NCBI RefSeq assembly: GCF_001430825.1
Contig: NZ_CP010535.1
Coordinates: 972,501 to 1,036,500 of the forward strand
Reading direction: 5' to 3'
Length of the DNA: 64,000 bases
Source: Sediminicola sp. YIK13
Lineage (GTDB): Bacteria; Bacteroidota; Bacteroidia; Flavobacteriales; Flavobacteriaceae
In this document: piece by piece, positions 1 through 64,000 of the stretch
Layout: each line of letters begins with the position of its first letter
How positions within the stretch are numbered: the first letter of the stretch is position 1
Translations under genes and position numbers: made by a program
Notes under the pieces: generated by a model
The model's database searches: none
Told to the model about the DNA's origin: nothing
The model's input: only the letters and a program-made list of their open reading frames with translations

Positions 1-1
1 A

Positions 2-721
2 TTGGCCTTGAACAAATTAACTACTGCAAATTTAAGATTTGTTGTTTCCGTTGCTAAACAATATCAAAATCAAGGGTTAAAATTACCAGATTTGATCAAC
101 GAGGGGAATGTAGGCCTGGTAAAGGCAGCCAAACGTTTTGATGAGACGAGGGGATTTAAATTTATTTCCTATGCGGTTTGGTGGATCAGACAATCTATTT
201 TACAAGCCTTAGCCGAACAGTCTAGAATTGTACGATTGCCTTTAAATAAGATCGGGTCCATAAACAAGATTAAAAAGGCCTTTTCCTACTTGGAACAAGC
301 TCATGAGCGACCGCCTTCTGCCGAAGAAATAGCCAAGGAATTGGATCTTTCCGTAAGCGAAGTAAAGCAGTCGATGAAAAACTCCGGGAGGCACGTAAGT
401 ATGGATGCTCCTCTGATTGAAGGCGAAAATTCCAATTTATATGATGTACTTCGTTCGGGAGAATCCCCTAACCCAGATAAAAAGTTATTGCTGCAATCCC
501 TGAACACAGAAATTAATAGGGCTTTGGAAACTCTTTCCCAAAGAGAAGCAGATGTTGTAAAACTGTACTACGGGATTGGAGACCAACATTCCATGACCTT
601 GGCCGAAATAGGACAGACTTTTGATCTGACCAGGGAAAGAGTAAGACAAATACGGGAAAAGGCCATTAGAAAGCTCAGACACAACTCAAGGAGCAAGATT
701 CTAAAGACGTATTTGGGATAA
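2..721 (+). CDS. rpoD: RNA polymerase primary sigma factor, 5' end outside window
   Basis: Primary (housekeeping) sigma factor that directs RNA polymerase to promoters. The frame is open at the window edge, so the N-terminal part (about 50 residues of a usual 285-290 in this phylum) is missing. Visible are sigma region 2 ([18 protein letters not shown], then the -10 recognition segment [14 protein letters not shown]), region 3, and region 4 with its helix-turn-helix ([18 protein letters not shown]). The lack of a long region 1.1 insert is normal for Bacteroidetes, whose sigma factor reads TTG / TAnnTTTG promoters. The gene is followed by a strong hairpin terminator. Identity is certain; only the start is unseen. 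Confidence 0.97.
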
Positions 722-748
722 CAATTGCCCTTTGTGATTTGTATAATA

Positions 749-783
749 AAAAAAGAGCACCTTATGGGGTGCTCCTTTTTTTA
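749..783. terminator. Bidirectional Rho-independent terminator
   Basis: GAGCACC (755-761) pairs with GGTGCTC (768-774) around a 6-nt loop. Runs of A lie on the left and runs of T on the right, so it can end the sigma factor transcript on the plus strand and the micro-ORF transcript arriving on the minus strand. Confidence 0.85.
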
Positions 784-798
784 GTGGTTCTTATTGCA

Positions 799-900
799 CT
801 ATGAATAATTCAACTTATTAATATTAAAGTTGACCAAGATTTCGTTTAAATCTTGCATAAAGCTCAAATAAGCTGCGTTGTCTTGATTTTGGTTTGCCAT
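799..900 (-). CDS. Micro-ORF A, 33 aa, unknown function
   Basis: Complete ATG-to-TAG frame of 33 codons starting MANQNQDNAAYLSF and containing YLSFMQDLNEIL. I do not recognise the peptide. Support for coding comes from its neighbour: the 32-aa ORF just upstream on the same strand has YLIFLKDLNEIL at a similar position, so two adjacent frames share a 12-residue core at 9 of 12 positions. Both starts are preceded by an AACCC(C)AAATT stretch. The frame is followed by the bidirectional terminator at 749-783, a sensible 3' end. No signal peptide or membrane segment; the peptide looks helical and mildly acidic. It could be a regulatory peptide or small adaptor. Chance is possible at this length, hence moderate confidence. 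Confidence 0.45.
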   Translation of the reverse strand: MANQNQDNAAYLSFMQDLNEILVNFNINKLNYS

Positions 901-931
901 AATTTGGGGTTTTAAAAATGATGTTATTAGC

Positions 932-1030
932 CTATAAATAGTCTAGCTCCACCAATTCGTTTAAACTTAAAATTTCATTTAAATCTTTAAGGAAGATTAA
1001 GTATTCCTCTCCGTAGGTGTCGTATAACAT
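932..1030 (-). CDS. Micro-ORF B, 32 aa, paralogue of micro-ORF A
   Basis: Complete ATG-to-TAG frame of 32 codons (starts MLYDTYGEEYLIF, core YLIFLKDLNEIL), 31 bases upstream of micro-ORF A on the same strand. The shared core and shared leader sequence suggest a tandem duplication followed by divergence, which would be odd for non-coding DNA. The C-terminal part (SLNELVELDYL) is leucine-rich and acidic. The pair lies downstream of the exopolysaccharide-type operon and in the same orientation, but a 150-bp gap with a hairpin suggests a separate transcript. Function unknown. Confidence 0.45.
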   Translation of the reverse strand: MLYDTYGEEYLIFLKDLNEILSLNELVELDYL

Positions 1031-1079
1031 AATTAAATTTGGGTTTTAATTAATTTAAAATTTGGGGCTTTAAATCTAT

Positions 1080-1103
1080 GTAGTAAACTTATTTAATTAC
1101 TAC
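1080..1103 (-). promoter_or_regulatory. Inverted repeat upstream of the micro-ORFs
   Basis: GTAGTAA (1080-1086) and TTACTAC (1097-1103) form a 7-bp inverted repeat with a 10-nt centre, 50 bases upstream of micro-ORF B. It could be an operator or a 5' leader hairpin. An imperfect -7-like TAAGTTTA lies within it on the minus strand, but no -33 element sits at the usual distance. Confidence 0.3.
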
Positions 1104-1180
1104 AAACAAAAAAACATTTTGTGGTGAAGGTGCTTTTTTTTGTTGTCAAAACAAGCTCCTTTATGGGCTAACCCAATTGT

Positions 1181-2449
1181 TTAGAACATAAATCTGTAAT
1201 TGATTCCTGCTGAAACCGACCATACAAAACGCTCAGAATCAAAGACTAGCTCTTGTCTTAATGCTCCGGCTTTGAGTTTCCACAGGTTCTGCAAATTCTT
1301 TGAGGGGAATTGATAGACCAAATTCAATCGTTGGGATTCTAAGTATAGTACCGTTTCTGAAATCAATTGGTTATTGATGTTCAATTGGGTTAATTCCGGA
1401 AGAAACCCATAACTGATGACCCCCCCGAGATAATTTTTAGACGTCTTTAAATACTTTCGTACATCCAACGACCCAGAAAAACTTGGAGACGCATTGGGCA
1501 CTGGGGTAACATAGGGTCTAAATGAATAATAGTAGTTTCCTTTGTACATCCCAAATGAACCTGTGAAAACCGTTGCGGAAGAATTTTCAAAATCATAATA
1601 TTTCCCGCCTATAGATGCTTCCAAGGCGTTAGGTAGCTTTACGAAAACCTCCCCTCCTATTAAATTCTTGGGAAAGATCTCCGCTTTGGAAAAGGAATAG
1701 GTTAAATGGGTATAGATGTTTTTTGTGACCTTAGGGTAGATATCTATCCCGTATTGGATACCATTCACACCAAATCTGTGTCCATAATTGATATTGGTCG
1801 AAATACTTCCTAAGTTAGTAACTCTTTTATAGTCTACACTTACCGCTGCCATTGGATCGTATACGATATCGAAGACCTCGGCAGTTGTAGAGATGCCAAT
1901 ACTGTTCACATTGACCCGATCTTTTAGTTTCCTGTAGAATGTTTTGGCCGCTGTATCCCCTTCAAACATCTTTAAATGAACCTTCAACCAATCTAAAGCA
2001 GAATGTACCTCTCCGATAGAATTGATCGCCCTAGCCTTTAATAAAGATAGGTCTTGGTCCAGTTTTAGATATCTTAAGGCTTTGTTGGAAAGGCCGAGTG
2101 CCAAATAGTAGTTTTCGGCATATAATTCATTGTTTATAGCCCCTATCCATGCATCCTTTATCATTTTGTCATGAGAAAGCACTTTATTGAATTCGCTTCT
2201 GGCATTTTCATATTGTTTGTCCCAGCTAAACGTCTTTGCCAATAAAACCCTGGCGTCGTGAAAGTTTGGATGTGCTGTCAGTATACTTTTCAAGGTATCC
2301 CTAGCTTCGCTTCTATCTCCTTTAAATGCAAGATTTTGGGCATTGGAAAACGAAGCATCTGGCGACTTTTTTACAAGTGTTTCTTGTGAATTTCCCAAAA
2401 AGGATATTAACAGAAATAAAAATAGGATATGATGTTTGGCTAAATTCAT
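1181..2449 (-). CDS. TPR / YaiO-family outer-membrane beta-barrel protein
   Basis: Probable outer-membrane exporter or docking protein. Residues 1-21 are a signal peptide. Residues about 30-170 are TPR-like helical repeats (LAFKGDRSEARDTLKSIL, LLAKTFSWDKQYENARSEF). Residues about 180-422 are alternating beta strands rich in Tyr and Gly, ending in Phe (NYRFMF) as in outer-membrane barrels. A periplasmic TPR plus barrel is the layout of PgaA and BcsC exporters, and E. coli YaiO lies beside the GT2 gene yaiP. It is the last gene of a six-gene operon; its ATG overlaps the stop of the preceding gene by four bases (ATGA). The family call is good; the export role is inferred from neighbours. Confidence 0.8.
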   Translation of the reverse strand: MNLAKHHILFLFLLISFLGNSQETLVKKSPDASFSNAQNLAFKGDRSEARDTLKSILTAHPNFHDARVLLAKTFSWDKQYENARSEFNKVLSHDKMIKDAWIGAINNELYAENYYLALGLSNKALRYLKLDQDLSLLKARAINSIGEVHSALDWLKVHLKMFEGDTAAKTFYRKLKDRVNVNSIGISTTAEVFDIVYDPMAAVSVDYKRVTNLGSISTNINYGHRFGVNGIQYGIDIYPKVTKNIYTHLTYSFSKAEIFPKNLIGGEVFVKLPNALEASIGGKYYDFENSSATVFTGSFGMYKGNYYYSFRPYVTPVPNASPSFSGSLDVRKYLKTSKNYLGGVISYGFLPELTQLNINNQLISETVLYLESQRLNLVYQFPSKNLQNLWKLKAGALRQELVFDSERFVWSVSAGINYRFMF

Positions 2450-4845
2450 TTGATGGCGACCTGATCTAGATAAGCTTTAATTTTAGTATAATCAAAATAT
2501 ACTTCATTGGGATTTTCCAGGGTCTCCTGTTTCATGTTTTCCATGGCCCGTGTCATTTTCTTTATCACATCTGGAGATTTGATGTTATGCTTTCTTAATG
2601 GATCGATCAATAATAATGCTTCTTGGTTTTTATCGGACCAGAAATATACGTCTAATAAGGCCGAATACCCATCAGAATAGGTGGGATATTTTCTAATGAC
2701 CTCCTTTAGGATTGCAATACTCTCCCCGTATGCTTCATTCCATGCATTTACCCTGCCCAATAGAATTTCGGTATCTGCGTGACCCGGAATTTTAGTTAAG
2801 ATGTACCTACTGAGCAGCATCGCTCTATCCCGCTCATTATTTAAAGCCAAATCTCTGGCCGTTGAATAAGCATTATCAAAATCGGCGCCGCTAAAAACAC
2901 TGTTCACCCATATCTGTTCCTGTTTGGAAAACTCATTCTTGGGTTTTTTGAAAAGTGCCAGATAAGTTGGGATAATTTTGTTCTTATTGTTTAGATAGCT
3001 ATTGATGGCTTTGGTATTTCTAAACCCATCCCTTGTTTTACGAACAATTTGTTCGTCATTCTCTTTCTTTAGCACCATATCGGTACCTAGTTTATATACT
3101 GAATTTCTTGAAATAAAATGATCCCCTTGTATATATTCCCTGATATTGTTCTTTTCTCTGAGAAATAGTATTTTCTTCTCCTTATCGTACATACTGTTGT
3201 TTACCAGACCAGATCCCAACCAAGCAGTTTCCGATGGTAGGTCCAGTTTATATTTTTCTGACAGCAAGGCAAGGATACTTGGAGCCAAATCTGCATGGGA
3301 GGAGAGGGAATTGAATTGTTTGGGATGTTTGAGCAAGGGACTATAGATGAGAAGTGGAACCCTATAACGATCCAGATTATTCTCATGGGGCAGATCGGAA
3401 AGGTTATGTGTTCCTGTAATTATGAAGATCGTGTTTTTGAATGTCCTTTTTTTCTTGTAGTTTTTAAAAAAAAGCTCAATACTTTGATCCGTATAGTAAA
3501 GGCCTGCGAAAATCTCCTTATTATTTTCAACAATTTTATGTGATTTTGAACCTAGGGCTACTTTTTCTAGGATCCTATCTACTTTATCTTCGTAATAGGA
3601 AAGATTAGGGATCAGTGACGGATTTTTAGTGCTTAAAGTTTGTATTACATCAAATCTGGCACGGGGGTATTCTATGAAATCTGTGTTATATTTCTTGAAA
3701 AGCTCCCTATCTGGATATCCTAAAGAAACTCCGGCTGCATCCTCTTTTTGAAGTTCGTAGGTGTCATCAAAATTCTTTCGGTCCAAAATATAGTCCACCC
3801 GTTCTTCATAAAGGAATCTATCCAGAAAATTGATACTGCTATTTCCTCCATAATTAAAAGATGTATAATAACCATTGGCCTTTAGAATACTGTAAAGGGT
3901 ATTGCGTTCGGGAGATATCTTAGTATTGGTAAAACCTTTTTTTCCGAAAGGCAAGGAACCTATGATGCTGGGTAAAACTTCGGAACTTTGACCTACATTG
4001 CTCACATAGTTGGACCAAAAGAGTGAACTGTCCTTTAAGGATTCTAGATAAGGGGTAAAACCTTTATAATTGGGGTCCTTGCCCAAAAAGTCCGATCCTA
4101 GGCCATCCAAGATTAGGATAACGATATTCGGTTTCTCTGCTCTAAAGTCAAAATACACCCCTAACCGGTCATCAATTTTTGTGGGTTGAAGAAGAGGGAA
4201 TTCTACCTTTCCATCATATTTATTCAGATCCAACCATTCTTCGGCAAGACTGACTGTTAAATGTTGCGTTTTATTTTCATTGATAGGCTTCTTTTCGGAA
4301 GCGAGTGCCGCTAAGAACAAACTAAAAAACACAATGGTCAAGGGATACATTTTACTAATGATACGATGCGCCTTGGCCGTAATCTTATAGAACAGAAAAA
4401 ATAAGGACAACATACTGATTATGGCCATTAATACTATGGTACTGATCTTCCAGATGTTCACCCCATCCCATGAAAGACTTAATATGTTTACCTCTAAGAT
4501 CTCATAATTGGCAAGATAATATTCTGTCAACAAAACCTCCGTTAACAATCCTATGACCAAAATGATAGAGGTTACCACAAAACCAAAATTTGGCTTTCGT
4601 GATTCCAGAAAATTAAAACCAAAAACCAGTATTAACCCTACCAAAGAGGCATAGCCTAGGTGGTGGAACAATTGCAATAAAAGGCTCTTGCCTACAAACA
4701 CATCCAACACTCCACTGAGATATAAACGGATAAATTGGTAACAGGAAATAACCACAAGACAGCCAAAGAAAGCAATGACCAATCGGGTATATTCCCTTAG
4801 GGTCTTTCTGGTGACATGTTTGGTTATTTTTTCTTCTACCTGCAT
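2446..4845 (-). CDS. LTA-synthase/sulfatase-fold membrane protein with C-terminal TPRs
   Basis: 799 aa. About five transmembrane helices occupy residues 20-190, then a periplasmic alkaline-phosphatase-superfamily domain covers about 235-560 (VILILDGLG with Asp247; SSEVLPSIIGSLPFG with candidate nucleophile Ser287/288; His480; HADL near 517). TPR-like repeats follow from about 660. Relatives include lipoteichoic-acid synthase and phosphoglycerol or phosphoethanolamine transferases, which decorate surface glycans. At the metal site usually read as Asp-His the protein has Thr479-His480, so activity should not be assumed. It lies between the glycosyltransferase and the YaiO barrel gene, suggesting it modifies the polymer or forms part of the export machine. 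Fusion of this fold to TPRs is unusual. Confidence 0.75.
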   Translation of the reverse strand: MQVEEKITKHVTRKTLREYTRLVIAFFGCLVVISCYQFIRLYLSGVLDVFVGKSLLLQLFHHLGYASLVGLILVFGFNFLESRKPNFGFVVTSIILVIGLLTEVLLTEYYLANYEILEVNILSLSWDGVNIWKISTIVLMAIISMLSLFFLFYKITAKAHRIISKMYPLTIVFFSLFLAALASEKKPINENKTQHLTVSLAEEWLDLNKYDGKVEFPLLQPTKIDDRLGVYFDFRAEKPNIVILILDGLGSDFLGKDPNYKGFTPYLESLKDSSLFWSNYVSNVGQSSEVLPSIIGSLPFGKKGFTNTKISPERNTLYSILKANGYYTSFNYGGNSSINFLDRFLYEERVDYILDRKNFDDTYELQKEDAAGVSLGYPDRELFKKYNTDFIEYPRARFDVIQTLSTKNPSLIPNLSYYEDKVDRILEKVALGSKSHKIVENNKEIFAGLYYTDQSIELFFKNYKKKRTFKNTIFIITGTHNLSDLPHENNLDRYRVPLLIYSPLLKHPKQFNSLSSHADLAPSILALLSEKYKLDLPSETAWLGSGLVNNSMYDKEKKILFLREKNNIREYIQGDHFISRNSVYKLGTDMVLKKENDEQIVRKTRDGFRNTKAINSYLNNKNKIIPTYLALFKKPKNEFSKQEQIWVNSVFSGADFDNAYSTARDLALNNERDRAMLLSRYILTKIPGHADTEILLGRVNAWNEAYGESIAILKEVIRKYPTYSDGYSALLDVYFWSDKNQEALLLIDPLRKHNIKSPDVIKKMTRAMENMKQETLENPNEVYFDYTKIKAYLDQVAIK

Positions 4846-4850
4846 GAATC

Positions 4851-6278
4851 TTAAGCCTTACTAAATCCTTTACGTGTTATAACTCCCCAACCGGATTTGA
4901 TGTTAAACAATTTCTTGTAATTACCCCTGACCGAGGAAAATACCACGATGGGATGAAATATTACTGGTTCCAAAATGGCGAAAAGCATTAGTGTCAATAT
5001 ATCCTTTGTTTTGGTGTACTGGTTATAGGAATAGACATCCCATAATATGGCGTAAAATGAGTACATTATCGAATAGGCATAAATTGACAAGGTAATTGCC
5101 ACAAAAAAGCTCCAGTTTAGAATCCCAAGATAATAGAATAGTAAAATGGAAAAGAAACCAAAGAATTCTAAAATGGGAGCCAACCATTCGTAAAAAAACC
5201 AATAAGGGTAACTGATCATTCCCAATTTCCCATATTTTGGGTTAAAGAACATATCCTTATGCTTTTGTAGGGTTTCCAAGTTTCCCCTGGACCATCTGTC
5301 CCTTTGGTTCACCAAAATCTTCAAACTCTCTGGCACCTCTGTCCAGCATAGGGGATCTGGGATATACTCAATGGTATAAGGTTCGTCCCTATCGTGCATA
5401 TACCTGCGCATTTTAAAGACAATTTCCATGTCCTCCCCTACTGTTTTGGTATCGTATCCTCCCACGGCCAATGCAATTTCCCTATCAAAAAAACCAAAGG
5501 CCCCTGATATGATCAAAAGACTATCTATTCGTCCCCAGGCCATTCTGCCTAGCAAAAAGGAGCGGGTATACTCCAGTAGTTGAAATTTCGCCAGCCAATT
5601 TTTGGGTAATCGAATTTCCTCTAACATCCCACCAGCAATTTTACAGGAATTGGCAACTCTAATTACCCCACCAACAGCTATAACCCTTTTTTGTGAGCGT
5701 TGGTAAAACGATTTTACCACATGTAGCAGGGATTCGGGCATTAAAAGACAATCCACATCTATACAACCTACATATTGGTTTTCTGATAGGTGCATACCAG
5801 TGTTTAAGGCATCAGACTTACCGCCGTTCTCTTTGTCGATAACGGTAAGTTTGGAGAAAGAAAGTTGTTTGGATTTATATATTCCACGAATCGGTTTTGA
5901 TTGCCAATTTGGATCTATTTTTTTATCAATTTTAACAAGGTCATAGGCCACAATCATTTTTTCCAAAGTATCATCCTTACTCCCGTCATTGACCACCATT
6001 ACCTCGTAATTTACATACCGTAATGAGAGTAGGGACCGTATATTCTCAACAATGGTTAGTCCCTCGTTATAGGCAGGCGCAATAATGGTAATACTGGGTG
6101 CCATTGGAGAGGCCATTATTTTGGATAGATCCCCAAAACTATTTTTATGTTTGTAATGAAGGGAATTACGTGTGGAAAGGTATCCCATAAAGGTGAACAT
6201 GATAAATAGCACCACTGTAAACACCAAAAAAACGATGTTTATATAATCCAGGATGATATTTAGAAGTCCACTATCCAT
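4851..6278 (-). CDS. Membrane glycosyltransferase family 2 (processive polysaccharide synthase type)
   Basis: 475 aa inner-membrane synthase. One N-terminal helix (about 10-33), a cytosolic GT-A domain, and several C-terminal helices (about 365-455). All hallmark motifs of processive GT2 enzymes such as cellulose, hyaluronan and PgaC synthases are present: NDGS (97-100), DVD (174-176), GED (281-283, the catalytic-base position), and QRDRW (325-329, the QxxRW motif). It would polymerise a nucleotide-sugar into a glycan passed across the membrane. The sugar cannot be told from sequence. Its start overlaps the 3' end of the HEAT gene by 8 bases, and the next gene follows 5 bases later, implying translational coupling. 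Confidence 0.9.
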   Translation of the reverse strand: MDSGLLNIILDYINIVFLVFTVVLFIMFTFMGYLSTRNSLHYKHKNSFGDLSKIMASPMAPSITIIAPAYNEGLTIVENIRSLLSLRYVNYEVMVVNDGSKDDTLEKMIVAYDLVKIDKKIDPNWQSKPIRGIYKSKQLSFSKLTVIDKENGGKSDALNTGMHLSENQYVGCIDVDCLLMPESLLHVVKSFYQRSQKRVIAVGGVIRVANSCKIAGGMLEEIRLPKNWLAKFQLLEYTRSFLLGRMAWGRIDSLLIISGAFGFFDREIALAVGGYDTKTVGEDMEIVFKMRRYMHDRDEPYTIEYIPDPLCWTEVPESLKILVNQRDRWSRGNLETLQKHKDMFFNPKYGKLGMISYPYWFFYEWLAPILEFFGFFSILLFYYLGILNWSFFVAITLSIYAYSIMYSFYAILWDVYSYNQYTKTKDILTLMLFAILEPVIFHPIVVFSSVRGNYKKLFNIKSGWGVITRKGFSKA

Positions 6279-8862
6279 TAAAGAGGTCCTTTATTTTTGA
6301 TGGTAAGGAAAGTATCTGATCCAGAAAGGAAACACTTGCCGCAGCCCCATTATTCTTAGATTCTTCATGCTTTTGATTTGGTCCTATTTGTTCCCTCATC
6401 GAACCCAAATCAAAGTCCGCGTCCAATAAATCTGAAGCTTTGGAAGGACTAATCTCAAGGTCATCCAATAAAAAACAAAAATCCAGAGGCATTTTGCCTT
6501 TGGTATTTTGAAAATTTTCAACGGAATAATTATTTTCAATTCGTTCTATTGGAATTTCTTCATCCAAGGATATGATTCCGATTTGACTAACGGGTTCATC
6601 TGATTCTTTAAGGAGCTTATCTTTGCTATCTTCTTTATTTAGTGAAGATTCTCCTCTTTTTTCCTCTATATCAGCTGGAACAAACTTTAGTTGTTCCTCC
6701 AATAATACGATGGTCTGTTCTATTTTTTTCTTGAGAATCGGATTTTGGGTAGTCAATAAGGTCTTTAAGAAGATATATTCCTTGGTATCCCCTATTTCTC
6801 CTATTTGATCCAATAACACTAATTTGGTTTCCATATCTGCATTTTTAAAAAGAGGCTTAAAGATGCATCTGTCCCTTATCTTTTCAATTTCTAGGACAGC
6901 TCCCTCTTCTTCAGAAAACCAATAGTTTTGATCCGAAATACCGTTTAATATTTTAAGAGCTTTATCCCTGATTCCTATACTATCTTCATTTACTACAATT
7001 TGTTTTAAAATTGGAATCTCCCTTTCATCTCCCACATCAAAGATGGTATCCAACAATATATTTTTATCGCAATCGTCCTTTATGGAGAAAATATCCTCAT
7101 AAAAGTGGTCATTAGGTGCGGTCCTATCCTTATTTAAACGAAGACCGTTAAAATCTGGCTTTGACTTAACTATGGGCTCTTCCTTTTCAAATTCAACAAA
7201 ATCTTCCAAATCAGGGATGTCTTTTAAAAACTGATCAAGGGATGTTAGATCCAATGAATATAGTATTTCATCAGAAATCACTTCTAAATTCTTTAAATCC
7301 TCCATGCTTAGGGAGAAGGATTCTTTCACTGGTTTTTCTTTTTTCTCTTCCTTCATGGGTTGGTCTGTGTTATTGGTTTGGGTTTCTTCTTTATAATCTT
7401 TGTTTTCCAATGATGTCTCAGGGGATTTTTCTGAAGCAATTTTTGGAATTTCAAATTCTGTCGTATGCTCTACTGTTCTTGGATCTTCTGCTGGCAGGTC
7501 TGCAGGAATATCCGTTTCAAGTTCATGGAAATCTGATACTTTTGAATGTTCTTCCTCTAAATTTTTGCTTTCCAATGATGTATCAGGTACACTTTCTGTT
7601 TCAACTTTTGGAATTTCAACATCCATATTTGATTCTACCAATACAATATCTTCTGGAGTCAGATCTTCAGAAATATCCATTTCAATTGAATCCAATACAG
7701 GCCCATTCTGATCATCTTCTTCAAGAGGAGTGTTTTCCTCATCCTTGGACACAGGGGACTCTGAGGTCATTGATTCCGAAGCATCGGAAGTGTCTTCCAG
7801 GTCTTCCAAAGTCATATTAGAATCAGGAGCCAAAGTAAGGATAGCACTTAAAGCTTTACTTTTTACAACAAAATTAAACGACTTATTTTCAACATTTTGC
7901 AAAAATTCAATATCATTTTCGCTACCCAATTCAGAAATGGTATCAAGGATCAAGATCTTGCTGTTCACATTACTCTTCCAAAAAACCATTTTAAGTGTTC
8001 CCAAGGCTTCCACGACCCCGAATTTTTGGATACAACTGATTGTTTCTTCTTTGATTTGTTTGTTTTTGTGGCGTACCAATTGAATCAATAGGGCATTTGC
8101 ATCGTTTTGATCATAATGCTTTAAAAGGCGTAATGCAAAAAGGACTACAGCCTTGTTGTTGGAGGTCAACCATCTTTTAAATCTAGGTGGCTGAAAGTTT
8201 TCCTTCTGTCTAAGGATATCCATTAGTTTTAACTGTTGCCATTCCGATATTTGATAACGGGTGGTATCCAGAAAATGTGAAATACCTTTTTCTTCTAGGG
8301 ACACCGCTGCCAATTCAGCCTGTTTGCGTACTGTTCCCCTTTTATCATTGATGAATTTTGCCACAAATCCGTAAGATTCCGTAACGCTCATTCGTGTAAG
8401 CTCCATAATTCCCTGGGAAACTACCTGCCAACGGTAGCTTCTGAGCTTATCAAATGCTTTAATATGAAGTCCTAAATCCTTAAACAGCTTGTAAAGGCGT
8501 TCCAAGGTTTCTCCCGATAGATCTTTTTGTAGGTCGATAAGGATATCCGATAATATCTGATGGTTGAATTCGTCTTTGATAAGATCCCTGATCTCAATCT
8601 TGAGGGTAATATAATTCTTGTGGTCTTCGTCATTGGCACTATTAGCGTCGTAAAAAAGAAACTCGCTTATCATAGGAGAAAGTTGTCTCTTACGGTCTGA
8701 AATCAGTTTGGTTTTAGAGTTAAATTTGTTTCTAAAAAAGAAAATAACACCAAAATAAACCACTGCCAACACGGAAAACAAGAGCGTCAAATCCCACAAG
8801 AGATCCGTATGGATCTTTGGAATATTTAACAGCGCATAGCTATGTTTGGTGAGAAGGTTCAT
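6271..8862 (-). CDS. Membrane-anchored HEAT-repeat protein
   Basis: 863 aa. A single transmembrane helix at about 24-43 is followed by a basic stretch (FRNKFNSKTK), so the large C-terminal part is probably cytosolic. HEAT-like helical repeats lie at about 100-345 and again at about 590-725. Between them is a long acidic, Ser/Glu-rich linker (about 350-560) containing two diverged copies of a 45-residue unit (396-440 and 451-495; e.g. VEIPKVETESVPDTSLESKN against FEIPKIASEKSPETSLENKD). HEAT proteins are scaffolds, so this may link the receiver protein upstream to the glycosyltransferase downstream, a regulator's place in synthase-dependent systems. No catalytic motif is seen. The specific role is inferred. 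Confidence 0.75.
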   Translation of the reverse strand: MNLLTKHSYALLNIPKIHTDLLWDLTLLFSVLAVVYFGVIFFFRNKFNSKTKLISDRKRQLSPMISEFLFYDANSANDEDHKNYITLKIEIRDLIKDEFNHQILSDILIDLQKDLSGETLERLYKLFKDLGLHIKAFDKLRSYRWQVVSQGIMELTRMSVTESYGFVAKFINDKRGTVRKQAELAAVSLEEKGISHFLDTTRYQISEWQQLKLMDILRQKENFQPPRFKRWLTSNNKAVVLFALRLLKHYDQNDANALLIQLVRHKNKQIKEETISCIQKFGVVEALGTLKMVFWKSNVNSKILILDTISELGSENDIEFLQNVENKSFNFVVKSKALSAILTLAPDSNMTLEDLEDTSDASESMTSESPVSKDEENTPLEEDDQNGPVLDSIEMDISEDLTPEDIVLVESNMDVEIPKVETESVPDTSLESKNLEEEHSKVSDFHELETDIPADLPAEDPRTVEHTTEFEIPKIASEKSPETSLENKDYKEETQTNNTDQPMKEEKKEKPVKESFSLSMEDLKNLEVISDEILYSLDLTSLDQFLKDIPDLEDFVEFEKEEPIVKSKPDFNGLRLNKDRTAPNDHFYEDIFSIKDDCDKNILLDTIFDVGDEREIPILKQIVVNEDSIGIRDKALKILNGISDQNYWFSEEEGAVLEIEKIRDRCIFKPLFKNADMETKLVLLDQIGEIGDTKEYIFLKTLLTTQNPILKKKIEQTIVLLEEQLKFVPADIEEKRGESSLNKEDSKDKLLKESDEPVSQIGIISLDEEIPIERIENNYSVENFQNTKGKMPLDFCFLLDDLEISPSKASDLLDADFDLGSMREQIGPNQKHEESKNNGAAASVSFLDQILSLPSKIKDLFNG

Positions 8863-8869
8863 TAACGTA

Positions 8870-9241
8870 TCAGGCTTTTCTTAATTCTCTGGCAACCCTT
8901 ACCAATAATTCTGTTGGACTTACTGGCTTTGAAATAAAATCGTTGGCACCTAGCTCAAAAGCACTTAATACGTTCTCCTCATTACCTGCTGAAGAAATGA
9001 TAATAATTGGCAAAGACAGGCCCATCTGGTTCCTGACGAAATCAATTAGTTCCAACCCAGATAAATAGGGCATCATGATATCGCTGACGATTATATCAGG
9101 AATACTTTCTTGGAGTTTCTCCTTCACTTGCTTTCCATCATTGGCCCTTATCACTACATAACCGGCCTTTTCAAGTCGAAATGTCAATAAGGAGGCTAGT
9201 AATTCGTCATCTTCTGCCAGTAAAATTTTTTTCTTGTCCAT
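8870..9241 (-). CDS. Single-domain response regulator (receiver only)
   Basis: 123 aa, essentially one CheY-like receiver domain. The acidic pocket (Glu10, Asp11, Asp12), phosphoacceptor Asp54 in SDIMMP, the Ser83/84 switch and Lys105 in SKP are all present. There is no output domain, so it must act by protein-protein contact or as a phosphorelay intermediate. It sits directly after a hybrid kinase that ends in an HPt domain, so it is the obvious phosphate acceptor. The HEAT protein gene begins 7 bases downstream and is a likely binding target. Family call certain; partner inferred. Confidence 0.92.
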   Translation of the reverse strand: MDKKKILLAEDDELLASLLTFRLEKAGYVVIRANDGKQVKEKLQESIPDIIVSDIMMPYLSGLELIDFVRNQMGLSLPIIIISSAGNEENVLSAFELGANDFISKPVSPTELLVRVARELRKA

Positions 9242-9262
9242 TTGGGGGGAATGGTTGAGGGT

Positions 9263-11062
9263 TTATTTTAAATTTTTCATCTCTATTTCAATTTCATTTA
9301 TAACTACTGGATACTCTTCCAGAAAACAGTTATACAAAAATTCGAGGTGTTTTTGGTCCTTATCTGTTATACACGTTTTGTGTATTTGAACAACGATGGC
9401 ATGTAAACTGTAGGTCTGCATCATAGCTAGACCCGATTTCATTTTATGTGCCGCAAATTGAATGCTTTCATAATCTTCCACCGCTAGGTGATGTTTTACA
9501 TTACCGATAAATTCTAGGGCATTTTGCTTGTAAAGGGTTACCAATTCCTCCAAAAGATCCACTTCGCCCATACAATCCTCTAAAATGAGTTTGAGATTTA
9601 TTTTAGGCGCTTCCTCCTCCATTCTTAATCTCGGTTGGGTCGCCAACTTGGAGTCATTCTTGTCAATTATCTTCATATCTGCCCTGTTCGAGGTTAATTT
9701 CAACAATAGCTCATCTGGACTGTATGGCTTCAGGATGTAGTCATTGATCCCATTATTCTGGCATTGTTCCTTGTCCTTTATAGAAAAATCGGCCGTAAGG
9801 GCAATAATCGGGATTTGACTCACATAGGCGTTCTTACTACTCCTGATTCTACGAGTCACTTCAAACCCATCCATAACCGGCATTCTAAGATCCATAAAAA
9901 CCAAATCTATCTTATTGTTTTCAAGAATATTTAGACCATACTGGGCATTGTCCGTAATATGTACCAAACACCCCCAACTTTTTAATCTTTTTTCGATGAG
10001 TTTCTGATTGAGAAGGTTGTCCTCAAATACAAGAATCTGCATGCCTTTTACAAGGTCTTTTCTATTATTAATGTTTGCTTTGTGCTGATCGTCCTTTTCT
10101 TTTGGCATTTTGACACCAATGATGAAGGGAAGCTCAAAATTAAAAGTTGTTCCAACTCCTAAAGCACTAGTAACGCTTATATTACCATTTAAGTTCTCTA
10201 TTATTTGTTTAACAATATTAAGCCCTAATCCAGAACCACCGTACTTCTTAAATGTATCATGATCCGCTTGTCTAAAAGCATCGAAAATATGTTCGAGATG
10301 TTCTTCGGAAATACCAATGCCAGTATCGATAATTTTAAAATCCAGAAGAATGTCTTTATTGTTTTGCTTTAAGGCTTGTATCTTTAGATATATATCTCCT
10401 TTATTGACAAACTTTATGGCATTTCCAACGAGATTTAGTAGTACTTGGGAAAGTTTGGACGGGTCTCCAACCAACATTTCTGGAATTTTTGTATCCATAT
10501 CCACTTCCAATTTCACCTCTTTATCCATGATAAGGGTATTGCAGAGATACATGACGTCCCTAACCAAACTGTAAAAATTAAAATTCACAGATTCAAAATG
10601 TTCTAGTCCCGCTGAAAGTTTGGAATATTCCAAAAGTTCATTGATGATATCCATGAGATTATATGAGGCTGATTGAATAGCAGATACATGTTGCTTTTGC
10701 TCCTCAGAAAGCTTGCTTTCCTGCAATAAATCAGTAAAACCAATGATTCCGTTGAGAGGTGTTCTTATTTCATGGCTAACTTTCGCAACCAAATGCTCCC
10801 CTGTATTGTTAAGGTGATTTTTAGTCGACTGGGTAGAAACCTCTTTTTTGTGGCCTAGATCCATTTCTGCCTCCTCTCCTCCATACGTTTGTGAGGAATT
10901 GGAAGTAATAGTTCCAACAAATTTATCCTCAAGACTACTTTTTAACGAATTGAAAGATTTTTTTAACTGGGAGGCCTCCTCAGTCGTCAATTTTTCAAAA
11001 GAAAGGTTGCTCAGTTTTGCTTCTAAGTCAGTTAAGTGATACGTTAGGTCTTTAGATTTCAA
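9263..11062 (-). CDS. Hybrid sensor histidine kinase with receiver and HPt domains
   Basis: 599 aa, no transmembrane segment and no recognisable sensor domain, so probably cytosolic. Order: coiled N-terminus (1-85); HisKA with H97 in SHEIRTPLNG; HATPase with N-box (LVGNAIKF), DTGIG and GGSGLGL (about 200-312); receiver with Asp391 in VFMDLRMP and Lys445; HPt with His539 in AAHKMKSG. This is a full His-Asp-His relay ending in an HPt that can pass phosphate to the receiver encoded next. It heads the operon, so it likely controls the glycan machinery after translation. The start is a TTG codon (11060-11062); no ATG precedes the H-box in frame until residue 67. Confidence 0.9.
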   Translation of the reverse strand: MKSKDLTYHLTDLEAKLSNLSFEKLTTEEASQLKKSFNSLKSSLEDKFVGTITSNSSQTYGGEEAEMDLGHKKEVSTQSTKNHLNNTGEHLVAKVSHEIRTPLNGIIGFTDLLQESKLSEEQKQHVSAIQSASYNLMDIINELLEYSKLSAGLEHFESVNFNFYSLVRDVMYLCNTLIMDKEVKLEVDMDTKIPEMLVGDPSKLSQVLLNLVGNAIKFVNKGDIYLKIQALKQNNKDILLDFKIIDTGIGISEEHLEHIFDAFRQADHDTFKKYGGSGLGLNIVKQIIENLNGNISVTSALGVGTTFNFELPFIIGVKMPKEKDDQHKANINNRKDLVKGMQILVFEDNLLNQKLIEKRLKSWGCLVHITDNAQYGLNILENNKIDLVFMDLRMPVMDGFEVTRRIRSSKNAYVSQIPIIALTADFSIKDKEQCQNNGINDYILKPYSPDELLLKLTSNRADMKIIDKNDSKLATQPRLRMEEEAPKINLKLILEDCMGEVDLLEELVTLYKQNALEFIGNVKHHLAVEDYESIQFAAHKMKSGLAMMQTYSLHAIVVQIHKTCITDKDQKHLEFLYNCFLEEYPVVINEIEIEMKNLK

Positions 11063-11242
11063 AGGGTATTGGTTTTGGGTTATGGTCTTAATGAATCGAG
11101 TTCTTAATTCTCAAGCCCATTACTAGCTATTGTTTTGGTTGTTTAAATTTCACCATTCTATACACTTTGGGCAATTAAATGTTATCTAGCCTTCCTTTTG
11201 TGTTGTCAAAGTGCTTTATTTGTAGGTATATAAACAATCATT

Positions 11243-12532
11243 ATGAAGCAGTTTGTCGTATTTATTAGCATTTTATCATTGGTAGCCTGTAAGGAACAGA
11301 AAAAAGAAATGGCCGAAATTGTTTTGGAAAAAGCACAAAGAATACATGAAAAGGTAATTACCATTGACACCCATAACGATATAAATGTGGGCAATTTCAC
11401 GGATAGCATTAATTACACCCAAAATTTGGATACCCAGGTAAATTTGCCAAAAATGACAGAAGGCGGATTGGATGTCTCATGGCTAATTGTGTATACCGGA
11501 CAAGATTCCCTTAATGCCAAAGGATATGAGAAAGCCGCAAAAAATGCCATGGATAAATTTGAAGCCATTCACCGACTCTGTGAGGACATCGCTCCAGATA
11601 AAATTGAATTGGCTTTGACTTCTGATGATGTACGGCGCATTTCTAAGTCGGGCAAAAAAGTAGCCATGATCGGTGTAGAAAATGCATATCCCATAGGAGA
11701 GGATCTCTCAAATTTTGAAAAATACCATCACCTCGGTGCCAGATACATATCCCTTTCCCACAATGGACATAGCCAATTTTGTGATTCCAATACGGGAGAA
11801 AAGGATAGCATATGGCTATATAATGGTTTAAGTAAATTAGGCAAGAAGGCTGTGGTTGAGATGAATAGACTGGGAATAATGATTGACATCTCCCATCCGT
11901 CAAAATCTTCAATGGAGCAAATGGTTTCGCTTTCCAAAGCTCCTATTATTGCTTCACACTCATCGGCTAGGGCGCTTTGTGACCACAGTCGCAATTTGGA
12001 TGATGAGCAATTATTACTGTTAAAAAAGAATGGAGGGGTCGTACAGACCGTAGCCTTCAATTCTTATCTAAACACCGAAAAACATGAAGCCAGAGCTGCA
12101 TATATGAAGGGACTTTATGTAAAAATTGCTGATTCTTTGGATATTGACTGGTATGAAAGATCCCAATTTTCAGAGCTGACAGATGCTCAAAGAGCTGCGT
12201 TCATGGATAATTATCCAAAAGTTCTGAAACAGGCCAAAGTAGCGTCTTCGAAAGATAAAAATGCTCCCGAAGCAGTAAATGTTTCTGATTTCATAAACCA
12301 TATCGATTATTTGGTGTATTTGATTGGAATAGATCATGTAGGGATAAGCTCCGATTTTGACGGTGGCGGTGGTATCGAAGGATGGGATGATGCTTCCGAG
12401 ACCTTTAACGTGACCTTGGAGCTCGTAAAAAGAGGTTATTCTGAAGAGGAGATTGAAAAACTTTGGGGTGGAAACCTTTTAAGGGTTTTGGATGAAGTAC
12501 AGTCAGTGTCAAAAAACTGGGCCGAAAATTAA
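11243..12532 (+). CDS. Membrane dipeptidase (renal dipeptidase, M19), lipoprotein
   Basis: 429 aa zinc dipeptidase. The signal peptide ends in a lipobox (SLVAC, Cys16), so the enzyme should be anchored to a membrane facing the periplasm or surface. M19 metal ligands are visible: His44 and Asp46 in DTHND, Glu146 in GVENAYPIG, His218 in DISHPS, His239 in ASHSS, and the conserved SSDFDG near the C-terminus. The family cleaves dipeptides, including D-amino-acid dipeptides. It is divergent from the kinase operon and convergent with the thioesterase gene, with which it shares a palindromic stop region. No clear promoter was read in the 180-bp upstream gap. Confidence 0.93.
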   Translation: MKQFVVFISILSLVACKEQKKEMAEIVLEKAQRIHEKVITIDTHNDINVGNFTDSINYTQNLDTQVNLPKMTEGGLDVSWLIVYTGQDSLNAKGYEKAAKNAMDKFEAIHRLCEDIAPDKIELALTSDDVRRISKSGKKVAMIGVENAYPIGEDLSNFEKYHHLGARYISLSHNGHSQFCDSNTGEKDSIWLYNGLSKLGKKAVVEMNRLGIMIDISHPSKSSMEQMVSLSKAPIIASHSSARALCDHSRNLDDEQLLLLKKNGGVVQTVAFNSYLNTEKHEARAAYMKGLYVKIADSLDIDWYERSQFSELTDAQRAAFMDNYPKVLKQAKVASSKDKNAPEAVNVSDFINHIDYLVYLIGIDHVGISSDFDGGGGIEGWDDASETFNVTLELVKRGYSEEEIEKLWGGNLLRVLDEVQSVSKNWAEN

Positions 12533-12541
12533 TTTTCGGCC
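12520..12541. terminator. 22-bp perfect palindrome holding both convergent stop codons
   Basis: A perfect inverted repeat centred between 12530 and 12531 (half-site GGCCGAAAATT). The dipeptidase ends GCC GAA AAT TAA reading rightwards, and the thioesterase ends with the same four codons reading leftwards, so both proteins end Ala-Glu-Asn and the stops overlap. RNA from either strand can fold into a hairpin with an A-rich/U-rich top. There is no long U-tract after it, so termination is plausible rather than certain. Confidence 0.55.
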
Positions 12542-12924
12542 GCTAGTCTATCTCTTACATATTCTATCTTGGTTTTGCCATGGGATGCCGGCTTTCCGTC
12601 GACCCCAAGGTTTACCATTATAATATTGTCAACCGTAACGATGGTCTCACGGGTCATCTTATTTCGAACCTCGCAATTTAGTGTCAAAGAGGACTTCCCG
12701 AATTTTACAACTTCGATCCCTATTTCAATAATATCACCTTTAACCGCAGTACTCATAAAATTGATTTCCGACATGTATTTGGTGACAACCTTCTTGCTTT
12801 CTAGCTGAATAATACTGTAAAGGGCAGCTTCCTCATCTATCCATGCAAGCAATCTACCTCCAAACAAGGTCTCATTCGCATTTAAATCCTCTGGTTTTAC
12901 CCATTTTCTAGTATGAAATCTCAT
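12529..12924 (-). CDS. Acyl-CoA thioesterase, hot-dog fold (YciA/ACOT type)
   Basis: 131 aa, the normal length for a single hot-dog domain. The N-terminal half carries NANETLFGGRLLAWIDEEAA, matching the N-G-G-x-L-x-x-W-x-D pattern of acyl-CoA thioesterases in which the Asp is catalytic. The enzyme hydrolyses acyl-CoA to free acid and CoA in the cytosol. Its chain-length preference cannot be told. It is convergent with the dipeptidase gene and overlaps its stop by four bases. No operon partner. Confidence 0.88.
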   Translation of the reverse strand: MRFHTRKWVKPEDLNANETLFGGRLLAWIDEEAALYSIIQLESKKVVTKYMSEINFMSTAVKGDIIEIGIEVVKFGKSSLTLNCEVRNKMTRETIVTVDNIIMVNLGVDGKPASHGKTKIEYVRDRLAAEN

Positions 12925-12941
12925 AACTCATTATTTATATC

Positions 12942-13530
12942 CAAAATTAGTCGACTTTATCTATAAAAAATAACATGGATTTGGATTAAGAGTCAGAATT
13001 GTGAATTTGGAATTTTAATGCCTTTGATAAATGGTTATTGGCAAAAACATACTGTTGAAATTATCATTTTATACACAACATTTTTCTTGTTAAACCCCTC
13101 GATCCCATGGTATTATCATTTTCTATTATATCCCAATATCATTGGGCTTCCATTAAACAGTCTAGGATTGTTCCTCAACAGAACGTTAATCTAAGTGGAA
13201 AGATGCACTATATAAACATCTGGATTCTTCTTAAAAACTAATTTTACCCCCATTGGACCATAGTAGCTGGCGTTAGATTTTTGTTTCTTACAACTTTTGC
13301 TTCATCGAGTGTTTTTAGATTGATATGCCACTTTTTGAATGGATGGGTATATGTACTTTTTGATTGTGGTTTCATTCCAAAATGAAGTTAGAGGTACAAG
13401 TAGCGTATTAAACACTTAGGATCATTTTATTCAATATAGCACTAGTCTGTTAAAAAATTATGAATTTCACCTTGAAAAGTGTAACAATTCTTCCAAATGA
13501 CTACTAATTAGACTATAACTTAAAATCTAA
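12942..13530. other. About 590-bp intergenic region with a possible 43-aa frame
   Basis: No RNA gene or terminator was seen. On the minus strand 13244-13375 is an ATG-to-TAA frame of 43 codons (starts MKPQSKSTYTHPFKKW). In an overlapping frame just downstream on that strand, a stretch read as SYYGPMGVKLVFKKNPDVYI runs to a stop (13187-13264). The two pieces in different frames look like a small frameshifted gene remnant, but I recognise neither. The rest is AT-rich and probably contains the promoter of the gene at 13531. Confidence 0.25.
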
Positions 13531-14301
13531 ATGGAAATGAAGACATTAAAAATCAGTTTAGCTGCCTTGCTTATTTCTTTTTTGGCACCGCTACAGGCCC
13601 AAACAGCTGACGATATACTAGCCAATTATTTTGAGAATATTGGCGGTTTGGAAAAAATGAAGAGTATAAAAGGCGTAAAGATGACCGCCAAAGTTAGTCA
13701 AGGTGGTATGGAGATACCTCTGGAAATTTTGCAATTGAATGATGGAAGACAAATGACCGTTATCAATTTTCAAGGTAAGGAAATCAAACAAGGCGTATTT
13801 GATGGCAACACCCTTTGGAGTCATAACTTCATGACCATGAAGGCGGAAAAAAGTGATGCCGAAGCTACCGCTAACTTTAAATTAAATTCCAATGATTTTC
13901 CTGATTCATTTATTAATTACAAAGAAAAAGGATATACCGTTGAATTAATGGGGAAGGAAACCATAGACGGTGCGGAAACATATAAAATTAAATTGGTAAA
14001 GGAACCAATTATGGTTGATGGCAAACAAGAAGAAGATGTTTCCTTTTACTTTTTTGATTCCGAAAATTTTGTACCCATAGCAGTGCAGTCTGAAGTTAAA
14101 TCTGGCCCAGGTAAAGGAATGACTTCAGAGGTAACCATGAGTGACTACCAAGAAGTGGATGGTATATACTTTCCATTCTCAATGACACAGGGCGTTAAAG
14201 GACAACCTGGAAGTCCATTGACCATTGAGAGTATTGTTCTTAATCCTACTGTAGAAGATGGAGCTTTTGCTTTTCCCGATGAAATAAAAGAGGACAAATA
14301 A
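13531..14301 (+). CDS. LolA-like secreted outer-membrane lipoprotein-sorting family protein
   Basis: 256 aa periplasmic protein. A signal peptide (ISLAALLISFLAPLQAQ) is followed by a beta-rich domain resembling the LolA/LolB fold, common in Bacteroidetes as small lipoprotein-sorting or zinc-protease-associated domains (ILANYFENIGGLEKMKSIKG at the start; DYQEVDGIYFPFSM near the end). It has no catalytic motif. True LolA carries lipoproteins across the periplasm; these paralogues have no proven cargo. A second ATG lies two codons in, so the start is uncertain by 6 bases. The next gene follows after a hairpin terminator, so the two are probably separate transcripts. Confidence 0.7.
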   Translation: MEMKTLKISLAALLISFLAPLQAQTADDILANYFENIGGLEKMKSIKGVKMTAKVSQGGMEIPLEILQLNDGRQMTVINFQGKEIKQGVFDGNTLWSHNFMTMKAEKSDAEATANFKLNSNDFPDSFINYKEKGYTVELMGKETIDGAETYKIKLVKEPIMVDGKQEEDVSFYFFDSENFVPIAVQSEVKSGPGKGMTSEVTMSDYQEVDGIYFPFSMTQGVKGQPGSPLTIESIVLNPTVEDGAFAFPDEIKEDK

Positions 14302-14316
14302 TCTAATAACATCATA

Positions 14317-14344
14317 AAAAGACTCTTTTTAAAGGGTCTTTTTT
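14317..14344 (+). terminator. Rho-independent terminator after the LolA-like gene
   Basis: AAAAGACTC (14317-14325) pairs with GGGTCTTTT (14334-14342) with one G-U pair and an 8-nt loop, followed by further T residues. Confidence 0.7.
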
Positions 14345-14362
14345 GTTTAAAGCTAAATCCAA

Positions 14363-17300
14363 ATGAAAAAAATAATATATAAACTTTTAGTTGGCGCAAT
14401 CCTCCTTCCTTTTGTTGGACTTGCCCAGGAAACAAAAACCAATAATGGTAAAGAAATTTTTGGTGACATGACCGCAAGGCATATCGGTCCTGCTCTTATG
14501 AGCGGACGTATAAATGATATGGAAGTACACCCCACCAATAGTCGCATCATCTATGCGGGTACGGCAGGTGGCGGGGTTTGGAAATCCAACGATGCCGGGA
14601 CGACTTTTAATCCTATTTTTGATGAATATTGTCAATCCATTGGTACTGTTACCCTGGATCCCAATGATCCGGACAATACAATTTATGTGGGAACCGGTGA
14701 AACTTGGACAAGGAATAGCGTTTCTGTAGGAGACGGACTTTATAAATCAGTTGATGGAGGAACCAATTGGGATAAAATTGGTTTTGACGCTTCTGAACGA
14801 ATTACAAGTATTATTGTTAATCCTAAAAACTCCAAGGAAATCTATGTGGGTGTTTTGGGTGCCTTATGGAGCGACAGTGAGGAAAGGGGTGTTTATAAGT
14901 CCACAGACGCAGGAGCAACTTGGGAAAAGCTATTGTATGTCAATGCCAAGACGGGATGTGCAGATTTAGCCATGGACACATCAAATCCTAATACCCTTTA
15001 CGCCTCCATGTGGGAATTTAGACGAACAGGTTGGTCCTTTGAGTCGGGAGGCAGTAACAGCGCGCTTTATAAGTCTGTGGACGGGGGGGCAACTTGGAAT
15101 AAAATACACAATGGTTTTCCTGAAGGGAATTTAGGCCGTTTGGGAATAGCAGTAGCACCCTCAAAGCCAAATATCCTTTACACGGTAATAGAAGCAGAGA
15201 AAGACGAAAAGAAAGGATTGTATCGAAGTGATGATGCAGGAGAATCGTGGAAACAGTTAAACAATGATTTCGGAATAACGGTTAGACCTTTTTATTTTTC
15301 TAGAATTGTAGTTGATCCAAAAGATGAAAATGTTGTGGTCAAAGGAGGCTTAAGTGGCTCCATTTCCAGAGATGGGGGTAAAACCTTTAAAAACCTTGGA
15401 AATATGCACAGTGATATCCATGATTTTGCATTTGGTATCAAAGATTCCGATATCCTTTATGTGGGTACGGATGGTGGCGTTTACCGTTCTTGGAATGGTG
15501 GTAATACCATGGAAATTGTGGAAAACCTACCACTTTCACAGTTTTATCATGTTAGTGTAGATAATGAGGAACCATACAACGTCTACGGAGGCTTACAGGA
15601 CAATGGATCATGGTATGGTCCATCCAGTTCCCCAGGAGGCGTGGAAGCCAGGGATTGGAATTCTGTTGGTTACGGAGATGGTTTTAGGGTCTTAAAACAT
15701 CCGACAAAAAAAATCATTTACTCCGAAATGCAAGGAGCTGAAAATGTGTGGCGCTATGATGTGGAAAAAAACCTTACCAAGACCATTCAGCCACTGCCTA
15801 CAAAGGAAACTCCAAAATTGAGATTTAATTGGAATGCCCCAATGGCAGTTAGCGAGCACCAACCTGATCGTTTTTACATGGGGAGCCAATACCTTCATAA
15901 ATCGGAGGATATGGGAGATACGTGGCAGATCATCTCCCCAGACCTTACCACCAATGACCCAAAAAAGCAAAATCAGGAAGATTCAGGCGGATTATCCAAG
16001 GATAATTCAGGGGCAGAAAACCACACCACCATCTTTACGATTGCAGAATCCCCAAAGGATGAAAAGGTCATTTGGGTGGGTACGGACGACGGAAATGTAC
16101 AAGTTACCCAAGATGGAGGAAAAACCTGGACCAATACGGTAGATAATATTATTGGTTTACCTAAGAATACCTGGTGCTACCATATAGAAGCAAGTTCCTT
16201 TGATAAAGGGACTGCATATGCTGTTTTTGAAGGTCATACAACTGGTGATATGAAACCATATGCCTATAAAACCACTGATTTTGGTAAAACGTGGACCAAT
16301 ATCATTACCCCGGAAGTTGAAGGCTTTGTTAGAAACATCCAAGAGGACTATGTAAATCCTGACCTATTATTTTTGGGTACGGAGTTTGGACTATACATCA
16401 CTATGGATGGCGGAAACAATTGGTATAAATTCACAAACAATATGCCTTCAGTGGCTGTACATTTCATTGATCTCCAGAAAAAAACGAGCGACCTTGTAAT
16501 GGGGACTCACGGTAGGGGCATCATCATCATTGACGATATCTCCCCCTTAAGGGATCTTACCCCTGAGGTCATGGATAAAAATGTGCATTTTTTCGCGAAC
16601 AAGCCAACCGTAATTGATGAGCAAGGAGGGTTTTCCAGCGGATTTGGTAATGAAACCCAATTTGTGGGTCAGAACAAGACCAAGGACGTTCAAATTAAGT
16701 ACTACTTAAAAAAGAGACACACCTTTGGTAAAATGTCGATGGAAGTACAGGATATGGAAGGGAACAAAATCATGGAACTTGGACCAGGTAAATCCAAAGG
16801 AATTAATATAGTGAATTGGGGCTACACCAGGAACGTACCTAAAGTGGCCAAGGGAAAAACATTCAGTTTTGGCGGCTTTACAGCACCTAAAGTTCCGGCT
16901 GGCACCTATAAGGTTGTCATGAACAAAGGAAAGGATACCTTTGAACATACCTTTGAGCTTGTTTATGACGAAAGGTCCCCCCTTTCTCCAAGTGATCGCA
17001 AACTCAAAAATGAGACCATCATGAAGCTTTACAATATGGCAGAAGAGTTGGCCTATCTGGTTTATGAAGTAGACGCACTTATGGAGCAAACTAAAACTAA
17101 TGGGAATACCAAGTTGAATTCCAAACTGAATGACCTGAAAAAAACCTTGGTCGTTACAACCGGGGACAATTATGTTGGATCGGCGGAACCACAGCTTAGG
17201 GAGAAAATGACCGACCTGTACAGCAAATTGGCAAGTAATTATGACAAGCCTACTGCATCAGAATTGGACAACCTAAAAGTTATCTCTGAACGATTCACTA

Positions 17301-17395
17301 CTGCGAAAACAGACTTTAATAAACTGAAAAAGAAATCCAAGGCTTATGAAAGCCTGCAATTAAAAAGTTTTGAGGATTTTGTGGAGAGCAAATAA
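14363..17395 (+). CDS. Large secreted BNR/Asp-box beta-propeller protein (VPS10/sialidase-like)
   Basis: 1010 aa. Signal peptide at 1-22. Residues about 30-720 contain at least ten Asp-box repeats of the S/T-x-D-x-G-x-T-W type (KSVDGGTNWDKI, KSTDAGATWEKL, KSVDGGATWNKI, TQDGGKTWTN, KTTDFGKTWTNI, TMDGGNNWYKF), which build seven-bladed propellers as in VPS10 and xyloglucanases. THGRGIIIIDD closes the propeller part. The remaining 280 residues have a short beta region and a helical tail. Many relatives are labelled glycosyl hydrolases, but no catalytic pair can be assigned, so a hydrolase role is unproven. No type IX C-terminal sorting domain is apparent; it is probably periplasmic or outer-membrane associated. 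Confidence 0.85.
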   Translation: MKKIIYKLLVGAILLPFVGLAQETKTNNGKEIFGDMTARHIGPALMSGRINDMEVHPTNSRIIYAGTAGGGVWKSNDAGTTFNPIFDEYCQSIGTVTLDPNDPDNTIYVGTGETWTRNSVSVGDGLYKSVDGGTNWDKIGFDASERITSIIVNPKNSKEIYVGVLGALWSDSEERGVYKSTDAGATWEKLLYVNAKTGCADLAMDTSNPNTLYASMWEFRRTGWSFESGGSNSALYKSVDGGATWNKIHNGFPEGNLGRLGIAVAPSKPNILYTVIEAEKDEKKGLYRSDDAGESWKQLNNDFGITVRPFYFSRIVVDPKDENVVVKGGLSGSISRDGGKTFKNLGNMHSDIHDFAFGIKDSDILYVGTDGGVYRSWNGGNTMEIVENLPLSQFYHVSVDNEEPYNVYGGLQDNGSWYGPSSSPGGVEARDWNSVGYGDGFRVLKHPTKKIIYSEMQGAENVWRYDVEKNLTKTIQPLPTKETPKLRFNWNAPMAVSEHQPDRFYMGSQYLHKSEDMGDTWQIISPDLTTNDPKKQNQEDSGGLSKDNSGAENHTTIFTIAESPKDEKVIWVGTDDGNVQVTQDGGKTWTNTVDNIIGLPKNTWCYHIEASSFDKGTAYAVFEGHTTGDMKPYAYKTTDFGKTWTNIITPEVEGFVRNIQEDYVNPDLLFLGTEFGLYITMDGGNNWYKFTNNMPSVAVHFIDLQKKTSDLVMGTHGRGIIIIDDISPLRDLTPEVMDKNVHFFANKPTVIDEQGGFSSGFGNETQFVGQNKTKDVQIKYYLKKRHTFGKMSMEVQDMEGNKIMELGPGKSKGINIVNWGYTRNVPKVAKGKTFSFGGFTAPKVPAGTYKVVMNKGKDTFEHTFELVYDERSPLSPSDRKLKNETIMKLYNMAEELAYLVYEVDALMEQTKTNGNTKLNSKLNDLKKTLVVTTGDNYVGSAEPQLREKMTDLYSKLASNYDKPTASELDNLKVISERFTTAKTDFNKLKKKSKAYESLQLKSFEDFVESK

Positions 17396-17415
17396 ATAAA
17401 TTAAAACAATACCTA

Positions 17416-17450
17416 AAAGCCATTGACTTATGCGTCAATGGTTTTTTTTT
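17416..17450 (+). terminator. Rho-independent terminator after the BNR gene
   Basis: CCATTGAC (17420-17427) pairs with GTCAATGG (17434-17441) around TTATGC, followed by nine T. Confidence 0.9.
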
Positions 17451-17531
17451 GTTCATAACCCCGTTAAAAACTAATTGGTATAAATAAATTAAATGCTTTG
17501 CTAATAGCTATCTTTATAAAAACTCCGTGAG

Positions 17532-17942
17532 ATGAATAGTAGATCCACTAATCTCTTGAGCCTTCGTCCAGAGATTCCTTCCGCCAGAATTACAAGTGAT
17601 ATGAGCCCCGATGAACGGTTTCAAAACCAAACACTGCGCCCCATAATCAAATTACAGAACTTTTTGATCATAGCTGTTTTCAAAAATTATATTGGGAAAC
17701 ACAAGAACAGGTTCTATGAGCTTACCCTTCAGAAACGCATGGAATACATTGAAAATGCTGTTCAAAAGGATATTAAATTCAGAAATTCCTTAAAGGGCCT
17801 GATCATAGGTCAATTTACTGTTGAGGAATACGAAACCTATATCCAAAATTCTTCGGCCTTGAACAAAAGAATGATGAATATGGCCATAGAACGACTCAAA
17901 GATCAAATACAGTTGCTTGAATTGGCGGTTTTAGCCCAATAG
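17532..17942 (+). CDS. Conserved flavobacterial protein of unknown function
   Basis: 136 aa soluble, helical, basic protein. It reads like a family well conserved among flavobacteria (LRPEIP near the N-terminus; RPIIKLQNFLIIAVFKNYI; KGLIIGQFTVEEYETYIQNS; ALNKRMMNMAIERL), sometimes labelled glyoxalase in databases, but none of the glyoxalase metal ligands are visible and I would not use that name. No signal peptide or membrane segment. The gene has its own spacing from the BNR gene and overlaps the convergent DUF2461 gene by 12 bases. Coding is likely from conservation; function unknown. Confidence 0.8.
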   Translation: MNSRSTNLLSLRPEIPSARITSDMSPDERFQNQTLRPIIKLQNFLIIAVFKNYIGKHKNRFYELTLQKRMEYIENAVQKDIKFRNSLKGLIIGQFTVEEYETYIQNSSALNKRMMNMAIERLKDQIQLLELAVLAQ

Positions 17943-18611
17943 GGTCTCTCCGTTCAAATTGGTGGTGAGGATTTCGCTTATAAGATCAAAATAAGGCCTA
18001 ATAGCCTTAAATGACTCATTGATGGTATTCCTAAAATCAGGAGCAAATACCTCTTGGTCTGAAAAGTGCTTTACAAAAATAAACTGCTTTTTACGGATAA
18101 GATCTATATTGGGATCTTCCTTATCGAATCCTTTTGGAGCTGTTTTTAGCTCCTCCCCTTGCAGGTCGCCCCAGACTTTTTTAAACGTAGGTTCATTGAG
18201 TATTTCTCTAAAATCTGATGAATCCGTTTCAAGCTCCTTTCTGATTCTTAGTAGATCATCTTTATTTGGCTCCCAAAAACCTACTGCTATGAAGCTTTCA
18301 CCCGGTTTTAACCGGATATAATACCCACCGCGCAATGACGCCCCCAATCTTGAATAAGAACATGCAAAATGACCCTTATAGGGTGTTTTGTCCTTTGAAA
18401 ACCGGACATCGCGATAGATGCGGAACATTTTTAGTTTTTCTATTTCATCGTGTTCCTCCAAGGCCTGCAATACACTTTTGCAAAAATCCTTAACCTTGGA
18501 TTCCAATGCCTTAAACTGTGATTTATGCTCTGTAAACCACTCCCTGTTATTATTTTTTTCCAATGCTTTTAAAAAATCGAAGATATCTTTCGTAATCAAT
18601 GTGCTCTGCAT
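17931..18611 (-). CDS. DUF2461 / TIGR02453 family protein
   Basis: 226 aa, the usual length for this family. Hallmarks are an N-terminal FLKALEKNNNREWFTEHK, the central FRIYRDVRFSKDKTPYKGHF, and GGYYIRLKPGESFIAVG. The family is widespread and uncharacterised; the fixed Arg, Asp and Lys residues hint at an enzyme, but no reaction is known. Cytosolic. The 3' end overlaps the convergent gene at 17532-17942 by 12 bases. No operon partner. Confidence 0.9.
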   Translation of the reverse strand: MQSTLITKDIFDFLKALEKNNNREWFTEHKSQFKALESKVKDFCKSVLQALEEHDEIEKLKMFRIYRDVRFSKDKTPYKGHFACSYSRLGASLRGGYYIRLKPGESFIAVGFWEPNKDDLLRIRKELETDSSDFREILNEPTFKKVWGDLQGEELKTAPKGFDKEDPNIDLIRKKQFIFVKHFSDQEVFAPDFRNTINESFKAIRPYFDLISEILTTNLNGETLLG

Positions 18612-18706
18612 ACGACCTAAAGGCTTAATAATTTTACCTTAAAGTTAAACATTTTCAATGCTATCGTTTGAAATAATGGTTAATTTTGAACTTACTGTAT
18701 CATCAT

Positions 18707-19501
18707 ATGGATAAAGAATCAATCATAAAGAAAATAATACAACATAAAAAACAACCCAATTTAAGATACCGGTTGAAACATAATGTAGAGAGTTTCACAG
18801 ATCGACTTTTTTTCATGCTTTTCGATATTGAAACGCCGGTAGAAGAAAATTTAGACATTTTGGAAAAGGAGTTTGACGAGTTGGTGAGTTTAGCCTGTTG
18901 GCATTTGGAAACCCCTTGCAAAAAAGTATGGAACAATTATATGGCCAAAATACCCACTATTTTGGAAAAACTAAATTTGGATGCAGAGGCCATTGTGAAC
19001 TGTGATCCCGCCTCCCTATCCATAGAAGAGGTGTATATGGCCTATCCTGGTTTTTATGCCATCGCCATTTACCGATTGGCCCATGAATTATATGAAGAAG
19101 GGTTTCCTATGGTTCCCCGCCTAATGACAGAATATGCCCATAGGCAAACAGGGGTCGATATCAATCCCGGAGCCAAGATTGGGGATTCCTTTTTTATAGA
19201 CCATGCAACTGGGGTGGTTATAGGTGAGACGGCCATAATCATGAACAATGTTAAAATCTACCAAGGGGTCACTTTAGGTGGGCTATATGTTGCCAAAAAT
19301 CTACAGAATACCAAAAGACACCCTACCATAGAAAATAATGTGACCATTTATGCCAATGCCACTATTTTAGGCGGGAAAACCGTTATTGGTGAAAATAGTA
19401 TTGTAGGCGGTAACGCATGGATCACGTCATCGATTCCTCCAAACTCAACGGTGTACCATAAACCAGAGATTAAAATAAAAACCATCACCAATGGGTCATA
19501 G
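18707..19501 (+). CDS. cysE: Serine O-acetyltransferase
   Basis: Transfers acetyl from acetyl-CoA to L-serine, giving O-acetylserine, the first committed step of cysteine synthesis. A helical N-terminal domain (about 1-150) precedes a left-handed hexapeptide beta-helix with PGAKIGDSFFIDHATGVVIG, carrying the catalytic His, and YQGVTLGG. I take the ATG at 18707 (MDKESIIKK, 264 aa); the frame stays open to a TTG 21 bases upstream, which is less likely. It overlaps the start of cysM by 11 bases, so the two enzymes are translationally coupled. Confidence 0.93.
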   Translation: MDKESIIKKIIQHKKQPNLRYRLKHNVESFTDRLFFMLFDIETPVEENLDILEKEFDELVSLACWHLETPCKKVWNNYMAKIPTILEKLNLDAEAIVNCDPASLSIEEVYMAYPGFYAIAIYRLAHELYEEGFPMVPRLMTEYAHRQTGVDINPGAKIGDSFFIDHATGVVIGETAIIMNNVKIYQGVTLGGLYVAKNLQNTKRHPTIENNVTIYANATILGGKTVIGENSIVGGNAWITSSIPPNSTVYHKPEIKIKTITNGS

Positions 19502-20375
19502 CGTAATAGATCTAATTGGAAATACCCCTTTGGTAGAATCAAGGGTGTTGAACCAAAATCCAAATGTCCGATTGTTTTTTAAAATGGAAGGACATAATCC
19601 CGGAGGCAGTGTAAAAGACCGGGCGGCACTTAATATGATCCAAAGTGGTCTGGAAAGAGGCGATATTGACAAAACCTCTAAACTAATTGAAGCCACTAGC
19701 GGAAATACCGGAATTGCATTGGCCATGATAGCAGGCATCTATGGTTTGGACATCGAGTTGGTCATGCCCGAAAATTCAACAAAAGAACGGGTTCAGACCA
19801 TGAGGGCATATGGAGCAAAAGTGACCTTGACCCCTGCAGATATTGGTATTGAAGGAGCACGTGATTATGCCGAGGAGAAAGTGGCCAACCATGGTTACAT
19901 CATGTTGAACCAATTTGGTAATGACGATAACTGGAAGGCACATTATAAAAGTACAGGTCCAGAAATTTGGAGGGACACCGAAGGAAAAGTAACACATTTT
20001 GTATCCTCCATGGGAACCACAGGTACCATTATGGGAACCTCTACTTTTTTAAAAGAAAAGAATCCCAACATACAGATTGTAGGGGTGCAACCTGCGGACG
20101 ATGCCAAAATACCCGGGATACGAAAATGGCCGGAAGAGTATTTACCCAAAATTTTTGATAGAAGTAAGGTCGATCAGATTATTGAGGTGACCGAAGAAGC
20201 AGCCATAGTAATGGCCAAAAGATTGGCCAAGGAAGAAGGAGTGTTCTCCGGCATGAGCAGTGGCGGGGCTACAGTAGCCGCTTTGGAATTAGCCAAAACC
20301 TTAGAAAAGGGAGTTATTGTTTCCATTATTTGTGATAGGGGCGATCGCTATTTATCCTCTGACTTATTCGAATAA
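19491..20375 (+). CDS. cysM: Cysteine synthase B (O-acetylserine sulfhydrylase)
   Basis: 294 aa PLP enzyme that makes L-cysteine from O-acetylserine and sulfide. The PLP lysine is Lys42 in GGSVKDRAAL, the substrate loop is EATSGNTGIALAM, and the phosphate-binding loop is SSMGTTGTIMG. The length and the VQPADDAKIPGI segment favour the CysM type, which can also accept thiosulfate, over CysK. It lies immediately downstream of cysE with overlapping frames, a two-gene cysteine operon ended by a clear terminator. No upstream riboswitch or T-box was seen. Confidence 0.93.
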   Translation: MGHSVIDLIGNTPLVESRVLNQNPNVRLFFKMEGHNPGGSVKDRAALNMIQSGLERGDIDKTSKLIEATSGNTGIALAMIAGIYGLDIELVMPENSTKERVQTMRAYGAKVTLTPADIGIEGARDYAEEKVANHGYIMLNQFGNDDNWKAHYKSTGPEIWRDTEGKVTHFVSSMGTTGTIMGTSTFLKEKNPNIQIVGVQPADDAKIPGIRKWPEEYLPKIFDRSKVDQIIEVTEEAAIVMAKRLAKEEGVFSGMSSGGATVAALELAKTLEKGVIVSIICDRGDRYLSSDLFE

Positions 20376-20377
20376 AA

Positions 20378-20407
20378 AAAGAGCGCTTTACAACGCTCTG
20401 TTTTTAT
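20378..20407. terminator. Bidirectional terminator between cysM and the DUF1328 gene
   Basis: AGAGCG (20380-20385) pairs with CGCTCT (20394-20399). There are A residues before and T residues after, so it works for cysM on the plus strand and for the small membrane protein gene on the minus strand. Confidence 0.85.
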
Positions 20408-20565
20408 TTCCTGAACAACCCTCTTATGAGGGTGAGTAGAAAAACCAGTATAATGATAATGAAAAGTATTTTTGCTATTCCCTGAGCAGCACCCGCCAAT
20501 CCTCCAAATCCAAGAATTGCCGTAATAAGTGCCATCAATATAAATATGAAGGTCCAGCGCCACAT
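20404..20565 (-). CDS. DUF1328 (YtjA-like) small membrane protein
   Basis: 53 aa, two transmembrane helices. The sequence MWRWTFIFILMALITAILGF followed by GGLAGAAQGIAKILF and a C-terminal LIRGLFRK matches the DUF1328 pattern (LGFGG-x-AG-A-x-GIAKILF) almost exactly. It is an inner-membrane protein of unknown function, often found with stress genes; here Dps and a secreted protein follow on the same strand upstream. A second ATG directly before the chosen one (20566-20568) gives a 54-aa version. An overlapping longer frame on the same strand is not coding. Confidence 0.9.
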   Translation of the reverse strand: MWRWTFIFILMALITAILGFGGLAGAAQGIAKILFIIIILVFLLTLIRGLFRK

Positions 20566-20604
20566 CATTAAAACTAGTATTTAAGTTGGTTATTCTAAAT
20601 GATT

Positions 20605-21117
20605 CTATTTCATTGACTTATATTCTTCAATGAACAGATTTATTTCATTTCCTTTGTCATCGGTAATGACATAGGCCTCTTTATTGTTTTTCAGCTTGTT
20701 CTTGTAAATACTCTCGCTCTTTACAATCTCTAAATTGTCCCCGTTGTCTATGGCTACCATGATTTCATCGTCATTGGTGACCAACATAAAATCGGATTTA
20801 TCGTCTGCTCTGTAGCTGAACTTAATAATTTCATCATAAGAATTGTCACTATCATTATCAATCTTTACCGTTTTCATTACATTCTTTTTTTGGAATACAC
20901 GGTCTTGATTAATTTTGTTCTTGTCTTCCTTTTGGGTCATAACATCGCGAGATACCATGGTATTGATTTTTACTGAATTTTTTATCAATTCACCACCATT
21001 GTAAACCGAATAAGTTTTTTCCGTAGTCTCTGAGGTCATGTCACTGTTTTCCTGTGCAAGCACGGTAGCTGCAGAAAATAATATAAGAGTACTTAATAAT
21101 ATTTTTATAGATTTCAT
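20605..21117 (-). CDS. Secreted protein of unknown function
   Basis: 170 aa. A clear signal peptide (ILLSTLILFSAATVLAQ) precedes a soluble, very charged domain rich in Asp, Asn and Lys with short beta-prone stretches (SDFMLVTNDDEIMVAIDNGD). No lipobox Cys, no membrane segment, and no motif I recognise. Periplasmic location is likely. It lies between Dps and the DUF1328 gene on the same strand, which suggests a stress-related set, but the gaps (about 40 and 100 bases) do not prove one operon. Confidence 0.75.
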   Translation of the reverse strand: MKSIKILLSTLILFSAATVLAQENSDMTSETTEKTYSVYNGGELIKNSVKINTMVSRDVMTQKEDKNKINQDRVFQKKNVMKTVKIDNDSDNSYDEIIKFSYRADDKSDFMLVTNDDEIMVAIDNGDNLEIVKSESIYKNKLKNNKEAYVITDDKGNEINLFIEEYKSMK

Positions 21118-21215
21118 ATGTTTTGTTTTAAGTTATAATTCTCTCCAAGTGATTTACACCTGGTTATTATTGATACTAATGCTTTAGATGGATGAAATTA
21201 AAATATAGCCTAAGA

Positions 21216-21716
21216 CTAGTTCACCGTGGCATCTTTCAATTTATCGGTTTTGTTTTTATTCCAAGCATCCAACATCCAGCTTGTTTTTTCAAGGTTGCCA
21301 ATATAGCCCCCAATCATGTCTATTGTACCTTCATCCCCTATGGAATTGGCCTTATCAACCACTTTTGACATTTGCATGAGCAATAATCGGTGTGCTTTTA
21401 AAATTTCTTCGACCATTTCATTATCAGCTAACGAAATTGTACTTTCTTCAATAGAAGAAGCTTTTAAATATTCGCTGTAATTACTCATAGGGTGATATCG
21501 CAGTGTTAAAATACGTTCGGCGATTTCGTCTACCTTTACTCTAGCATCTGTATATAGCTCCTCAAATTTTTCGTGGAGGTCAAAAAAGTTGTTTCCCAAG
21601 ATGTTCCAATGGAAGTTCCTTAATTTTTGATAGTACATGTGGTAATCTGCCAAAAGTGTATTGAGTTCAATAACAACAGGCAAAAGTTTTTCTTCATTAA
21701 TATTTAAATAGTTCAT
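21216..21716 (-). CDS. dps: Dps-family ferritin-like DNA protection protein
   Basis: 166 aa from the ATG at 21714-21716 (MNYLNINEEKLLPVV); the frame runs upstream to a TTG, but the ATG gives the normal Dps length. Dps dodecamers oxidise and store iron using hydrogen peroxide and shield DNA. The intersubunit ferroxidase signature is present: a His in LRNFHWNILG, then FDLHEKFEELYTDARVKVDEIAERI with the His, Asp and Glu ligands in register. The C-terminal tail is short and weakly charged, so DNA binding may be weak. Confidence 0.88.
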   Translation of the reverse strand: MNYLNINEEKLLPVVIELNTLLADYHMYYQKLRNFHWNILGNNFFDLHEKFEELYTDARVKVDEIAERILTLRYHPMSNYSEYLKASSIEESTISLADNEMVEEILKAHRLLLMQMSKVVDKANSIGDEGTIDMIGGYIGNLEKTSWMLDAWNKNKTDKLKDATVN

Positions 21717-21845
21717 ATTCAATATAAATTTTGTGATTAAAAAATGTGATTTTAAATTGGACAGGAAGTCTTTGTTTGCCAATAGAATATTGGCGGATTG
21801 GGCGAATGCCCTAAAAAAGAATTTTATTCATTATATCCAACATCA

Positions 21846-21876
21846 CGAATATAGTGGGTATTCAAGGTGTTGTCAA
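21846..21876 (-). promoter_or_regulatory. Candidate promoter upstream of dps
   Basis: On the minus strand TTGACA (21871-21876) is followed after 17 bases by TATATT (21848-21853), which continues as TATATTCG (21846-21853). This reads both as a classical -35/-10 pair and, with one mismatch, as a Bacteroidetes TTG / TAnnTTTG promoter. It would give a leader of about 125 bases. Just upstream two copies of CCGTTAAA lie 10 bases apart (reading the minus strand, within 21877-21900). Confidence 0.4.
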
Positions 21877-21927
21877 GACGTTTAACGGCCTTTAACGGTA
21901 TTTAGGAAGTTTTAACAAAATGGTCTG

Positions 21928-23019
21928 TTAAAGCCAGCGCTTCTTTTTAAAGAATATTAACATAGCTATAAAAAGGGTTAACATAACTCCCCAAACCACG
22001 AAATAGCCATATTTCCATTGTAATTCTGGCATATAGGAAAAGTTCATCCCATAGATTCCAGCAATAAAGGTCAATGGAATAAAAATAGATGCCATGATGG
22101 TAAGTACTTTCATGACCTCGTTCATCTTATTGCTGACATTACTCATGTACATTTCCAATAAGCTCATGGACATTTCCCGATAAATCTGCAGACTTTCATT
22201 GATTTCAAGACAGTGATCCATTAAATCTTTTAAGAATAATTTGGTGTCCTTTGTAATCAAGGGATTTTCAGTATCTATAAGCCTATTGATCAGTTCTTTG
22301 ACAGGAAAAATCCTCCTACGCACCCTTAACACCTCTTTTTTTAGATCTTGGATCTTACGGGCCGTTTCTGGTTTTGGATTATCATAAACCTCTTCCTCCA
22401 ATAGCTCTATTTTGGCATTGATGTTCTCCAAAACAACAAAATAATTATCTATAATGGCGTCCAAAAGAGCGAAAAACAAATAGTCTGCCCCCCTACTCCT
22501 TATGCGACCCGATTTAGTTTGGATACGTTCTCTGAGACCATTAAAAACATCCTCTTGAAGTTCTTGGAATACAATCACAGTTTTTTCCATTAAAACAAAG
22601 GCGACATGTTCACTGACCAATTCATTGTTGGCATCCAGATAAATCATTTTTAAGACACAAAAAAGGTAATCTTCGTATTCATCAATTTTTGGTCTTTGAC
22701 TTGTATTTACCGCATCTTCTATTATCAAAGGGTTCAACTCAAACGCCTTACCAAGGGTTTCTATGTAGGCCTCATCACTTAATCCTACTACATTGATCCA
22801 AGAAGTAGAGGGAGTATTCTTAAAATCTAGAATTTTTTCAACATCATCCGTTTGGTGCACTTGAAATGCACTGTCATCATAATCTATGATGATCACTTTA
22901 CTTTTTTGACCTTCCCTAAACCCTAGATAGGTTACCGTACCTGGCGCCTTTCCTATTTTTTTATTCGCTCTTGGCTGTTTTCTTTGGGTTACTTTATGGT
23001 TAGGCTTCTTTTTGGACAT
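21928..23019 (-). CDS. corA: CorA-type magnesium/cobalt transporter
   Basis: 363 aa. A large cytosolic N-terminal domain with a long coiled helix (about 180-290) is followed by two C-terminal membrane helices. The diagnostic YGMNF motif sits at the end of the first one (FIAGIYGMNFSYMPE), and the protein ends in a basic tail (FFKKKRWL). CorA pentamers import Mg2+ and can carry Co2+ and Ni2+. The basic N-terminus (SKKKPNHKVTQRKQ) is an extension with no known role. Single gene, 46 bases from the TruA paralogue on the same strand; no Mg-sensing leader was recognised. Confidence 0.95.
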   Translation of the reverse strand: MSKKKPNHKVTQRKQPRANKKIGKAPGTVTYLGFREGQKSKVIIIDYDDSAFQVHQTDDVEKILDFKNTPSTSWINVVGLSDEAYIETLGKAFELNPLIIEDAVNTSQRPKIDEYEDYLFCVLKMIYLDANNELVSEHVAFVLMEKTVIVFQELQEDVFNGLRERIQTKSGRIRSRGADYLFFALLDAIIDNYFVVLENINAKIELLEEEVYDNPKPETARKIQDLKKEVLRVRRRIFPVKELINRLIDTENPLITKDTKLFLKDLMDHCLEINESLQIYREMSMSLLEMYMSNVSNKMNEVMKVLTIMASIFIPLTFIAGIYGMNFSYMPELQWKYGYFVVWGVMLTLFIAMLIFFKKKRWL

Positions 23020-23065
23020 GCTAGGAATTTTAAGATTTAAAGATAGGGATATGTATCTAAAATAT

Positions 23066-23851
23066 TTATTGAAAGTCCAATCTATTCAACAATAAACCAG
23101 AACCTGGTGCAACGTAGGACAAAAGAAAAGCAGTATCTGGTTTTAGGGATTCTTCTATATCATTTAGGCTGAGCTCCCCCTTTCCCAATAAAATTAAGGC
23201 ACCCATGATCATGCGTACCTGATAGCGCATAAAACCTTCTGATACTATATGAAGGGCATAGCTTTTTTCGGGGAAAAAATTGGCCTTTAAGATCGTGTTC
23301 TCTTGTATTAAACAGCTTTTTATTCTTCGTTTGGAATTGGTGTTTTCCTGATGCCTTGTCGTGTAGTTCCGGAAATCATGGCTCCCCACAAACAAACTGG
23401 TGGCTTTGGTCATCAGTCCCAAATCCAGATCATCCTGTATGTTGGCAATAAAGGGAGCACTAAAGGGATGGTTTTTTTGGCCGTATGAAAATAAATAGAC
23501 GTATTCCTTTTCCTTACTATGTTGAATAACATTAAAGTCCTTATCGACAGACAAAATAGATGTAATTCTAATATCTGGGGGTAAATTTCTATTGAATAGC
23601 GCTTTAAATACCATTAAGTCGTTCAGCGGAGCATCATCTAAAAATAGTTCAAAGGCGGCATGTAGTGCGGAAACCTTCGCATCGGTACGTCCTGCCCCCA
23701 AGATTTTGAATTTTCTTTCAGGCAATATAAACTTTAAGGTTTTGAGGAGCATGCTCTCAATAGTCTTCTGGCCCGGCTGCTTCTGCCATCCACTATATCG
23801 GAATCCCAAGAATTGTAATTCAATCAAGTAATAATAGCGTTCCTTCTGCAT
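23066..23851 (-). CDS. TruA-like tRNA pseudouridine synthase, divergent paralogue
   Basis: 261 aa with the TruA fold: RYYYLIELQFLGFRYSGWQKQP at the N-terminus aligns with the usual Y-DGT-YHGWQ start, and the catalytic Asp57 lies in GAGRTDAKVSA. In standard TruA this motif is GRTDxGVHA, so Gly and His are replaced by Lys and Ser. MRYQVRMIMGALILLGKGE is the C-terminal signature. Flavobacteria often carry a normal TruA plus such a variant, and I think this is the second type, so its target site may not be tRNA 38-40. Asp is kept, so catalysis is likely. Confidence 0.75.
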   Translation of the reverse strand: MQKERYYYLIELQFLGFRYSGWQKQPGQKTIESMLLKTLKFILPERKFKILGAGRTDAKVSALHAAFELFLDDAPLNDLMVFKALFNRNLPPDIRITSILSVDKDFNVIQHSKEKEYVYLFSYGQKNHPFSAPFIANIQDDLDLGLMTKATSLFVGSHDFRNYTTRHQENTNSKRRIKSCLIQENTILKANFFPEKSYALHIVSEGFMRYQVRMIMGALILLGKGELSLNDIEESLKPDTAFLLSYVAPGSGLLLNRLDFQ

Positions 23852-23958
23852 GGGCCTATTTTGATGCTGTAATGGTAAGTTTAATATAAACCTTGGCCCT
23901 CCAAAAATACTAATTTGACACTAGACTATTAACCTCTAATTATATGTTTGTCCTTTCA

Positions 23959-24068
23959 CTACACTTTTTAGGCTTTTCTCAACAAAATCAAAACTTCATT
24001 TCAAGGATCAAATCCAATTACACAACACTTTTTTAGGCGTTCCCAACAATGGCTGCACTTCATCGAAA
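23959..24068 (+). repeat. Imperfect direct repeat of about 45 bp
   Basis: ACACTTTTTAGGCTTTTCTC at 23959 onward and ACACTTTTTTAGGCGTTCCC at 24024 onward, both continuing with CAACAA and, after a variable stretch, ACTTCAT. The copies start about 64 bases apart in the 294-bp gap between the TruA paralogue and the membrane protein gene at 24146. Nothing else is visible in this gap. Confidence 0.5.
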
Positions 24069-24145
24069 TGTTTGAAATAAATAAAATTGAACTCCGTTTT
24101 ATTTTAAGCAACTGAGGTTCCCCAAGCACCTCGAAACCTACTTTA

Positions 24146-24628
24146 ATGAATACACTACTACGCATCCTTCCATGGGGAATGATTAAGCTATTGTCAATAG
24201 TAACATTGGTAACACTTATTGTTCTTAACTTTTATGGACTTTACACCAATAAGTTCTACTTTTTTAAATTTGACAATTATATTTTTCCTCTATTGTCCAT
24301 AGTCCATTTTGTCTACCTCTATGTAATATGGTTCAAAGTTCGGGAAAATGAATATCCAGATCCACAAATGAGGAACCTGGAATATCTCTTATATGTGATC
24401 CTTTTCATCTACGTATTTCAAATTTTCGATACGCTCTATATCCTTTCCAGTTATAGTGATTATGATGCTTCAATAATCCCAAAAACGTTTATTCCAATTG
24501 GATCGTTGATCGTTACCTTATACTCCCTATTGATTTTTATGACGCTGGTTTCCTTTAAGCACCGTAAGGTATTGGTAGGGGAATATAAATTTATGGATGT
24601 GAACGATAATATTGATTCTTGGCAATAG
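24146..24628 (+). CDS. Four-helix membrane protein of unknown function
   Basis: 160 aa with about four transmembrane helices (roughly 15-32, 45-63, 80-100, 115-135) and a short charged C-terminus ending in a D-rich tail. Aromatic content is high. I do not recognise a family. It has an overall shape like the four-helix proteins at 49-53 kb but lacks their GF...WF...KxWWRY pattern, so I treat it as unrelated. Single gene, followed by a good terminator. Hydrophobic periodicity and a clean ATG support coding. Confidence 0.65.
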   Translation: MNTLLRILPWGMIKLLSIVTLVTLIVLNFYGLYTNKFYFFKFDNYIFPLLSIVHFVYLYVIWFKVRENEYPDPQMRNLEYLLYVILFIYVFQIFDTLYILSSYSDYDASIIPKTFIPIGSLIVTLYSLLIFMTLVSFKHRKVLVGEYKFMDVNDNIDSWQ

Positions 24629-24647
24629 AAATAATTTTATCAAACAA

Positions 24648-24676
24648 AAAGCCCTCTCTAAAAGAAAGGGCTTTTT
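24648..24676. terminator. Bidirectional terminator between convergent genes
   Basis: GCCCTCTCT (24651-24659) pairs with AGAAAGGGC (24663-24671) with one mismatch, flanked by A residues on the left and T residues on the right. It serves the membrane protein gene (plus) and the AAA+ ATPase gene (minus). Confidence 0.85.
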
Positions 24677-24679
24677 TAA

Positions 24680-26149
24680 TTATAGTCCGCTAATAAAGCT
24701 TCCGTAGAGATCTTTAAATTGATACCCCTCCGTAAACCTGTGTTTGCTCAATTTCTTATGGGCCACCAATCCCCAAAGAAGTAATTCCTTTAAAAAGTAA
24801 CTATCTTCTTTTGAAGCCTCTGGTTGATATTCCTTTATCAATTGATTCAATGGCGGAACACTGTCCAGCTCCTTTTGATACTCCTTGTTGGTAGCATCAT
24901 CCAATATTTCGAATCCATCTCCGTCAAAAAACCATGATATTAATTCATCGTAGGGTCCAACGGCATCTTTTCGCTCCAATTTATCAATTTGAGGGAAATA
25001 CATAGGGAACAGGGTTTTTATGGCATCTTCCACTAATATAGCAGCTACTCCCCCTGCGCCTTCCTGCTCTCCTTCATATACCAGTTCTATTTTTCCAGTT
25101 ATTGAAGGAATTACCCCCATAAAGTCGTTTAAACGGATACTGGTGCTGTCTTCACCATTTTTTAATGCGCGTCGCTCTGCGGTGCTCAATAGGTTCTCAA
25201 AGGCTGTGATACTCATTCTGGCACTTACCCCACTTTTTGCATCTACATATTCACTTTCACGGGCTTCAAAACTTATTTGCTCTAATAGGTCTTTGGCCAC
25301 ATCAGGGACAAAAACAGCATTGGTCTGTCTTTCATCCAATTTAGCTTCCTGTTCCGTGATTTTCCTCGCGGTTTTGATATCCTCGGGGTAATGGGTCAAA
25401 ATTTGTGATCCAATTCTATCTTTTAAGGGGGTAACAATGCTTCCCCTATTGGTGTAATCTTCAGGATTGGCAGTAAAGACAAATTGTAGATCTAAGGGTA
25501 ATCGCAATTTAAATCCTCTAATCTGTATATCCCCTTCCTGTAATATGTTAAAAAGTGACACTTGTATCCTCGCCTGCAAATCTGGCAGCTCATTGATTAC
25601 AAAAATACATCGGTTGGCTCTTGGGATCATCCCAAAATGGATCACCCTGTCATCTGCATAGGATAATTTGAGGTTTGCCGCTTTTATAGGGTCTACATCT
25701 CCAATTAAATCCGCTACAGTTACATCTGGGGTGGCTAGTTTTTCATAAAAACGCTCTTCTCGCGGCAACCATGAAATAGGGGTTTTATCCCCTTTTTCCT
25801 TAATGAGTTCCATGGCATACCTAGACATTGGTTTTAAAGGATCATCATTGATTTCCGATCCTTCTACAATAGGAATATATTCATCCAAAAGATTGACCAT
25901 TAATCTTGCCAGCCTAGTTTTAGCCTGTCCCCTTAGTCCTAACAGGTTAATGTTATGTCTGGAAAGTATGGCCCGTTCCAATTCTGGAATCACCGAATTT
26001 TCATAACCCCAAACCCCCATAAAGGTTTGTTCCTTGTTTTTAATTTTAAGTATTAGGTTGTCCCTAAGCTCATCTTTGATGTTTTTAGATTGGTATCCCG
26101 CATTTTTTAGGGCTCCAAGTGTCATTATTTCTTTATAGTTCAATTTCAT
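24680..26149 (-). CDS. AAA+ ATPase of the magnesium-chelatase/MoxR type
   Basis: 489 aa. The AAA+ core covers about 45-300. The P-loop is GLRGQAKTRLA, i.e. the usual second Gly is Ala but the Lys-Thr pair is kept. CIFVINELPDLQ is the Walker B region, FTANPEDY is a sensor-1-type segment, and VSARMSITAFENLLS resembles sensor 2. The C-terminal 150 residues (FEILDDATNKEYQKELDSVPP) are family-specific. Such ATPases work with VWA partners, as BchI works with BchD, to remodel proteins or insert metals. The VWA gene lies 40 bases upstream on the same strand, so this is a two-gene operon. No chlorophyll or cobalamin genes are nearby; the client is unknown. Confidence 0.88.
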   Translation of the reverse strand: MKLNYKEIMTLGALKNAGYQSKNIKDELRDNLILKIKNKEQTFMGVWGYENSVIPELERAILSRHNINLLGLRGQAKTRLARLMVNLLDEYIPIVEGSEINDDPLKPMSRYAMELIKEKGDKTPISWLPREERFYEKLATPDVTVADLIGDVDPIKAANLKLSYADDRVIHFGMIPRANRCIFVINELPDLQARIQVSLFNILQEGDIQIRGFKLRLPLDLQFVFTANPEDYTNRGSIVTPLKDRIGSQILTHYPEDIKTARKITEQEAKLDERQTNAVFVPDVAKDLLEQISFEARESEYVDAKSGVSARMSITAFENLLSTAERRALKNGEDSTSIRLNDFMGVIPSITGKIELVYEGEQEGAGGVAAILVEDAIKTLFPMYFPQIDKLERKDAVGPYDELISWFFDGDGFEILDDATNKEYQKELDSVPPLNQLIKEYQPEASKEDSYFLKELLLWGLVAHKKLSKHRFTEGYQFKDLYGSFISGL

Positions 26150-26189
26150 ACAATTTTTTAAAAACTTCTCTATTGGAAGCTATTCGTTA

Positions 26190-27332
26190 TTATCCTTTTA
26201 ATCTTTTTCTTCTATTTTGCTCGTAATCTTCAAAAATCATTTCACCAAGCCCTTTTAGTCCTGTGAAGAAGGCCTTGCCATTATTGGCTTCCGAAAAATG
26301 ACGCACAAACTGCGTTAAATACGGATCTTTGGCAATCATAAACGTGGTAATTGGAATATGTAATTTTCTAGCCTGTCTGGCCATATTGTAGCATTTCTCC
26401 ACAATATAATCATCCAAGCCAACACTGTTCTTATAGTAAGTACCGTCCGGCATGCGCAAACAACTAGGTTTACCATCGGTAATCATGAATATCTGTTTGT
26501 TGGTATTCCGTTTTCTTCTGAGCATGTCCATGGCCAGCTGCAATCCTGCTACTGTATTGGTATGATAGGGACCCACTTTCAAATATGGAAGATCCTTTAT
26601 AGGGATTGGCCACGCATCATTACCAAAAACCAAAATCTCCAAGGTGTCTTTGGGATATCGGGTGGTAATTAGTTCAGCCAGGGCCATTGCTACCTTTTTA
26701 GCAGGGGTAATTCGATCCTCCCCATAAAGAATCATACTGTGGGAGATATCAATCATAAGCACCGTACTCATTTGGGCCTTGTATTGGGTATCCTCTACCA
26801 CAAGATCATCCTCGCTTAGGGAAAAGCTGTCCATTCCGTGGTTTATTTGGGCATTCTTAAGGCTCTCGGTCATGGAAATATGTTCCAGTCCGTCGCCGTA
26901 CCTATATTCCCGAAATTCCCCTGTATGCTCGTCTCCCCTACCGGATTTACCGGTTTTATGGTTGCCCGAACCGCTGCGTTTGAGTTTACCAAAAATCTGG
27001 TCCAACGCCGCTTGTCTTATTACACGCTCCATTTTGGCGGTTATGGATAAATCTCCATCGCCTTCCCCAGAACCATCGCCTCCACCATCTTTGAATTCTT
27101 CTCTTAAAAACCCTTTTGCTTTGAGGTCTTCAATGAAGTCATCAATGGTGTAATTTTCATCTGTAAGTTCGTATTCCTTGTCCAGCTCCCGCAACCAATC
27201 CAACGCCTCATCCACATCCCCGGAAGTATGTGTGATCAGCTCTTTAAAAATCTCAAAAAGCTTTTCGAAGGGAGTTTGGTTCGGTGCCTCGTACTTGGAA
27301 AAACGAAACCCTTTTCTTTTGTTCATAGCCAT
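26190..27332 (-). CDS. VWA-domain protein, partner of the AAA+ ATPase
   Basis: 380 aa. The N-terminal 150 residues are charged with a Gly/Asp-rich stretch (GGGDGSGEGDGD) and a Lys/Gly-rich one. The C-terminal half is a von Willebrand A domain with a full MIDAS: DISHS (DxSxS) in LMIDISHSMI, a conserved Thr in GPYHTNTVAGL, and ITDGKPS. Cytosolic. It matches the BchD/CoxE-like half of a MoxR-VWA pair; the ATPase gene follows after 40 bases. The C-terminus is basic (NRRKRLKG). Function inferred from pairing only. Confidence 0.88.
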   Translation of the reverse strand: MAMNKRKGFRFSKYEAPNQTPFEKLFEIFKELITHTSGDVDEALDWLRELDKEYELTDENYTIDDFIEDLKAKGFLREEFKDGGGDGSGEGDGDLSITAKMERVIRQAALDQIFGKLKRSGSGNHKTGKSGRGDEHTGEFREYRYGDGLEHISMTESLKNAQINHGMDSFSLSEDDLVVEDTQYKAQMSTVLMIDISHSMILYGEDRITPAKKVAMALAELITTRYPKDTLEILVFGNDAWPIPIKDLPYLKVGPYHTNTVAGLQLAMDMLRRKRNTNKQIFMITDGKPSCLRMPDGTYYKNSVGLDDYIVEKCYNMARQARKLHIPITTFMIAKDPYLTQFVRHFSEANNGKAFFTGLKGLGEMIFEDYEQNRRKRLKG

Positions 27333-27410
27333 TCTATAAATTTAATACATTTGGAAGAGACCCATTATTTTTTAAAGAAAACTTAACTGTTTACACTACT
27401 TTAGTATCGT

Positions 27411-28250
27411 ATGGATAGTGAAAACCTTTCAAAATTTAACGCCTTTTTACAAACTCCACCCTTATGGCACGGAAACTATGATGGCCTAGAGCAATTTGAC
27501 TTTCCAAAAGTTGATCTGGAGCATTTACAGGTTGAGCACATACCCCAAAATATAAGATTGGGACATCAAATGGAATATGTTTTCCATCAACTTGTTCAAC
27601 ACTCATCGCGTTATAGGGTCAACGCCTATAATATTCCTATTAGACAGGATAAAATTAGTTTGGGTGAAATTGATTTTATCCTGAGGGATCTGGAAAAAAA
27701 CAAACTAGTACACGTTGAGCTTACCTTTAAGTTTTACATTTTGGATCCTACCTTTCCCAATCTTATCCACCAATTGATAGGGCCTAATAAAAGGGATACT
27801 TTTTATGCCAAAAAAGAGAAAATCAAACACCATCAGATACCATTATTGTATTCCAAAGAGGGTGACCGAACATTAAAAGACAGGGATATTGAAGTTAAGG
27901 ACCTGGATCACAAGGTTTGTTTTAAAGGCCAGGTCTATATTCCGTTAGATCTAGAAAACCAAGACCTAGCCCCTTTAAATACAGAATGTATTGCAGGATT
28001 CTGGATGACCAGGGATAATTTTTCATCCTTTATCAGAGAAGATATTCAATTTTATATTCCTTTTAAAAAGGAGTGGCCTCAAAACCCGACAGCTGGATTA
28101 CAGTGGCAGTCCTATCAAGAAATTGAGCAGGATTTAGATTCCCAATTGGCAAATAAAAACTCCCCCATGGTTTGGTTAAAAAAATCCAATGGGGAGTTCG
28201 TTAAAATTTTTGTGGTGTGGTGGTTAGGATTTGTTATGCCTAACTTTTAA
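27411..28250 (+). CDS. DUF1853 family protein, nuclease-like fold
   Basis: 279 aa cytosolic protein. GEIDFIL followed by LVHVELTFKFYI gives a D-x(n)-E-x-x-x-K arrangement like the PD-(D/E)XK nuclease core, which fits what is proposed for DUF1853. LIGPNKRDTFYAKKEKIKHHQ and GFWMTRDNFSSF are other family blocks. No substrate is known. It is divergent from the VWA gene, and its last 27 bases overlap the 3' end of hisIE on the other strand, so both genes end inside each other. Confidence 0.85.
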   Translation: MDSENLSKFNAFLQTPPLWHGNYDGLEQFDFPKVDLEHLQVEHIPQNIRLGHQMEYVFHQLVQHSSRYRVNAYNIPIRQDKISLGEIDFILRDLEKNKLVHVELTFKFYILDPTFPNLIHQLIGPNKRDTFYAKKEKIKHHQIPLLYSKEGDRTLKDRDIEVKDLDHKVCFKGQVYIPLDLENQDLAPLNTECIAGFWMTRDNFSSFIREDIQFYIPFKKEWPQNPTAGLQWQSYQEIEQDLDSQLANKNSPMVWLKKSNGEFVKIFVVWWLGFVMPNF

Positions 28251-28853
28251 AACTTCCACAATGTCATTCAATTTAAATCCTTTTGCCTGCAAAAGTATCA
28301 GGTAATGAAACAACAGATCGGCACTTTCGTCCAAGAAGAGTCCATCATTATTGTCTTTGGCCTCAATGACCACTTCCACAGCCTCTTCACCAACTTTCTG
28401 AGCTACCTTATTTATCCCTTTTTGAAAAAGAGAAGAGACATAGCTAGGTTTAGCTCCATCTTCAATGGGGGCTTTACCTTCCGCTTGGTCTTTTCTATTT
28501 TGGATGATATCTTCCAAGCCAGAAATAAACCCAAAAGCCTGTACATTTTTATCGCCCCAACAGGTATCAGTTCCCTTATGGCAAGTAGGTCCAATGGGAT
28601 CTACAGAGACTAAGAGGGTGTCCTGATCACAATCCAATTGAATATTAGTAAGTTTTAAGAAATTACCACTCTCCTCTCCTTTGGTCCACAGTCTGTTTTT
28701 GGTACGGCTAAAAAAGGTTACCGTCTTGGTTTCCATCGTTTTTTGGTAGGCTTCTTCGTTCATGTAGCCAAGCATTAAAACATTCTTGGTACTTGCATCC
28801 TGTATAATAGCCGGTACCAAACCGTCTGAATTTTTAGTAAAATCTATTTTCAT
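28224..28853 (-). CDS. hisIE: HisIE: phosphoribosyl-AMP cyclohydrolase / phosphoribosyl-ATP pyrophosphatase
   Basis: 209 aa fusion carrying out histidine steps 2 and 3. The HisI half (1-115) has FFSRTKNRLWTKGEESGNFL, metal-binding DCDQDT, and the zinc Cys residues in TCHKGTDTCWG. The HisE half (about 118-209) has the helical pyrophosphatase signature with KVGEEAVEVVIEAK and ESADLLFHYLILLQ. Last gene of the his operon, 73 bases after hisF. Its end overlaps the convergent DUF1853 gene by 27 bases. Confidence 0.97.
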   Translation of the reverse strand: MKIDFTKNSDGLVPAIIQDASTKNVLMLGYMNEEAYQKTMETKTVTFFSRTKNRLWTKGEESGNFLKLTNIQLDCDQDTLLVSVDPIGPTCHKGTDTCWGDKNVQAFGFISGLEDIIQNRKDQAEGKAPIEDGAKPSYVSSLFQKGINKVAQKVGEEAVEVVIEAKDNNDGLFLDESADLLFHYLILLQAKGFKLNDIVEVLKVRHNKS

Positions 28854-28926
28854 AATTTCCTGAGTATTGTAATATTGGAATATAGAAAAGCCATAATTTA
28901 TGGGATATTCTAAACTCTTAATTCTA

Positions 28927-29682
28927 TTATAAGCGTACCGGAATCTGGTTCCTTTTCAATTCTTCCTTTAAATCCTTAATATCAATTTCTTTAAAATGAA
29001 ATACACTGGCAGCCAAAGCAGCATCTGCCTTTCCTTCTATAAAAGTATCTGTGAAGTGCTGCATATTCCCCGCGCCTCCTGAGGCAATAATTGGAATATT
29101 AAGTTCTGTGGATAATTTGGCCAAGGCTTCATTTGCAAATCCATTTTTGGTACCATCATGGTTCATGGAGGTAAATAATATTTCGCCTGCACCACGTTGC
29201 TCCACTTCCTTTGCCCATTTAAAAAGATTAAGTTCTGTAGGTACTTTACCCCCTACCAAATGAACAATCCACTCCCCGTCTATTTCTTTGGCATCTATAG
29301 CAACCACAATACATTGTGATCCAAACTTGGCAACCAGGTCATTGATCAATTGTGGGTTTTTGACGGCAGAGGAATTGATGGAAACTTTATCGGCACCATT
29401 TTGCAATAGGATATCTACATCTTCTACCGAAGAAATTCCGCCACCCACAGTAAATGGTATATTTACTTTCTCCGCTACCCTTAAAACAAGATCGGCCAAG
29501 GTTCTCCGCCTTTCTTCCGTAGCCGAGATATCCAGGAAAACCAATTCATCAGCTCCTGTTTTTGCATATATCTCCGCCAGTTCCACTGGGTCTCCGGCAT
29601 CACGCAGATCCACGAAATTGATCCCCTTCACCGTGCGTCCATTTTTTATATCCAAACATGGAATAATACGTTTTGTCAACAT
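28927..29682 (-). CDS. hisF: Imidazole glycerol phosphate synthase, cyclase subunit
   Basis: 251 aa TIM barrel. With HisH it makes IGP and AICAR from PRFAR. The catalytic Asp in [15 protein letters not shown] and the second in [10 protein letters not shown] are present, as are the phosphate-binding loops FTVGGGISS and IIASGGAGN. Normal length. It lies 60 bases after hisA in the operon; HisH is encoded two genes earlier. Confidence 0.98.
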
Positions 29683-29742
29683 AAGTATATATTTTTTGAA
29701 AGGTTGAGAAGCTATCGCCTTCCTAAACTTTCAGGCTTAATT

Positions 29743-30474
29743 TTAGGTGCTTTTTAAAATAAATTCCTCCAATTGCTTCATAGAAATACGCCCTTCGTAA
29801 ATGGCTTTTCCAATAATTGTTCCCTCACACCCCATTTCTGCCAGTTTGGGCAGCTCATCAAAAGTAGAAATTCCCCCACTGGCTATGAGCTTAAGTTTTG
29901 GCCCTGTTTCTCTAATAATTTTTGAATAAAGATCAAAGGATGGACCTTCCAACATGCCGTCCTTACTAATATCTGTACAGATTACATAGGAAATTCCCTC
30001 CTTGAGGTACGTTTGGATAAAGGGTATTAATTCTTCCTTGGAATCTTCCAACCATCCGGAAACAGCCACCTTTTCGTCTTTCGCATCCGCACCAAGAATG
30101 ATTTTATCGGCACCATATTTTTGTATCCAATTGATAAAGGTGTCCCTATCTTTAACTGCAATGCTACCGCCGGTGATTTGTTGGGCACCGCTGTTGAATG
30201 CTATACGCAGATCTTCATCGGTTTTAAGTCCCCCACCAAAATCTATTTTTAAGGAGGTATTAGAAGCTATCTGCTCCAAGACCTTATGGTTTACAATGTG
30301 TTTGGATTTTGCACCATCCAAATCAACCAAGTGCAGATATTCGATACCATGGGCCTCAAACTCCTTGGCTACCTCTAGAGGATGTTCATTGTATATTTTT
30401 TTGGTATCATAATCCCCTTTTGAAAGGCGGACGCACTTACCATCTATGATATCTATTGCTGGTATTATTCTCAT
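29743..30474 (-). CDS. hisA: ProFAR isomerase
   Basis: Amadori isomerase of step 4, a TIM barrel paralogous to His[21 protein letters not shown] carries the first catalytic Asp, and [11 protein letters not shown] the second; [12 protein letters not shown] is a phosphate loop. I take the ATG at 30472-30474 (243 aa). An upstream in-frame ATG adds 14 residues but overlaps the GNAT gene and does not match the family. The gap to the GNAT stop is 8 bases. Confidence 0.96.
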
Positions 30475-30482
30475 TTTATTTT

Positions 30483-30902
30483 TTATAAAAGGACCATTTT
30501 GTCTTTGGTCATCCAAAGTTTAGAATCTCCTATTTTTTCAAATCCAAAGCGTTCGTAGAGCAAATGGGCATCTTTTGTCTTCAGCGCAAAGGTCTTTATG
30601 TTTCTTAACTTATCACTTTCCATTATTCGTGATATTAGCCTATTCCCCAAACCTTTACCTTGGTTACTATCAAATATTATTACATCCATCATATAGGCAA
30701 ATACGACAAAATCAGTAACTACCCTGGCAAAGCCCAATTGTTCATCTGTTTCTGAATACAAACCAAAGCATAATGAATTATCTATGGTTTTCTGTACATC
30801 TTCCAGGGATCTTCCCTTTCCCCAATAAGAATCTTCACTGATATATCGGTGAATTTTAGGAATGTCCAAGTCTTCTTTGTTGGTAGATATATACGTTTCC
30901 AT
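30483..30902 (-). CDS. GNAT-family N-acetyltransferase inside the his operon
   Basis: 139 aa. The acetyl-CoA-binding motif is [15 protein letters not shown] (Q/RxxGxG/A), preceded by [10 protein letters not shown] and followed by [17 protein letters not shown], all standard for GNAT enzymes. The substrate is unknown. The gene sits 3 bases after hisH and 8 bases before hisA, so it must be transcribed with histidine genes. It is not a known histidine enzyme; it may be a passenger or may act on an amine or small molecule linked to the pathway. Confidence 0.88.
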
Positions 30903-30905
30903 GCT

Positions 30906-31490
30906 TCAAATAACTTCTAGAAAATTTTTGAGGATTGCTTCACCGATCATACTGCTCTTTTCTGGGTGAAATTGCGTCCCATAAAAATTATTTTTCTGCA
31001 AGGCTGCGCTATAGGGTACATCATATTCGGATACAGCAATCGTTTCAGAACAAATAGGTGCATAATAACTATGTACGAGGTAAATATGTTCCATTTCGGG
31101 TATATCCTTGAATAATGATGTTTTTAAATCGGTAATTTGGTTCCACCCAATTTGTGGCACCTTTACCTGATCTGAGAATTTCTTTACATCTACATCAAAA
31201 ATCCCCAAACCTTGGGTATTTCCTTCTTCCGAAGAATGGCACATCAACTGCATCCCCAGGCATATTCCCAATACCGGTTGTTTTAGGTCTGGAATTATAA
31301 GGTCCAACTTACTGTCACGAAGCTTTTTCATGGCGCTGCTGGCCTCTCCCACTCCCGGGAAGATCACTTTATCCGCAGCCTTTATTTCTGCCACATTATC
31401 ACTTAGAACGGCCTCGTAGCCCAAGCGCTTTATTGCAAATTTGATACTCTGAATATTTCCAGCACCGTAGTTGATAATAACTATTTTCAT
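30906..31490 (-). CDS. hisH: Imidazole glycerol phosphate synthase, glutamine amidotransferase subunit
   Basis: 194 aa class-I amidotransferase that feeds ammonia to HisF. The nucleophile Cys lies in LGICLGMQLM, and the His-Glu pair in GTQFHPEKSS; YGAGNIQS is the N-terminal family motif. It is 85 bases after hisB and 3 bases before the GNAT gene. Confidence 0.97.
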   Translation of the reverse strand: MKIVIINYGAGNIQSIKFAIKRLGYEAVLSDNVAEIKAADKVIFPGVGEASSAMKKLRDSKLDLIIPDLKQPVLGICLGMQLMCHSSEEGNTQGLGIFDVDVKKFSDQVKVPQIGWNQITDLKTSLFKDIPEMEHIYLVHSYYAPICSETIAVSEYDVPYSAALQKNNFYGTQFHPEKSSMIGEAILKNFLEVI

Positions 31491-31575
31491 TCTTTTTTGG
31501 TAAACGATTTAGATACTTGGTTGCATCCCATCTCTTTTAGAACGGATTGCACAAACCTTGATCATTATTATAAAA

Positions 31576-32709
31576 TTACAGTACCCCTTTGGTGCTAGGC
31601 AAAACCATTTTTTCCACATCGCGCTTCACAGCCATTTTTATAGCTTTTGCGAAGGCCTTAAAAATGGCCTCAATTTTATGGTGCTCATTGGTTCCCTCTG
31701 CTTTGATGTTCAAATTGGCTTTCGCCCCATCGGTAAAAGATTTAAAGAAATGAAAGAACATTTCAGTTGGCATTTTTCCAATCATTTCACGCCTGAACTC
31801 TGTTTCCCATACCAACCAGTTACGGCCGCCAAAATCAATGGCAACTTGGGCCAAACAATCATCCATCGGTAAACAGAACCCATATCTTTCTATCCCCAGC
31901 TTATTTCCCAAGGCCTTATGGAATACCTCCCCCAAAGCTATCGCAGTATCTTCTATGGTGTGGTGTTCATCTACCTCCAAATCCCCTTTTACCTTGATAT
32001 CAAGGTCCATTTGACCGTGTCGCGCCAACTGGTCCAGCATATGGTCAAAAAAGTCGAGTCCGGTCTTTATACTGCTTTTTCCAGTCCCGTCCAGATTCAA
32101 TTTTATAAAGATATCCGTTTCATTGGTCTTCCTGTTGATCTCAAAAACCCTGTCCTTCAATTTTAAGAACTCATAAATTTTTTCCCAGTCGTTATTCTCT
32201 AAGGCTATCACATCATTGAGTTCCTCATGTTTAACCGTGATTTCCCCAGTACCTAAATTGGTGTTGTCATTGATGAAGATTCCTTTGGCTCCTAGGTTCT
32301 TTGCCAATTCCATATCAGTTAATCTATCCCCTATCACAAAGGAGTTTGCCAAATCATAGTCATCAGAAAAATACTCCGTCAGTAAACCGGTACCAGGTTT
32401 TCTAGTAGGGGCATTTTCATGTGGAAAGGTTCTATCCAAGAACACCTTGTCAAAAACCACTCCTTCATTCTCAAAAGAGTTTAGGATGAAATTGTGCACT
32501 GGCCAAAAGGTGTCCTCAGGAAAAATATCGGTTCCCAACCCGTCTTGGTTGGTGATCATGACCAATTCATAATCCAACTCCTTGGCAATTTTACCCAAAA
32601 ACGTAAATGCTTTGGGATAAAAGATCATTTTATCAAAGGCATCTATTTGTTCATCAACTGTTTCCTTGATGATAGTGCCGTCCCTGTCTATAAATAATAC
32701 TTTTTTCAT
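31576..32709 (-). CDS. hisB: HisB: histidinol-phosphatase / imidazoleglycerol-phosphate dehydratase
   Basis: 377 aa bifunctional enzyme. The N-terminal HAD phosphatase (about 1-165) has the nucleophile pair in FIDRDGTII and [13 protein letters not shown]. The C-terminal dehydratase (about 185-377) has the metal His motifs [14 protein letters not shown] and DEHHTIEDT, plus [13 protein letters not shown]. The fusion provides histidinol phosphatase, so the operon needs no separate hisN. It is 51 bases after hisC. Confidence 0.97.
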
Positions 32710-32760
32710 ATGACCCTGATCTTTGGCCCAACTTTATACAAGAGGGCTTTGAGAATTTTT

Positions 32761-33816
32761 TTATTGGTTATCTAATTCCTTTAATTGTTCTATTAATTTT
32801 TTATTTTCCGCTGCAGTCCCTACCGTAAACCTTAAGGTATTTAAACATAGAGGTTGTGTTGTCCTATTTCTGATCACAATACCAGCCTCCAATAATTGAT
32901 TGTATCTTTTGGTAGCGTCATCTACTTTGGCCAAAATAAAATTAGCATCGGTAGGATATATGGTATCTACAAAACTCATGTCTGACAGTACCGCTTCCAA
33001 TGCGCTTCTCTCCTTTAGGATATTCGTTACTTCCTCTTGTACCTTATCAATATCCTGAAGTCTTTTTAGGGCTCGCTGTTGGGTCAGTTCATTGACATTA
33101 TACGGTGGCTTGATCTTATTGAGCACCGCAATTATTTCTGACGACGCGTAACAGATCCCTAGTCGGATTCCCGCAAGGCCATAAGCTTTAGAAAGGGTTT
33201 GGGTAACCACCAAGTTAGGGTATTGGGATAATTCGCCAATCCAACTGGCATCCTTAGAGAAATCTATATAAGCTTCATCAATAACGACCAGACCATTAAA
33301 TTTAGTCAATAATTCATGGATATGGGCACTTGAGATACCATTTCCAGTAGGGTTATTAGGGGAACAAACAAATAATAGCTTACTCCTTTGGTCCTTTGCC
33401 TTGAGGATCTCTGCCACGTTTGGCTGGAATTCATCTGTCAACAAGACCTCCCTATTTTCTATGTTATTGATGTTGGAAAGCACTTTGTACATCCCATATG
33501 TTGGAGGTAATGAAATAATATTGTCCTCCTTTGGCTCACAAAAGGCCCTAAATAGTAAATCCAGCACTTCATCACTCCCATTTCCAAGAAGGATCTGTGA
33601 TACTTCAACACCTTTCTGGGAAGCTAACACAGCCTTTAGGCCCCGCTGTTGGGGATCTGGATATCTGTTGACCCCATTTTCATATGGATTTTCGTTGGCA
33701 TCCAAGAAAACCATCTGAGATCCATCGGAAACATACTCATCCCTCGCAGAGGAGTATGGACTGAGTCCCTTTACGTTCTCCCTAACCAGATTATTTATAT
33801 TAAATTCTATTTTCAT
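32761..33816 (-). CDS. hisC: Histidinol-phosphate aminotransferase
   Basis: 351 aa class-I/II PLP aminotransferase. The PLP lysine lies in TLSKAYGLAGIRLG, NPTGN is the substrate-carboxylate segment, and LLGNGSDEVLDLLFRAF is the cofactor loop. The C-terminus has GIVIRNRTTQPLCLNTLRFT, typical for HisC. It follows hisD by 60 bases. Confidence 0.97.
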   Translation of the reverse strand: MKIEFNINNLVRENVKGLSPYSSARDEYVSDGSQMVFLDANENPYENGVNRYPDPQQRGLKAVLASQKGVEVSQILLGNGSDEVLDLLFRAFCEPKEDNIISLPPTYGMYKVLSNINNIENREVLLTDEFQPNVAEILKAKDQRSKLLFVCSPNNPTGNGISSAHIHELLTKFNGLVVIDEAYIDFSKDASWIGELSQYPNLVVTQTLSKAYGLAGIRLGICYASSEIIAVLNKIKPPYNVNELTQQRALKRLQDIDKVQEEVTNILKERSALEAVLSDMSFVDTIYPTDANFILAKVDDATKRYNQLLEAGIVIRNRTTQPLCLNTLRFTVGTAAENKKLIEQLKELDNQ

Positions 33817-33876
33817 AGTCTACGCCACAAGGACCAATTGCCGAAAATTTAGTGCTTCGAACTGGTTCCGGATAAA

Positions 33877-35166
33877 TTAATTATTTTTTAAACTTTTTAG
33901 TCTAAGGGTAACGGCATTCTTATGCGCCTGTAACCCTTCCGCTTCTGCCATAACCTCTATGGTCCTTCCAATTGCCTGTATCCCTTTATCAGAAATCTTT
34001 TGGAAGGTCATACTTTTCATAAAACTATCCAGGTTTACCCCACTGTATTGTTTGGCATACCCATTTGTAGGCAAGGTATGGTTGGTACCTGATGCATAAT
34101 CCCCAGCACTTTCCGGGGTATAATTGCCAATAAATACCGATCCTGCATTGAAGGTATTATCCAAAAAGAAAGCTTCATTCTCCACACAAAGGATGTAATG
34201 CTCAGGTCCATACTCATTGATAAGGTCAATAGCGGTCTGCTCTTCGTCAACATAAATCAGCTTACTATTGGCGATAGCCTGCACTGCTATCTCCTTTCTG
34301 GGGAGTGCTTCAATTTGAACTTCTACCTCTTTTTCCACGGCTTCTATTAGTTGCTTGGACGTGGAAACGAGAATAACCTGACTGTCCACACCGTGCTCGG
34401 CCTGACTCAATAAGTCCGAGGCTACAAATGCCGCATTCGCGGAATCATCGGCCATGACCAATAATTCACTGGGTCCTGCAGGCATGTCAATGGCCACTCC
34501 AAATTTAGTGGCTATTTGCTTGGCAACGGTCACATATTGGTTTCCCGGTCCAAAGATCTTATACACTTTGGGCATGGTTTCCGTACCAAAGGTCATTCCG
34601 GCAATTGCCTGGATACCACCTACCTTGAAAATTTGGGTTACCCCACAAAGACTGGCCGTATATAATATCGCTGGATCAATTTTTCCCTCCTTGTTGGGAG
34701 GCGTACATAAAACAACTTCCCCACAACCAGCAATGGCAGCAGGAACCGCCAACATTAAAATTGTTGAAAACAAAGGTGCGGTCCCACCAGGAATATAGAG
34801 CCCTACCTTTTGTATTGGTCTTTTCTCCTGCCAACACGCCACTCCCTCGGTGGTTTCCACCTCTATTTTAGAAGTTATTTGGGCCTTATGGAAAACTTCA
34901 ATGTTGCTTTTTGCCTGAAGGATGGCCTTTTTAAGTTCTTCTGAAACTAAGGATAACCCTTCTTCCAATTCTATTTCAGTGACTTTGTTATCCTCTTGAT
35001 CGACCCCATCAAATTGTTGGGTATACCTTCTTAACACCTGATCACCATTTGTCTTAACCTCTGTGAAAATCTTATTGACAATATCTTCAATTTGATCAAC
35101 CTCTTGTGTCGGCCTCTTTAAAAGAGCTGCCCAGTCCTTTCTTTCCGGATTATATATTTTGTTCAT
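33877..35166 (-). CDS. hisD: Histidinol dehydrogenase
   Basis: NAD-dependent zinc enzyme for the last two steps to histidine. Visible are GLYIPGGTAPLFST, GPGNQYVTVAKQ, DMPAGPSELLVM, SQAEHGVDSQ, and the C-terminal GDYASGTNHTLPTNGYAK with the catalytic and zinc His. The start is taken as the ATG at 35164-35166 (MNKIYNPERKDW, 429 aa), which overlaps the hisG stop as TAATG; the in-frame upstream ATG would lie deeper in hisG. Confidence 0.96.
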   Translation of the reverse strand: MNKIYNPERKDWAALLKRPTQEVDQIEDIVNKIFTEVKTNGDQVLRRYTQQFDGVDQEDNKVTEIELEEGLSLVSEELKKAILQAKSNIEVFHKAQITSKIEVETTEGVACWQEKRPIQKVGLYIPGGTAPLFSTILMLAVPAAIAGCGEVVLCTPPNKEGKIDPAILYTASLCGVTQIFKVGGIQAIAGMTFGTETMPKVYKIFGPGNQYVTVAKQIATKFGVAIDMPAGPSELLVMADDSANAAFVASDLLSQAEHGVDSQVILVSTSKQLIEAVEKEVEVQIEALPRKEIAVQAIANSKLIYVDEEQTAIDLINEYGPEHYILCVENEAFFLDNTFNAGSVFIGNYTPESAGDYASGTNHTLPTNGYAKQYSGVNLDSFMKSMTFQKISDKGIQAIGRTIEVMAEAEGLQAHKNAVTLRLKSLKNN

Positions 35167-36023
35167 TACAGGACCATTTTTTCTATTGGACAAACTAATA
35201 TTCCTTCAGCTCCTGCCTCCTTTAATTCCTGGATCACTTCCCAGAACTTGTCTTTATTGATAACGGTGTGCACGGAGCTCCATCCTTCCTCTGCCAATGG
35301 CAAGACTGTTGGACTCCTCATTCCCGGCAATAGGGCAATGATTTCCTGCAGTTTTTCATTTGGGGCATTCAAGAGCACATACTTCGATTGACGGGCTCTT
35401 AAAACCGATTGAATTCTAAAACGTAGTTTTTCCAAGAGCAGGGTACTTTCCTTAGAAATCTCTGGAGAAACTGCCAAAACAGCCTCACTGTGCAACATTA
35501 TCTCAACTTCCTTGAGATTATTTTTGAAAAGGGTACTCCCGCTGGATACTATGTCACAAATGGCATCGGCAAGGCCAATATTAGGTGCAATTTCAACCGA
35601 TCCGCTGATAATGTGCAACTCTGCCTTAACCCCTTTTTCCTTTAAATAACTCTCAACGGTATTTGGATAGGAGGTAGCAATTCTTTTGCCTTCAAAATCC
35701 TTTACAGATTGGTATTTGACCGATTTTGGTACAGCAAGGGAAACCTTACACTTAGAAAAACCAAGTTTTTCAGCCACTATTATGTCCTGCCCTTTCTCTA
35801 TTAATACATTCTCGCCTATAATGGCAATGTCCACTACTCCATCCCTTAAATACTGTGGGATGTCACCGTTTCTAAGATAAAACACTTCTAAGGGGAAATT
35901 TCTTGAGGAGGCCTTGAGCTGATCTTTCCCATTATCTATGGAGATACCACAATCCTTTAAGATCTGTAGGGAATCTTCATTTAGGCGTCCACTTTTTTGA
36001 ATAGCAATTTTAATTTTTTTCAT
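35166..36023 (-). CDS. hisG: ATP phosphoribosyltransferase, long form
   Basis: 285 aa from the ATG at 36021-36023 (MKKIKIAIQKSGRLNEDS). It catalyses the first committed step of histidine synthesis. The catalytic part has YLRNGDIPQYLRDGVVDIAIIG and the PRPP loop IVSSGSTLFKNNL. The extra C-terminal domain (about 210-285, LLPGMRSPTVLPL onward) is the ACT-like feedback domain of long HisG, so histidine inhibition is expected. First structural gene of the operon, about 110 bases after a leader peptide and 45 bases after an attenuator hairpin, so it is also controlled by transcription attenuation. Confidence 0.96.
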   Translation of the reverse strand: MKKIKIAIQKSGRLNEDSLQILKDCGISIDNGKDQLKASSRNFPLEVFYLRNGDIPQYLRDGVVDIAIIGENVLIEKGQDIIVAEKLGFSKCKVSLAVPKSVKYQSVKDFEGKRIATSYPNTVESYLKEKGVKAELHIISGSVEIAPNIGLADAICDIVSSGSTLFKNNLKEVEIMLHSEAVLAVSPEISKESTLLLEKLRFRIQSVLRARQSKYVLLNAPNEKLQEIIALLPGMRSPTVLPLAEEGWSSVHTVINKDKFWEVIQELKEAGAEGILVCPIEKMVL

Positions 36024-36068
36024 GTGTTTAATTTTTGTTTTTTGATCTGAACAAAACAAACAGGATGT

Positions 36069-36103
36069 TAAAAACAAAACCCGTTTGATTGCTCAAACGG
36101 GTT
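36069..36103 (-). terminator. Attenuator terminator of the his operon
   Basis: On the minus strand AACCCGTTTGA (36093-36103) pairs perfectly with TCAAACGGGTT (36078-36088) around a 4-nt loop, followed by TTTGTTTTT (36069-36077). It sits between the His-rich leader peptide and hisG, where a read-through decision would be made. Confidence 0.9.
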
Positions 36104-36133
36104 AGAATATATTTTAGTTACAACAATACATTT

Positions 36134-36190
36134 CTAGCTCGCCTGATTGCAAGTAAAGAAATGATGATGGTGTACAATGTACTTTTTCAT
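36134..36190 (-). CDS. hisL: Histidine operon leader peptide
   Basis: An 18-codon ATG-to-TAG frame encoding MKKYIVHHHHFFTCNQAS, with four consecutive His codons (CAC CAT CAT CAT). It ends 31 bases before an 11-bp attenuator hairpin and lies on the his operon strand upstream of hisG. This is the layout of enterobacterial his attenuation: scarce charged tRNA-His stalls the ribosome on the His run and prevents the terminator from forming. I could not define the competing anti-terminator helix by eye. The coding and role are strongly supported by position and content. Confidence 0.9.
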   Translation of the reverse strand: MKKYIVHHHHFFTCNQAS

Positions 36191-36197
36191 AATGACG

Positions 36198-36205
36198 CAA
36201 AAATA
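36198..36205 (-). promoter_or_regulatory. Candidate -7 element of the his operon promoter
   Basis: TATTTTTG on the minus strand fits the Bacteroidetes TAnnTTTG -7 box, 8 bases upstream of the leader-peptide ATG. A good TTG -33 box is not seen at the expected distance. If used, the leader peptide would have an almost absent 5' untranslated region. Confidence 0.4.
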
Positions 36206-36266
36206 ATACTAATTTTTAATCTTGAAAAATTAATAGCTCACATTTTATTTCAAAAATGTTAAAATA

Positions 36267-37082
36267 CTACTGATTACCTAAAATTATGGGCAACCCACTA
36301 TCGCCAGAACCAATAACAATTACTTTGCTATTTGGGGATTCCGCTAATTTAATAGTCGCTTCTATCCCTTTGTCCTGAAGAATTTTATCATTCAACGAAG
36401 CACTCAAAATACGGTTCGACTCTGCCTTACCTTGGGCTTCTATTATTACTTTTTCAGCCTCTTTTTGAGCGGTCACCAATCTAAATTCATATTCCAAAGA
36501 TTCTTGTTCTTGCTTCAACTTGCGCTCAATAGCCTCCTTTATAGTTGGTGGTAAGGTCACATCGCGAACCAGTACCTCATTGAGTTGTATGTACTGACCG
36601 TCAACAATTTTTTTGGTTTCCTCATAAATTTCTGCCTGTATGGCGTCCCTTTTACTAGAATATAATTGTTCTGGGGTATAACGTCCTACAACACTTCTGG
36701 CAGCAGATCTTATTGTTGGCAATAGTACACGCTGAATGTATTCCTCTCCTTTTTCTTGGTGCAATTTTCCCAAGAATTCTCTTTTAGGTTCAAACCAAGC
36801 GGAAGCATCTAATTTAATATCCAATCCATTAGAGGATAGCACATTCATTTTTTCGAACACTTCTTGTTGTCTTACTTCGTAAATGAAGACTTTGTTCCAA
36901 GGGGCCACTATATGAAAACCTTCGCCCATTGCAGGCTCATCGGTAACAACACCTCCCCCAAAAGTTTCATATAAAACGCCTGCCTTACCAGATCCAATGG
37001 TAACAGCCGATTTGGTGATTAGAATAACCAATAAAATAATAATAAATATTGCAGGTAATGCAATCTTAGGTAATTTGTCCAT
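36267..37082 (-). CDS. Prohibitin-family SPFH membrane protein
   Basis: 271 aa. One N-terminal transmembrane helix (about 7-26) is followed by an SPFH/prohibitin domain (IGSGKAGVLYETFGGG; RQQEVFEKMNVLSSNGLDIKLDA; VVGRYTPEQLYSSKRDAIQ) and a coiled-coil segment (about 190-240). Prohibitins form large membrane rings that act as scaffolds and chaperones, often with FtsH or other proteases. It is the second gene after the 677-aa VWA membrane protein with a 15-base gap, so the two are co-transcribed. The bacterial function remains poorly defined. Confidence 0.9.
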   Translation of the reverse strand: MDKLPKIALPAIFIIILLVILITKSAVTIGSGKAGVLYETFGGGVVTDEPAMGEGFHIVAPWNKVFIYEVRQQEVFEKMNVLSSNGLDIKLDASAWFEPKREFLGKLHQEKGEEYIQRVLLPTIRSAARSVVGRYTPEQLYSSKRDAIQAEIYEETKKIVDGQYIQLNEVLVRDVTLPPTIKEAIERKLKQEQESLEYEFRLVTAQKEAEKVIIEAQGKAESNRILSASLNDKILQDKGIEATIKLAESPNSKVIVIGSGDSGLPIILGNQ

Positions 37083-37097
37083 ATTCTATATTTAATT

Positions 37098-39131
37098 TTA
37101 ACTTAATCCATTATATTTTCTCAAAAACCATTCCGCAGAAAGTGCAGCTATAATTATGGCCAATAAAATTTTAAAATCGATTAAAGATACAACATTTTGA
37201 CTGCCTATTTGGGTTGGCAAATAACGTTTATCATTAATTAACTCCGCTATAAGACTATCTGTCATCTCTTGGTAATAAAGACTGCCCCCTGTATTTTGCG
37301 CCAATCTTCCCATCTTTAGATAATTACTGGATGAAAATTGGTTTTCGAGATCAAAATCCAGAATTTTAAAACTTCCGGATTTCGTTATATTTTCATTTTG
37401 CACACTTACCTTAAACTCATAAGAGCCACTGGTGAAATTTTCCAGATCGGCCTCATAATATCCGTTTTTCAATAACATTGGTATTTCGCGTACGGCCTTA
37501 TCAGATAATCGTTTGATGGTAAGGGATAAGGAGGCATTAGCGTCAAACACATACGTCTTATTAAAGTATGACGCTTTTATTTTTGCATCGCCGGCACCAG
37601 AAAATATCGTATTATAATCGAGCGTTAACCGCTCCTTGGCTTTATTTGTTGCCAGGTAAAATACCAATTTGCCCATCAATTCATCAAAATTATTGAAGTC
37701 TTGGTCGTTTCTAAAACTTTGCATTCTCCATTTCCATATATTCTCCCCAAACAAGACCGCTTCCTTTCTGCTACCATCCGTAATAACAGCCAATAGTGGC
37801 TCCCCTACCTCTACCCCTTTGATGCGCTGGTCCAACACTGTTTCATGGGATTTTGTGATCAGAATCTCCCCCAGATCACTTTCCAAAGGTGGAAAATTGG
37901 ATATGGAAAATTCAGAATTGTTGAAAATTGAAAAATTGGGGTTTAGTACCGGAAATATTTCTTCAATTTGATTGTAGGTGTTCTTTTCAAAACTATTTTG
38001 CACAGAATTCAAAAAGCGCCAATCCGTTTTTGAACCCGTTATAGTGAATATTTGTGCCTCTTTGGTCCTTACAAAGTCAAAAATGGGCTTAAAGCTACTT
38101 ATGGGTTGATAAAGGATGAACAGATCAATATCATCCAATTTAGCCACGTCCGTGCCAGGTTTAAATATCGTTACCCTACGTTGTTCGTTACTCTCAATAG
38201 CCTTTTTTAATGCCCCTATATCGGGATGGAGCATATCTGAAATAATAGCCACATTGGTTTTTTCATCTATGACCTCCAATGCTATTTCGCGTTGGTTATT
38301 AACGGTGTTTTTTTCGTTCTTTAAAGGACTTGCCGTAATTTTTATTTCCTTAACTCCGACCGTTTTTGCCTCCAATAGGCTATTTATCCTTTTGGAATTG
38401 TCTGTTTTTGATAAATTGACCGTCTCCGTAGCCACAACCTTACCATCAATCAAAATCCGGACCACGGTATTTATAGTGCCCTCGCCTTCATAGGCGATAT
38501 AGGCTTCCAAGGGAAATTTGTTTTTTAAAAAGGCGTATTTATTGGCATTGACCTGGGAGATTCTTATGTCATCATAAGTTGCGGTGTCACCTACCACTAC
38601 TGGATACACTGCAATTTTATTGGGGGAACCGTAGAACTCATAATCTACCCCAACCGTTTGGTTTCCATCACTTATCATAATGACAGCCATACTGTAAGTA
38701 TCAAATAAGGTATTGATAGAATTCAACGCATTGGCAATATTGGTACTTTTTTTAGTGAAAGTTAAACTGTCCAGAGCTTCCAAGTCATTTCCGAAACTGA
38801 AGGTTTCAAGGTTGAACATATCCAAAACACCTTCGTTTTTGACTATTTTATTAACCAGGGAATCAATATTGGTGCTTTTACTGATTTCCTTTAAGGAAGT
38901 AGAATTATCGACCAGGAGTATTAAATTGGACTTTTCAATCTCGTACTCTGTTTTGGTGAATTTTGGATTGATAAATAATAAAAGAATGCCGAAGATGGCT
39001 AGAAAACGTAAAAGGGAGAGGTAAACTTTAAGTTTCCTACTCCCTTTGGTCTTATAAAAATATTGAACCAGTACTATTCCGAATGCGAACAAAACCGCGA
39101 GCAAAATTAATAGTACTGAAGATGTCTGCAT
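37098..39131 (-). CDS. Membrane-anchored VWA-like protein
   Basis: 677 aa. Two N-terminal transmembrane helices (about 4-24 and 36-54) and one C-terminal helix (about 650-670) flank a large, probably periplasmic region. Residues about 68-230 form a VWA-like domain with a MIDAS-type DNSTS (DxSxS) and MISDGNQTVG. Later parts are beta-rich (Ig-like) and include a ThuA/GATase-like segment around KTNVAIISDMLHPDIGALK. The helix-helix-VWA-helix plan resembles Bat-type aerotolerance proteins, but no other bat genes are present. It is directly upstream of the prohibitin gene. Confidence 0.82.
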   Translation of the reverse strand: MQTSSVLLILLAVLFAFGIVLVQYFYKTKGSRKLKVYLSLLRFLAIFGILLLFINPKFTKTEYEIEKSNLILLVDNSTSLKEISKSTNIDSLVNKIVKNEGVLDMFNLETFSFGNDLEALDSLTFTKKSTNIANALNSINTLFDTYSMAVIMISDGNQTVGVDYEFYGSPNKIAVYPVVVGDTATYDDIRISQVNANKYAFLKNKFPLEAYIAYEGEGTINTVVRILIDGKVVATETVNLSKTDNSKRINSLLEAKTVGVKEIKITASPLKNEKNTVNNQREIALEVIDEKTNVAIISDMLHPDIGALKKAIESNEQRRVTIFKPGTDVAKLDDIDLFILYQPISSFKPIFDFVRTKEAQIFTITGSKTDWRFLNSVQNSFEKNTYNQIEEIFPVLNPNFSIFNNSEFSISNFPPLESDLGEILITKSHETVLDQRIKGVEVGEPLLAVITDGSRKEAVLFGENIWKWRMQSFRNDQDFNNFDELMGKLVFYLATNKAKERLTLDYNTIFSGAGDAKIKASYFNKTYVFDANASLSLTIKRLSDKAVREIPMLLKNGYYEADLENFTSGSYEFKVSVQNENITKSGSFKILDFDLENQFSSSNYLKMGRLAQNTGGSLYYQEMTDSLIAELINDKRYLPTQIGSQNVVSLIDFKILLAIIIAALSAEWFLRKYNGLS

Positions 39132-39220
39132 ATAATTTATTAATTCATTTGATAGCCAAAAGGGAAACCTCCTTATTTTTTAAAGCAGAGGATGAACAAT
39201 CAATACCCTTAGATGACTGG

Positions 39221-39967
39221 TTATGTCAACATTCCACCATCAACATTTAAAACTTGTCCTGTTACATAAGCAGAAAGGTCTGAAGCAAAGAACAAGCAAG
39301 CATTTGCAACATCATCAGGAGAACCACCGCGCTTAAGTGGAATGCCATCTCTCCAACCCTGAACTACTTTGGCATCTAATTTATCTGTCATTTCCGTTTC
39401 TATAAATCCTGGTGCAATAGCATTGCAACGAATGTTTCTGGAACCAAGTTCCAAAGCCACAGATTTGGTAAAACCTATCATCCCTGCTTTAGAGGCCGCA
39501 TAATTGGTCTGTCCTGCATTCCCTTTTACCCCAACAACACTACTCATATTAATTATAGAACCTTTGCGCTGCTTCAACATAGTACGCTGTACAGCCTTGG
39601 TCATGTTGAAAACCGATTTTAAATTGATCTCTATAACAGCATCAAAATCTTCTTCGGACATACGCATCAGCAAATTATCCTTTGTAATACCAGCATTGTT
39701 GATCAAGACATCTATACTGTCAAAATCTTCCAGTATTTTGCCAACCAATTTTTCTGAGTCCTCATAACTGGCGGCATTACTTTTGTATGCTTTAGCCTTA
39801 ATGCCTTTAGCCGTTAATTCTTTTTCCAATTCAAGGGCAGGTGCCTCACTGGAACTATAGGTAAAGGCTACATTGGCACCGTGATCCGCAAAAACCTTGG
39901 CTATCCCCATACCTATACCCCTACTGGCACCAGTAATAATAACATTTTTTCCTTCTAGAAGCTTCAT
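39221..39967 (-). CDS. fabG: 3-oxoacyl-[acyl-carrier-protein] reductase
   Basis: 248 aa short-chain dehydrogenase, fatty-acid elongation step using NADPH. The start is the ATG at 39965-39967 (MKLLEGKNVIITGASRGIG); an upstream in-frame start adds 11 poorly fitting residues. The nucleotide loop TGASRGIG, NNAG, catalytic Ser in NMSSVVG and the YAASKAG Tyr-Lys pair are present, with IAPGFIETEMTD and the C-terminal VTGQVLNVDGGM typical of FabG. It follows the sucD terminator, so it has its own promoter. Confidence 0.95.
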   Translation of the reverse strand: MKLLEGKNVIITGASRGIGMGIAKVFADHGANVAFTYSSSEAPALELEKELTAKGIKAKAYKSNAASYEDSEKLVGKILEDFDSIDVLINNAGITKDNLLMRMSEEDFDAVIEINLKSVFNMTKAVQRTMLKQRKGSIINMSSVVGVKGNAGQTNYAASKAGMIGFTKSVALELGSRNIRCNAIAPGFIETEMTDKLDAKVVQGWRDGIPLKRGGSPDDVANACLFFASDLSAYVTGQVLNVDGGMLT

Positions 39968-40027
39968 GTGATTCTTTTGTTTACTTAAGTTGATATTCAA
40001 ATATAGGCTATGTTTCAGATAAGGCGA

Positions 40028-40079
40028 AAAAAAAACCCTATTCCTCCCGAATTTAATTCAGAATGATAGGGATTTTTTT
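40028..40079 (-). terminator. Terminator after sucD
   Basis: ATCCCTAT-type stem: CCCTAT (40066-40071 read on the minus strand) pairs with ATAGGG (40036-40041), with a long loop, followed on the minus strand by a run of T (complement of 40028-40035). The stem is only six base pairs, so efficiency is uncertain. Confidence 0.6.
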
Positions 40080-40120
40080 GAGATTCATTTACTGAATCCT
40101 ATATATCTATAGACTAATTA

Positions 40121-40993
40121 TTAGCCTACTACTTCTTTTACTTTTAAACCAATTTCTGCTGGAGAATCTACTACGTGGATTCCACATTCCCTCATAATAC
40201 GTTTTTTGGCCTGAGCTGTATCATCGCTACCACCAACAATAGCACCTGCATGGCCCATCGTTCTTCCTGCCGGAGCAGTTTCACCTGCGATAAAACCTAC
40301 GATTGGCTTTTTACTACCACTGGCTTTGTACCAATGGGCAGCATCAGCTTCCAATTGACCACCAATCTCTCCAATCATAACCACACACTGTGTTTCTGGA
40401 TCGTTGATCAACAATTCAACAGCTTCTTTTGTTGTAGTACCAATAATTGGATCTCCACCAATTCCAATGGCGGTAGTTATCCCCAATCCTTGACGCACTA
40501 CCTGGTCAGCAGCTTCGTATGTTAATGTTCCTGATTTTGAAACGATTCCAATATTTCCTTTCTTAAAGACAAAACCTGGCATAATACCTACTTTTGCCTC
40601 CCCTGGGGTAATTACTCCTGGACAGTTAGGACCTATCAGTCTGCAATCTTTACCTTTTATATAGTCGTAAACCTTCACCATATCAGCTACAGGAATACCT
40701 TCGGTAATAGTAATAATAACTTTTATTCCTGCTTCGGCTGCTTCCATAATGGCATCTGCTGCAAATGCGGGTGGCACAAAGATAATAGTTGTATCCGCTC
40801 CTACTTTCTCTACAGCTTCCTCTACAGTGTTGAAAACAGGTCTTCCCAAATGCTCCTGACCTCCTTTACCTGGAGTAACACCTCCAACTACGTTGGTTCC
40901 GTATTCGATCATTTGTTCGGCGTGAAAAGTACCTTCACTACCTGTAAAACCTTGTACAATAATTTTCGAGTCCTTATTAACTAAAACGCTCAT
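40121..40993 (-). CDS. sucD: Succinyl-CoA ligase, alpha subunit
   Basis: 290 aa TCA-cycle enzyme subunit that binds CoA and carries the phosphohistidine. The CoA-binding segment is [20 protein letters not shown], the family motifs [12 protein letters not shown] and [10 protein letters not shown] are present, and the phospho-His lies in [12 protein letters not shown]. The beta subunit gene (sucC) is not in the window. The gene stands at the end of the lipid A cluster with 74 bases of spacing from the LpxD-like gene. Confidence 0.97.
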
Positions 40994-41067
40994 TCTATAT
41001 TTGGTTTATTTTTTGGTTTACAAAAATATGTCTTAAAAAACGATTTCTAAAGTATTCGCTTGCTTAT

Positions 41068-42000
41068 TTATTCCTTGAATTTATCCAAGATGAAAGGTAT
41101 TTGTTTTACATAGGCCAATTGCTTCAATTTCTCCCTTGCCTCTTCAGCCGGACTACCAAAATAATTCTTACCTCCCTCCAATGACTTTGATACCCCAGAT
41201 TGGGCCATGATCACCGCTTTTTTACCGATGGTGATCCCACTAATAACACCCACTTGTCCCCAAAGGATTACTTCATCCTCGATTACAACACATCCGGCGA
41301 TTCCCGTTTGGGAAGCAATAAGGCACTTTTCACCAATCACAGTATCGTGGCCTATATGAACTTGATTGTCCAGCTTGGATCCTTTTTTAATGGTGGTATC
41401 CCCTGTTACTCCTTTATCTATGGTACACAAAGCCCCAATGTCTACGTGATCCCCTATTACTACCCTACCTCCGGACAATAATTTGTCGTACCCGGTAGGA
41501 CGATTTTTATAATAAAAAGCATCTCCCCCTAACACGGCACCGGCATGGATGGTAACGTGGTCGCCAATAACACAATTATCATAAATGGAGACGTTGGAAT
41601 GTATAACACAATGGTCCCCAATGACCACATTGTTCCCAATAAACGCATTGGGTTGAATGGTTGTATGTTTCCCAATTTTTGCAGTGGGAGCTATATTGCT
41701 GGCGGATTTTTCAAATGGCCTAAAAAAGTTGGTCAACGTATTAAAATCCCGGAATGGGTCATCAGAAATTAAAAGTGCCTTCCCTTCCGGGCAAGGAACC
41801 TCCTTGTTGATGAGTACAACAGTAGCGTTGGAATTTAAGGCCTTATCATAATATTTCGGATGATCCACAAAAACAATATCTCCTGCTTCCACCACATGAA
41901 TTTCGTTCATCCCTAAAATTGGAAAGTCATCATCCCCTACATATTTTGTATTGATGATGCCTGCAATCTGTTTTAAGGAATAAGGAATGGGAAATTTCAT
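41068..42000 (-). CDS. LpxD-like acyltransferase, second copy in cluster
   Basis: 310 aa. An N-terminal LpxD-type uridine-binding domain (about 1-100) precedes a hexapeptide beta-helix (IGKHTTIQPNAFIGNNVVIG; DNQVHIGHDTVIG with the active-site-type His; QTGIAGCVVIEDEVILWG). It is clearly related to the 341-aa LpxD encoded at 44829-45854 but shorter and different in its C-terminal part. A second acyltransferase or an acyltransferase for another sugar nucleotide is possible; which of the two makes lipid A cannot be told by sequence alone, although the longer one sits in the lpxC-fabZ operon. Confidence 0.85.
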   Translation of the reverse strand: MKFPIPYSLKQIAGIINTKYVGDDDFPILGMNEIHVVEAGDIVFVDHPKYYDKALNSNATVVLINKEVPCPEGKALLISDDPFRDFNTLTNFFRPFEKSASNIAPTAKIGKHTTIQPNAFIGNNVVIGDHCVIHSNVSIYDNCVIGDHVTIHAGAVLGGDAFYYKNRPTGYDKLLSGGRVVIGDHVDIGALCTIDKGVTGDTTIKKGSKLDNQVHIGHDTVIGEKCLIASQTGIAGCVVIEDEVILWGQVGVISGITIGKKAVIMAQSGVSKSLEGGKNYFGSPAEEAREKLKQLAYVKQIPFILDKFKE

Positions 42001-42076
42001 TGTTTGATATTAAAAAAGGTGTTTAACAAAAAGAGTATTCCTCCAAAAGCTCAACACCTATATATGATTAACTAGA

Positions 42077-42643
42077 TTATTCTTTTACACGCTCCATATA
42101 AGCGCCTTTCTCTGTATCCACTTTTATTTTATCACCTTCATTGATAAACAAAGGGACATTTACACTGGCACCAGTCTCTACTTTGGCCGGTTTCGTGGCA
42201 TTGGTAGCGGTATTCCCCTTTACACCTGGTTCTGTATAGGTAACTTCCAAAACAACACTGGCTGGCATATCAACAGACAAGGGCATGCTATCCTCTGTGT
42301 TGAACAAAATGGTCACCATTTCACCTTCTTTCAATAATCCTGGAGCATCCAATGAACTTTCTTGAAGTGTAATTTGATTGTAATCATCGGTGTTCATAAA
42401 GTGATACGTTTCCCCTTCCGAATAAAGGAATTGGTAGGTGCGGGTCTCTACACGAACATCTTCAATTTTGTGTCCTGAAGAAAAGGTATTGTCAATTACC
42501 TTTCCAGTAGTGACACTTTTTAGTTTCGTACGTACAAAAGCAGGACCTTTTCCCGGTTTAACGTGTAAAAATTCAATAATTTTAAAAATATCGTGGTTAT
42601 ACCTGATGCATAAACCTTTTCTAATATCTGATGTAGATGCCAT
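42077..42643 (-). CDS. efp: Elongation factor P
   Basis: 188 aa, three beta domains. EF-P relieves ribosomes stalled at polyproline stretches. The N-terminal KOW-like domain has the tip loop HVKPGKGPAFVRTKLK with Lys32, the usual modification site, and the C-terminal domain ends KIKVDTEKGAYMERV. It is 5 bases after lpxA on the same strand, a common arrangement in this group. Confidence 0.97.
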   Translation of the reverse strand: MASTSDIRKGLCIRYNHDIFKIIEFLHVKPGKGPAFVRTKLKSVTTGKVIDNTFSSGHKIEDVRVETRTYQFLYSEGETYHFMNTDDYNQITLQESSLDAPGLLKEGEMVTILFNTEDSMPLSVDMPASVVLEVTYTEPGVKGNTATNATKPAKVETGASVNVPLFINEGDKIKVDTEKGAYMERVKE

Positions 42644-42648
42644 ATAAA

Positions 42649-43434
42649 TTAATTTGTACTAAAATATCCTTTCATTATCCCTCTCTGGGAATCTCTTATA
42701 AACTGTAAAATCTCATCTCTTTCCGGAGTTGCTTCCATCTCTGCCTCTATGATCTGTACAGCCTGAGAATTATTGTAGTTTTTCTGGTAGAGTATTCTAT
42801 AAATATTCTGGATTTCCCTGATCTTATCAGATTCAAATCCCCTGCGCCTTAGTCCTACTGAATTAATCCCGACATAAGATAAGGGTTCCCTAGCAGCTTT
42901 CACAAAGGGAGGAACATCTTTTCTTACCAATGAGCCTCCAGTTACAAAAGCGTGGTGCCCTATAGATACAAATTGATGAACCGCAACCAGACCTGCCAAA
43001 ATCACATTATCTCCAATGGTAACATGTCCGGCCAAAGTAGAGTTGTTCGAGAAGATACAATTATCCCCAATAAAACAATCATGGGCTACGTGACAGTATG
43101 CCATAATCAGGCAATTCTTGCCTATTTTGGTTTTCATTCTGTCCGAAGTCCCCTTATTTATGGTAGCACATTCCCGAATGGTAGTATTGTCACCTATCTC
43201 TACGGTAGTTTCTTCTCCTTTATACTTTAAGTCTTGGGGCGTTGCTGAAATTACGGCTCCTGGAAAAATATTACAATTTTTTCCTATTCTAGCTCCTTCC
43301 ATTATGGTCACATTGGATCCTATCCAAGTTCCCTCGCCGATAATAACGTTATTATGAATAGTAGTAAACGGCTCCACCACCACATTCTTGGCGATTTTTG
43401 CCCCTGGATGTATATACGCCAGTGGTTGGTTCAT
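42649..43434 (-). CDS. lpxA: UDP-N-acetylglucosamine acyltransferase
   Basis: 261 aa left-handed beta-helix enzyme, first step of lipid A synthesis: transfers a hydroxyacyl chain from ACP to UDP-GlcNAc. The hexapeptide repeats run from IHPGAKIAKNVVVEPF; the catalytic His lies in CHVAHDCFIGDN, and GLRRRGF marks the family C-terminal domain. It begins one base after the lpxC-fabZ stop and is followed closely by efp, so co-transcription is certain in practice. Confidence 0.96.
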   Translation of the reverse strand: MNQPLAYIHPGAKIAKNVVVEPFTTIHNNVIIGEGTWIGSNVTIMEGARIGKNCNIFPGAVISATPQDLKYKGEETTVEIGDNTTIRECATINKGTSDRMKTKIGKNCLIMAYCHVAHDCFIGDNCIFSNNSTLAGHVTIGDNVILAGLVAVHQFVSIGHHAFVTGGSLVRKDVPPFVKAAREPLSYVGINSVGLRRRGFESDKIREIQNIYRILYQKNYNNSQAVQIIEAEMEATPERDEILQFIRDSQRGIMKGYFSTN

Positions 43435-43435
43435 A

Positions 43436-44836
43436 TTATTTCTTTTTTGCTATTTGTGCCATCATTTCTGCCTCGCAAACCAATTTACCGTTTGCATAAG
43501 CATAAGCTTGCATATGGCATATTCCTCTCCTTATAGGGGTAATTAGGCTACAGTGAAAGGTTAGGGTGTCACCTGGCAATACTTTTTGTTTAAATTTTAC
43601 ATTATCGATCTTCATAAAGAAGGTCAGATAATTCTCGGGATCGGGAACAGTACTCAAAACCAAGATTCCTCCGGTCTGTGCCATGGCCTCCACCTGTAAA
43701 ACTCCAGGCATCACAGGAGCATCGGGAAAATGTCCTACAAAAAAAGGTTCGTTCATGGTCACGTTCTTCATTCCTACCACATGACTATCGGACAGTTCCA
43801 AAATTCTGTCGATCAATAAGAATGGTGGTCTATGTGGCAACATGGCCATAATTTGATGGATATCCATCAAGGGTGGCAGGTTGAGATCATAGGTAGGAAC
43901 GCTGTTCCTTTTCTCCATTTTTATTATTTTGGACAATTTTTGTGCAAATTGGGTATTCACAAAATGCCCCGGTTTATTTGCAATGACTTTACCTCGTATC
44001 CTTGTACCTACCAAGGCAAGGTCACCTATAACATCCAATAGCTTATGCCTTGCAGCCTCGTTTGGATGGTGTAGGGTAAGGTTGTCCAGAATGCCATTTG
44101 GTTTTACCGAAAGCTTTTCTTTTTTAAAGGCTTTTTGTAGTTTCAACATGGTAGATTCGGAAATCTCCTTATCTACATATACAATGGCGTTATTTAGATC
44201 ACCTCCTTTAATCAACCCATGCTCCAACAACATTTCCAGTTCATGTAAAAAACTAAAAGTACGCGCTAGGGCTATTTCTGTTTTAAAATCTGATAAACGC
44301 TCCAAGGTTGCATTTTGGGTCCCTAATACTTTGGTCCCAAAATCGACCATGGTGGTCACTTGGTATTCATCTGAAGGAATGATGGTAATTTCACTTCCAG
44401 TGGCCTCGTCTTTATAGGTAATAACCTCTTTTACTACATATTCATTCCTAACAGCATCTTGTTCCACAATGCCAGCTTTTTCCAAAGCTTCTATAAAAAA
44501 CTTGGAGGAACCATCCATTATGGGCGGTTCAGACGAGTTGAGCTCTATGAGGACATTATCAATTTCCAAACCTACCAGAGCAGCTAGCACGTGCTCAGAA
44601 GTTTGAATCTTGACCCCATTTTTTTCTAAATTGGTACCGCGCTGGGTATTCACCACATAATTGGCATCGGCCTCAATGATGGGTTCCCCTTCTATATCAA
44701 CTCTTTTGAAGGCGTAGCCATGGTTTTCAGGAGCTGGCACAAATTTCATTGTGACATTCTCTCCGGTATGTAATCCAACACCGGACAGTGTAATCTCCTT
44801 CTCTATAGTCCTTTGTTTAGCAGTTGTTTTACTCAC
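43436..44836 (-). CDS. lpxC-fabZ: LpxC-FabZ fusion: deacetylase / hydroxyacyl-ACP dehydratase
   Basis: 466 aa. Residues about 8-300 are LpxC, the zinc deacetylase committing to lipid A (GVGLHTGENVTMKF; TSEHVLAALVGLEIDN with the zinc His; a second His motif in the DNLTLHHPNEAARHKLLD region). Residues about 320-466 are FabZ (MLPHRPPFLLIDRIL; GHFPDAPVMPGVLQVEAMAQ with catalytic His and Glu). The fusion is characteristic of Bacteroidetes and ties hydroxyacyl use in lipid A to fatty-acid elongation. It overlaps lpxD by 8 bases. Confidence 0.97.
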   Translation of the reverse strand: MSKTTAKQRTIEKEITLSGVGLHTGENVTMKFVPAPENHGYAFKRVDIEGEPIIEADANYVVNTQRGTNLEKNGVKIQTSEHVLAALVGLEIDNVLIELNSSEPPIMDGSSKFFIEALEKAGIVEQDAVRNEYVVKEVITYKDEATGSEITIIPSDEYQVTTMVDFGTKVLGTQNATLERLSDFKTEIALARTFSFLHELEMLLEHGLIKGGDLNNAIVYVDKEISESTMLKLQKAFKKEKLSVKPNGILDNLTLHHPNEAARHKLLDVIGDLALVGTRIRGKVIANKPGHFVNTQFAQKLSKIIKMEKRNSVPTYDLNLPPLMDIHQIMAMLPHRPPFLLIDRILELSDSHVVGMKNVTMNEPFFVGHFPDAPVMPGVLQVEAMAQTGGILVLSTVPDPENYLTFFMKIDNVKFKQKVLPGDTLTFHCSLITPIRRGICHMQAYAYANGKLVCEAEMMAQIAKKK

Positions 44837-45854
44837 TGGTTTTATTTTTTTCTAGTTGTTCCAATCTATTGACAAGTTTCGGTAGATTCTTGAAATGTAC
44901 ATAGGATTTATTGAAATCCCCATAATGTAGGGAAGGTGAACCTTGCAAAATCTCACCATCCTTGATATTTCTACCTATTCCGGATTGTGCTTGGATTTTC
45001 ACCCCATCTCCAATGACAATATGGCCAACAATGCCCACTTGTCCTCCTATCAAACAGTTCTTGCCTATTTTTGTTGATCCAGCGATACCCGTTTGTGCGG
45101 CTATTACCGTATGTTCACCAATTTCCACATTATGTGCAATTTGGATTTGGTTGTCCAATTTAACGCCTTTTCTTAATATGGTAGAACCTAAGGTGGCCCT
45201 ATCTATAGTGGTTCCAGCACCAACATCTACATCATCTTCCAATACTACGTTCCCTGTCTGTGGTACTTTGCTGAATTCTCCATTGCCATTGGGTACAAAC
45301 CCAAATCCATCGGCACCTAATATTACCCCGCTGTGGATGACACATTTATTGCCAATTTGGGTATCTGAGTAAATTTTGGCCCCGGCAAAAACAGTGACAT
45401 TATTGCCAATGGTAACATTGTCCCCAATGTAAACATTTGGGTAGATTTTTACTTCATTTCCCATTTTCACATGTTCCCCTACATAGGAGAAAGCTCCTAG
45501 GTATAATCCAGTTCCATAAGATGCTGAATCAGATAGAAAAACCGGGTTCTCAATACCGGTCTTAACATTTTTGGCCTGATTATAATATTCCAATAATTTG
45601 GAAAAAGACTTATAGGCATCATCTACCTTGATCAAGGTAGTCTTTAAAACATGATCTGGTTTAAAGCTCCTGTTCACGATGGTAATGGAAGCCTGGGTAG
45701 AATAAATGTAGGGAGTATATTTGGGATTAGCCAAAAAGGTAAGGGAACCGTCCTCGCCTTCCTCAATTTTGGACAGCTTATGAACGGTGATTTCAGGGTT
45801 ACCTTCAACCTCACCTTCCAATATACCCGCAATCTGGCTAGCTGTAAATTTCAT
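44829..45854 (-). CDS. lpxD: UDP-3-O-acylglucosamine N-acyltransferase
   Basis: 341 aa trimeric enzyme adding the second acyl chain in lipid A synthesis. The N-terminal uridine-binding domain (about 1-100) is followed by hexapeptide repeats with DNQIQIAHNVEIGEHT, which holds the catalytic His, and a C-terminal helix (PKLVNRLEQLEKN). First gene of the lpxD / lpxC-fabZ / lpxA / efp operon. Confidence 0.96.
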   Translation of the reverse strand: MKFTASQIAGILEGEVEGNPEITVHKLSKIEEGEDGSLTFLANPKYTPYIYSTQASITIVNRSFKPDHVLKTTLIKVDDAYKSFSKLLEYYNQAKNVKTGIENPVFLSDSASYGTGLYLGAFSYVGEHVKMGNEVKIYPNVYIGDNVTIGNNVTVFAGAKIYSDTQIGNKCVIHSGVILGADGFGFVPNGNGEFSKVPQTGNVVLEDDVDVGAGTTIDRATLGSTILRKGVKLDNQIQIAHNVEIGEHTVIAAQTGIAGSTKIGKNCLIGGQVGIVGHIVIGDGVKIQAQSGIGRNIKDGEILQGSPSLHYGDFNKSYVHFKNLPKLVNRLEQLEKNKTSE

Positions 45855-45877
45855 GAGGACAAAAGTAAGAAAAATAG

Positions 45878-47107
45878 TTAAACGTCAACTTTGGGATAAC
45901 AGATATAATATTTAGTCACTGTTTTGGAAAGCGCTTTTAAATTTAAATGGTCTGAAGCCTTGGCCACATCGGTGATTCTTCCATTTCTTCTTACTATATT
46001 AATGTTCTGCCTATCTTGGTCGTAGGCCTTGTTTCCAATCTTCCCACTAAAAACAAAATACGCAGTTTCCTCATCGGTAAGATTATAAGATTTTTTTATT
46101 TTTTGGAATTGCTTTTGTAGCTTTTCATCATCAATTGGCTTGTTTTTCATCTTAATGGTCAACAATCTTCTATTGATGATCATATCGCACAATTCGGAAA
46201 GTACAAAGTCGGGATGCTCTACCCATAATTTTATGGCCGATAGGATATCCACATCGTCCAATTTGGCAAAGATCTCCAACGTATGATCATCAAAATTATC
46301 CTCATTAATTTTATGCTGTATAAAAAACAACAGAGGTTTACTGCATTCTACTTCCTCCCCCTTCTCCAATAACTCTTTTGCCCTTTTAAGAACGCTGATC
46401 AGCAACTTCTCCGCGACCAAGCCGGTTTTGTGAAGATAAACCTGCCAATACATGAAACGTCTGGACATCAGGAATTTCTCTACGGAATAAATACCCTTTT
46501 CCTCTACTACCAATTCCCCGTCCACCACATTGAGCATGGTAATCAATCGATCTGAACTCACATTTCCTTCGGCAACTCCAGTATAAAAACTGTCCCGCTT
46601 CAGGTAGTCCATTCGGTCCATATCGAGCTGACTGGATACCAATTGATTCAAGAATTTTTTAGGATAGGCCCTATTGAAGATCTGAATAGCCGTAGTTAAA
46701 CTTCCGTTAAACTTCGCATTCAGTTTTTCCATGAAAAGAAGGGAAATTCGCTCATGGTTAACCCCTTCCACTATACTGTGTTCCATGGCATGAGAAAATG
46801 GACCGTGTCCTATATCATGTAATAATATGGCGCACAAAAGGCCTTCCTCTTCTTGCTCAGTTATCTCAACCTTCTTAAAACGAAGTACTTGTATGGCTTT
46901 TTGCATGAGATGCATACACCCCAAAGCATGATGAAATCGGGTATGGGTTGCTCCCGGATACACCAAGGAGGATAATCCCATTTGTGAAATTCTTCGCAAT
47001 CGCTGAAAATAGGGTTCGGCGATCAGGTCAAAAATTAGCGTATTGGGTATGCTAATAAATCCGTAAATTGGATCATTAAAAATTTTAAGTTTGTTAGATT
47101 TAATCAA
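45878..47107 (-). CDS. HD-domain phosphohydrolase (SAMHD1/dNTPase type)
   Basis: 409 aa. The HD metal site is complete: RFHHALGCMHLM with its His, then LLHDIGHGPFSHAMEHS (HD pair and following His), and a later Asp in SQLDMDRMDYLKRDS. This matches the family of SAMHD1-like dNTP triphosphohydrolases conserved next to lpxD in flavobacteria; the exact nucleotide is not known. The start is a TTG (47105-47107) with no in-frame ATG near. It is divergent from porX with a 37-base gap, so promoters must overlap. Confidence 0.92.
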   Translation of the reverse strand: MIKSNKLKIFNDPIYGFISIPNTLIFDLIAEPYFQRLRRISQMGLSSLVYPGATHTRFHHALGCMHLMQKAIQVLRFKKVEITEQEEEGLLCAILLHDIGHGPFSHAMEHSIVEGVNHERISLLFMEKLNAKFNGSLTTAIQIFNRAYPKKFLNQLVSSQLDMDRMDYLKRDSFYTGVAEGNVSSDRLITMLNVVDGELVVEEKGIYSVEKFLMSRRFMYWQVYLHKTGLVAEKLLISVLKRAKELLEKGEEVECSKPLLFFIQHKINEDNFDDHTLEIFAKLDDVDILSAIKLWVEHPDFVLSELCDMIINRRLLTIKMKNKPIDDEKLQKQFQKIKKSYNLTDEETAYFVFSGKIGNKAYDQDRQNINIVRRNGRITDVAKASDHLNLKALSKTVTKYYICYPKVDV

Positions 47108-47144
47108 AATCTCGAATCTTTAAGGCAGTAAATATAAGCACTAA

Positions 47145-48689
47145 ATGAACAAGATTACAATCCTATGGGTAGATGATGAAATAGATCTGCTTAAACCACA
47201 TATTATATTCCTGGAAAGCAAAAATTACAAAGTAATTACCTGTTTAAGTGGACAGGAAGCCTTGGAAGAACTTGCCAAAAGTAAGGTAGATATTGTCTTT
47301 TTGGATGAAAACATGCCCGGAATCTCGGGCTTGGAAACACTAAATGAAATTAAGATCATCAATAGCTCCTTACCTGTGGTGATGATTACAAAAAGTGAGG
47401 AAGAGTTGATTATGGAGGAAGCTATCGGCTCTAAGATAGCGGACTACCTAATAAAGCCAGTAAATCCCAACCAGATCCTGTTATCACTAAAAAAGAATTT
47501 GGACCACTCAAGGCTGGTTTCTGAAAAGACCACAGCCAACTATCAACAAGAATTTCGAAAAATCTCCATGGACCTATCCATGGTGAACTCCTATGAAGAA
47601 TGGGCAGAGCTGTATAAGAAGCTTATCTATTGGGAACTTCGTTTGGAGGAAATTGAGGATTCTGGTATGTTCGAAATATTGGAATCCCAGAAGACAGAGG
47701 CCAATGCCCAGTTCTGCAAATTCATGGAGAAAAACTATGAAGATTGGTACCAGGGCGGGGATGCACCGGTAATGTCGCATACCCTTTTCAAAGAATTGGT
47801 AAAACCAGAACTAAAGGACAACAAAACCTTATTGGTTGTTGTAGACAATTTGAGATATGACCAATGGCTGGCCTTCGAAGATACTTTGAACACCTTTTAC
47901 AAAAAGAAAAAGGAAACACCCTATTACAGCATACTCCCAACAGCCACACAATATGCCAGAAATGCAATCTTTTCTGGGCTTACACCATTGGATATGGAAA
48001 AGAAGTATCCAAATTGGTGGAAAAATGATACGGATGAAGGAGGGAAAAATTTGTTTGAAGCTGAATTTTTAGATACACAGTTAAAGCGGCTGGGGTTAGA
48101 CCTCAAATGGGACTACCATAAAATTAGTAGTTTAAAACAAGGAAAAAACCTATCTCAAAATTTTAAGTCCCACAAGGAAAATGATTTAACGGTGATCGTC
48201 TATAATTTTGTGGACATGCTTTCCCACTCCAGGACAGAAATGGAGGTCATCAAGGAATTGGCATCCAATGACAAGGCCTATCGTTCCTTGACCCTGAGCT
48301 GGTTTAAAAACTCCCCTTTACTGGAAATTATACAACAAGCACAGAATATGGGGCTTAAATTGATCATTACCACGGATCATGGTACCATAAACGTAAAACA
48401 GCCTTCAAAGGTCATTGGAGATAAGGAGACGAGTCTTAACCTACGCTATAAAACAGGGAGAAGCCTTACCTATGAGGAAAAGGATGTCTTAGAAATTAGG
48501 AATCCAAAGGATGTTAATCTTCCCACTATAAATGTGAGTAGTTCGTTTATTTTTGCCAAGAATGATATGTTTTTTGCCTATCCCAATAATTACAACCACT
48601 ATGTGAGTTATTACAGAAACACCTATCAGCATGGGGGTGTTTCATTGGAAGAGGTCATTATACCCTTTATAGTTCTTGAGCCTAGATAG
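47145..48689 (+). CDS. porX: PorX: response regulator with PglZ domain, type IX secretion control
   Basis: 514 aa. An N-terminal receiver domain (Asp10, Asp11, phosphoacceptor Asp54 in VFLDENMPG, Lys in YLIKPVNP) is joined by helices (about 125-200) to a PglZ/alkaline-phosphatase-superfamily domain with VVVDNLRYDQW, the nucleophile segment PTATQYARNAIFSG, and TTDHGT metal ligands. This fusion is PorX, which regulates the type IX secretion system with PorY and has phosphodiesterase activity. Its cognate kinase is not in the window. It is followed after 20 bases by tsaE. Confidence 0.97.
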   Translation: MNKITILWVDDEIDLLKPHIIFLESKNYKVITCLSGQEALEELAKSKVDIVFLDENMPGISGLETLNEIKIINSSLPVVMITKSEEELIMEEAIGSKIADYLIKPVNPNQILLSLKKNLDHSRLVSEKTTANYQQEFRKISMDLSMVNSYEEWAELYKKLIYWELRLEEIEDSGMFEILESQKTEANAQFCKFMEKNYEDWYQGGDAPVMSHTLFKELVKPELKDNKTLLVVVDNLRYDQWLAFEDTLNTFYKKKKETPYYSILPTATQYARNAIFSGLTPLDMEKKYPNWWKNDTDEGGKNLFEAEFLDTQLKRLGLDLKWDYHKISSLKQGKNLSQNFKSHKENDLTVIVYNFVDMLSHSRTEMEVIKELASNDKAYRSLTLSWFKNSPLLEIIQQAQNMGLKLIITTDHGTINVKQPSKVIGDKETSLNLRYKTGRSLTYEEKDVLEIRNPKDVNLPTINVSSSFIFAKNDMFFAYPNNYNHYVSYYRNTYQHGGVSLEEVIIPFIVLEPR

Positions 48690-48709
48690 GCCGTTTAGAT
48701 TATTTGATT

Positions 48710-49117
48710 ATGATGTATTCAGAAAAGGAGCTGCCAGAAGTGGCAAAAAAAATAGTGGCATCGGCCAAATCGAAGGTGATTTGCTTTCATGGCCTCATGG
48801 GGGCAGGTAAAACCACCCTAATAAAAGCCTTGGTAAAAGAATTGGGAGGTGCAGGCAATGCCAACAGCCCTACTTTTGGGATCGTTAATGAATATCATAC
48901 CACCACCAATGAATTATTGGGGTACCATTTTGATTTTTATAGATTGGAGAACGAGGAAGAAGCCTTGGATTTTGGTGTAGAAGAATATTTATATTCTGGT
49001 GCATGGGTTTTTATAGAATGGCCAGAAAAGGTTCCATCTTATATTCCTGAGGACTGTACAAATCTGTTTATAGAAATTGTAGATCACAAAACTCGTAACA
49101 TAACATTTGGCAAATAA
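48710..49117 (+). CDS. tsaE: tRNA t6A biosynthesis ATPase
   Basis: P-loop ATPase of the t6A37 modification complex. The Walker A is GLMGAGKTT, with SPTFGIVNEYH and HFDFYRLENEEEALDFG as the other family blocks. The first ATG is at 48710 (135 aa); the frame extends to a TTG 6 bases upstream. It is in an operon with porX. In other flavobacteria the next gene is commonly ald; here a 4-kb stretch intervenes. Confidence 0.95.
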   Translation: MMYSEKELPEVAKKIVASAKSKVICFHGLMGAGKTTLIKALVKELGGAGNANSPTFGIVNEYHTTTNELLGYHFDFYRLENEEEALDFGVEEYLYSGAWVFIEWPEKVPSYIPEDCTNLFIEIVDHKTRNITFGK

Positions 49118-49455
49118 GCAACTTGCATTTTTAGTCCAATTATAGTCTCTAATTTGTATGAAATTGGTATCAATAAATGGATTAAAAAGTAGGAATCATA
49201 GAAGCCTGTAGTAATAAATCTTTACAAATAAAGAATAAATTCTTGATTCTTCAATTTTTGTGTTTACAAAAAATTATCCTGATAAATGAACCATTCATAC
49301 AGAATAAACTACCAGAAATGAAGATAAAGTCCTACAAACCACAAAATTAATTGAATTTTATCTCAATAATAATTTTATACCACTCATTATTTGGTTATAT
49401 TTGTTTGTATATTCGATAACGTTATAGATTTATATCTACAACAAAATCCTCCATT
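49118..49455. other. 338-bp intergenic region upstream of an XRE regulator
   Basis: No gene or terminator was recognised. It contains TGTTTACAAA at 49261-49270, inside an A/T-flanked stretch, and CTTTACAAATAAAG at 49220-49233; related motifs occur upstream of the second XRE gene at 60.8 kb. A 10-bp palindrome ATAACGTTAT lies at 49416-49425, about 30 bases before the start codon, a likely operator position for autoregulation. Confidence 0.5.
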
Positions 49456-49839
49456 ATGATAAAAACTATAGATAGGTTAACACAATTCATCAAATACGCG
49501 GGTTTAAGTGCCCGACAGTTTGATTTGTCCATAGGGGCCGGAAACGGTTATACTTTAAGGATGAAAAAAAATCATGCCTCAATTGGTAGTGATGTCATTG
49601 AAACAATCATTAGAACGTATCCACAATTAAATTTAGTTTGGTTGATGACGGGTGAAGGTGAAATGATTAAAAAAGGTGCGGAATCCAAGTCTTTGGAATT
49701 CGATCAATTGCCTGCTACAAAACAACAGGAAATTGAAAAGATAATTGAGCAAAAGATTAGGGAGCGCCAGGAAAACGAGTTACAAAAACTTCTTTTGGAT
49801 GTTACCCAGGAAATTGAAAAGACAAAAAGTAAAGATTAG
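49456..49839 (+). CDS. XRE-like helix-turn-helix regulator
   Basis: 127 aa. The N-terminal 65 residues form a repressor-type HTH (RLTQFIKYAGLSARQFDLSI), followed by LNLVWLMTGEGEM, a phrase found in small Bacteroidetes repressors of this type. The C-terminal 50 residues are a charged coiled coil probably used for dimerisation; no peptidase domain. A paralogue with the same phrase (LYWLLHGEGNF) is encoded at 61099. It has a good terminator and a candidate operator palindrome, so it is probably self-regulated. Confidence 0.82.
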   Translation: MIKTIDRLTQFIKYAGLSARQFDLSIGAGNGYTLRMKKNHASIGSDVIETIIRTYPQLNLVWLMTGEGEMIKKGAESKSLEFDQLPATKQQEIEKIIEQKIRERQENELQKLLLDVTQEIEKTKSKD

Positions 49840-49883
49840 TCCCCCCTATTTTACTTTTAACGCATTCAATTCAACAGCTCAGG

Positions 49884-49914
49884 CTCCCTTAATAAAAATT
49901 AGGGGAGTTTTTTT
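49884..49914 (+). terminator. Rho-independent terminator after the XRE gene
   Basis: CTCCCTTAAT (49884-49893) pairs with ATTAGGGGAG (49898-49907) with one G-U pair around AAAA, followed by TTTTTTT. Confidence 0.88.
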
Positions 49915-49960
49915 ATTGGATAGTTTCAATGGATTTGCACAATATTTAAAAGAAAAATTC

Positions 49961-51223
49961 TTACTCCGCATTTTTAGCATTCAATTCAGCTATTATGGCT
50001 TCTTTAATTTTAATTAAGGAAGCTCTCTTTTTTTCCAAATTCTCTGGATTATTGTCTGCTTTAATACTATCTAGCTCCTTTTTCTTATCTCCCAAGCTAG
50101 CCTTCTGATCACTAATTTCCACTAATAAGGCATTTATTTCTTTTACCATATTACTGTACAGATCGTAAATTTTATACTGATATTTAATACGATTGGACAG
50201 AAACAACACCAAGCCAAGAATAAATAAAATAGCTGGCGCCGCCTTAAACAATTCAAATTGATCTATTATGTTTGACTCCTGTTTTAATGTTTCCCAAAGT
50301 TGATAGGTATAGAGAATAATAGGCACTAAAATAGCATAACGCCACCATGCTTTACAACTGATGAACCATATCATTAAAGGGATTAAGATAAAAATCTTTA
50401 AACTTATATACCATATAAATATGGACAAGTTTTGAAAACCGTGATCATGAACATAAAACCAGCCAAATGAATAGGATTTTGGCCCCTCGGGTATTAATCT
50501 AGATAAAATGTACCAAAATGGTATTGAAGCTAAAATTATACTACTAACCAATTCAAAAGCTTTCCTATTTCTACTCCCTCTATCTTGCTCCGAGATAAAT
50601 AATCCATTTTCCTCATCCAGCACTTGGCGGGTCTGATAAAGCTTCTTGAATAATTGCTCTTTGGATAATTCTTCTTTCTTTACTTCCAAAGAATACATCC
50701 ATTGGCTTAGCTTCAAATACAATAGTTTTGAATGACCATAAACATCTTCTTTGGTTATAGCACCTAAAAATGGGGATTCACTTTTTAAACGTTTTGCTCG
50801 TTTTATCCTATCAATAATAATAAGACCACCTAAAAACAATAACGTTAAAATAAATTTAAAAACTATATTTTCTGTTAGGCTTTTAAGCATGCTAACATCA
50901 ATCGACCGAGCACAAAATTCATAAATAAAATAGAACATTGGAAATAAGATGTAATATCGCCATTGTTCATAAGAGGTAAAGAACCAAACAGAAAGCAGTA
51001 TAATAGGAGCTGCACAGGAAAGTGCAAACCATATAAAGACTTGATTTGTATCAAAACTATGTTCAAATATGAAATTTAATACAGAAAATGTGTTTTCAGT
51101 ATTGCTAAATAAAGGATGGAGATAAAGCGAAACAGAAGCTAAAATAATTGCCAATGGTATACTCACCTCCCTTAGCCATCTTGTATTCCATAAGCTCTTT
51201 CTGCCCTTTTTGTGTTCAGCCAT
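49961..51223 (-). CDS. Membrane protein with two copies of an unknown four-helix module
   Basis: 420 aa, unrecognised. Two membrane modules (about 14-140 and 222-345), each with roughly four helices, align with each other: HSFDTNQVFIWF...WFFTSYEQWRYYILFP against HGFQNLSIFIWY...WFISCKAWWRYAILVP. They are joined by a soluble helical linker (about 145-220) and followed by a coiled coil (about 355-420). The same module appears once in the proteins at 51441-52043 and 52691-53233. It looks like an internal duplication of a single-module ancestor. Inner membrane; no catalytic motif. Codon pattern and conserved aromatic positions support coding; function unknown. Confidence 0.75.
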   Translation of the reverse strand: MAEHKKGRKSLWNTRWLREVSIPLAIILASVSLYLHPLFSNTENTFSVLNFIFEHSFDTNQVFIWFALSCAAPIILLSVWFFTSYEQWRYYILFPMFYFIYEFCARSIDVSMLKSLTENIVFKFILTLLFLGGLIIIDRIKRAKRLKSESPFLGAITKEDVYGHSKLLYLKLSQWMYSLEVKKEELSKEQLFKKLYQTRQVLDEENGLFISEQDRGSRNRKAFELVSSIILASIPFWYILSRLIPEGPKSYSFGWFYVHDHGFQNLSIFIWYISLKIFILIPLMIWFISCKAWWRYAILVPIILYTYQLWETLKQESNIIDQFELFKAAPAILFILGLVLFLSNRIKYQYKIYDLYSNMVKEINALLVEISDQKASLGDKKKELDSIKADNNPENLEKKRASLIKIKEAIIAELNAKNAE

Positions 51224-51440
51224 ATAAAACTAATAATCAACTTTCAATATTTGAAATTTCAAGTGAATATAAAGATTATTAACAAAGCGCTAAAATTTAC
51301 ATTTTAGTATAATATTTTATAATAATAATTAGTGCAGAGGTTCTTTAAAAGAATATTGAAATAATGTTTATTGAAAGGCCTAATGCTGAAGGGTTTCCAA
51401 CTCTGTAACTAATCTATTCCTAAGAAGTGCCAGCCTTTAT

Positions 51441-52043
51441 TCATATTCTTTTGGTCGCAAATATTTTTTTTTCTTGGGACAATTGCTGAAATGGAATAGC
51501 AAACTTTTCATTGATATCAGAAGATTGGTGCTTTACAATTATTCTTGTGATCTCATGTTCCAATTGCCTGTCTGCCTCCCTAATTTGCATTTGATAGGAG
51601 AATACATTTACCAAAAGGAACAACATTAACAGAATAGGTACAATAAAAGGTAAAGAATAATAAAGTTCATGTTCATCGACAGCCTGGGAAATGCTTGGAT
51701 TTACAATAGAGAACATCTGAAATACCACAATTAACAAATTGATAAGCACCCCATATCTCCATAAGTGTTTACAAGTAAGAAACCATATAAATAAATAGAT
51801 GAAACTAAACATTTTTACACATACAAAGTATAAAAAAGTCTGAAAGGTAGGAAACCCTGAATTATAACAAATTCCAAAAATTTGTACTTCCACAATATCA
51901 TTAGAAGCCAACTTGTAGGAATAAAATAAAACAGGTAAGATCAAAAGAATGGTAGCAATACCAATTTTGTTTGCTTTGGTCAAATGATCTTTATCCTGTG
52001 CTAAACCATTAGTTTCAGAACCAAATTCACGATTCAATTGCAA
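51441..52043 (-). CDS. Membrane protein with one copy of the four-helix module, unclear start
   Basis: 200 aa from a TTG codon. About four helices (30-48, 65-90, 92-112, 128-150) with SGFPTFQTFLYF...IWFLTCKHLWRYGVL, the module seen in its neighbours, then a charged C-terminal helix (IREADRQLEHEI). No ATG or GTG precedes the first helix; the frame stays open about 55 bases further upstream (LGSKKELGLGDLKYLQ) to a TAA. It may use TTG, or the true start may have been lost and the gene be decaying. Same strand as the 420-aa gene, with a 217-base gap. Function unknown. Confidence 0.6.
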   Translation of the reverse strand: MQLNREFGSETNGLAQDKDHLTKANKIGIATILLILPVLFYSYKLASNDIVEVQIFGICYNSGFPTFQTFLYFVCVKMFSFIYLFIWFLTCKHLWRYGVLINLLIVVFQMFSIVNPSISQAVDEHELYYSLPFIVPILLMLFLLVNVFSYQMQIREADRQLEHEITRIIVKHQSSDINEKFAIPFQQLSQEKKIFATKRI

Positions 52044-52295
52044 ATACTTAAGATCGCCAAGCCCTAATTCCTTTTTAGATCCTAAGGGCTGGTTTTTTAA
52101 TTAGCTATCGTTCTTTCCTTTAGGGCAAGGACAGGCTTAAGATTCTATTATTATTTAGCATTTATAGCAACCATTAATATAAAGGGCTTACTGTTTGGTT
52201 CCTATTTTGAGAGAGAGGTTGTTCTATACCATACTAAGGGTTAAAACAATTTGTAGGATTACCTATCGGATAAGTCAGAATATTATTGTACTTTT

Positions 52296-52366
52296 TCGGT
52301 GAAAAGGCACTAAAATCGATGAAAGTATTTTTTTTATCGATAAAATGTATTATTTTGTCGTTGAAA
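52296..52366 (+). promoter_or_regulatory. Four direct repeats TCGnTGAAA with 20-21 bp spacing
   Basis: TCGGTGAAA (52296-52304), TCGATGAAA (52316-52324), TCGATAAAA (52337-52345) and TCGTTGAAA (52358-52366). Start-to-start distances are 20, 21 and 21 bp, so all copies lie on one face of the helix. The last ends 25 bp before the -7 box, the usual place for an activator array. The 9-bp unit with 21-bp period resembles sites of LytTR-type regulators, but the bases match that consensus only partly. Confidence 0.65.
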
Positions 52367-52391
52367 TGCAAAATGTTTGTAATTTTTTTCC

Positions 52392-52399
52392 TACATTTG
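52392..52399 (+). promoter_or_regulatory. -7 promoter element of the small lipoprotein gene
   Basis: TACATTTG, an exact TAnnTTTG box, 39 bases before the ATG at 52439. The nearest TTTG (52376-52379) is only 12 bases upstream, too close for a normal -33 element, which fits a promoter that relies on the activator sites just upstream. Confidence 0.6.
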
Positions 52400-52438
52400 T
52401 ATTGAAGATGAAATTTTATTAACTAAAAACTTTTTACG

Positions 52439-52591
52439 ATGAACACAAAAAAGATTTTTTTCGCTGTTGTCGCCGCTGCCACTTTACTAGTTGCTTCCTG
52501 TACCTCAAATACAGCTAGTGATGACACATTGTACGAGCAAGGCATCGACAAAACAATTATCACCAAACAACAAGGTACAGGTAACGGATAA
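52439..52591 (+). CDS. Small lipoprotein, 50 aa
   Basis: ATG-to-TAA frame of 50 codons. The signal peptide MNTKKIFFAVVAAATLLVAS ends at lipobox Cys21, leaving a 30-residue hydrophilic mature peptide (includes TLYEQGIDKTIITKQQ and ends GTGNG). It has its own promoter with an exact -7 box, a four-repeat activator array, and a 12-bp-stem terminator, so it is a well-insulated transcription unit. No family recognised with certainty; tiny lipoproteins with a YEQGIDK-like phrase occur in flavobacteria. Probably exposed in the periplasm or at the outer membrane. Coding confidence is high, function unknown. Confidence 0.85.
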   Translation: MNTKKIFFAVVAAATLLVASCTSNTASDDTLYEQGIDKTIITKQQGTGNG

Positions 52592-52624
52592 ACCTTCTGT
52601 TATTTTATTACTTGTAAATTTTTT

Positions 52625-52653
52625 AAAAAGGGTAATCATAAATTACCCTTTTT
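52625..52653 (+). terminator. Strong terminator after the small lipoprotein gene
   Basis: AAAAAGGGTAAT (52625-52636) pairs with ATTACCCTTTTT (52642-52653) around CATAA, with more T after it. Confidence 0.92.
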
Positions 52654-52690
52654 TTCGTTCTATAGGTTCATACATTAGAATTATAGATTA

Positions 52691-53233
52691 ATGAAAGAAC
52701 AAAATACCCCCAAAACTAAGAAGGCCAAAAAGAAACTCCTCATAGAATCCTTTATGGTATTTCTTATCATAATGGCGCCCTTTTTATTTAAGGCCCACGA
52801 ATATTTGCCTAAGGATCCAGATGCATCTTTGAACTTTCTTGGAATGACGATTGAGAGGAACGGATTTCAAACTTTGGAGGTTTATGGCTGGTTCTTGACA
52901 ATGAAAATTATTCCTTTGTACTTATTGATTATTTGGTTTTTTACTGCTAAAGACTGGTGGTACCATATCATTTTGATTCCAATATGTATGTACTCCTTTC
53001 AAATTTTTGAAGTTTTTTATGCTGACGATAACTATATAGATACCGATAATATCCTTTGGATATTACCTGTATGTATGGTCATTACTCCCATTGTTTATTT
53101 TATCAGGATTAAGCTTTACGACAAGCATGTTCATGGGATAGATTTGGATGCCATGGATGCGGAATTAAAAATGCTTCAAGAAAGGGAACGTTTACGAATG
53201 GAGAAAGAGGAACGTAAAACAAAAAAATTGTAA
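52691..53233 (+). CDS. Membrane protein with one copy of the four-helix module
   Basis: 180 aa. About four helices (20-36, 62-85, 92-108, 122-140) carrying NGFQTLEVYGWFLTMK...IIWFFTAKDWWYHIILIP, the same module as the two minus-strand genes nearby. A basic N-terminus (KTKKAKKKLL) and a charged coiled C-terminus (AELKMLQERERLRMEKEE) should both be cytosolic. It lies between the small lipoprotein gene, from which a terminator separates it, and ald, 41 bases downstream. Function unknown. Confidence 0.75.
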   Translation: MKEQNTPKTKKAKKKLLIESFMVFLIIMAPFLFKAHEYLPKDPDASLNFLGMTIERNGFQTLEVYGWFLTMKIIPLYLLIIWFFTAKDWWYHIILIPICMYSFQIFEVFYADDNYIDTDNILWILPVCMVITPIVYFIRIKLYDKHVHGIDLDAMDAELKMLQERERLRMEKEERKTKKL

Positions 53234-53274
53234 ATTTGAGGATGATGTGCTATTAGCACCTTCAATTACAACTT

Positions 53275-54474
53275 ATGAACCAACCTTCTTCACCTTTTAG
53301 CAAACAACAATTACTGCCCCAAGAAGAAACTTTAGAAGTTTTAAGACAAAAAGGAGAACTCTATATTGGCATTCCAAAGGAAAACCAATTTCAGGAAAAA
53401 CGTATTTGTTTAACCCCAGATGCCGTAAATGCCATTACCGCCCATGGGCATAGGGTATTGATAGAATCCGGAGCAGGAGAAGGAGCCAATTATTCAGATA
53501 TAGATTACACCAATGCCGGGGGAGAAATCACCAGGGACACCAAGAAAGTATTCTCCTGTCCCCTTATCCTAAAGGTAGAACCACCCACCCACTCCGAAAT
53601 ACAATTATTAAATCCGCAGGCAACTATTATTTCTGCCCTGCAGATAAAAACACAATCCAAAAAATATTTTGAGGAACTGGCCAAGAAAAGGGTCACTGCT
53701 ATTGCATTTGAGTACATCTTGGACGATGACGGGAAATACCCGGCCGTACGGTCGTTAAGTGAAATTGCGGGTATCTCTTCAGTTTTGGTAGCTTCAGAAA
53801 TTATGGCTGCCACCAACAAAGGCAATGGCCTCATGTTTGGCAACATCAGTGGGGTTCCCCCTGTTGAAGTGGTTATTATAGGTGCCGGTACCGTAGGGGA
53901 ATTTGCTGCCAGATCCGCCATTGGCTTGGGAGCCAATGTAAAGGTGTTCGACAACTCCATTACCAAGCTCAGAAATATACAGACCCATTTAAGACAAACA
54001 GTCTACACCTCTACCATACAACCCAAAAACCTTTTAAAGGCATTAAAACGCTGTGATGTGGCCATTGGTGCCACCCGTGGAAAAGACAGATCTCCCATTG
54101 TAGTCACCAGTACCATGGTGGAGCACATGAAGAAAGGGGCCGTCATCATAGATGTGAGTATTGATATGGGCGGTTGTTTTGAAACCAGTGAAATAACGAC
54201 ACACGATAAGCCAACTCGAGAAAAATTTGGCGTGATCCATTATGGGGTACCCAATATCCCTTCCAGATATCCAAAAACATCTTCTATATCCATCAGCAAT
54301 ATTTTTACGCCTTATCTGTTAAAAATTGGGGAAGATGGCGGACTTGAAAATTCCTTGAGATTTGATAAAGGACTAAGAAATGGCCTATATTTGTACCACG
54401 GTATTTTGACCAACAAATCGGTTGGAGAATGGTTTGACCTTTCTTATAGCGATATCAATTTTCTTATTTTTTAG
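53275..54474 (+). CDS. ald: Alanine dehydrogenase
   Basis: 399 aa NAD-dependent enzyme interconverting L-alanine and pyruvate plus ammonia. The N-terminal AlaDH/PntA domain has IGIPKENQFQEKRICLTPD, and the Rossmann domain has VVIIGAGTVGEFAARSAIGL. DVSIDMGGCFETS and the catalytic-region HYGVPNIPSRYPKTSS are also family marks. Length and insertions follow the flavobacterial type rather than the 370-aa Bacillus type. Followed by the DUF4258-like gene 3 bases later. Confidence 0.93.
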   Translation: MNQPSSPFSKQQLLPQEETLEVLRQKGELYIGIPKENQFQEKRICLTPDAVNAITAHGHRVLIESGAGEGANYSDIDYTNAGGEITRDTKKVFSCPLILKVEPPTHSEIQLLNPQATIISALQIKTQSKKYFEELAKKRVTAIAFEYILDDDGKYPAVRSLSEIAGISSVLVASEIMAATNKGNGLMFGNISGVPPVEVVIIGAGTVGEFAARSAIGLGANVKVFDNSITKLRNIQTHLRQTVYTSTIQPKNLLKALKRCDVAIGATRGKDRSPIVVTSTMVEHMKKGAVIIDVSIDMGGCFETSEITTHDKPTREKFGVIHYGVPNIPSRYPKTSSISISNIFTPYLLKIGEDGGLENSLRFDKGLRNGLYLYHGILTNKSVGEWFDLSYSDINFLIF

Positions 54475-54477
54475 TGT

Positions 54478-54861
54478 ATGGCATTTTTAAAACGACTCGG
54501 CTTCTTTTTGGTCGGTCTTTCTATTGGAATCGTTTTTCTAACATTCTTTTTCAAGAAAAAAACAGAGGAAACAGGCACGGAATTCTGTTATTTTCCTAAT
54601 TGCAGGGTATTAAAGGACCTAAGGTCCAAACCTATTGTCTATTCCGAGGATATTAGTCAACTATTAGCGTCCAACAAACTGGACACTTTGGATATCGAAA
54701 CTTTTTTTAGGGAGGGAGATATAGATTTTGGAAAAAGCAATGCGAAGGCTGTACCATGTAGAACGTATGTTATTGAAGGCGCTATAAAAGAGCAAAAGGC
54801 AATTTTAGAAGTTAAAAATTGCCCTTCAAAGGTTCTAGTGGAACGAGTTACCCGGTTCTAA
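54478..54861 (+). CDS. Membrane-anchored DUF4258-type protein
   Basis: 127 aa. One N-terminal helix (about 8-24, FLVGLSIGIVFLTFFF), a KKK stop, and a soluble domain with two Cys (FCYFPNCRVLKDLR; PCRTYVIEG) and a third in VKNCPSK. I recognise it as the small protein that commonly follows ald in flavobacteria and is placed in DUF4258. No function known. It starts 3 bases after ald, so the two are co-transcribed, and it is convergent with the proline dehydrogenase gene. Confidence 0.72.
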   Translation: MAFLKRLGFFLVGLSIGIVFLTFFFKKKTEETGTEFCYFPNCRVLKDLRSKPIVYSEDISQLLASNKLDTLDIETFFREGDIDFGKSNAKAVPCRTYVIEGAIKEQKAILEVKNCPSKVLVERVTRF

Positions 54862-54884
54862 TAGTGGAACGGGTTCTATTACTA

Positions 54885-56051
54885 TTATATTTTTCTACGC
54901 GTACGCTCCTTTTTCAAAAGGGTAAGTTCCCTTGTCGTCTGTCCTGAAACAGAGGTATTTTCTTCTGCCCTCCTTATAAGGTAGGGCATTACATCCCTCA
55001 CCGGTCCAAATGGCAAATATTTGGCTACATTGTACCCATGTGCAGCCAGGTTAAAGGAAATATTATCGCTCATACCATATAATTGGCCAAACCAAATATT
55101 GGGATCGTTATGGGCAATGTTCTTTTTATCCATAAGCTCCATTAATTTATAACAGCTCAATTCGTTATGGGTTCCCGAGAAGAGGGCAATAACGTCCAGA
55201 TCCTCTACAATATATTCTATGGCAGCATCAAAATTCTCATCGGTGGCTTTTTTGGATTCACAAATAGGTGTTGGATAGCCTTTCTCCTCTGCCCTATCGT
55301 TTTCCTTTTCCATATAGGCTCCACGAACCACCTTAAACCCAATTTTAAAATTCTCGTCTTTGGCCTTTTGGTGTAGTTTCTTTAGATAATCCATCCTATC
55401 CCAACGGTACATTTGTAAGGTGTTGAAGACGATAGGTTTTTCCTTGTTGTATTTCACCATCATATCCTCAACAAGACTGTCCGCCGCATCCTGCATCCAA
55501 CTTTCTTCCCCATCAATCAAAAGGGCCACATCCATATCATAAGCCTTTTTGCAAACTTTATCAAATCTGTTGATGATACGTTGCCATTCTTGGTTTTCTG
55601 CTTCCGTCAAAGTTTTTCCTTCCCCTATTTTTTGGTAAATGGCAAAACGACCAAAAGCGGTAGGCTTAAAAACCGCATACGGTATCCCCTCTTTCTCTTT
55701 CACGAAATTGAGAATTTCCATGATTTTCTCGTAGGCAAAATCAAATTGGTTTTCCACGTCCTTTCCTTCAACGGAATAGTCCAGTACGGATGAAACTCCT
55801 TTTTCGTACATTTTTTCAATAAGGGGCAAGCAATCCTGTTCATTGACACCGCCACAAAAGTGGTCAAATACGGTAGCTCGTATTAATCCTTCCACAGGCA
55901 AATGGGCCTTTATGGCAAAATTCGTAACAGCAGAACCTATTCTTACCAATGGTTCATTGGCAATCATCTTAAATAAAAAGTAAGCTCTCTCCAATTCGGA
56001 GTCTGTTTTTAGAGCAAAGGCCGTTGCGGTATTTTCAAAAATTTGATCCAT
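54885..56051 (-). CDS. Proline dehydrogenase (PRODH domain)
   Basis: FAD enzyme oxidising proline to pyrroline-5-carboxylate. The TIM-barrel PRODH core has VLDYSVEGKD near the start, AVFKPTAFGRF, LLIDGEESWMQDA, IVFNTLQMYRWDR, FKVVRGAYMEKE, and the C-terminal FGQLYGMSDNISFNLA. The ATG at 56049-56051 gives 388 aa; the frame extends to a TTG three codons upstream. The P5C dehydrogenase half of PutA is absent, so it must be encoded elsewhere. Divergent from aroB. Confidence 0.93.
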   Translation of the reverse strand: MDQIFENTATAFALKTDSELERAYFLFKMIANEPLVRIGSAVTNFAIKAHLPVEGLIRATVFDHFCGGVNEQDCLPLIEKMYEKGVSSVLDYSVEGKDVENQFDFAYEKIMEILNFVKEKEGIPYAVFKPTAFGRFAIYQKIGEGKTLTEAENQEWQRIINRFDKVCKKAYDMDVALLIDGEESWMQDAADSLVEDMMVKYNKEKPIVFNTLQMYRWDRMDYLKKLHQKAKDENFKIGFKVVRGAYMEKENDRAEEKGYPTPICESKKATDENFDAAIEYIVEDLDVIALFSGTHNELSCYKLMELMDKKNIAHNDPNIWFGQLYGMSDNISFNLAAHGYNVAKYLPFGPVRDVMPYLIRRAEENTSVSGQTTRELTLLKKERTRRKI

Positions 56052-56145
56052 TATTGTCAATTTCGTAATGGGCCAAATATAAGTACAGAATATTTATTTT
56101 ATCTATAAAAATAGCCTTTATTTTGTCTTTTTCAATAAGCTCAGA

Positions 56146-57207
56146 ATGAAAACGATATCCAGTGATTCCTACGCCGTACATTTCAACGAAAATGCTTTTA
56201 AGGCACTAAACAATCATTTAAAAAATGCTGATTATTCCAAGATTTTCATCTTGGTAGATGAAAACACCCATAATCTTTGTTTGCCCCAGTTTATGGCAGA
56301 GATAGAGGGAGATTATGTTTACGAGATCATTGAAATAGAAGCAGGGGAAATCCATAAGAATCTGGAGACCTGTACACAGGTTTGGGAAGCCATGTCCGAA
56401 TTGGATGCAGACCGTAAAAGTGTAATGATCAATTTAGGAGGTGGGGTTATAACTGATATGGGCGGATTTATAGCTTCCTGTTTTAAAAGGGGCATCCATT
56501 TTATTAATGTCCCCACTACCCTACTATCTATGGTAGATGCCTCTGTAGGCGGCAAAACGGGAATAGACCTAGGAGCTTTAAAAAATCAGATTGGCGTTAT
56601 CAACCAGCCACAAATGGTATTGGTGGTATCCCAATTTTTAAATACCCTGGAGGAAAGACAACTTCAAAGTGGGTTTGCCGAAATGTTGAAGCACGGCCTT
56701 ATCAAGGAAAAAAAGTATTGGGAAGAACTAAAATTACTTTCCAATTTTGATGCAATGGATGAATTCATTTATCATTCCGTACTTATAAAAAACGAGGTTG
56801 TACTACAAGATCCCACGGAGCAGAATATTCGAAAAATCTTAAACTTTGGTCATACCCTAGGGCATGCCATTGAATCCTATTTCCTGGAGAGCTCAACACA
56901 TGAAACTCTTTTACATGGAGAGGCCATTGCCATAGGAATGGTTATGGAGGCATTTTTATCCAAAGAGCTGACAGGGCTATCGGAAAAGGAACTGGAAGAT
57001 ATTAAGACCACCTTTCTGAAAAGGTATAAAAAAGTAGCTTTCTCCGAAGAAGATGTACAAGCCATCTTGGGTTTAATGAAGTTTGACAAAAAGAATTCTC
57101 ATGGCAATATCAATTTTGTGCTCTTAAAGGCTATCGGAAACCCTGTTATTGATATAAAAATACCTAATGAATTGTATATCAAGGCGTTTGATTACTACAA
57201 AGATTAA
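56146..57207 (+). CDS. aroB: 3-dehydroquinate synthase
   Basis: 353 aa NAD- and zinc-dependent shikimate-pathway enzyme. NLGGGVITDMGGFIAS is the NAD loop, PTTLLSMVDASVGGKTGID the substrate loop, and the metal ligands lie in AEMLKHGLIK, GHTLGHAIES and HGEAIAIGM. Normal length. Single gene; an uncharacterised small gene follows 99 bases downstream. No aromatic attenuator was seen. Confidence 0.96.
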   Translation: MKTISSDSYAVHFNENAFKALNNHLKNADYSKIFILVDENTHNLCLPQFMAEIEGDYVYEIIEIEAGEIHKNLETCTQVWEAMSELDADRKSVMINLGGGVITDMGGFIASCFKRGIHFINVPTTLLSMVDASVGGKTGIDLGALKNQIGVINQPQMVLVVSQFLNTLEERQLQSGFAEMLKHGLIKEKKYWEELKLLSNFDAMDEFIYHSVLIKNEVVLQDPTEQNIRKILNFGHTLGHAIESYFLESSTHETLLHGEAIAIGMVMEAFLSKELTGLSEKELEDIKTTFLKRYKKVAFSEEDVQAILGLMKFDKKNSHGNINFVLLKAIGNPVIDIKIPNELYIKAFDYYKD

Positions 57208-57306
57208 GGCCTACACCTACTTAAAAGGGTGGTTTTACAACTCTTTCGATTCCGTAAGGAATAAATAACATAGCTTAGGATAAGAAACCATCCTAAAAAC
57301 CAAACT

Positions 57307-57633
57307 ATGTTACGCCGACTCGTAGACTACAAAAAATTGGACCATCAAGTAGCCAACCTTCTCATTGAAAAATATCCCCATGGATATGGAGATAGTGATA
57401 TTATTTCCTTTAAGAACATGCATGGTGAAATTGTGGAAGCCGTAGAAGTAAAAACCAATGACACCCTTTACCTTGTAAAGATCAGTAAGTGTTTAGCACG
57501 ATTTATTGCTGAATTTGATGATAAAATGGAAAAGGAATTAGAAATCAAACCTATCAAACCTCAGGTTATTGCCGGAGACGAAGAAACTGAGTATGAGTAT
57601 GAAGATCGACTTGAAGAAGATTTTGAAGAATAG
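57307..57633 (+). CDS. Conserved small acidic protein of unknown function
   Basis: 108 aa, soluble. The first 75 residues (DYKKLDHQVANLLIEKYPHG; DIISFKNMHGEIVEAVEVKT; YLVKISKCLARF) look conserved and folded, and the tail is highly acidic (EETEYEYEDRLEEDFEE). I recognise it as a protein widespread in flavobacteria next to aroB or YihY genes but with no assigned role. No motif for nucleic-acid binding or catalysis. Convergent with the YihY gene, 3 bases apart. Confidence 0.75.
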   Translation: MLRRLVDYKKLDHQVANLLIEKYPHGYGDSDIISFKNMHGEIVEAVEVKTNDTLYLVKISKCLARFIAEFDDKMEKELEIKPIKPQVIAGDEETEYEYEDRLEEDFEE

Positions 57634-57636
57634 TTA

Positions 57637-58518
57637 TTATTCTTCTTTGGTAGCTCTTTTGTTTGGCCCTACCTTTTCATTACGGTAGGCAGCGTATTGA
57701 TAGGTAAATTCTGCGCCAAAGAATATGATGATACAGGTATAATATACCCATAACAGGATTAATACTACCGAAGAAGACCCTCCATATACTGATGTTGGAT
57801 CACTTTTGGTAAAATAAAATCCTAAGAGGTACTCTCCTAACAGGAATAGGATGGTGGTGAGTCCGGCTCCATAAAAAGTAGTTTTCCATCGGATTTCAAT
57901 ATCCGGCAACCATTTAAAAATGGCACCAAACAAGCCCGTTATAATACAAAATGAAAGTAGAAAGCTCACTATATCTGCAAATATGGCCGCAATATAGGGT
58001 GCTATTTGACCTATATATTCACTCATAACATTTAACAAAACAGACAGCACCAAGGACACCAAAAATAAAAACCCCAAGACCAAAACCATTCCAAAGGAAA
58101 TCAATCTGTCCAACAATGTTTTCATATAGCCTTCTTTTTTTGATTTCACGCGCCAAATAGCGTTCATCGTCTTTTTTAATTGAACAAAAACAGCGGTTGC
58201 ACCAAACAGCAGCATGGCAACTCCAAGAATGAAGCCAAAAGTGCTACTCTGGTTGAGGGCAGCATTGGCAATCATCGCCTCTATAGCCTCGGACACCCCT
58301 TCCCCTATCAATCCCCCTAACTTTTGTACGATTCTTCCCTTCACGGCATCCACACCAAAAAAATATCCTGTAATGGTAACAACGATCATTAATAAAGAAG
58401 GAAGTGAAAATAAGGTGTAATAGGCAATAATGGCGCTTTTACCGAATGGATCTTCCTTATACCAAGAGGTAAATGTTTTTTTTAATAAGGAAAAGAAAAT
58501 CTGTACTTTATTACTCAT
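57637..58518 (-). CDS. YihY/BrkB-family membrane protein
   Basis: 293 aa with about six transmembrane helices. Family marks are the N-terminal AIIAYYTLFSLPSLLMIVV, NAIWRVKSKKEG after helix 2, GFLFLVSLVLSVLL, and the C-terminal LILLWVYYTCIIIFFGAEFTYQYA. Members were once called ribonuclease BN in error; the role (possibly transport or envelope related) is unsettled. It starts where the DinB gene ends, in an operon with it. Confidence 0.93.
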   Translation of the reverse strand: MSNKVQIFFSLLKKTFTSWYKEDPFGKSAIIAYYTLFSLPSLLMIVVTITGYFFGVDAVKGRIVQKLGGLIGEGVSEAIEAMIANAALNQSSTFGFILGVAMLLFGATAVFVQLKKTMNAIWRVKSKKEGYMKTLLDRLISFGMVLVLGFLFLVSLVLSVLLNVMSEYIGQIAPYIAAIFADIVSFLLSFCIITGLFGAIFKWLPDIEIRWKTTFYGAGLTTILFLLGEYLLGFYFTKSDPTSVYGGSSSVVLILLWVYYTCIIIFFGAEFTYQYAAYRNEKVGPNKRATKEE

Positions 58519-59033
58519 TACAAATAGCGGTTCTCTATAATGGCCTGATGATGTTTCTGATGTCCAGAAATAATTAATCCAGCTGCGCCAACACTCATTT
58601 TAGCACTGCTGGCCATACCAGTTCTTTTTAAACCCTCTTCTTCAAAGGTTTCGAATAGTGCAATAGTAGATTGCCTAACGGCCTTAAATTCTTTTAAAAT
58701 ACTTTCTCTGGTGCGATTGTTCGCTTTGGAAGCTGGCACATATTCATCTTGGTCAAAACCGGGTAAGGGGGTTTTATCATTTCTATAAAAACGAAATGCC
58801 CTATATTGAAAGACACGTTCAGTATCTATCAAATGTACCAATACCTCTAAAATGGTCCATTTTCCAACACCATAGGCATAGGTTAATTTCTCTTCCGGAA
58901 TACTCAAAACTTGATTGACAAATTGGTCCATGCCCGTTCTCAATCCTTCCATTAATTCTACATCGCCCAAGGCTTTTATATAGGGTTGGTAATACGGATT
59001 GTAATCTGTAGTGCTTAAATCAGTTGTTCTCAT
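58518..59033 (-). CDS. DinB-family protein (DUF664-type helical bundle)
   Basis: 171 aa from the ATG at 59031-59033 (MRTTDLSTTDYNPY). A four-helix DinB fold with a metal triad of His residues is expected: one in EVLVHLIDTERVFQYRAFRF and others in the C-terminal SGHQKHHQAII. Relatives include mycothiol- and bacillithiol-dependent transferases; the thiol used here is not known. It overlaps the YihY gene by one base, so coupled, and follows the lrp terminator. Confidence 0.9.
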   Translation of the reverse strand: MRTTDLSTTDYNPYYQPYIKALGDVELMEGLRTGMDQFVNQVLSIPEEKLTYAYGVGKWTILEVLVHLIDTERVFQYRAFRFYRNDKTPLPGFDQDEYVPASKANNRTRESILKEFKAVRQSTIALFETFEEEGLKRTGMASSAKMSVGAAGLIISGHQKHHQAIIENRYL

Positions 59034-59040
59034 TGTATAA

Positions 59041-59075
59041 AAATAAAAAATCCCAATCAAAGGTAATGATTGGGA
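59041..59075 (-). terminator. Terminator after the Lrp gene
   Basis: TCCCAATCA (59051-59059) pairs with TGATTGGGA (59067-59075), with a T-rich run on the minus strand (complement of 59041-59050) directly after the stem. Confidence 0.85.
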
Positions 59076-59098
59076 TGATTAATATAATTTAAAATTCG

Positions 59099-59578
59099 TT
59101 ATAGCTCGTTGAAAATAGTGTGCATCAAACGCTTCTTATCATTAATGCTCTCTTCCAATGAAATCATAGTTTCAGTCCTACTAATCCCATCAATATCATC
59201 AATTTTAAAAATGATATTTTTAGCATGGTTCGTGTCTTTGGCCCTAATTTTACAGAAAATATTGAATTTCCCAGTAGTGATGTGTGCTACAGTTACAAAA
59301 GGAATTTGACTCAAACGCTCCAAGACAAATTTTGTTTGATGTGTTTTTTCCAGAAATATACCCACATACGCAATAAAGGCATAACCTAATTTAACGTAAT
59401 CCAAGGTCAATGAAGAACCCTTAATAATACCTGATTCTTCCATTTTCTTCACCCTAACATGTACAGTACCTGCAGAGATCAATAATTTTTTTGCTATATC
59501 TGTGAACGGAGTTCTGGTATTATCTATAAGCATGTCCAGAATCTGGTGATCTATTTCGTCTAATTTAACTTTACTCAT
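59099..59578 (-). CDS. Lrp/AsnC-family transcription regulator
   Basis: About 159 aa from the ATG at 59576-59578 (MSKVKLDEIDHQILDML). N-terminal winged HTH (TPFTDIAKKLLISAGTVHVRVKKM) plus the RAM/ACT-like ligand domain (AFIAYVGIFLEKTHQ; VTVAHITTGKFNIFCKIRA). Proteins of this family form octamers and respond to amino acids. The regulated genes are not shown; the DinB-YihY pair lies downstream past a terminator. Confidence 0.93.
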   Translation of the reverse strand: MSKVKLDEIDHQILDMLIDNTRTPFTDIAKKLLISAGTVHVRVKKMEESGIIKGSSLTLDYVKLGYAFIAYVGIFLEKTHQTKFVLERLSQIPFVTVAHITTGKFNIFCKIRAKDTNHAKNIIFKIDDIDGISRTETMISLEESINDKKRLMHTIFNEL

Positions 59579-59596
59579 TGGTATAATTATTTTGAG

Positions 59597-59604
59597 CAAA
59601 AATA
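59597..59604 (-). promoter_or_regulatory. Candidate -7 element of the Lrp gene promoter
   Basis: TATTTTTG on the minus strand, an exact TAnnTTTG box, 18 bases before the ATG. A perfect -33 TTTG is missing (TTTA occurs about 20 bases upstream). Confidence 0.4.
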
Positions 59605-59692
59605 GACAATAAAGGAATTAAATGTAAAAAATAATCTCTTTTTTTATGAAAATCATAACGATTTGTTGATTTCAAACGATTTCATTCAATTT

Positions 59693-60802
59693 TTAGCTTA
59701 TACAATTCAATAGTTTTTTATTGGCTTTTACGATTTTTGCATCATTTTCGTCAAGACAATTATATGTTTTGTGTCCAAAATAGTCATCAAGATGACCCGT
59801 CTTGTCAACAAACGGAATGAATTTTATGGTGTTCGATTCCAGTACCTCTTTATAAAGTATACCCAAATCCGAATTTTTCGGAAGTTCCTGCACTATTTGG
59901 TCCGCATTTTTAATTAATATGTCATAAAATAATTTGCTGTTTTCAGGAATTTCCAGGTACAAATGCTGGGGATATTGTTCTATCTCCGCTTTTGCAATGG
60001 TCTCTACCCCTTTCAGCATGGCATAAAAAATATACATTCTGGTATGTTCCCTATCATAATCATCCTCAAAATGTCCTGCCTCGAAAAGTATGGTGGGTGT
60101 GCCCAACATTTGAAATGCATCTCCCACACAATTATGATTAAAGCTATCATCATACCGACCTACTTGTCCAGGAATCAAATTTTGAACTAAACTGTTCATG
60201 GCTACAATCAACTGCATACTTATTCCCCTTGTTTTAGAAATACTCCTTTCCTCGTCATGGGCAGGGGACAAAAATGAAATGGTTGCGGGTTTTTGATTCA
60301 TACCAACATTAAAGATGGTCCTTTGATCATGTAGGTTAAAGCAAAAGTGGGGCTCAAAAGCATCATAAACGGCTCTTAAAACCCTACTTTCTGGTTGTGA
60401 CCTATCATGGGCATCCCTATTTAAATCGACCTCATTGGCATTTATACGTGTGTATGCTGCAGCCCCATCAGGATTTAGTATGGGGATAATTTTTAAGGTA
60501 CATTCCTTGAGAATGGTTTTTGCAAGATCTGAGGGTTCCTTTAAATAGTTCAATAGATCTAAAACCGCCTTGGTAGTGGTGGATTCATTTCCATGCATCT
60601 GGGACCACATTAATATTTTTTTAGGGCCTGTACCAATCGTGACCATTTTAATTTTTTTCTGAAGTACAGAAAATCCTATTTCCTCGATTTCAAATTTTTT
60701 GGAATATAGGTTTAGAAATTTATCCACCTCTACATTTGTCACATATCTACCCGTAACCGTCTTTTCCTTTATCCTCGAATAATCCAAATTAAATGGTTGC
60801 AT
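59693..60802 (-). CDS. M14-family zinc carboxypeptidase
   Basis: 369 aa. Zinc ligands His70 and Glu73 in QMHGNES and His158 in CFNLHDQRT; PILNPDGAAAYTRINANEVDLNRD carries the substrate-binding Asn-Arg motif, and ILFEAGHFEDDYDREHT the catalytic Glu region. No signal peptide is evident, so the protein looks cytosolic, unlike digestive carboxypeptidases; it may process murein peptides or other small peptides. It is divergent from an XRE regulator across a gap with palindromic operators, which suggests regulation by that protein. Confidence 0.88.
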   Translation of the reverse strand: MQPFNLDYSRIKEKTVTGRYVTNVEVDKFLNLYSKKFEIEEIGFSVLQKKIKMVTIGTGPKKILMWSQMHGNESTTTKAVLDLLNYLKEPSDLAKTILKECTLKIIPILNPDGAAAYTRINANEVDLNRDAHDRSQPESRVLRAVYDAFEPHFCFNLHDQRTIFNVGMNQKPATISFLSPAHDEERSISKTRGISMQLIVAMNSLVQNLIPGQVGRYDDSFNHNCVGDAFQMLGTPTILFEAGHFEDDYDREHTRMYIFYAMLKGVETIAKAEIEQYPQHLYLEIPENSKLFYDILIKNADQIVQELPKNSDLGILYKEVLESNTIKFIPFVDKTGHLDDYFGHKTYNCLDENDAKIVKANKKLLNCIS

Positions 60803-60818
60803 GTAATTCTGTCATTTA

Positions 60819-60928
60819 TTTGTTTACAAAACTAACATCAAATACAATTACAATTGTAAACATTAAAAAAATACAATTGTATACAGCAGAATAGCGAATA
60901 GCGTTGCAATGACTCTTCTTTGTAAACA
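60819..60928. promoter_or_regulatory. Cluster of palindromic operator-like sites
   Basis: TTACAATTGTAA (60848-60859) and ATACAATTGTAT (60871-60882) are perfect 12-bp palindromes sharing TACAATTGTA, with centres 23 bp apart, about two helical turns. TTTGTTTACAAAA (60819-60831) and TTTGTAAACA (60919-60928) are related TTGTnnACAA-type sites. They fill the gap between the M14 peptidase and the XRE gene, so they probably control one or both. The rest of this 296-bp gap is AT-rich without genes. Confidence 0.6.
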
Positions 60929-61052
60929 CCTAAAACCTTTTAAATAGGCTAAATAAATAGTATCTATTTAAATACCATAATTTCAATACTTTAAATGTAT
61001 TTTATTAAAGTGATAATATAATAAAGTGTAACGAATTTAGATATCTGATGGC

Positions 61053-61082
61053 TTGGAGTTGGATCGAAAATGATTACTTTTG
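61053..61082 (+). promoter_or_regulatory. Promoter of the XRE gene
   Basis: TTG (61053-61055), a 19-base spacer, and TACTTTTG (61075-61082, exact TAnnTTTG). The ATG at 61099 is 16 bases downstream. This supports that start over the in-frame ATG at 61048, which lies upstream of the promoter. Confidence 0.65.
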
Positions 61083-61098
61083 TATTAAATATGTTACA

Positions 61099-61509
61099 AT
61101 GTTAAACCAAGATGCATTTTTAAAAAGACTTGAACTCGTGATCCAGTATTATGACCTTTCAGCTTCTGCCATGGCTGATAAAATTGGGGTTCAGCGTTCC
61201 AGTATTTCACACTTGCTTACGGGGAGAAATAAACCGAGTTTGGAATTTGTATTAAAAATTGTACATGCCTTTCCAGAAGTAGATCTTTATTGGTTGCTTC
61301 ATGGAGAAGGCAATTTTCCTTCAAATAAAAAGGAGGAGCAACCTGCCCAACTCCCTACCCCAGAAAAACCAAAAGCAAAAGAGACCTTCCTACCCGCAGC
61401 AGCCCCAAGGTTAGAAAACAATAAGAGCCCTTTGAATAAAACGGTAGAACGAATAGTTATTTTTTATGCGGATGGAAGTTTTTCATCTTATTTAGGAAAC
61501 AAAGAATAG
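61099..61509 (+). CDS. XRE-family helix-turn-helix regulator
   Basis: 136 aa. N-terminal HTH (SASAMADKIGVQRSSISHLLTG, then NKPSLEFVLKIVHAFP and LYWLLHGEGNF), a Pro/Ala/Lys-rich linker (about 75-105), and a short C-terminal segment with IVIFYADGSFSSY. The start is the ATG at 61099, just after a good promoter. It shares its fold and the W-L-x-x-GEG phrase with the regulator at 49456. The upstream palindromes suggest autoregulation and control of the divergent M14 gene. Confidence 0.88.
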   Translation: MLNQDAFLKRLELVIQYYDLSASAMADKIGVQRSSISHLLTGRNKPSLEFVLKIVHAFPEVDLYWLLHGEGNFPSNKKEEQPAQLPTPEKPKAKETFLPAAAPRLENNKSPLNKTVERIVIFYADGSFSSYLGNKE

Positions 61510-61590
61510 TACTCCTCTTTTAAAGGGTTTGTTTTAAAAGTTGTAAAAAGTTTCAATGGTAGATAACCGCAATTTTCTTTTCTTTGTGGT

Positions 61591-61968
61591 ATGGTTAAAA
61601 ATTCATTTTACTTTCTATTTTCTGTTATCTTATTCGTGTCATGTTACCAGCCGGAGCGCAACTGCACCCAGTTTAAAGAGGGGGAATTCAGCTTTACTTC
61701 TTTGGTGAACGGGGAAGAATTGACAACTACCTTCATTCGTAAAAACGGTATTGAAATAGACTATTTCCAAGGGAAGAGCGACACTTCTTCCGTGAGATGG
61801 ATCAACGACTGTGAGTACATAGTGAAAAAGCTCAATCCAAATAACATGGCAGAGGAGAAATCGGTTCATATGAAGATCCTCTCTACTACCGACGACACCT
61901 ATACCTTTGAATACAATATTGTTGGAGACAAAAAGAAATCCAGGGGAACAGCAACAAAAACAAATTAA
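61591..61968 (+). CDS. Lipoprotein of unknown function
   Basis: 125 aa. Signal peptide with lipobox (LFVSC, Cys18). The mature part starts YQPERNC and has a compact beta-rich domain (GEFSFTSLVNGEELTTTFIR; SSVRWINDCEYIVKKL) with two more Cys that could form a disulfide. It looks like a lipocalin-size fold seen in flavobacterial lipoproteins located near parC. No function known. It lies about 80 bases after the XRE gene on the same strand. Confidence 0.78.
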   Translation: MVKNSFYFLFSVILFVSCYQPERNCTQFKEGEFSFTSLVNGEELTTTFIRKNGIEIDYFQGKSDTSSVRWINDCEYIVKKLNPNNMAEEKSVHMKILSTTDDTYTFEYNIVGDKKKSRGTATKTN

Positions 61969-62159
61969 ACTGCTTTTGTTTTTTATTTGACATTGATGAA
62001 CCCAACCATCATCACCATGTTATAAGAATACATGAGAAGACTCTATACCCTTGGTGCTACATAGCCTCATTTTATGATCTCCAAGAACCATAAGAAAGAT
62101 GATGCAGTTGTCGAAACTGTGAGCAAACAGTAACAATATTTATACTGTACCAAAAACAA

Positions 62160-62192
62160 AAAAAAAGCCACTGAATATTCAGTGGCTTTTTT
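62160..62192. terminator. Bidirectional terminator with 20-bp perfect palindrome
   Basis: GCCACTGAAT / ATTCAGTGGC (62167-62186), with A residues to the left and T residues to the right. It serves the lipoprotein gene (plus) and the sterol-desaturase-like gene (minus). Between 61969 and this site no gene is supported; a 19-codon frame at 62074-62133 is probably chance. Confidence 0.9.
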
Positions 62193-62211
62193 TTATACAA
62201 TGCTCTATAAC

Positions 62212-63171
62212 TTAATTTGGCCTACTATAAGCCAATTCCGGATTAACATCCTTATGTTCCTTAAAAAGTCGCTGTTGTTGCTTTACAGTTAATGTGCTGC
62301 CATCATGGCTCCAACCTGGAGGGCCAAAAATATACATCAGCGCATGTGAGAGTTTCTTGGATTTCTTTACGTCCTTATAAATGTCCTTAAACTCATGAGT
62401 AAGGATAACCATAGGATTATGGGAATCTGGCGCGTGAATCACCCCGTATTTAACATCTACATCATCATCCAATTCCTTCCAAGTACCAAATATTTTATCA
62501 AATATATTAAGAAAGCCTCCATGGTTTTTGTCCAAATATTCCACATTTTGTGCATGGTGTACTTGATGCATGGTATGGGTATTAAAGATCTTCTCTAAAA
62601 ACCCCATTTTCGGGATATAGACCGAATGCAGCTGAAATTGCCACAACGCCTCAATACCCAAACAGACCACAACCATTTCTGGAGGGAATCCCAGTGCAGG
62701 CATCCACATATAAAATAAAGGCTTGTACAAAATGGTGAACCAGCCGTTTCTTACAGCGGTACCCAAATTAAAATTATCTGAAGAATGGTGTACAATGTGT
62801 GCAGCCCATAAAATACGGATTTCATGGTTTGCCCTATGGAACCAATAATAGGTAAAATCATCTGCTACTTGACAAAGAAGCCAAATGTACCACGCATATC
62901 CAAATGATTCATACCCTAAAATGTTTGTTCGTACTCCAGAAACATCTACGGGATTAAACAGCTCATAGGTAAATTCAAAGATTACAATGGCAGATATTAC
63001 TTTAATTAACGGGGCTATAATAGCAGAACCAATACCCATAAAGCCACTGGCGGCAAAATCTTTCCACTCGTAAAGATCATCATCTCCGTGGGTTTTGCTG
63101 TAAGTTAATTCCAATAAGATAAAGGCAATAAAACAGGGGACTCCGTATACTAACGGATTGGTAAAATCCAT
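62212..63171 (-). CDS. Sterol desaturase / fatty acid hydroxylase family membrane protein
   Basis: 319 aa, about four to five membrane helices. The di-iron His boxes are FHRANHEIR, AHIVHHSSDN, and HTMHQVHHAQN, the typical H-x(3,4)-H and HxxHH set. The family adds oxygen to lipids, sterols or carotenoids using O2. The substrate cannot be read from sequence; bacteria of this group may use it on membrane lipids. The C-terminal 70 residues are charged and soluble. 86 bases from mscL, same strand. Confidence 0.92.
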   Translation of the reverse strand: MDFTNPLVYGVPCFIAFILLELTYSKTHGDDDLYEWKDFAASGFMGIGSAIIAPLIKVISAIVIFEFTYELFNPVDVSGVRTNILGYESFGYAWYIWLLCQVADDFTYYWFHRANHEIRILWAAHIVHHSSDNFNLGTAVRNGWFTILYKPLFYMWMPALGFPPEMVVVCLGIEALWQFQLHSVYIPKMGFLEKIFNTHTMHQVHHAQNVEYLDKNHGGFLNIFDKIFGTWKELDDDVDVKYGVIHAPDSHNPMVILTHEFKDIYKDVKKSKKLSHALMYIFGPPGWSHDGSTLTVKQQQRLFKEHKDVNPELAYSRPN

Positions 63172-63257
63172 AAAAACTTCTTTTTTTGTAAATATAACAA
63201 TAAACTCGCGCTACTCTTCAATACTTTAACATCAACATATTAAATTAATTCAGGCTT

Positions 63258-63692
63258 TTATTTTTCTTTTATACTTCTCAATAGATTATTTTGCTCCTTC
63301 ATTAATTTCTCCAAATTGGCCAGCAATTCTATATTTTTTGGGGTGGCCACTTCTTTATTTTTTGGATCTTCCGATTTGGATTTAAAGCGATTGATAAACT
63401 TGATGACCACAAATATGGTGAAGGCCACAATGATAAAGTCAATAAACACTTCGATCAGTTCGCCGTAGGCTATGGCCACTTCTTCTATATTATCCTGCTT
63501 TTCCCTAAGGATTAATTTTCTATCGGAATAATTTACACCACCTGTCAATAAGTTCAAAGGAGGCATGATCACCTTTTTCACTATAGCATCAACAACCTTG
63601 TTAAAGGCGGTACCTATGATGATACCAACCGCCATATCGATCATATTGCCCTTGATCGCGAAATTCTTAAATTCTTTAAAAAAATCTTTCAT
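63258..63692 (-). CDS. mscL: Large-conductance mechanosensitive channel
   Basis: 144 aa. The pentameric channel opens under membrane tension and releases solutes in osmotic downshock. Family marks: KEFKNFAIKGNMIDMAVGIIIGTAFNKVV (TM1 preceded by the amphipathic helix), then VKKVIMPPLNLLTGG, TM2 (VFIDFIIVAFTIFVVIKFINRF) and a C-terminal helix. Directly downstream of the parC end, 8 bases apart. Confidence 0.96.
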   Translation of the reverse strand: MKDFFKEFKNFAIKGNMIDMAVGIIIGTAFNKVVDAIVKKVIMPPLNLLTGGVNYSDRKLILREKQDNIEEVAIAYGELIEVFIDFIIVAFTIFVVIKFINRFKSKSEDPKNKEVATPKNIELLANLEKLMKEQNNLLRSIKEK

Positions 63693-63700
63693 GGCAATGA

Positions 63701-64000
63701 TTAGAATAATAAAGTCTGGCCCTCATCTTCTGGGTTAGATCCCTTGGGCTTCGTGGAGTTTGAAGTATCACCACTTCCAGAATCTAAGGGCTCTTCATCA
63801 ACAACTTCCATATCCTCTGGCTTTTGCTCCTCTGGCTCTTCAAATGGTAATGGTTCCAATGCGTTTACACTCTTCACCTTTTCCGATGTTAGCACATTAC
63901 CTAAAGCTTTTATTCCCTTAATAGCTATAAAATTTTCCAAATCAATTGTTTGGTTAGGTTTTGCGTCTTTGCCTCTAGGTTTGGTGAATTCTATTTCTAC
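63701..64000 (-). CDS. parC: DNA topoisomerase IV subunit A, C-terminal end only (5' end outside window)
   Basis: The frame is open to the window edge. 99 codons are visible. The segment KGIKALGNVLTSEKVKSV followed by LEPLPFEEPEE is the C-terminal stretch I know from flavobacterial topoisomerase IV (GyrA/ParC) subunit A, followed by an acidic Pro/Ser tail. The upstream residues (VEIEFTKPRGKDAKPNQTID) fit the linker after the last blade. A 79-aa start at TTG inside this stretch is not a real start. mscL follows in the same direction. Confidence 0.75.
   Translation of the reverse strand, partial: VEIEFTKPRGKDAKPNQTIDLENFIAIKGIKALGNVLTSEKVKSVNALEPLPFEEPEEQKPEDMEVVDEEPLDSGSGDTSNSTKPKGSNPEDEGQTLLF

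Follow-up and report, generated by a model that had tools for sequence, protein, structure and literature searches.

The window, that is the whole stretch of 64,000 nucleotides analyzed here from Sediminicola sp. YIK13, carries a complete his operon on the minus strand. The first gene, hisG (35166..36023, ATG at 36023-36021), was identified with NCBIfam TIGR00070 (190 bits) and is followed by hisD, hisC, hisB, hisH, a GNAT-like gene, hisA, hisF and hisIE (28224..35166, minus strand); the NCBIfam models placed hisG and all of the other his genes in one array. The GNAT-like acetyltransferase gene between hisH and hisA (30483-30902, minus strand) had weak family matches, all below cut-off, and the SPFH/HflK-like gene directly upstream of the his leader (36267-37082, minus strand) gave weak HflK/HflC matches only. 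Elsewhere in the window, a 466-aa ORF (43436-44836, minus strand) was assigned by eye and is presumably an LpxC-FabZ fusion. Such fusions are usual in Bacteroidetes.

Ahead of hisG, and on the same strand, lies a leader peptide ORF, MKKYIVHHHHFFTCNQAS (36134..36190), which is kept in relatives. It opens with ATG at 36190-36188, ends with TAG at 36136-36134 and contains four consecutive His codons, CAC CAT CAT CAT (36161..36172), which are the proposed stall sites. Downstream of the stop codon follows an intrinsic terminator hairpin (36078..36103), read directly, with a perfect 11-bp stem, the arms AACCCGTTTGA (36103-36093) and TCAAACGGGTT (36088-36078), the loop GCAA, and a T-run, TTGTTTTT, at 36070..36077. 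The stem sequence is present once in the 3.57-Mb genome. A promoter -7 box of the TAnnTTTG type, TATTTTTG, lies upstream of the ATG at 36198..36205. The leader frame, His run, hairpin, T-run and gene order could all be read directly where the initial annotation had placed them. Dinucleotide shuffling of hisG upstream regions indicated that such an arrangement clearly exceeds chance, as a His-rich leader ORF arose in 10 of 3000 shuffles and the full layout of leader, terminator and antiterminator in none of 3000.

No antiterminator had been found by eye in the initial annotation; folding located one. From 36152 to the terminator loop, the transcript folds so that the antiterminator strand TTGC-aa-TCAGGCG (36140..36152, minus strand) pairs with CGUUUGA-GCAA (36099-36089), at -16.3 kcal/mol and z -3.0. 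Because this helix uses the 5′ arm and the loop of the terminator, the two structures are mutually exclusive. Folding also gave an inner hairpin extending the antiterminator (UAGAA/UUCUA and UGUAUU/AAUAUA, 36102..36136, minus strand), which is less conserved than the outer helix. The antiterminator strand encodes C-N-Q-A near the end of the leader peptide, and in 71 of 76 close relatives its Ala residue is encoded by GCG, against a GCG share of 12% among the Ala codons of 15 nearby genes of the window; the constraint acts on the RNA. The leader stop codon sits on the same strand, the strand end falling -7 to +17 nt from the stop, with a median of 0, across 108 leaders.

In the untranslated leader, folding conceals the antiterminator strand within a protector hairpin that starts with the last His codon and ends shortly beyond the stop (36129..36163, minus strand): CAUUUCU, made up of that codon and the four bases after it, pairs with AGAAAUG, and CUUGC pairs with GCGAG. 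In an ungapped alignment of 62 leaders, seven of its pairs carried two-sided changes, amounting to 30 such cells, counts that are inflated by the kinship of the sequences. None of 500 shuffles reached 30 cells, and slid registers paired far less. RNAalifold predicted no consensus on the protector alignment. As judged from these comparisons, the helix 36163-36129 is well supported but not proven.

Folding was then carried out by ribosome state, with the front edge of the ribosome set at +12 from the A site. A ribosome placed on any one of the four His codons let the antiterminator form (-15.4 to -16.3 kcal/mol) before the 3′ arm of the terminator had been made; placed on the stop codon, it left the terminator as the only structure able to form, and without a ribosome the protector and terminator formed together. 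In these models the full helix set of a classical attenuator is present, with a 1:2 protector, a 2:3 antiterminator and a 3:4 terminator. At equilibrium the terminator was the deeper fold even when the ribosome was stalled (-22 to -26 vs. -15 to -17 kcal/mol), so that antitermination would have to be kinetic.

Conservation was assessed in 80 loci of close relatives found via hisG (Arenibacter, Maribacter, Zobellia, Cellulophaga, Eudoraea, Muriicola, Kordia and others). Nearly all of them retained the leader, the stem CCCGTTTGA/TCAAACGGG and the strand CARGCGAG, and a run of 3-4 His persisted in 75 of 76 close relatives. The initial annotation had named a lack of conserved His codons or hairpin in relatives as a refutation, and this comparison did not refute it. 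In the terminator stem, 99.4% of cells were paired (62 relatives). The His run and the QA codons lay a nearly constant five codons apart, a distance at which a ribosome on the His run would leave most of the antiterminator strand free. Broken or imperfect terminator stems were seen in L094 (genome G053), where MKNYNLHHHLPSSLNAVGM is interrupted, and in L043 (CCCGGTTGA vs. TCAAGCGGG); these are possibly relaxing or remodeled attenuators. Searched with a covariance model of the leader, 230 of 249 Flavobacteriaceae genomes, from 171 of 186 genera, gave a match, with a single strong match per genome in the nine inspected individually. Extra copies of the leader RNA were considered and rejected, as secondary matches were weak and those inspected were ordinary terminators without leader peptides.

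The antiterminator core was nearly invariant among close relatives and showed no two-sided changes, so covariation there was uninformative and families with different stems were compared instead. A hisG match was obtained in 171 of 198 Bacteroidota genomes, and 60 hisG upstream regions were taken from genomes with such a match. Fifty of the 60 had a His-rich leader, and 31 had leader, terminator and antiterminator together when scored by one set of automatic criteria. The terminator arm varied by family and the antiterminator strand changed along with it: TCARGCG is found with CGTTTGA in Flavobacteriaceae, AGACGG with CCGTCT in L105/L106, GCAGGTAG with CTACCTGT in L108, GGGTAAGCT with GGCTTACCC in L113 and L126, and GAGCCGGG with CCCCGGCTT in L137. 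In a partner-swap test of 21 leaders, hand-picked for having a terminator and with a few boundaries set by eye, the native mean duplex energy was -14.9 kcal/mol, a value attained by 0 of 20,000 permutations (permuted mean -9.7, sd 0.68). The test is conservative, since several representatives share a stem.

Some Bacteroidota carried a His-rich leader roughly 250 to 100 nt before hisG with no recognizable intrinsic terminator (L114, L117, L121; L133-L136; L140-L142). In L133-L136 a hairpin seems to pair the final His codons with GGCGAT, which lies directly ahead of the stop, and in L114, L117 and L121 the stop codon lies inside a hairpin, TCCTC..GAGGA. These families may use a different control mode.

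The conserved His codons, the covarying antiterminator, the protector hairpin and the position of the stop codon on the antiterminator strand support the His-codon attenuator reading of the initial annotation, and the element is very probably a ribosome-mediated transcription attenuator of the his operon. Other explanations were weighed against it. That the hairpin serves only as the terminator of the upstream SPFH-family gene, with the His-rich ORF a bystander, might be suggested by the arrangement, as this gene (36267-37082) shares the strand of the leader, has its end 77 nt upstream of it and keeps its syntenic position in 76 of 80 close relatives. However, leader, terminator and antiterminator persist where the neighbor is different or where the longest frame upstream is oriented away from the leader (L104, L108, L110, L113, L126, L139), and a bystander ORF would not keep its His codons and a matching antiterminator strand. 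A terminator of the upstream gene was thus ruled out, and we regard this explanation as scarcely credible.

Control of hisG through the nascent peptide sequence, or through translational coupling or reinitiation, in place of codon stalling, would fit the conserved QAR/QAS C-terminus of the peptide, and a role in helping translation of the following gene has been put forward for short leader genes (PMC4833913). The QA residues are conserved at the codon level, however, as pairing requires (the GCG bias given above); in other families the C-terminus of the leader changes completely while the pairing remains, and the 111 nt from leader stop to hisG start far exceed the coupling peak of about 10-14 nt (PMC4833913). 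This makes such control very unlikely. Just as improbable is a terminator switched by a protein, a small ligand or an uncharged tRNA in the manner of a T-box, with the leader peptide secondary. Several helices are able to alternate, and the Rfam L20_leader family overlaps the region with a weak, sub-threshold match (22.1 bits, cut-off 58.7), but no T-box or riboswitch family of Rfam matched there, a search with the T-box riboswitch covariance model included, and the His run persists when the stem sequences change.

Under the attenuator reading, the site at which the ribosome pauses on the His-rich leader most likely decides whether transcription stops early. From the anatomy, conservation, covariation and mutual exclusion of helices described above, we infer the following course for ribosome stalling, termination and the response to histidine. 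RNA polymerase would start a short distance, a few nucleotides, upstream of the leader ATG, and ribosome loading would follow immediately. With ample charged His-tRNA, the ribosome would reach UAG and cover the antiterminator strand (36152-36140), upon which the terminator would fold and transcription would end before hisG. With scarce His-tRNA, it would stall on the four His codons and cover strand 1 of the protector, leaving the antiterminator strand free to pair with the 5′ arm of the terminator once that arm is made; with the antiterminator formed, the polymerase would continue into hisG. If the leader were untranslated, the protector would hide the antiterminator strand and termination would be the default.

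The initial annotation had suggested that the mechanism may differ in detail from that of enteric bacteria. A different start of translation is indeed plausible, as the promoter box lies close enough to the ATG for a nearly leaderless mRNA. In close relatives, a TAnnTTT(G/A) box ended 6-8 nt before the ATG in 72 of 78, compared with a background rate of 1.3% at 6-9 nt. The promoter box of Flavobacterium psychrophilum is reported at -12 to -5 (PMC9723704), and applying this position to 36205-36198 predicts a transcription start at 36193 and a 5′ UTR of 3 nt. Such a leader would be unusual, given that leaderless mRNAs made up 5.5% of the mRNAs examined in F. psychrophilum (PMC9723704) and 5′ UTRs of <10 nt about 3.7% in Bacteroides thetaiotaomicron (PMC7366714). 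Shine-Dalgarno sequences are not recognized by Bacteroidia ribosomes (PMC9976891). For the Arenibacter/Maribacter/Zobellia clade, we put at even chances that the leader is started from a near-leaderless mRNA (5′ UTR of about 2-4 nt), and that the first ribosome loads there, at the 5′ end, with no need for a Shine-Dalgarno site. In other genera the box lies 10-35 nt upstream of the leader ATG, which would limit the near-leaderless start to some clades. The same genome has a Bacteroid-trp attenuator before trpE, outside the window (L084:1501-1617 = G000:C1:177721-177837, 58.7 bits); its leader, MKNRIANTWWWKNLRTTS, has the box TATATTTG 7 nt before the ATG, so that two attenuators of the genome would share this layout.

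Leader-peptide attenuation is a textbook principle, and the enterobacterial his attenuator (hisL of E. coli and Salmonella) combines a His-codon run, an exclusive antiterminator and terminator, and a protector ahead of hisG. The element described here is alike in each of these respects. It differs in having four His codons as against seven in hisL, in having one strand set fewer than the A-F strand scheme of the enteric attenuator, in its promoter type and, probably, in its near-leaderless start. Attenuators in Bacteroidetes/Chlorobi were reportedly mentioned by Vitreschak and others in 2004. The his leader matched no Rfam model at threshold; His_leader gave no match at the gathering score and was absent among matches up to E 10, and the window had no match to Bacteroid-trp (RF01692), whose sole match in the genome is the one at trpE. 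That family, the trp attenuator of Bacteroidetes in Rfam (PMC2864571, PMC6414381), is found in the same phylum and follows the same logic, but has Trp codons, serves another operon and differs in sequence. A structured 5′ element ahead of hisG has been reported in F. psychrophilum; it is conserved in other genera and has no Rfam match, and ‘strong clues’ were noted that amino-acid operons are under leader-peptide attenuation (PMC9723704). The main text of that report gives no strand-level mechanism for the hisG element. As far as described there, it shares gene and bacterial family with the Sediminicola his leader, and the two are probably the same element. Our literature search found no strand-level description of a Bacteroidota his attenuator. 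The kind of attenuator is thus known, though hardly described from this phylum, and the hisG element had been noticed before; the present analysis adds the helices with their covariation, the spread across the phylum and a start that is likely near-leaderless.

The his leader is absent from Rfam, and occurs in a phylum that translates without Shine-Dalgarno sites; the covariance model could annotate it in hundreds of genomes. The 31 phylum-wide leaders, with their lineage-specific stems, form a test set for ribosome-polymerase coupling. If the near-leaderless start holds true, attenuation in a phylum with a hidden anti-Shine-Dalgarno would need a special start mode, coupling the first ribosome to the polymerase as the transcript emerges. 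Judging from the sequences compared, classical codon-stalling attenuation with all of its alternative helices is indicated for histidine synthesis across much of Bacteroidota.
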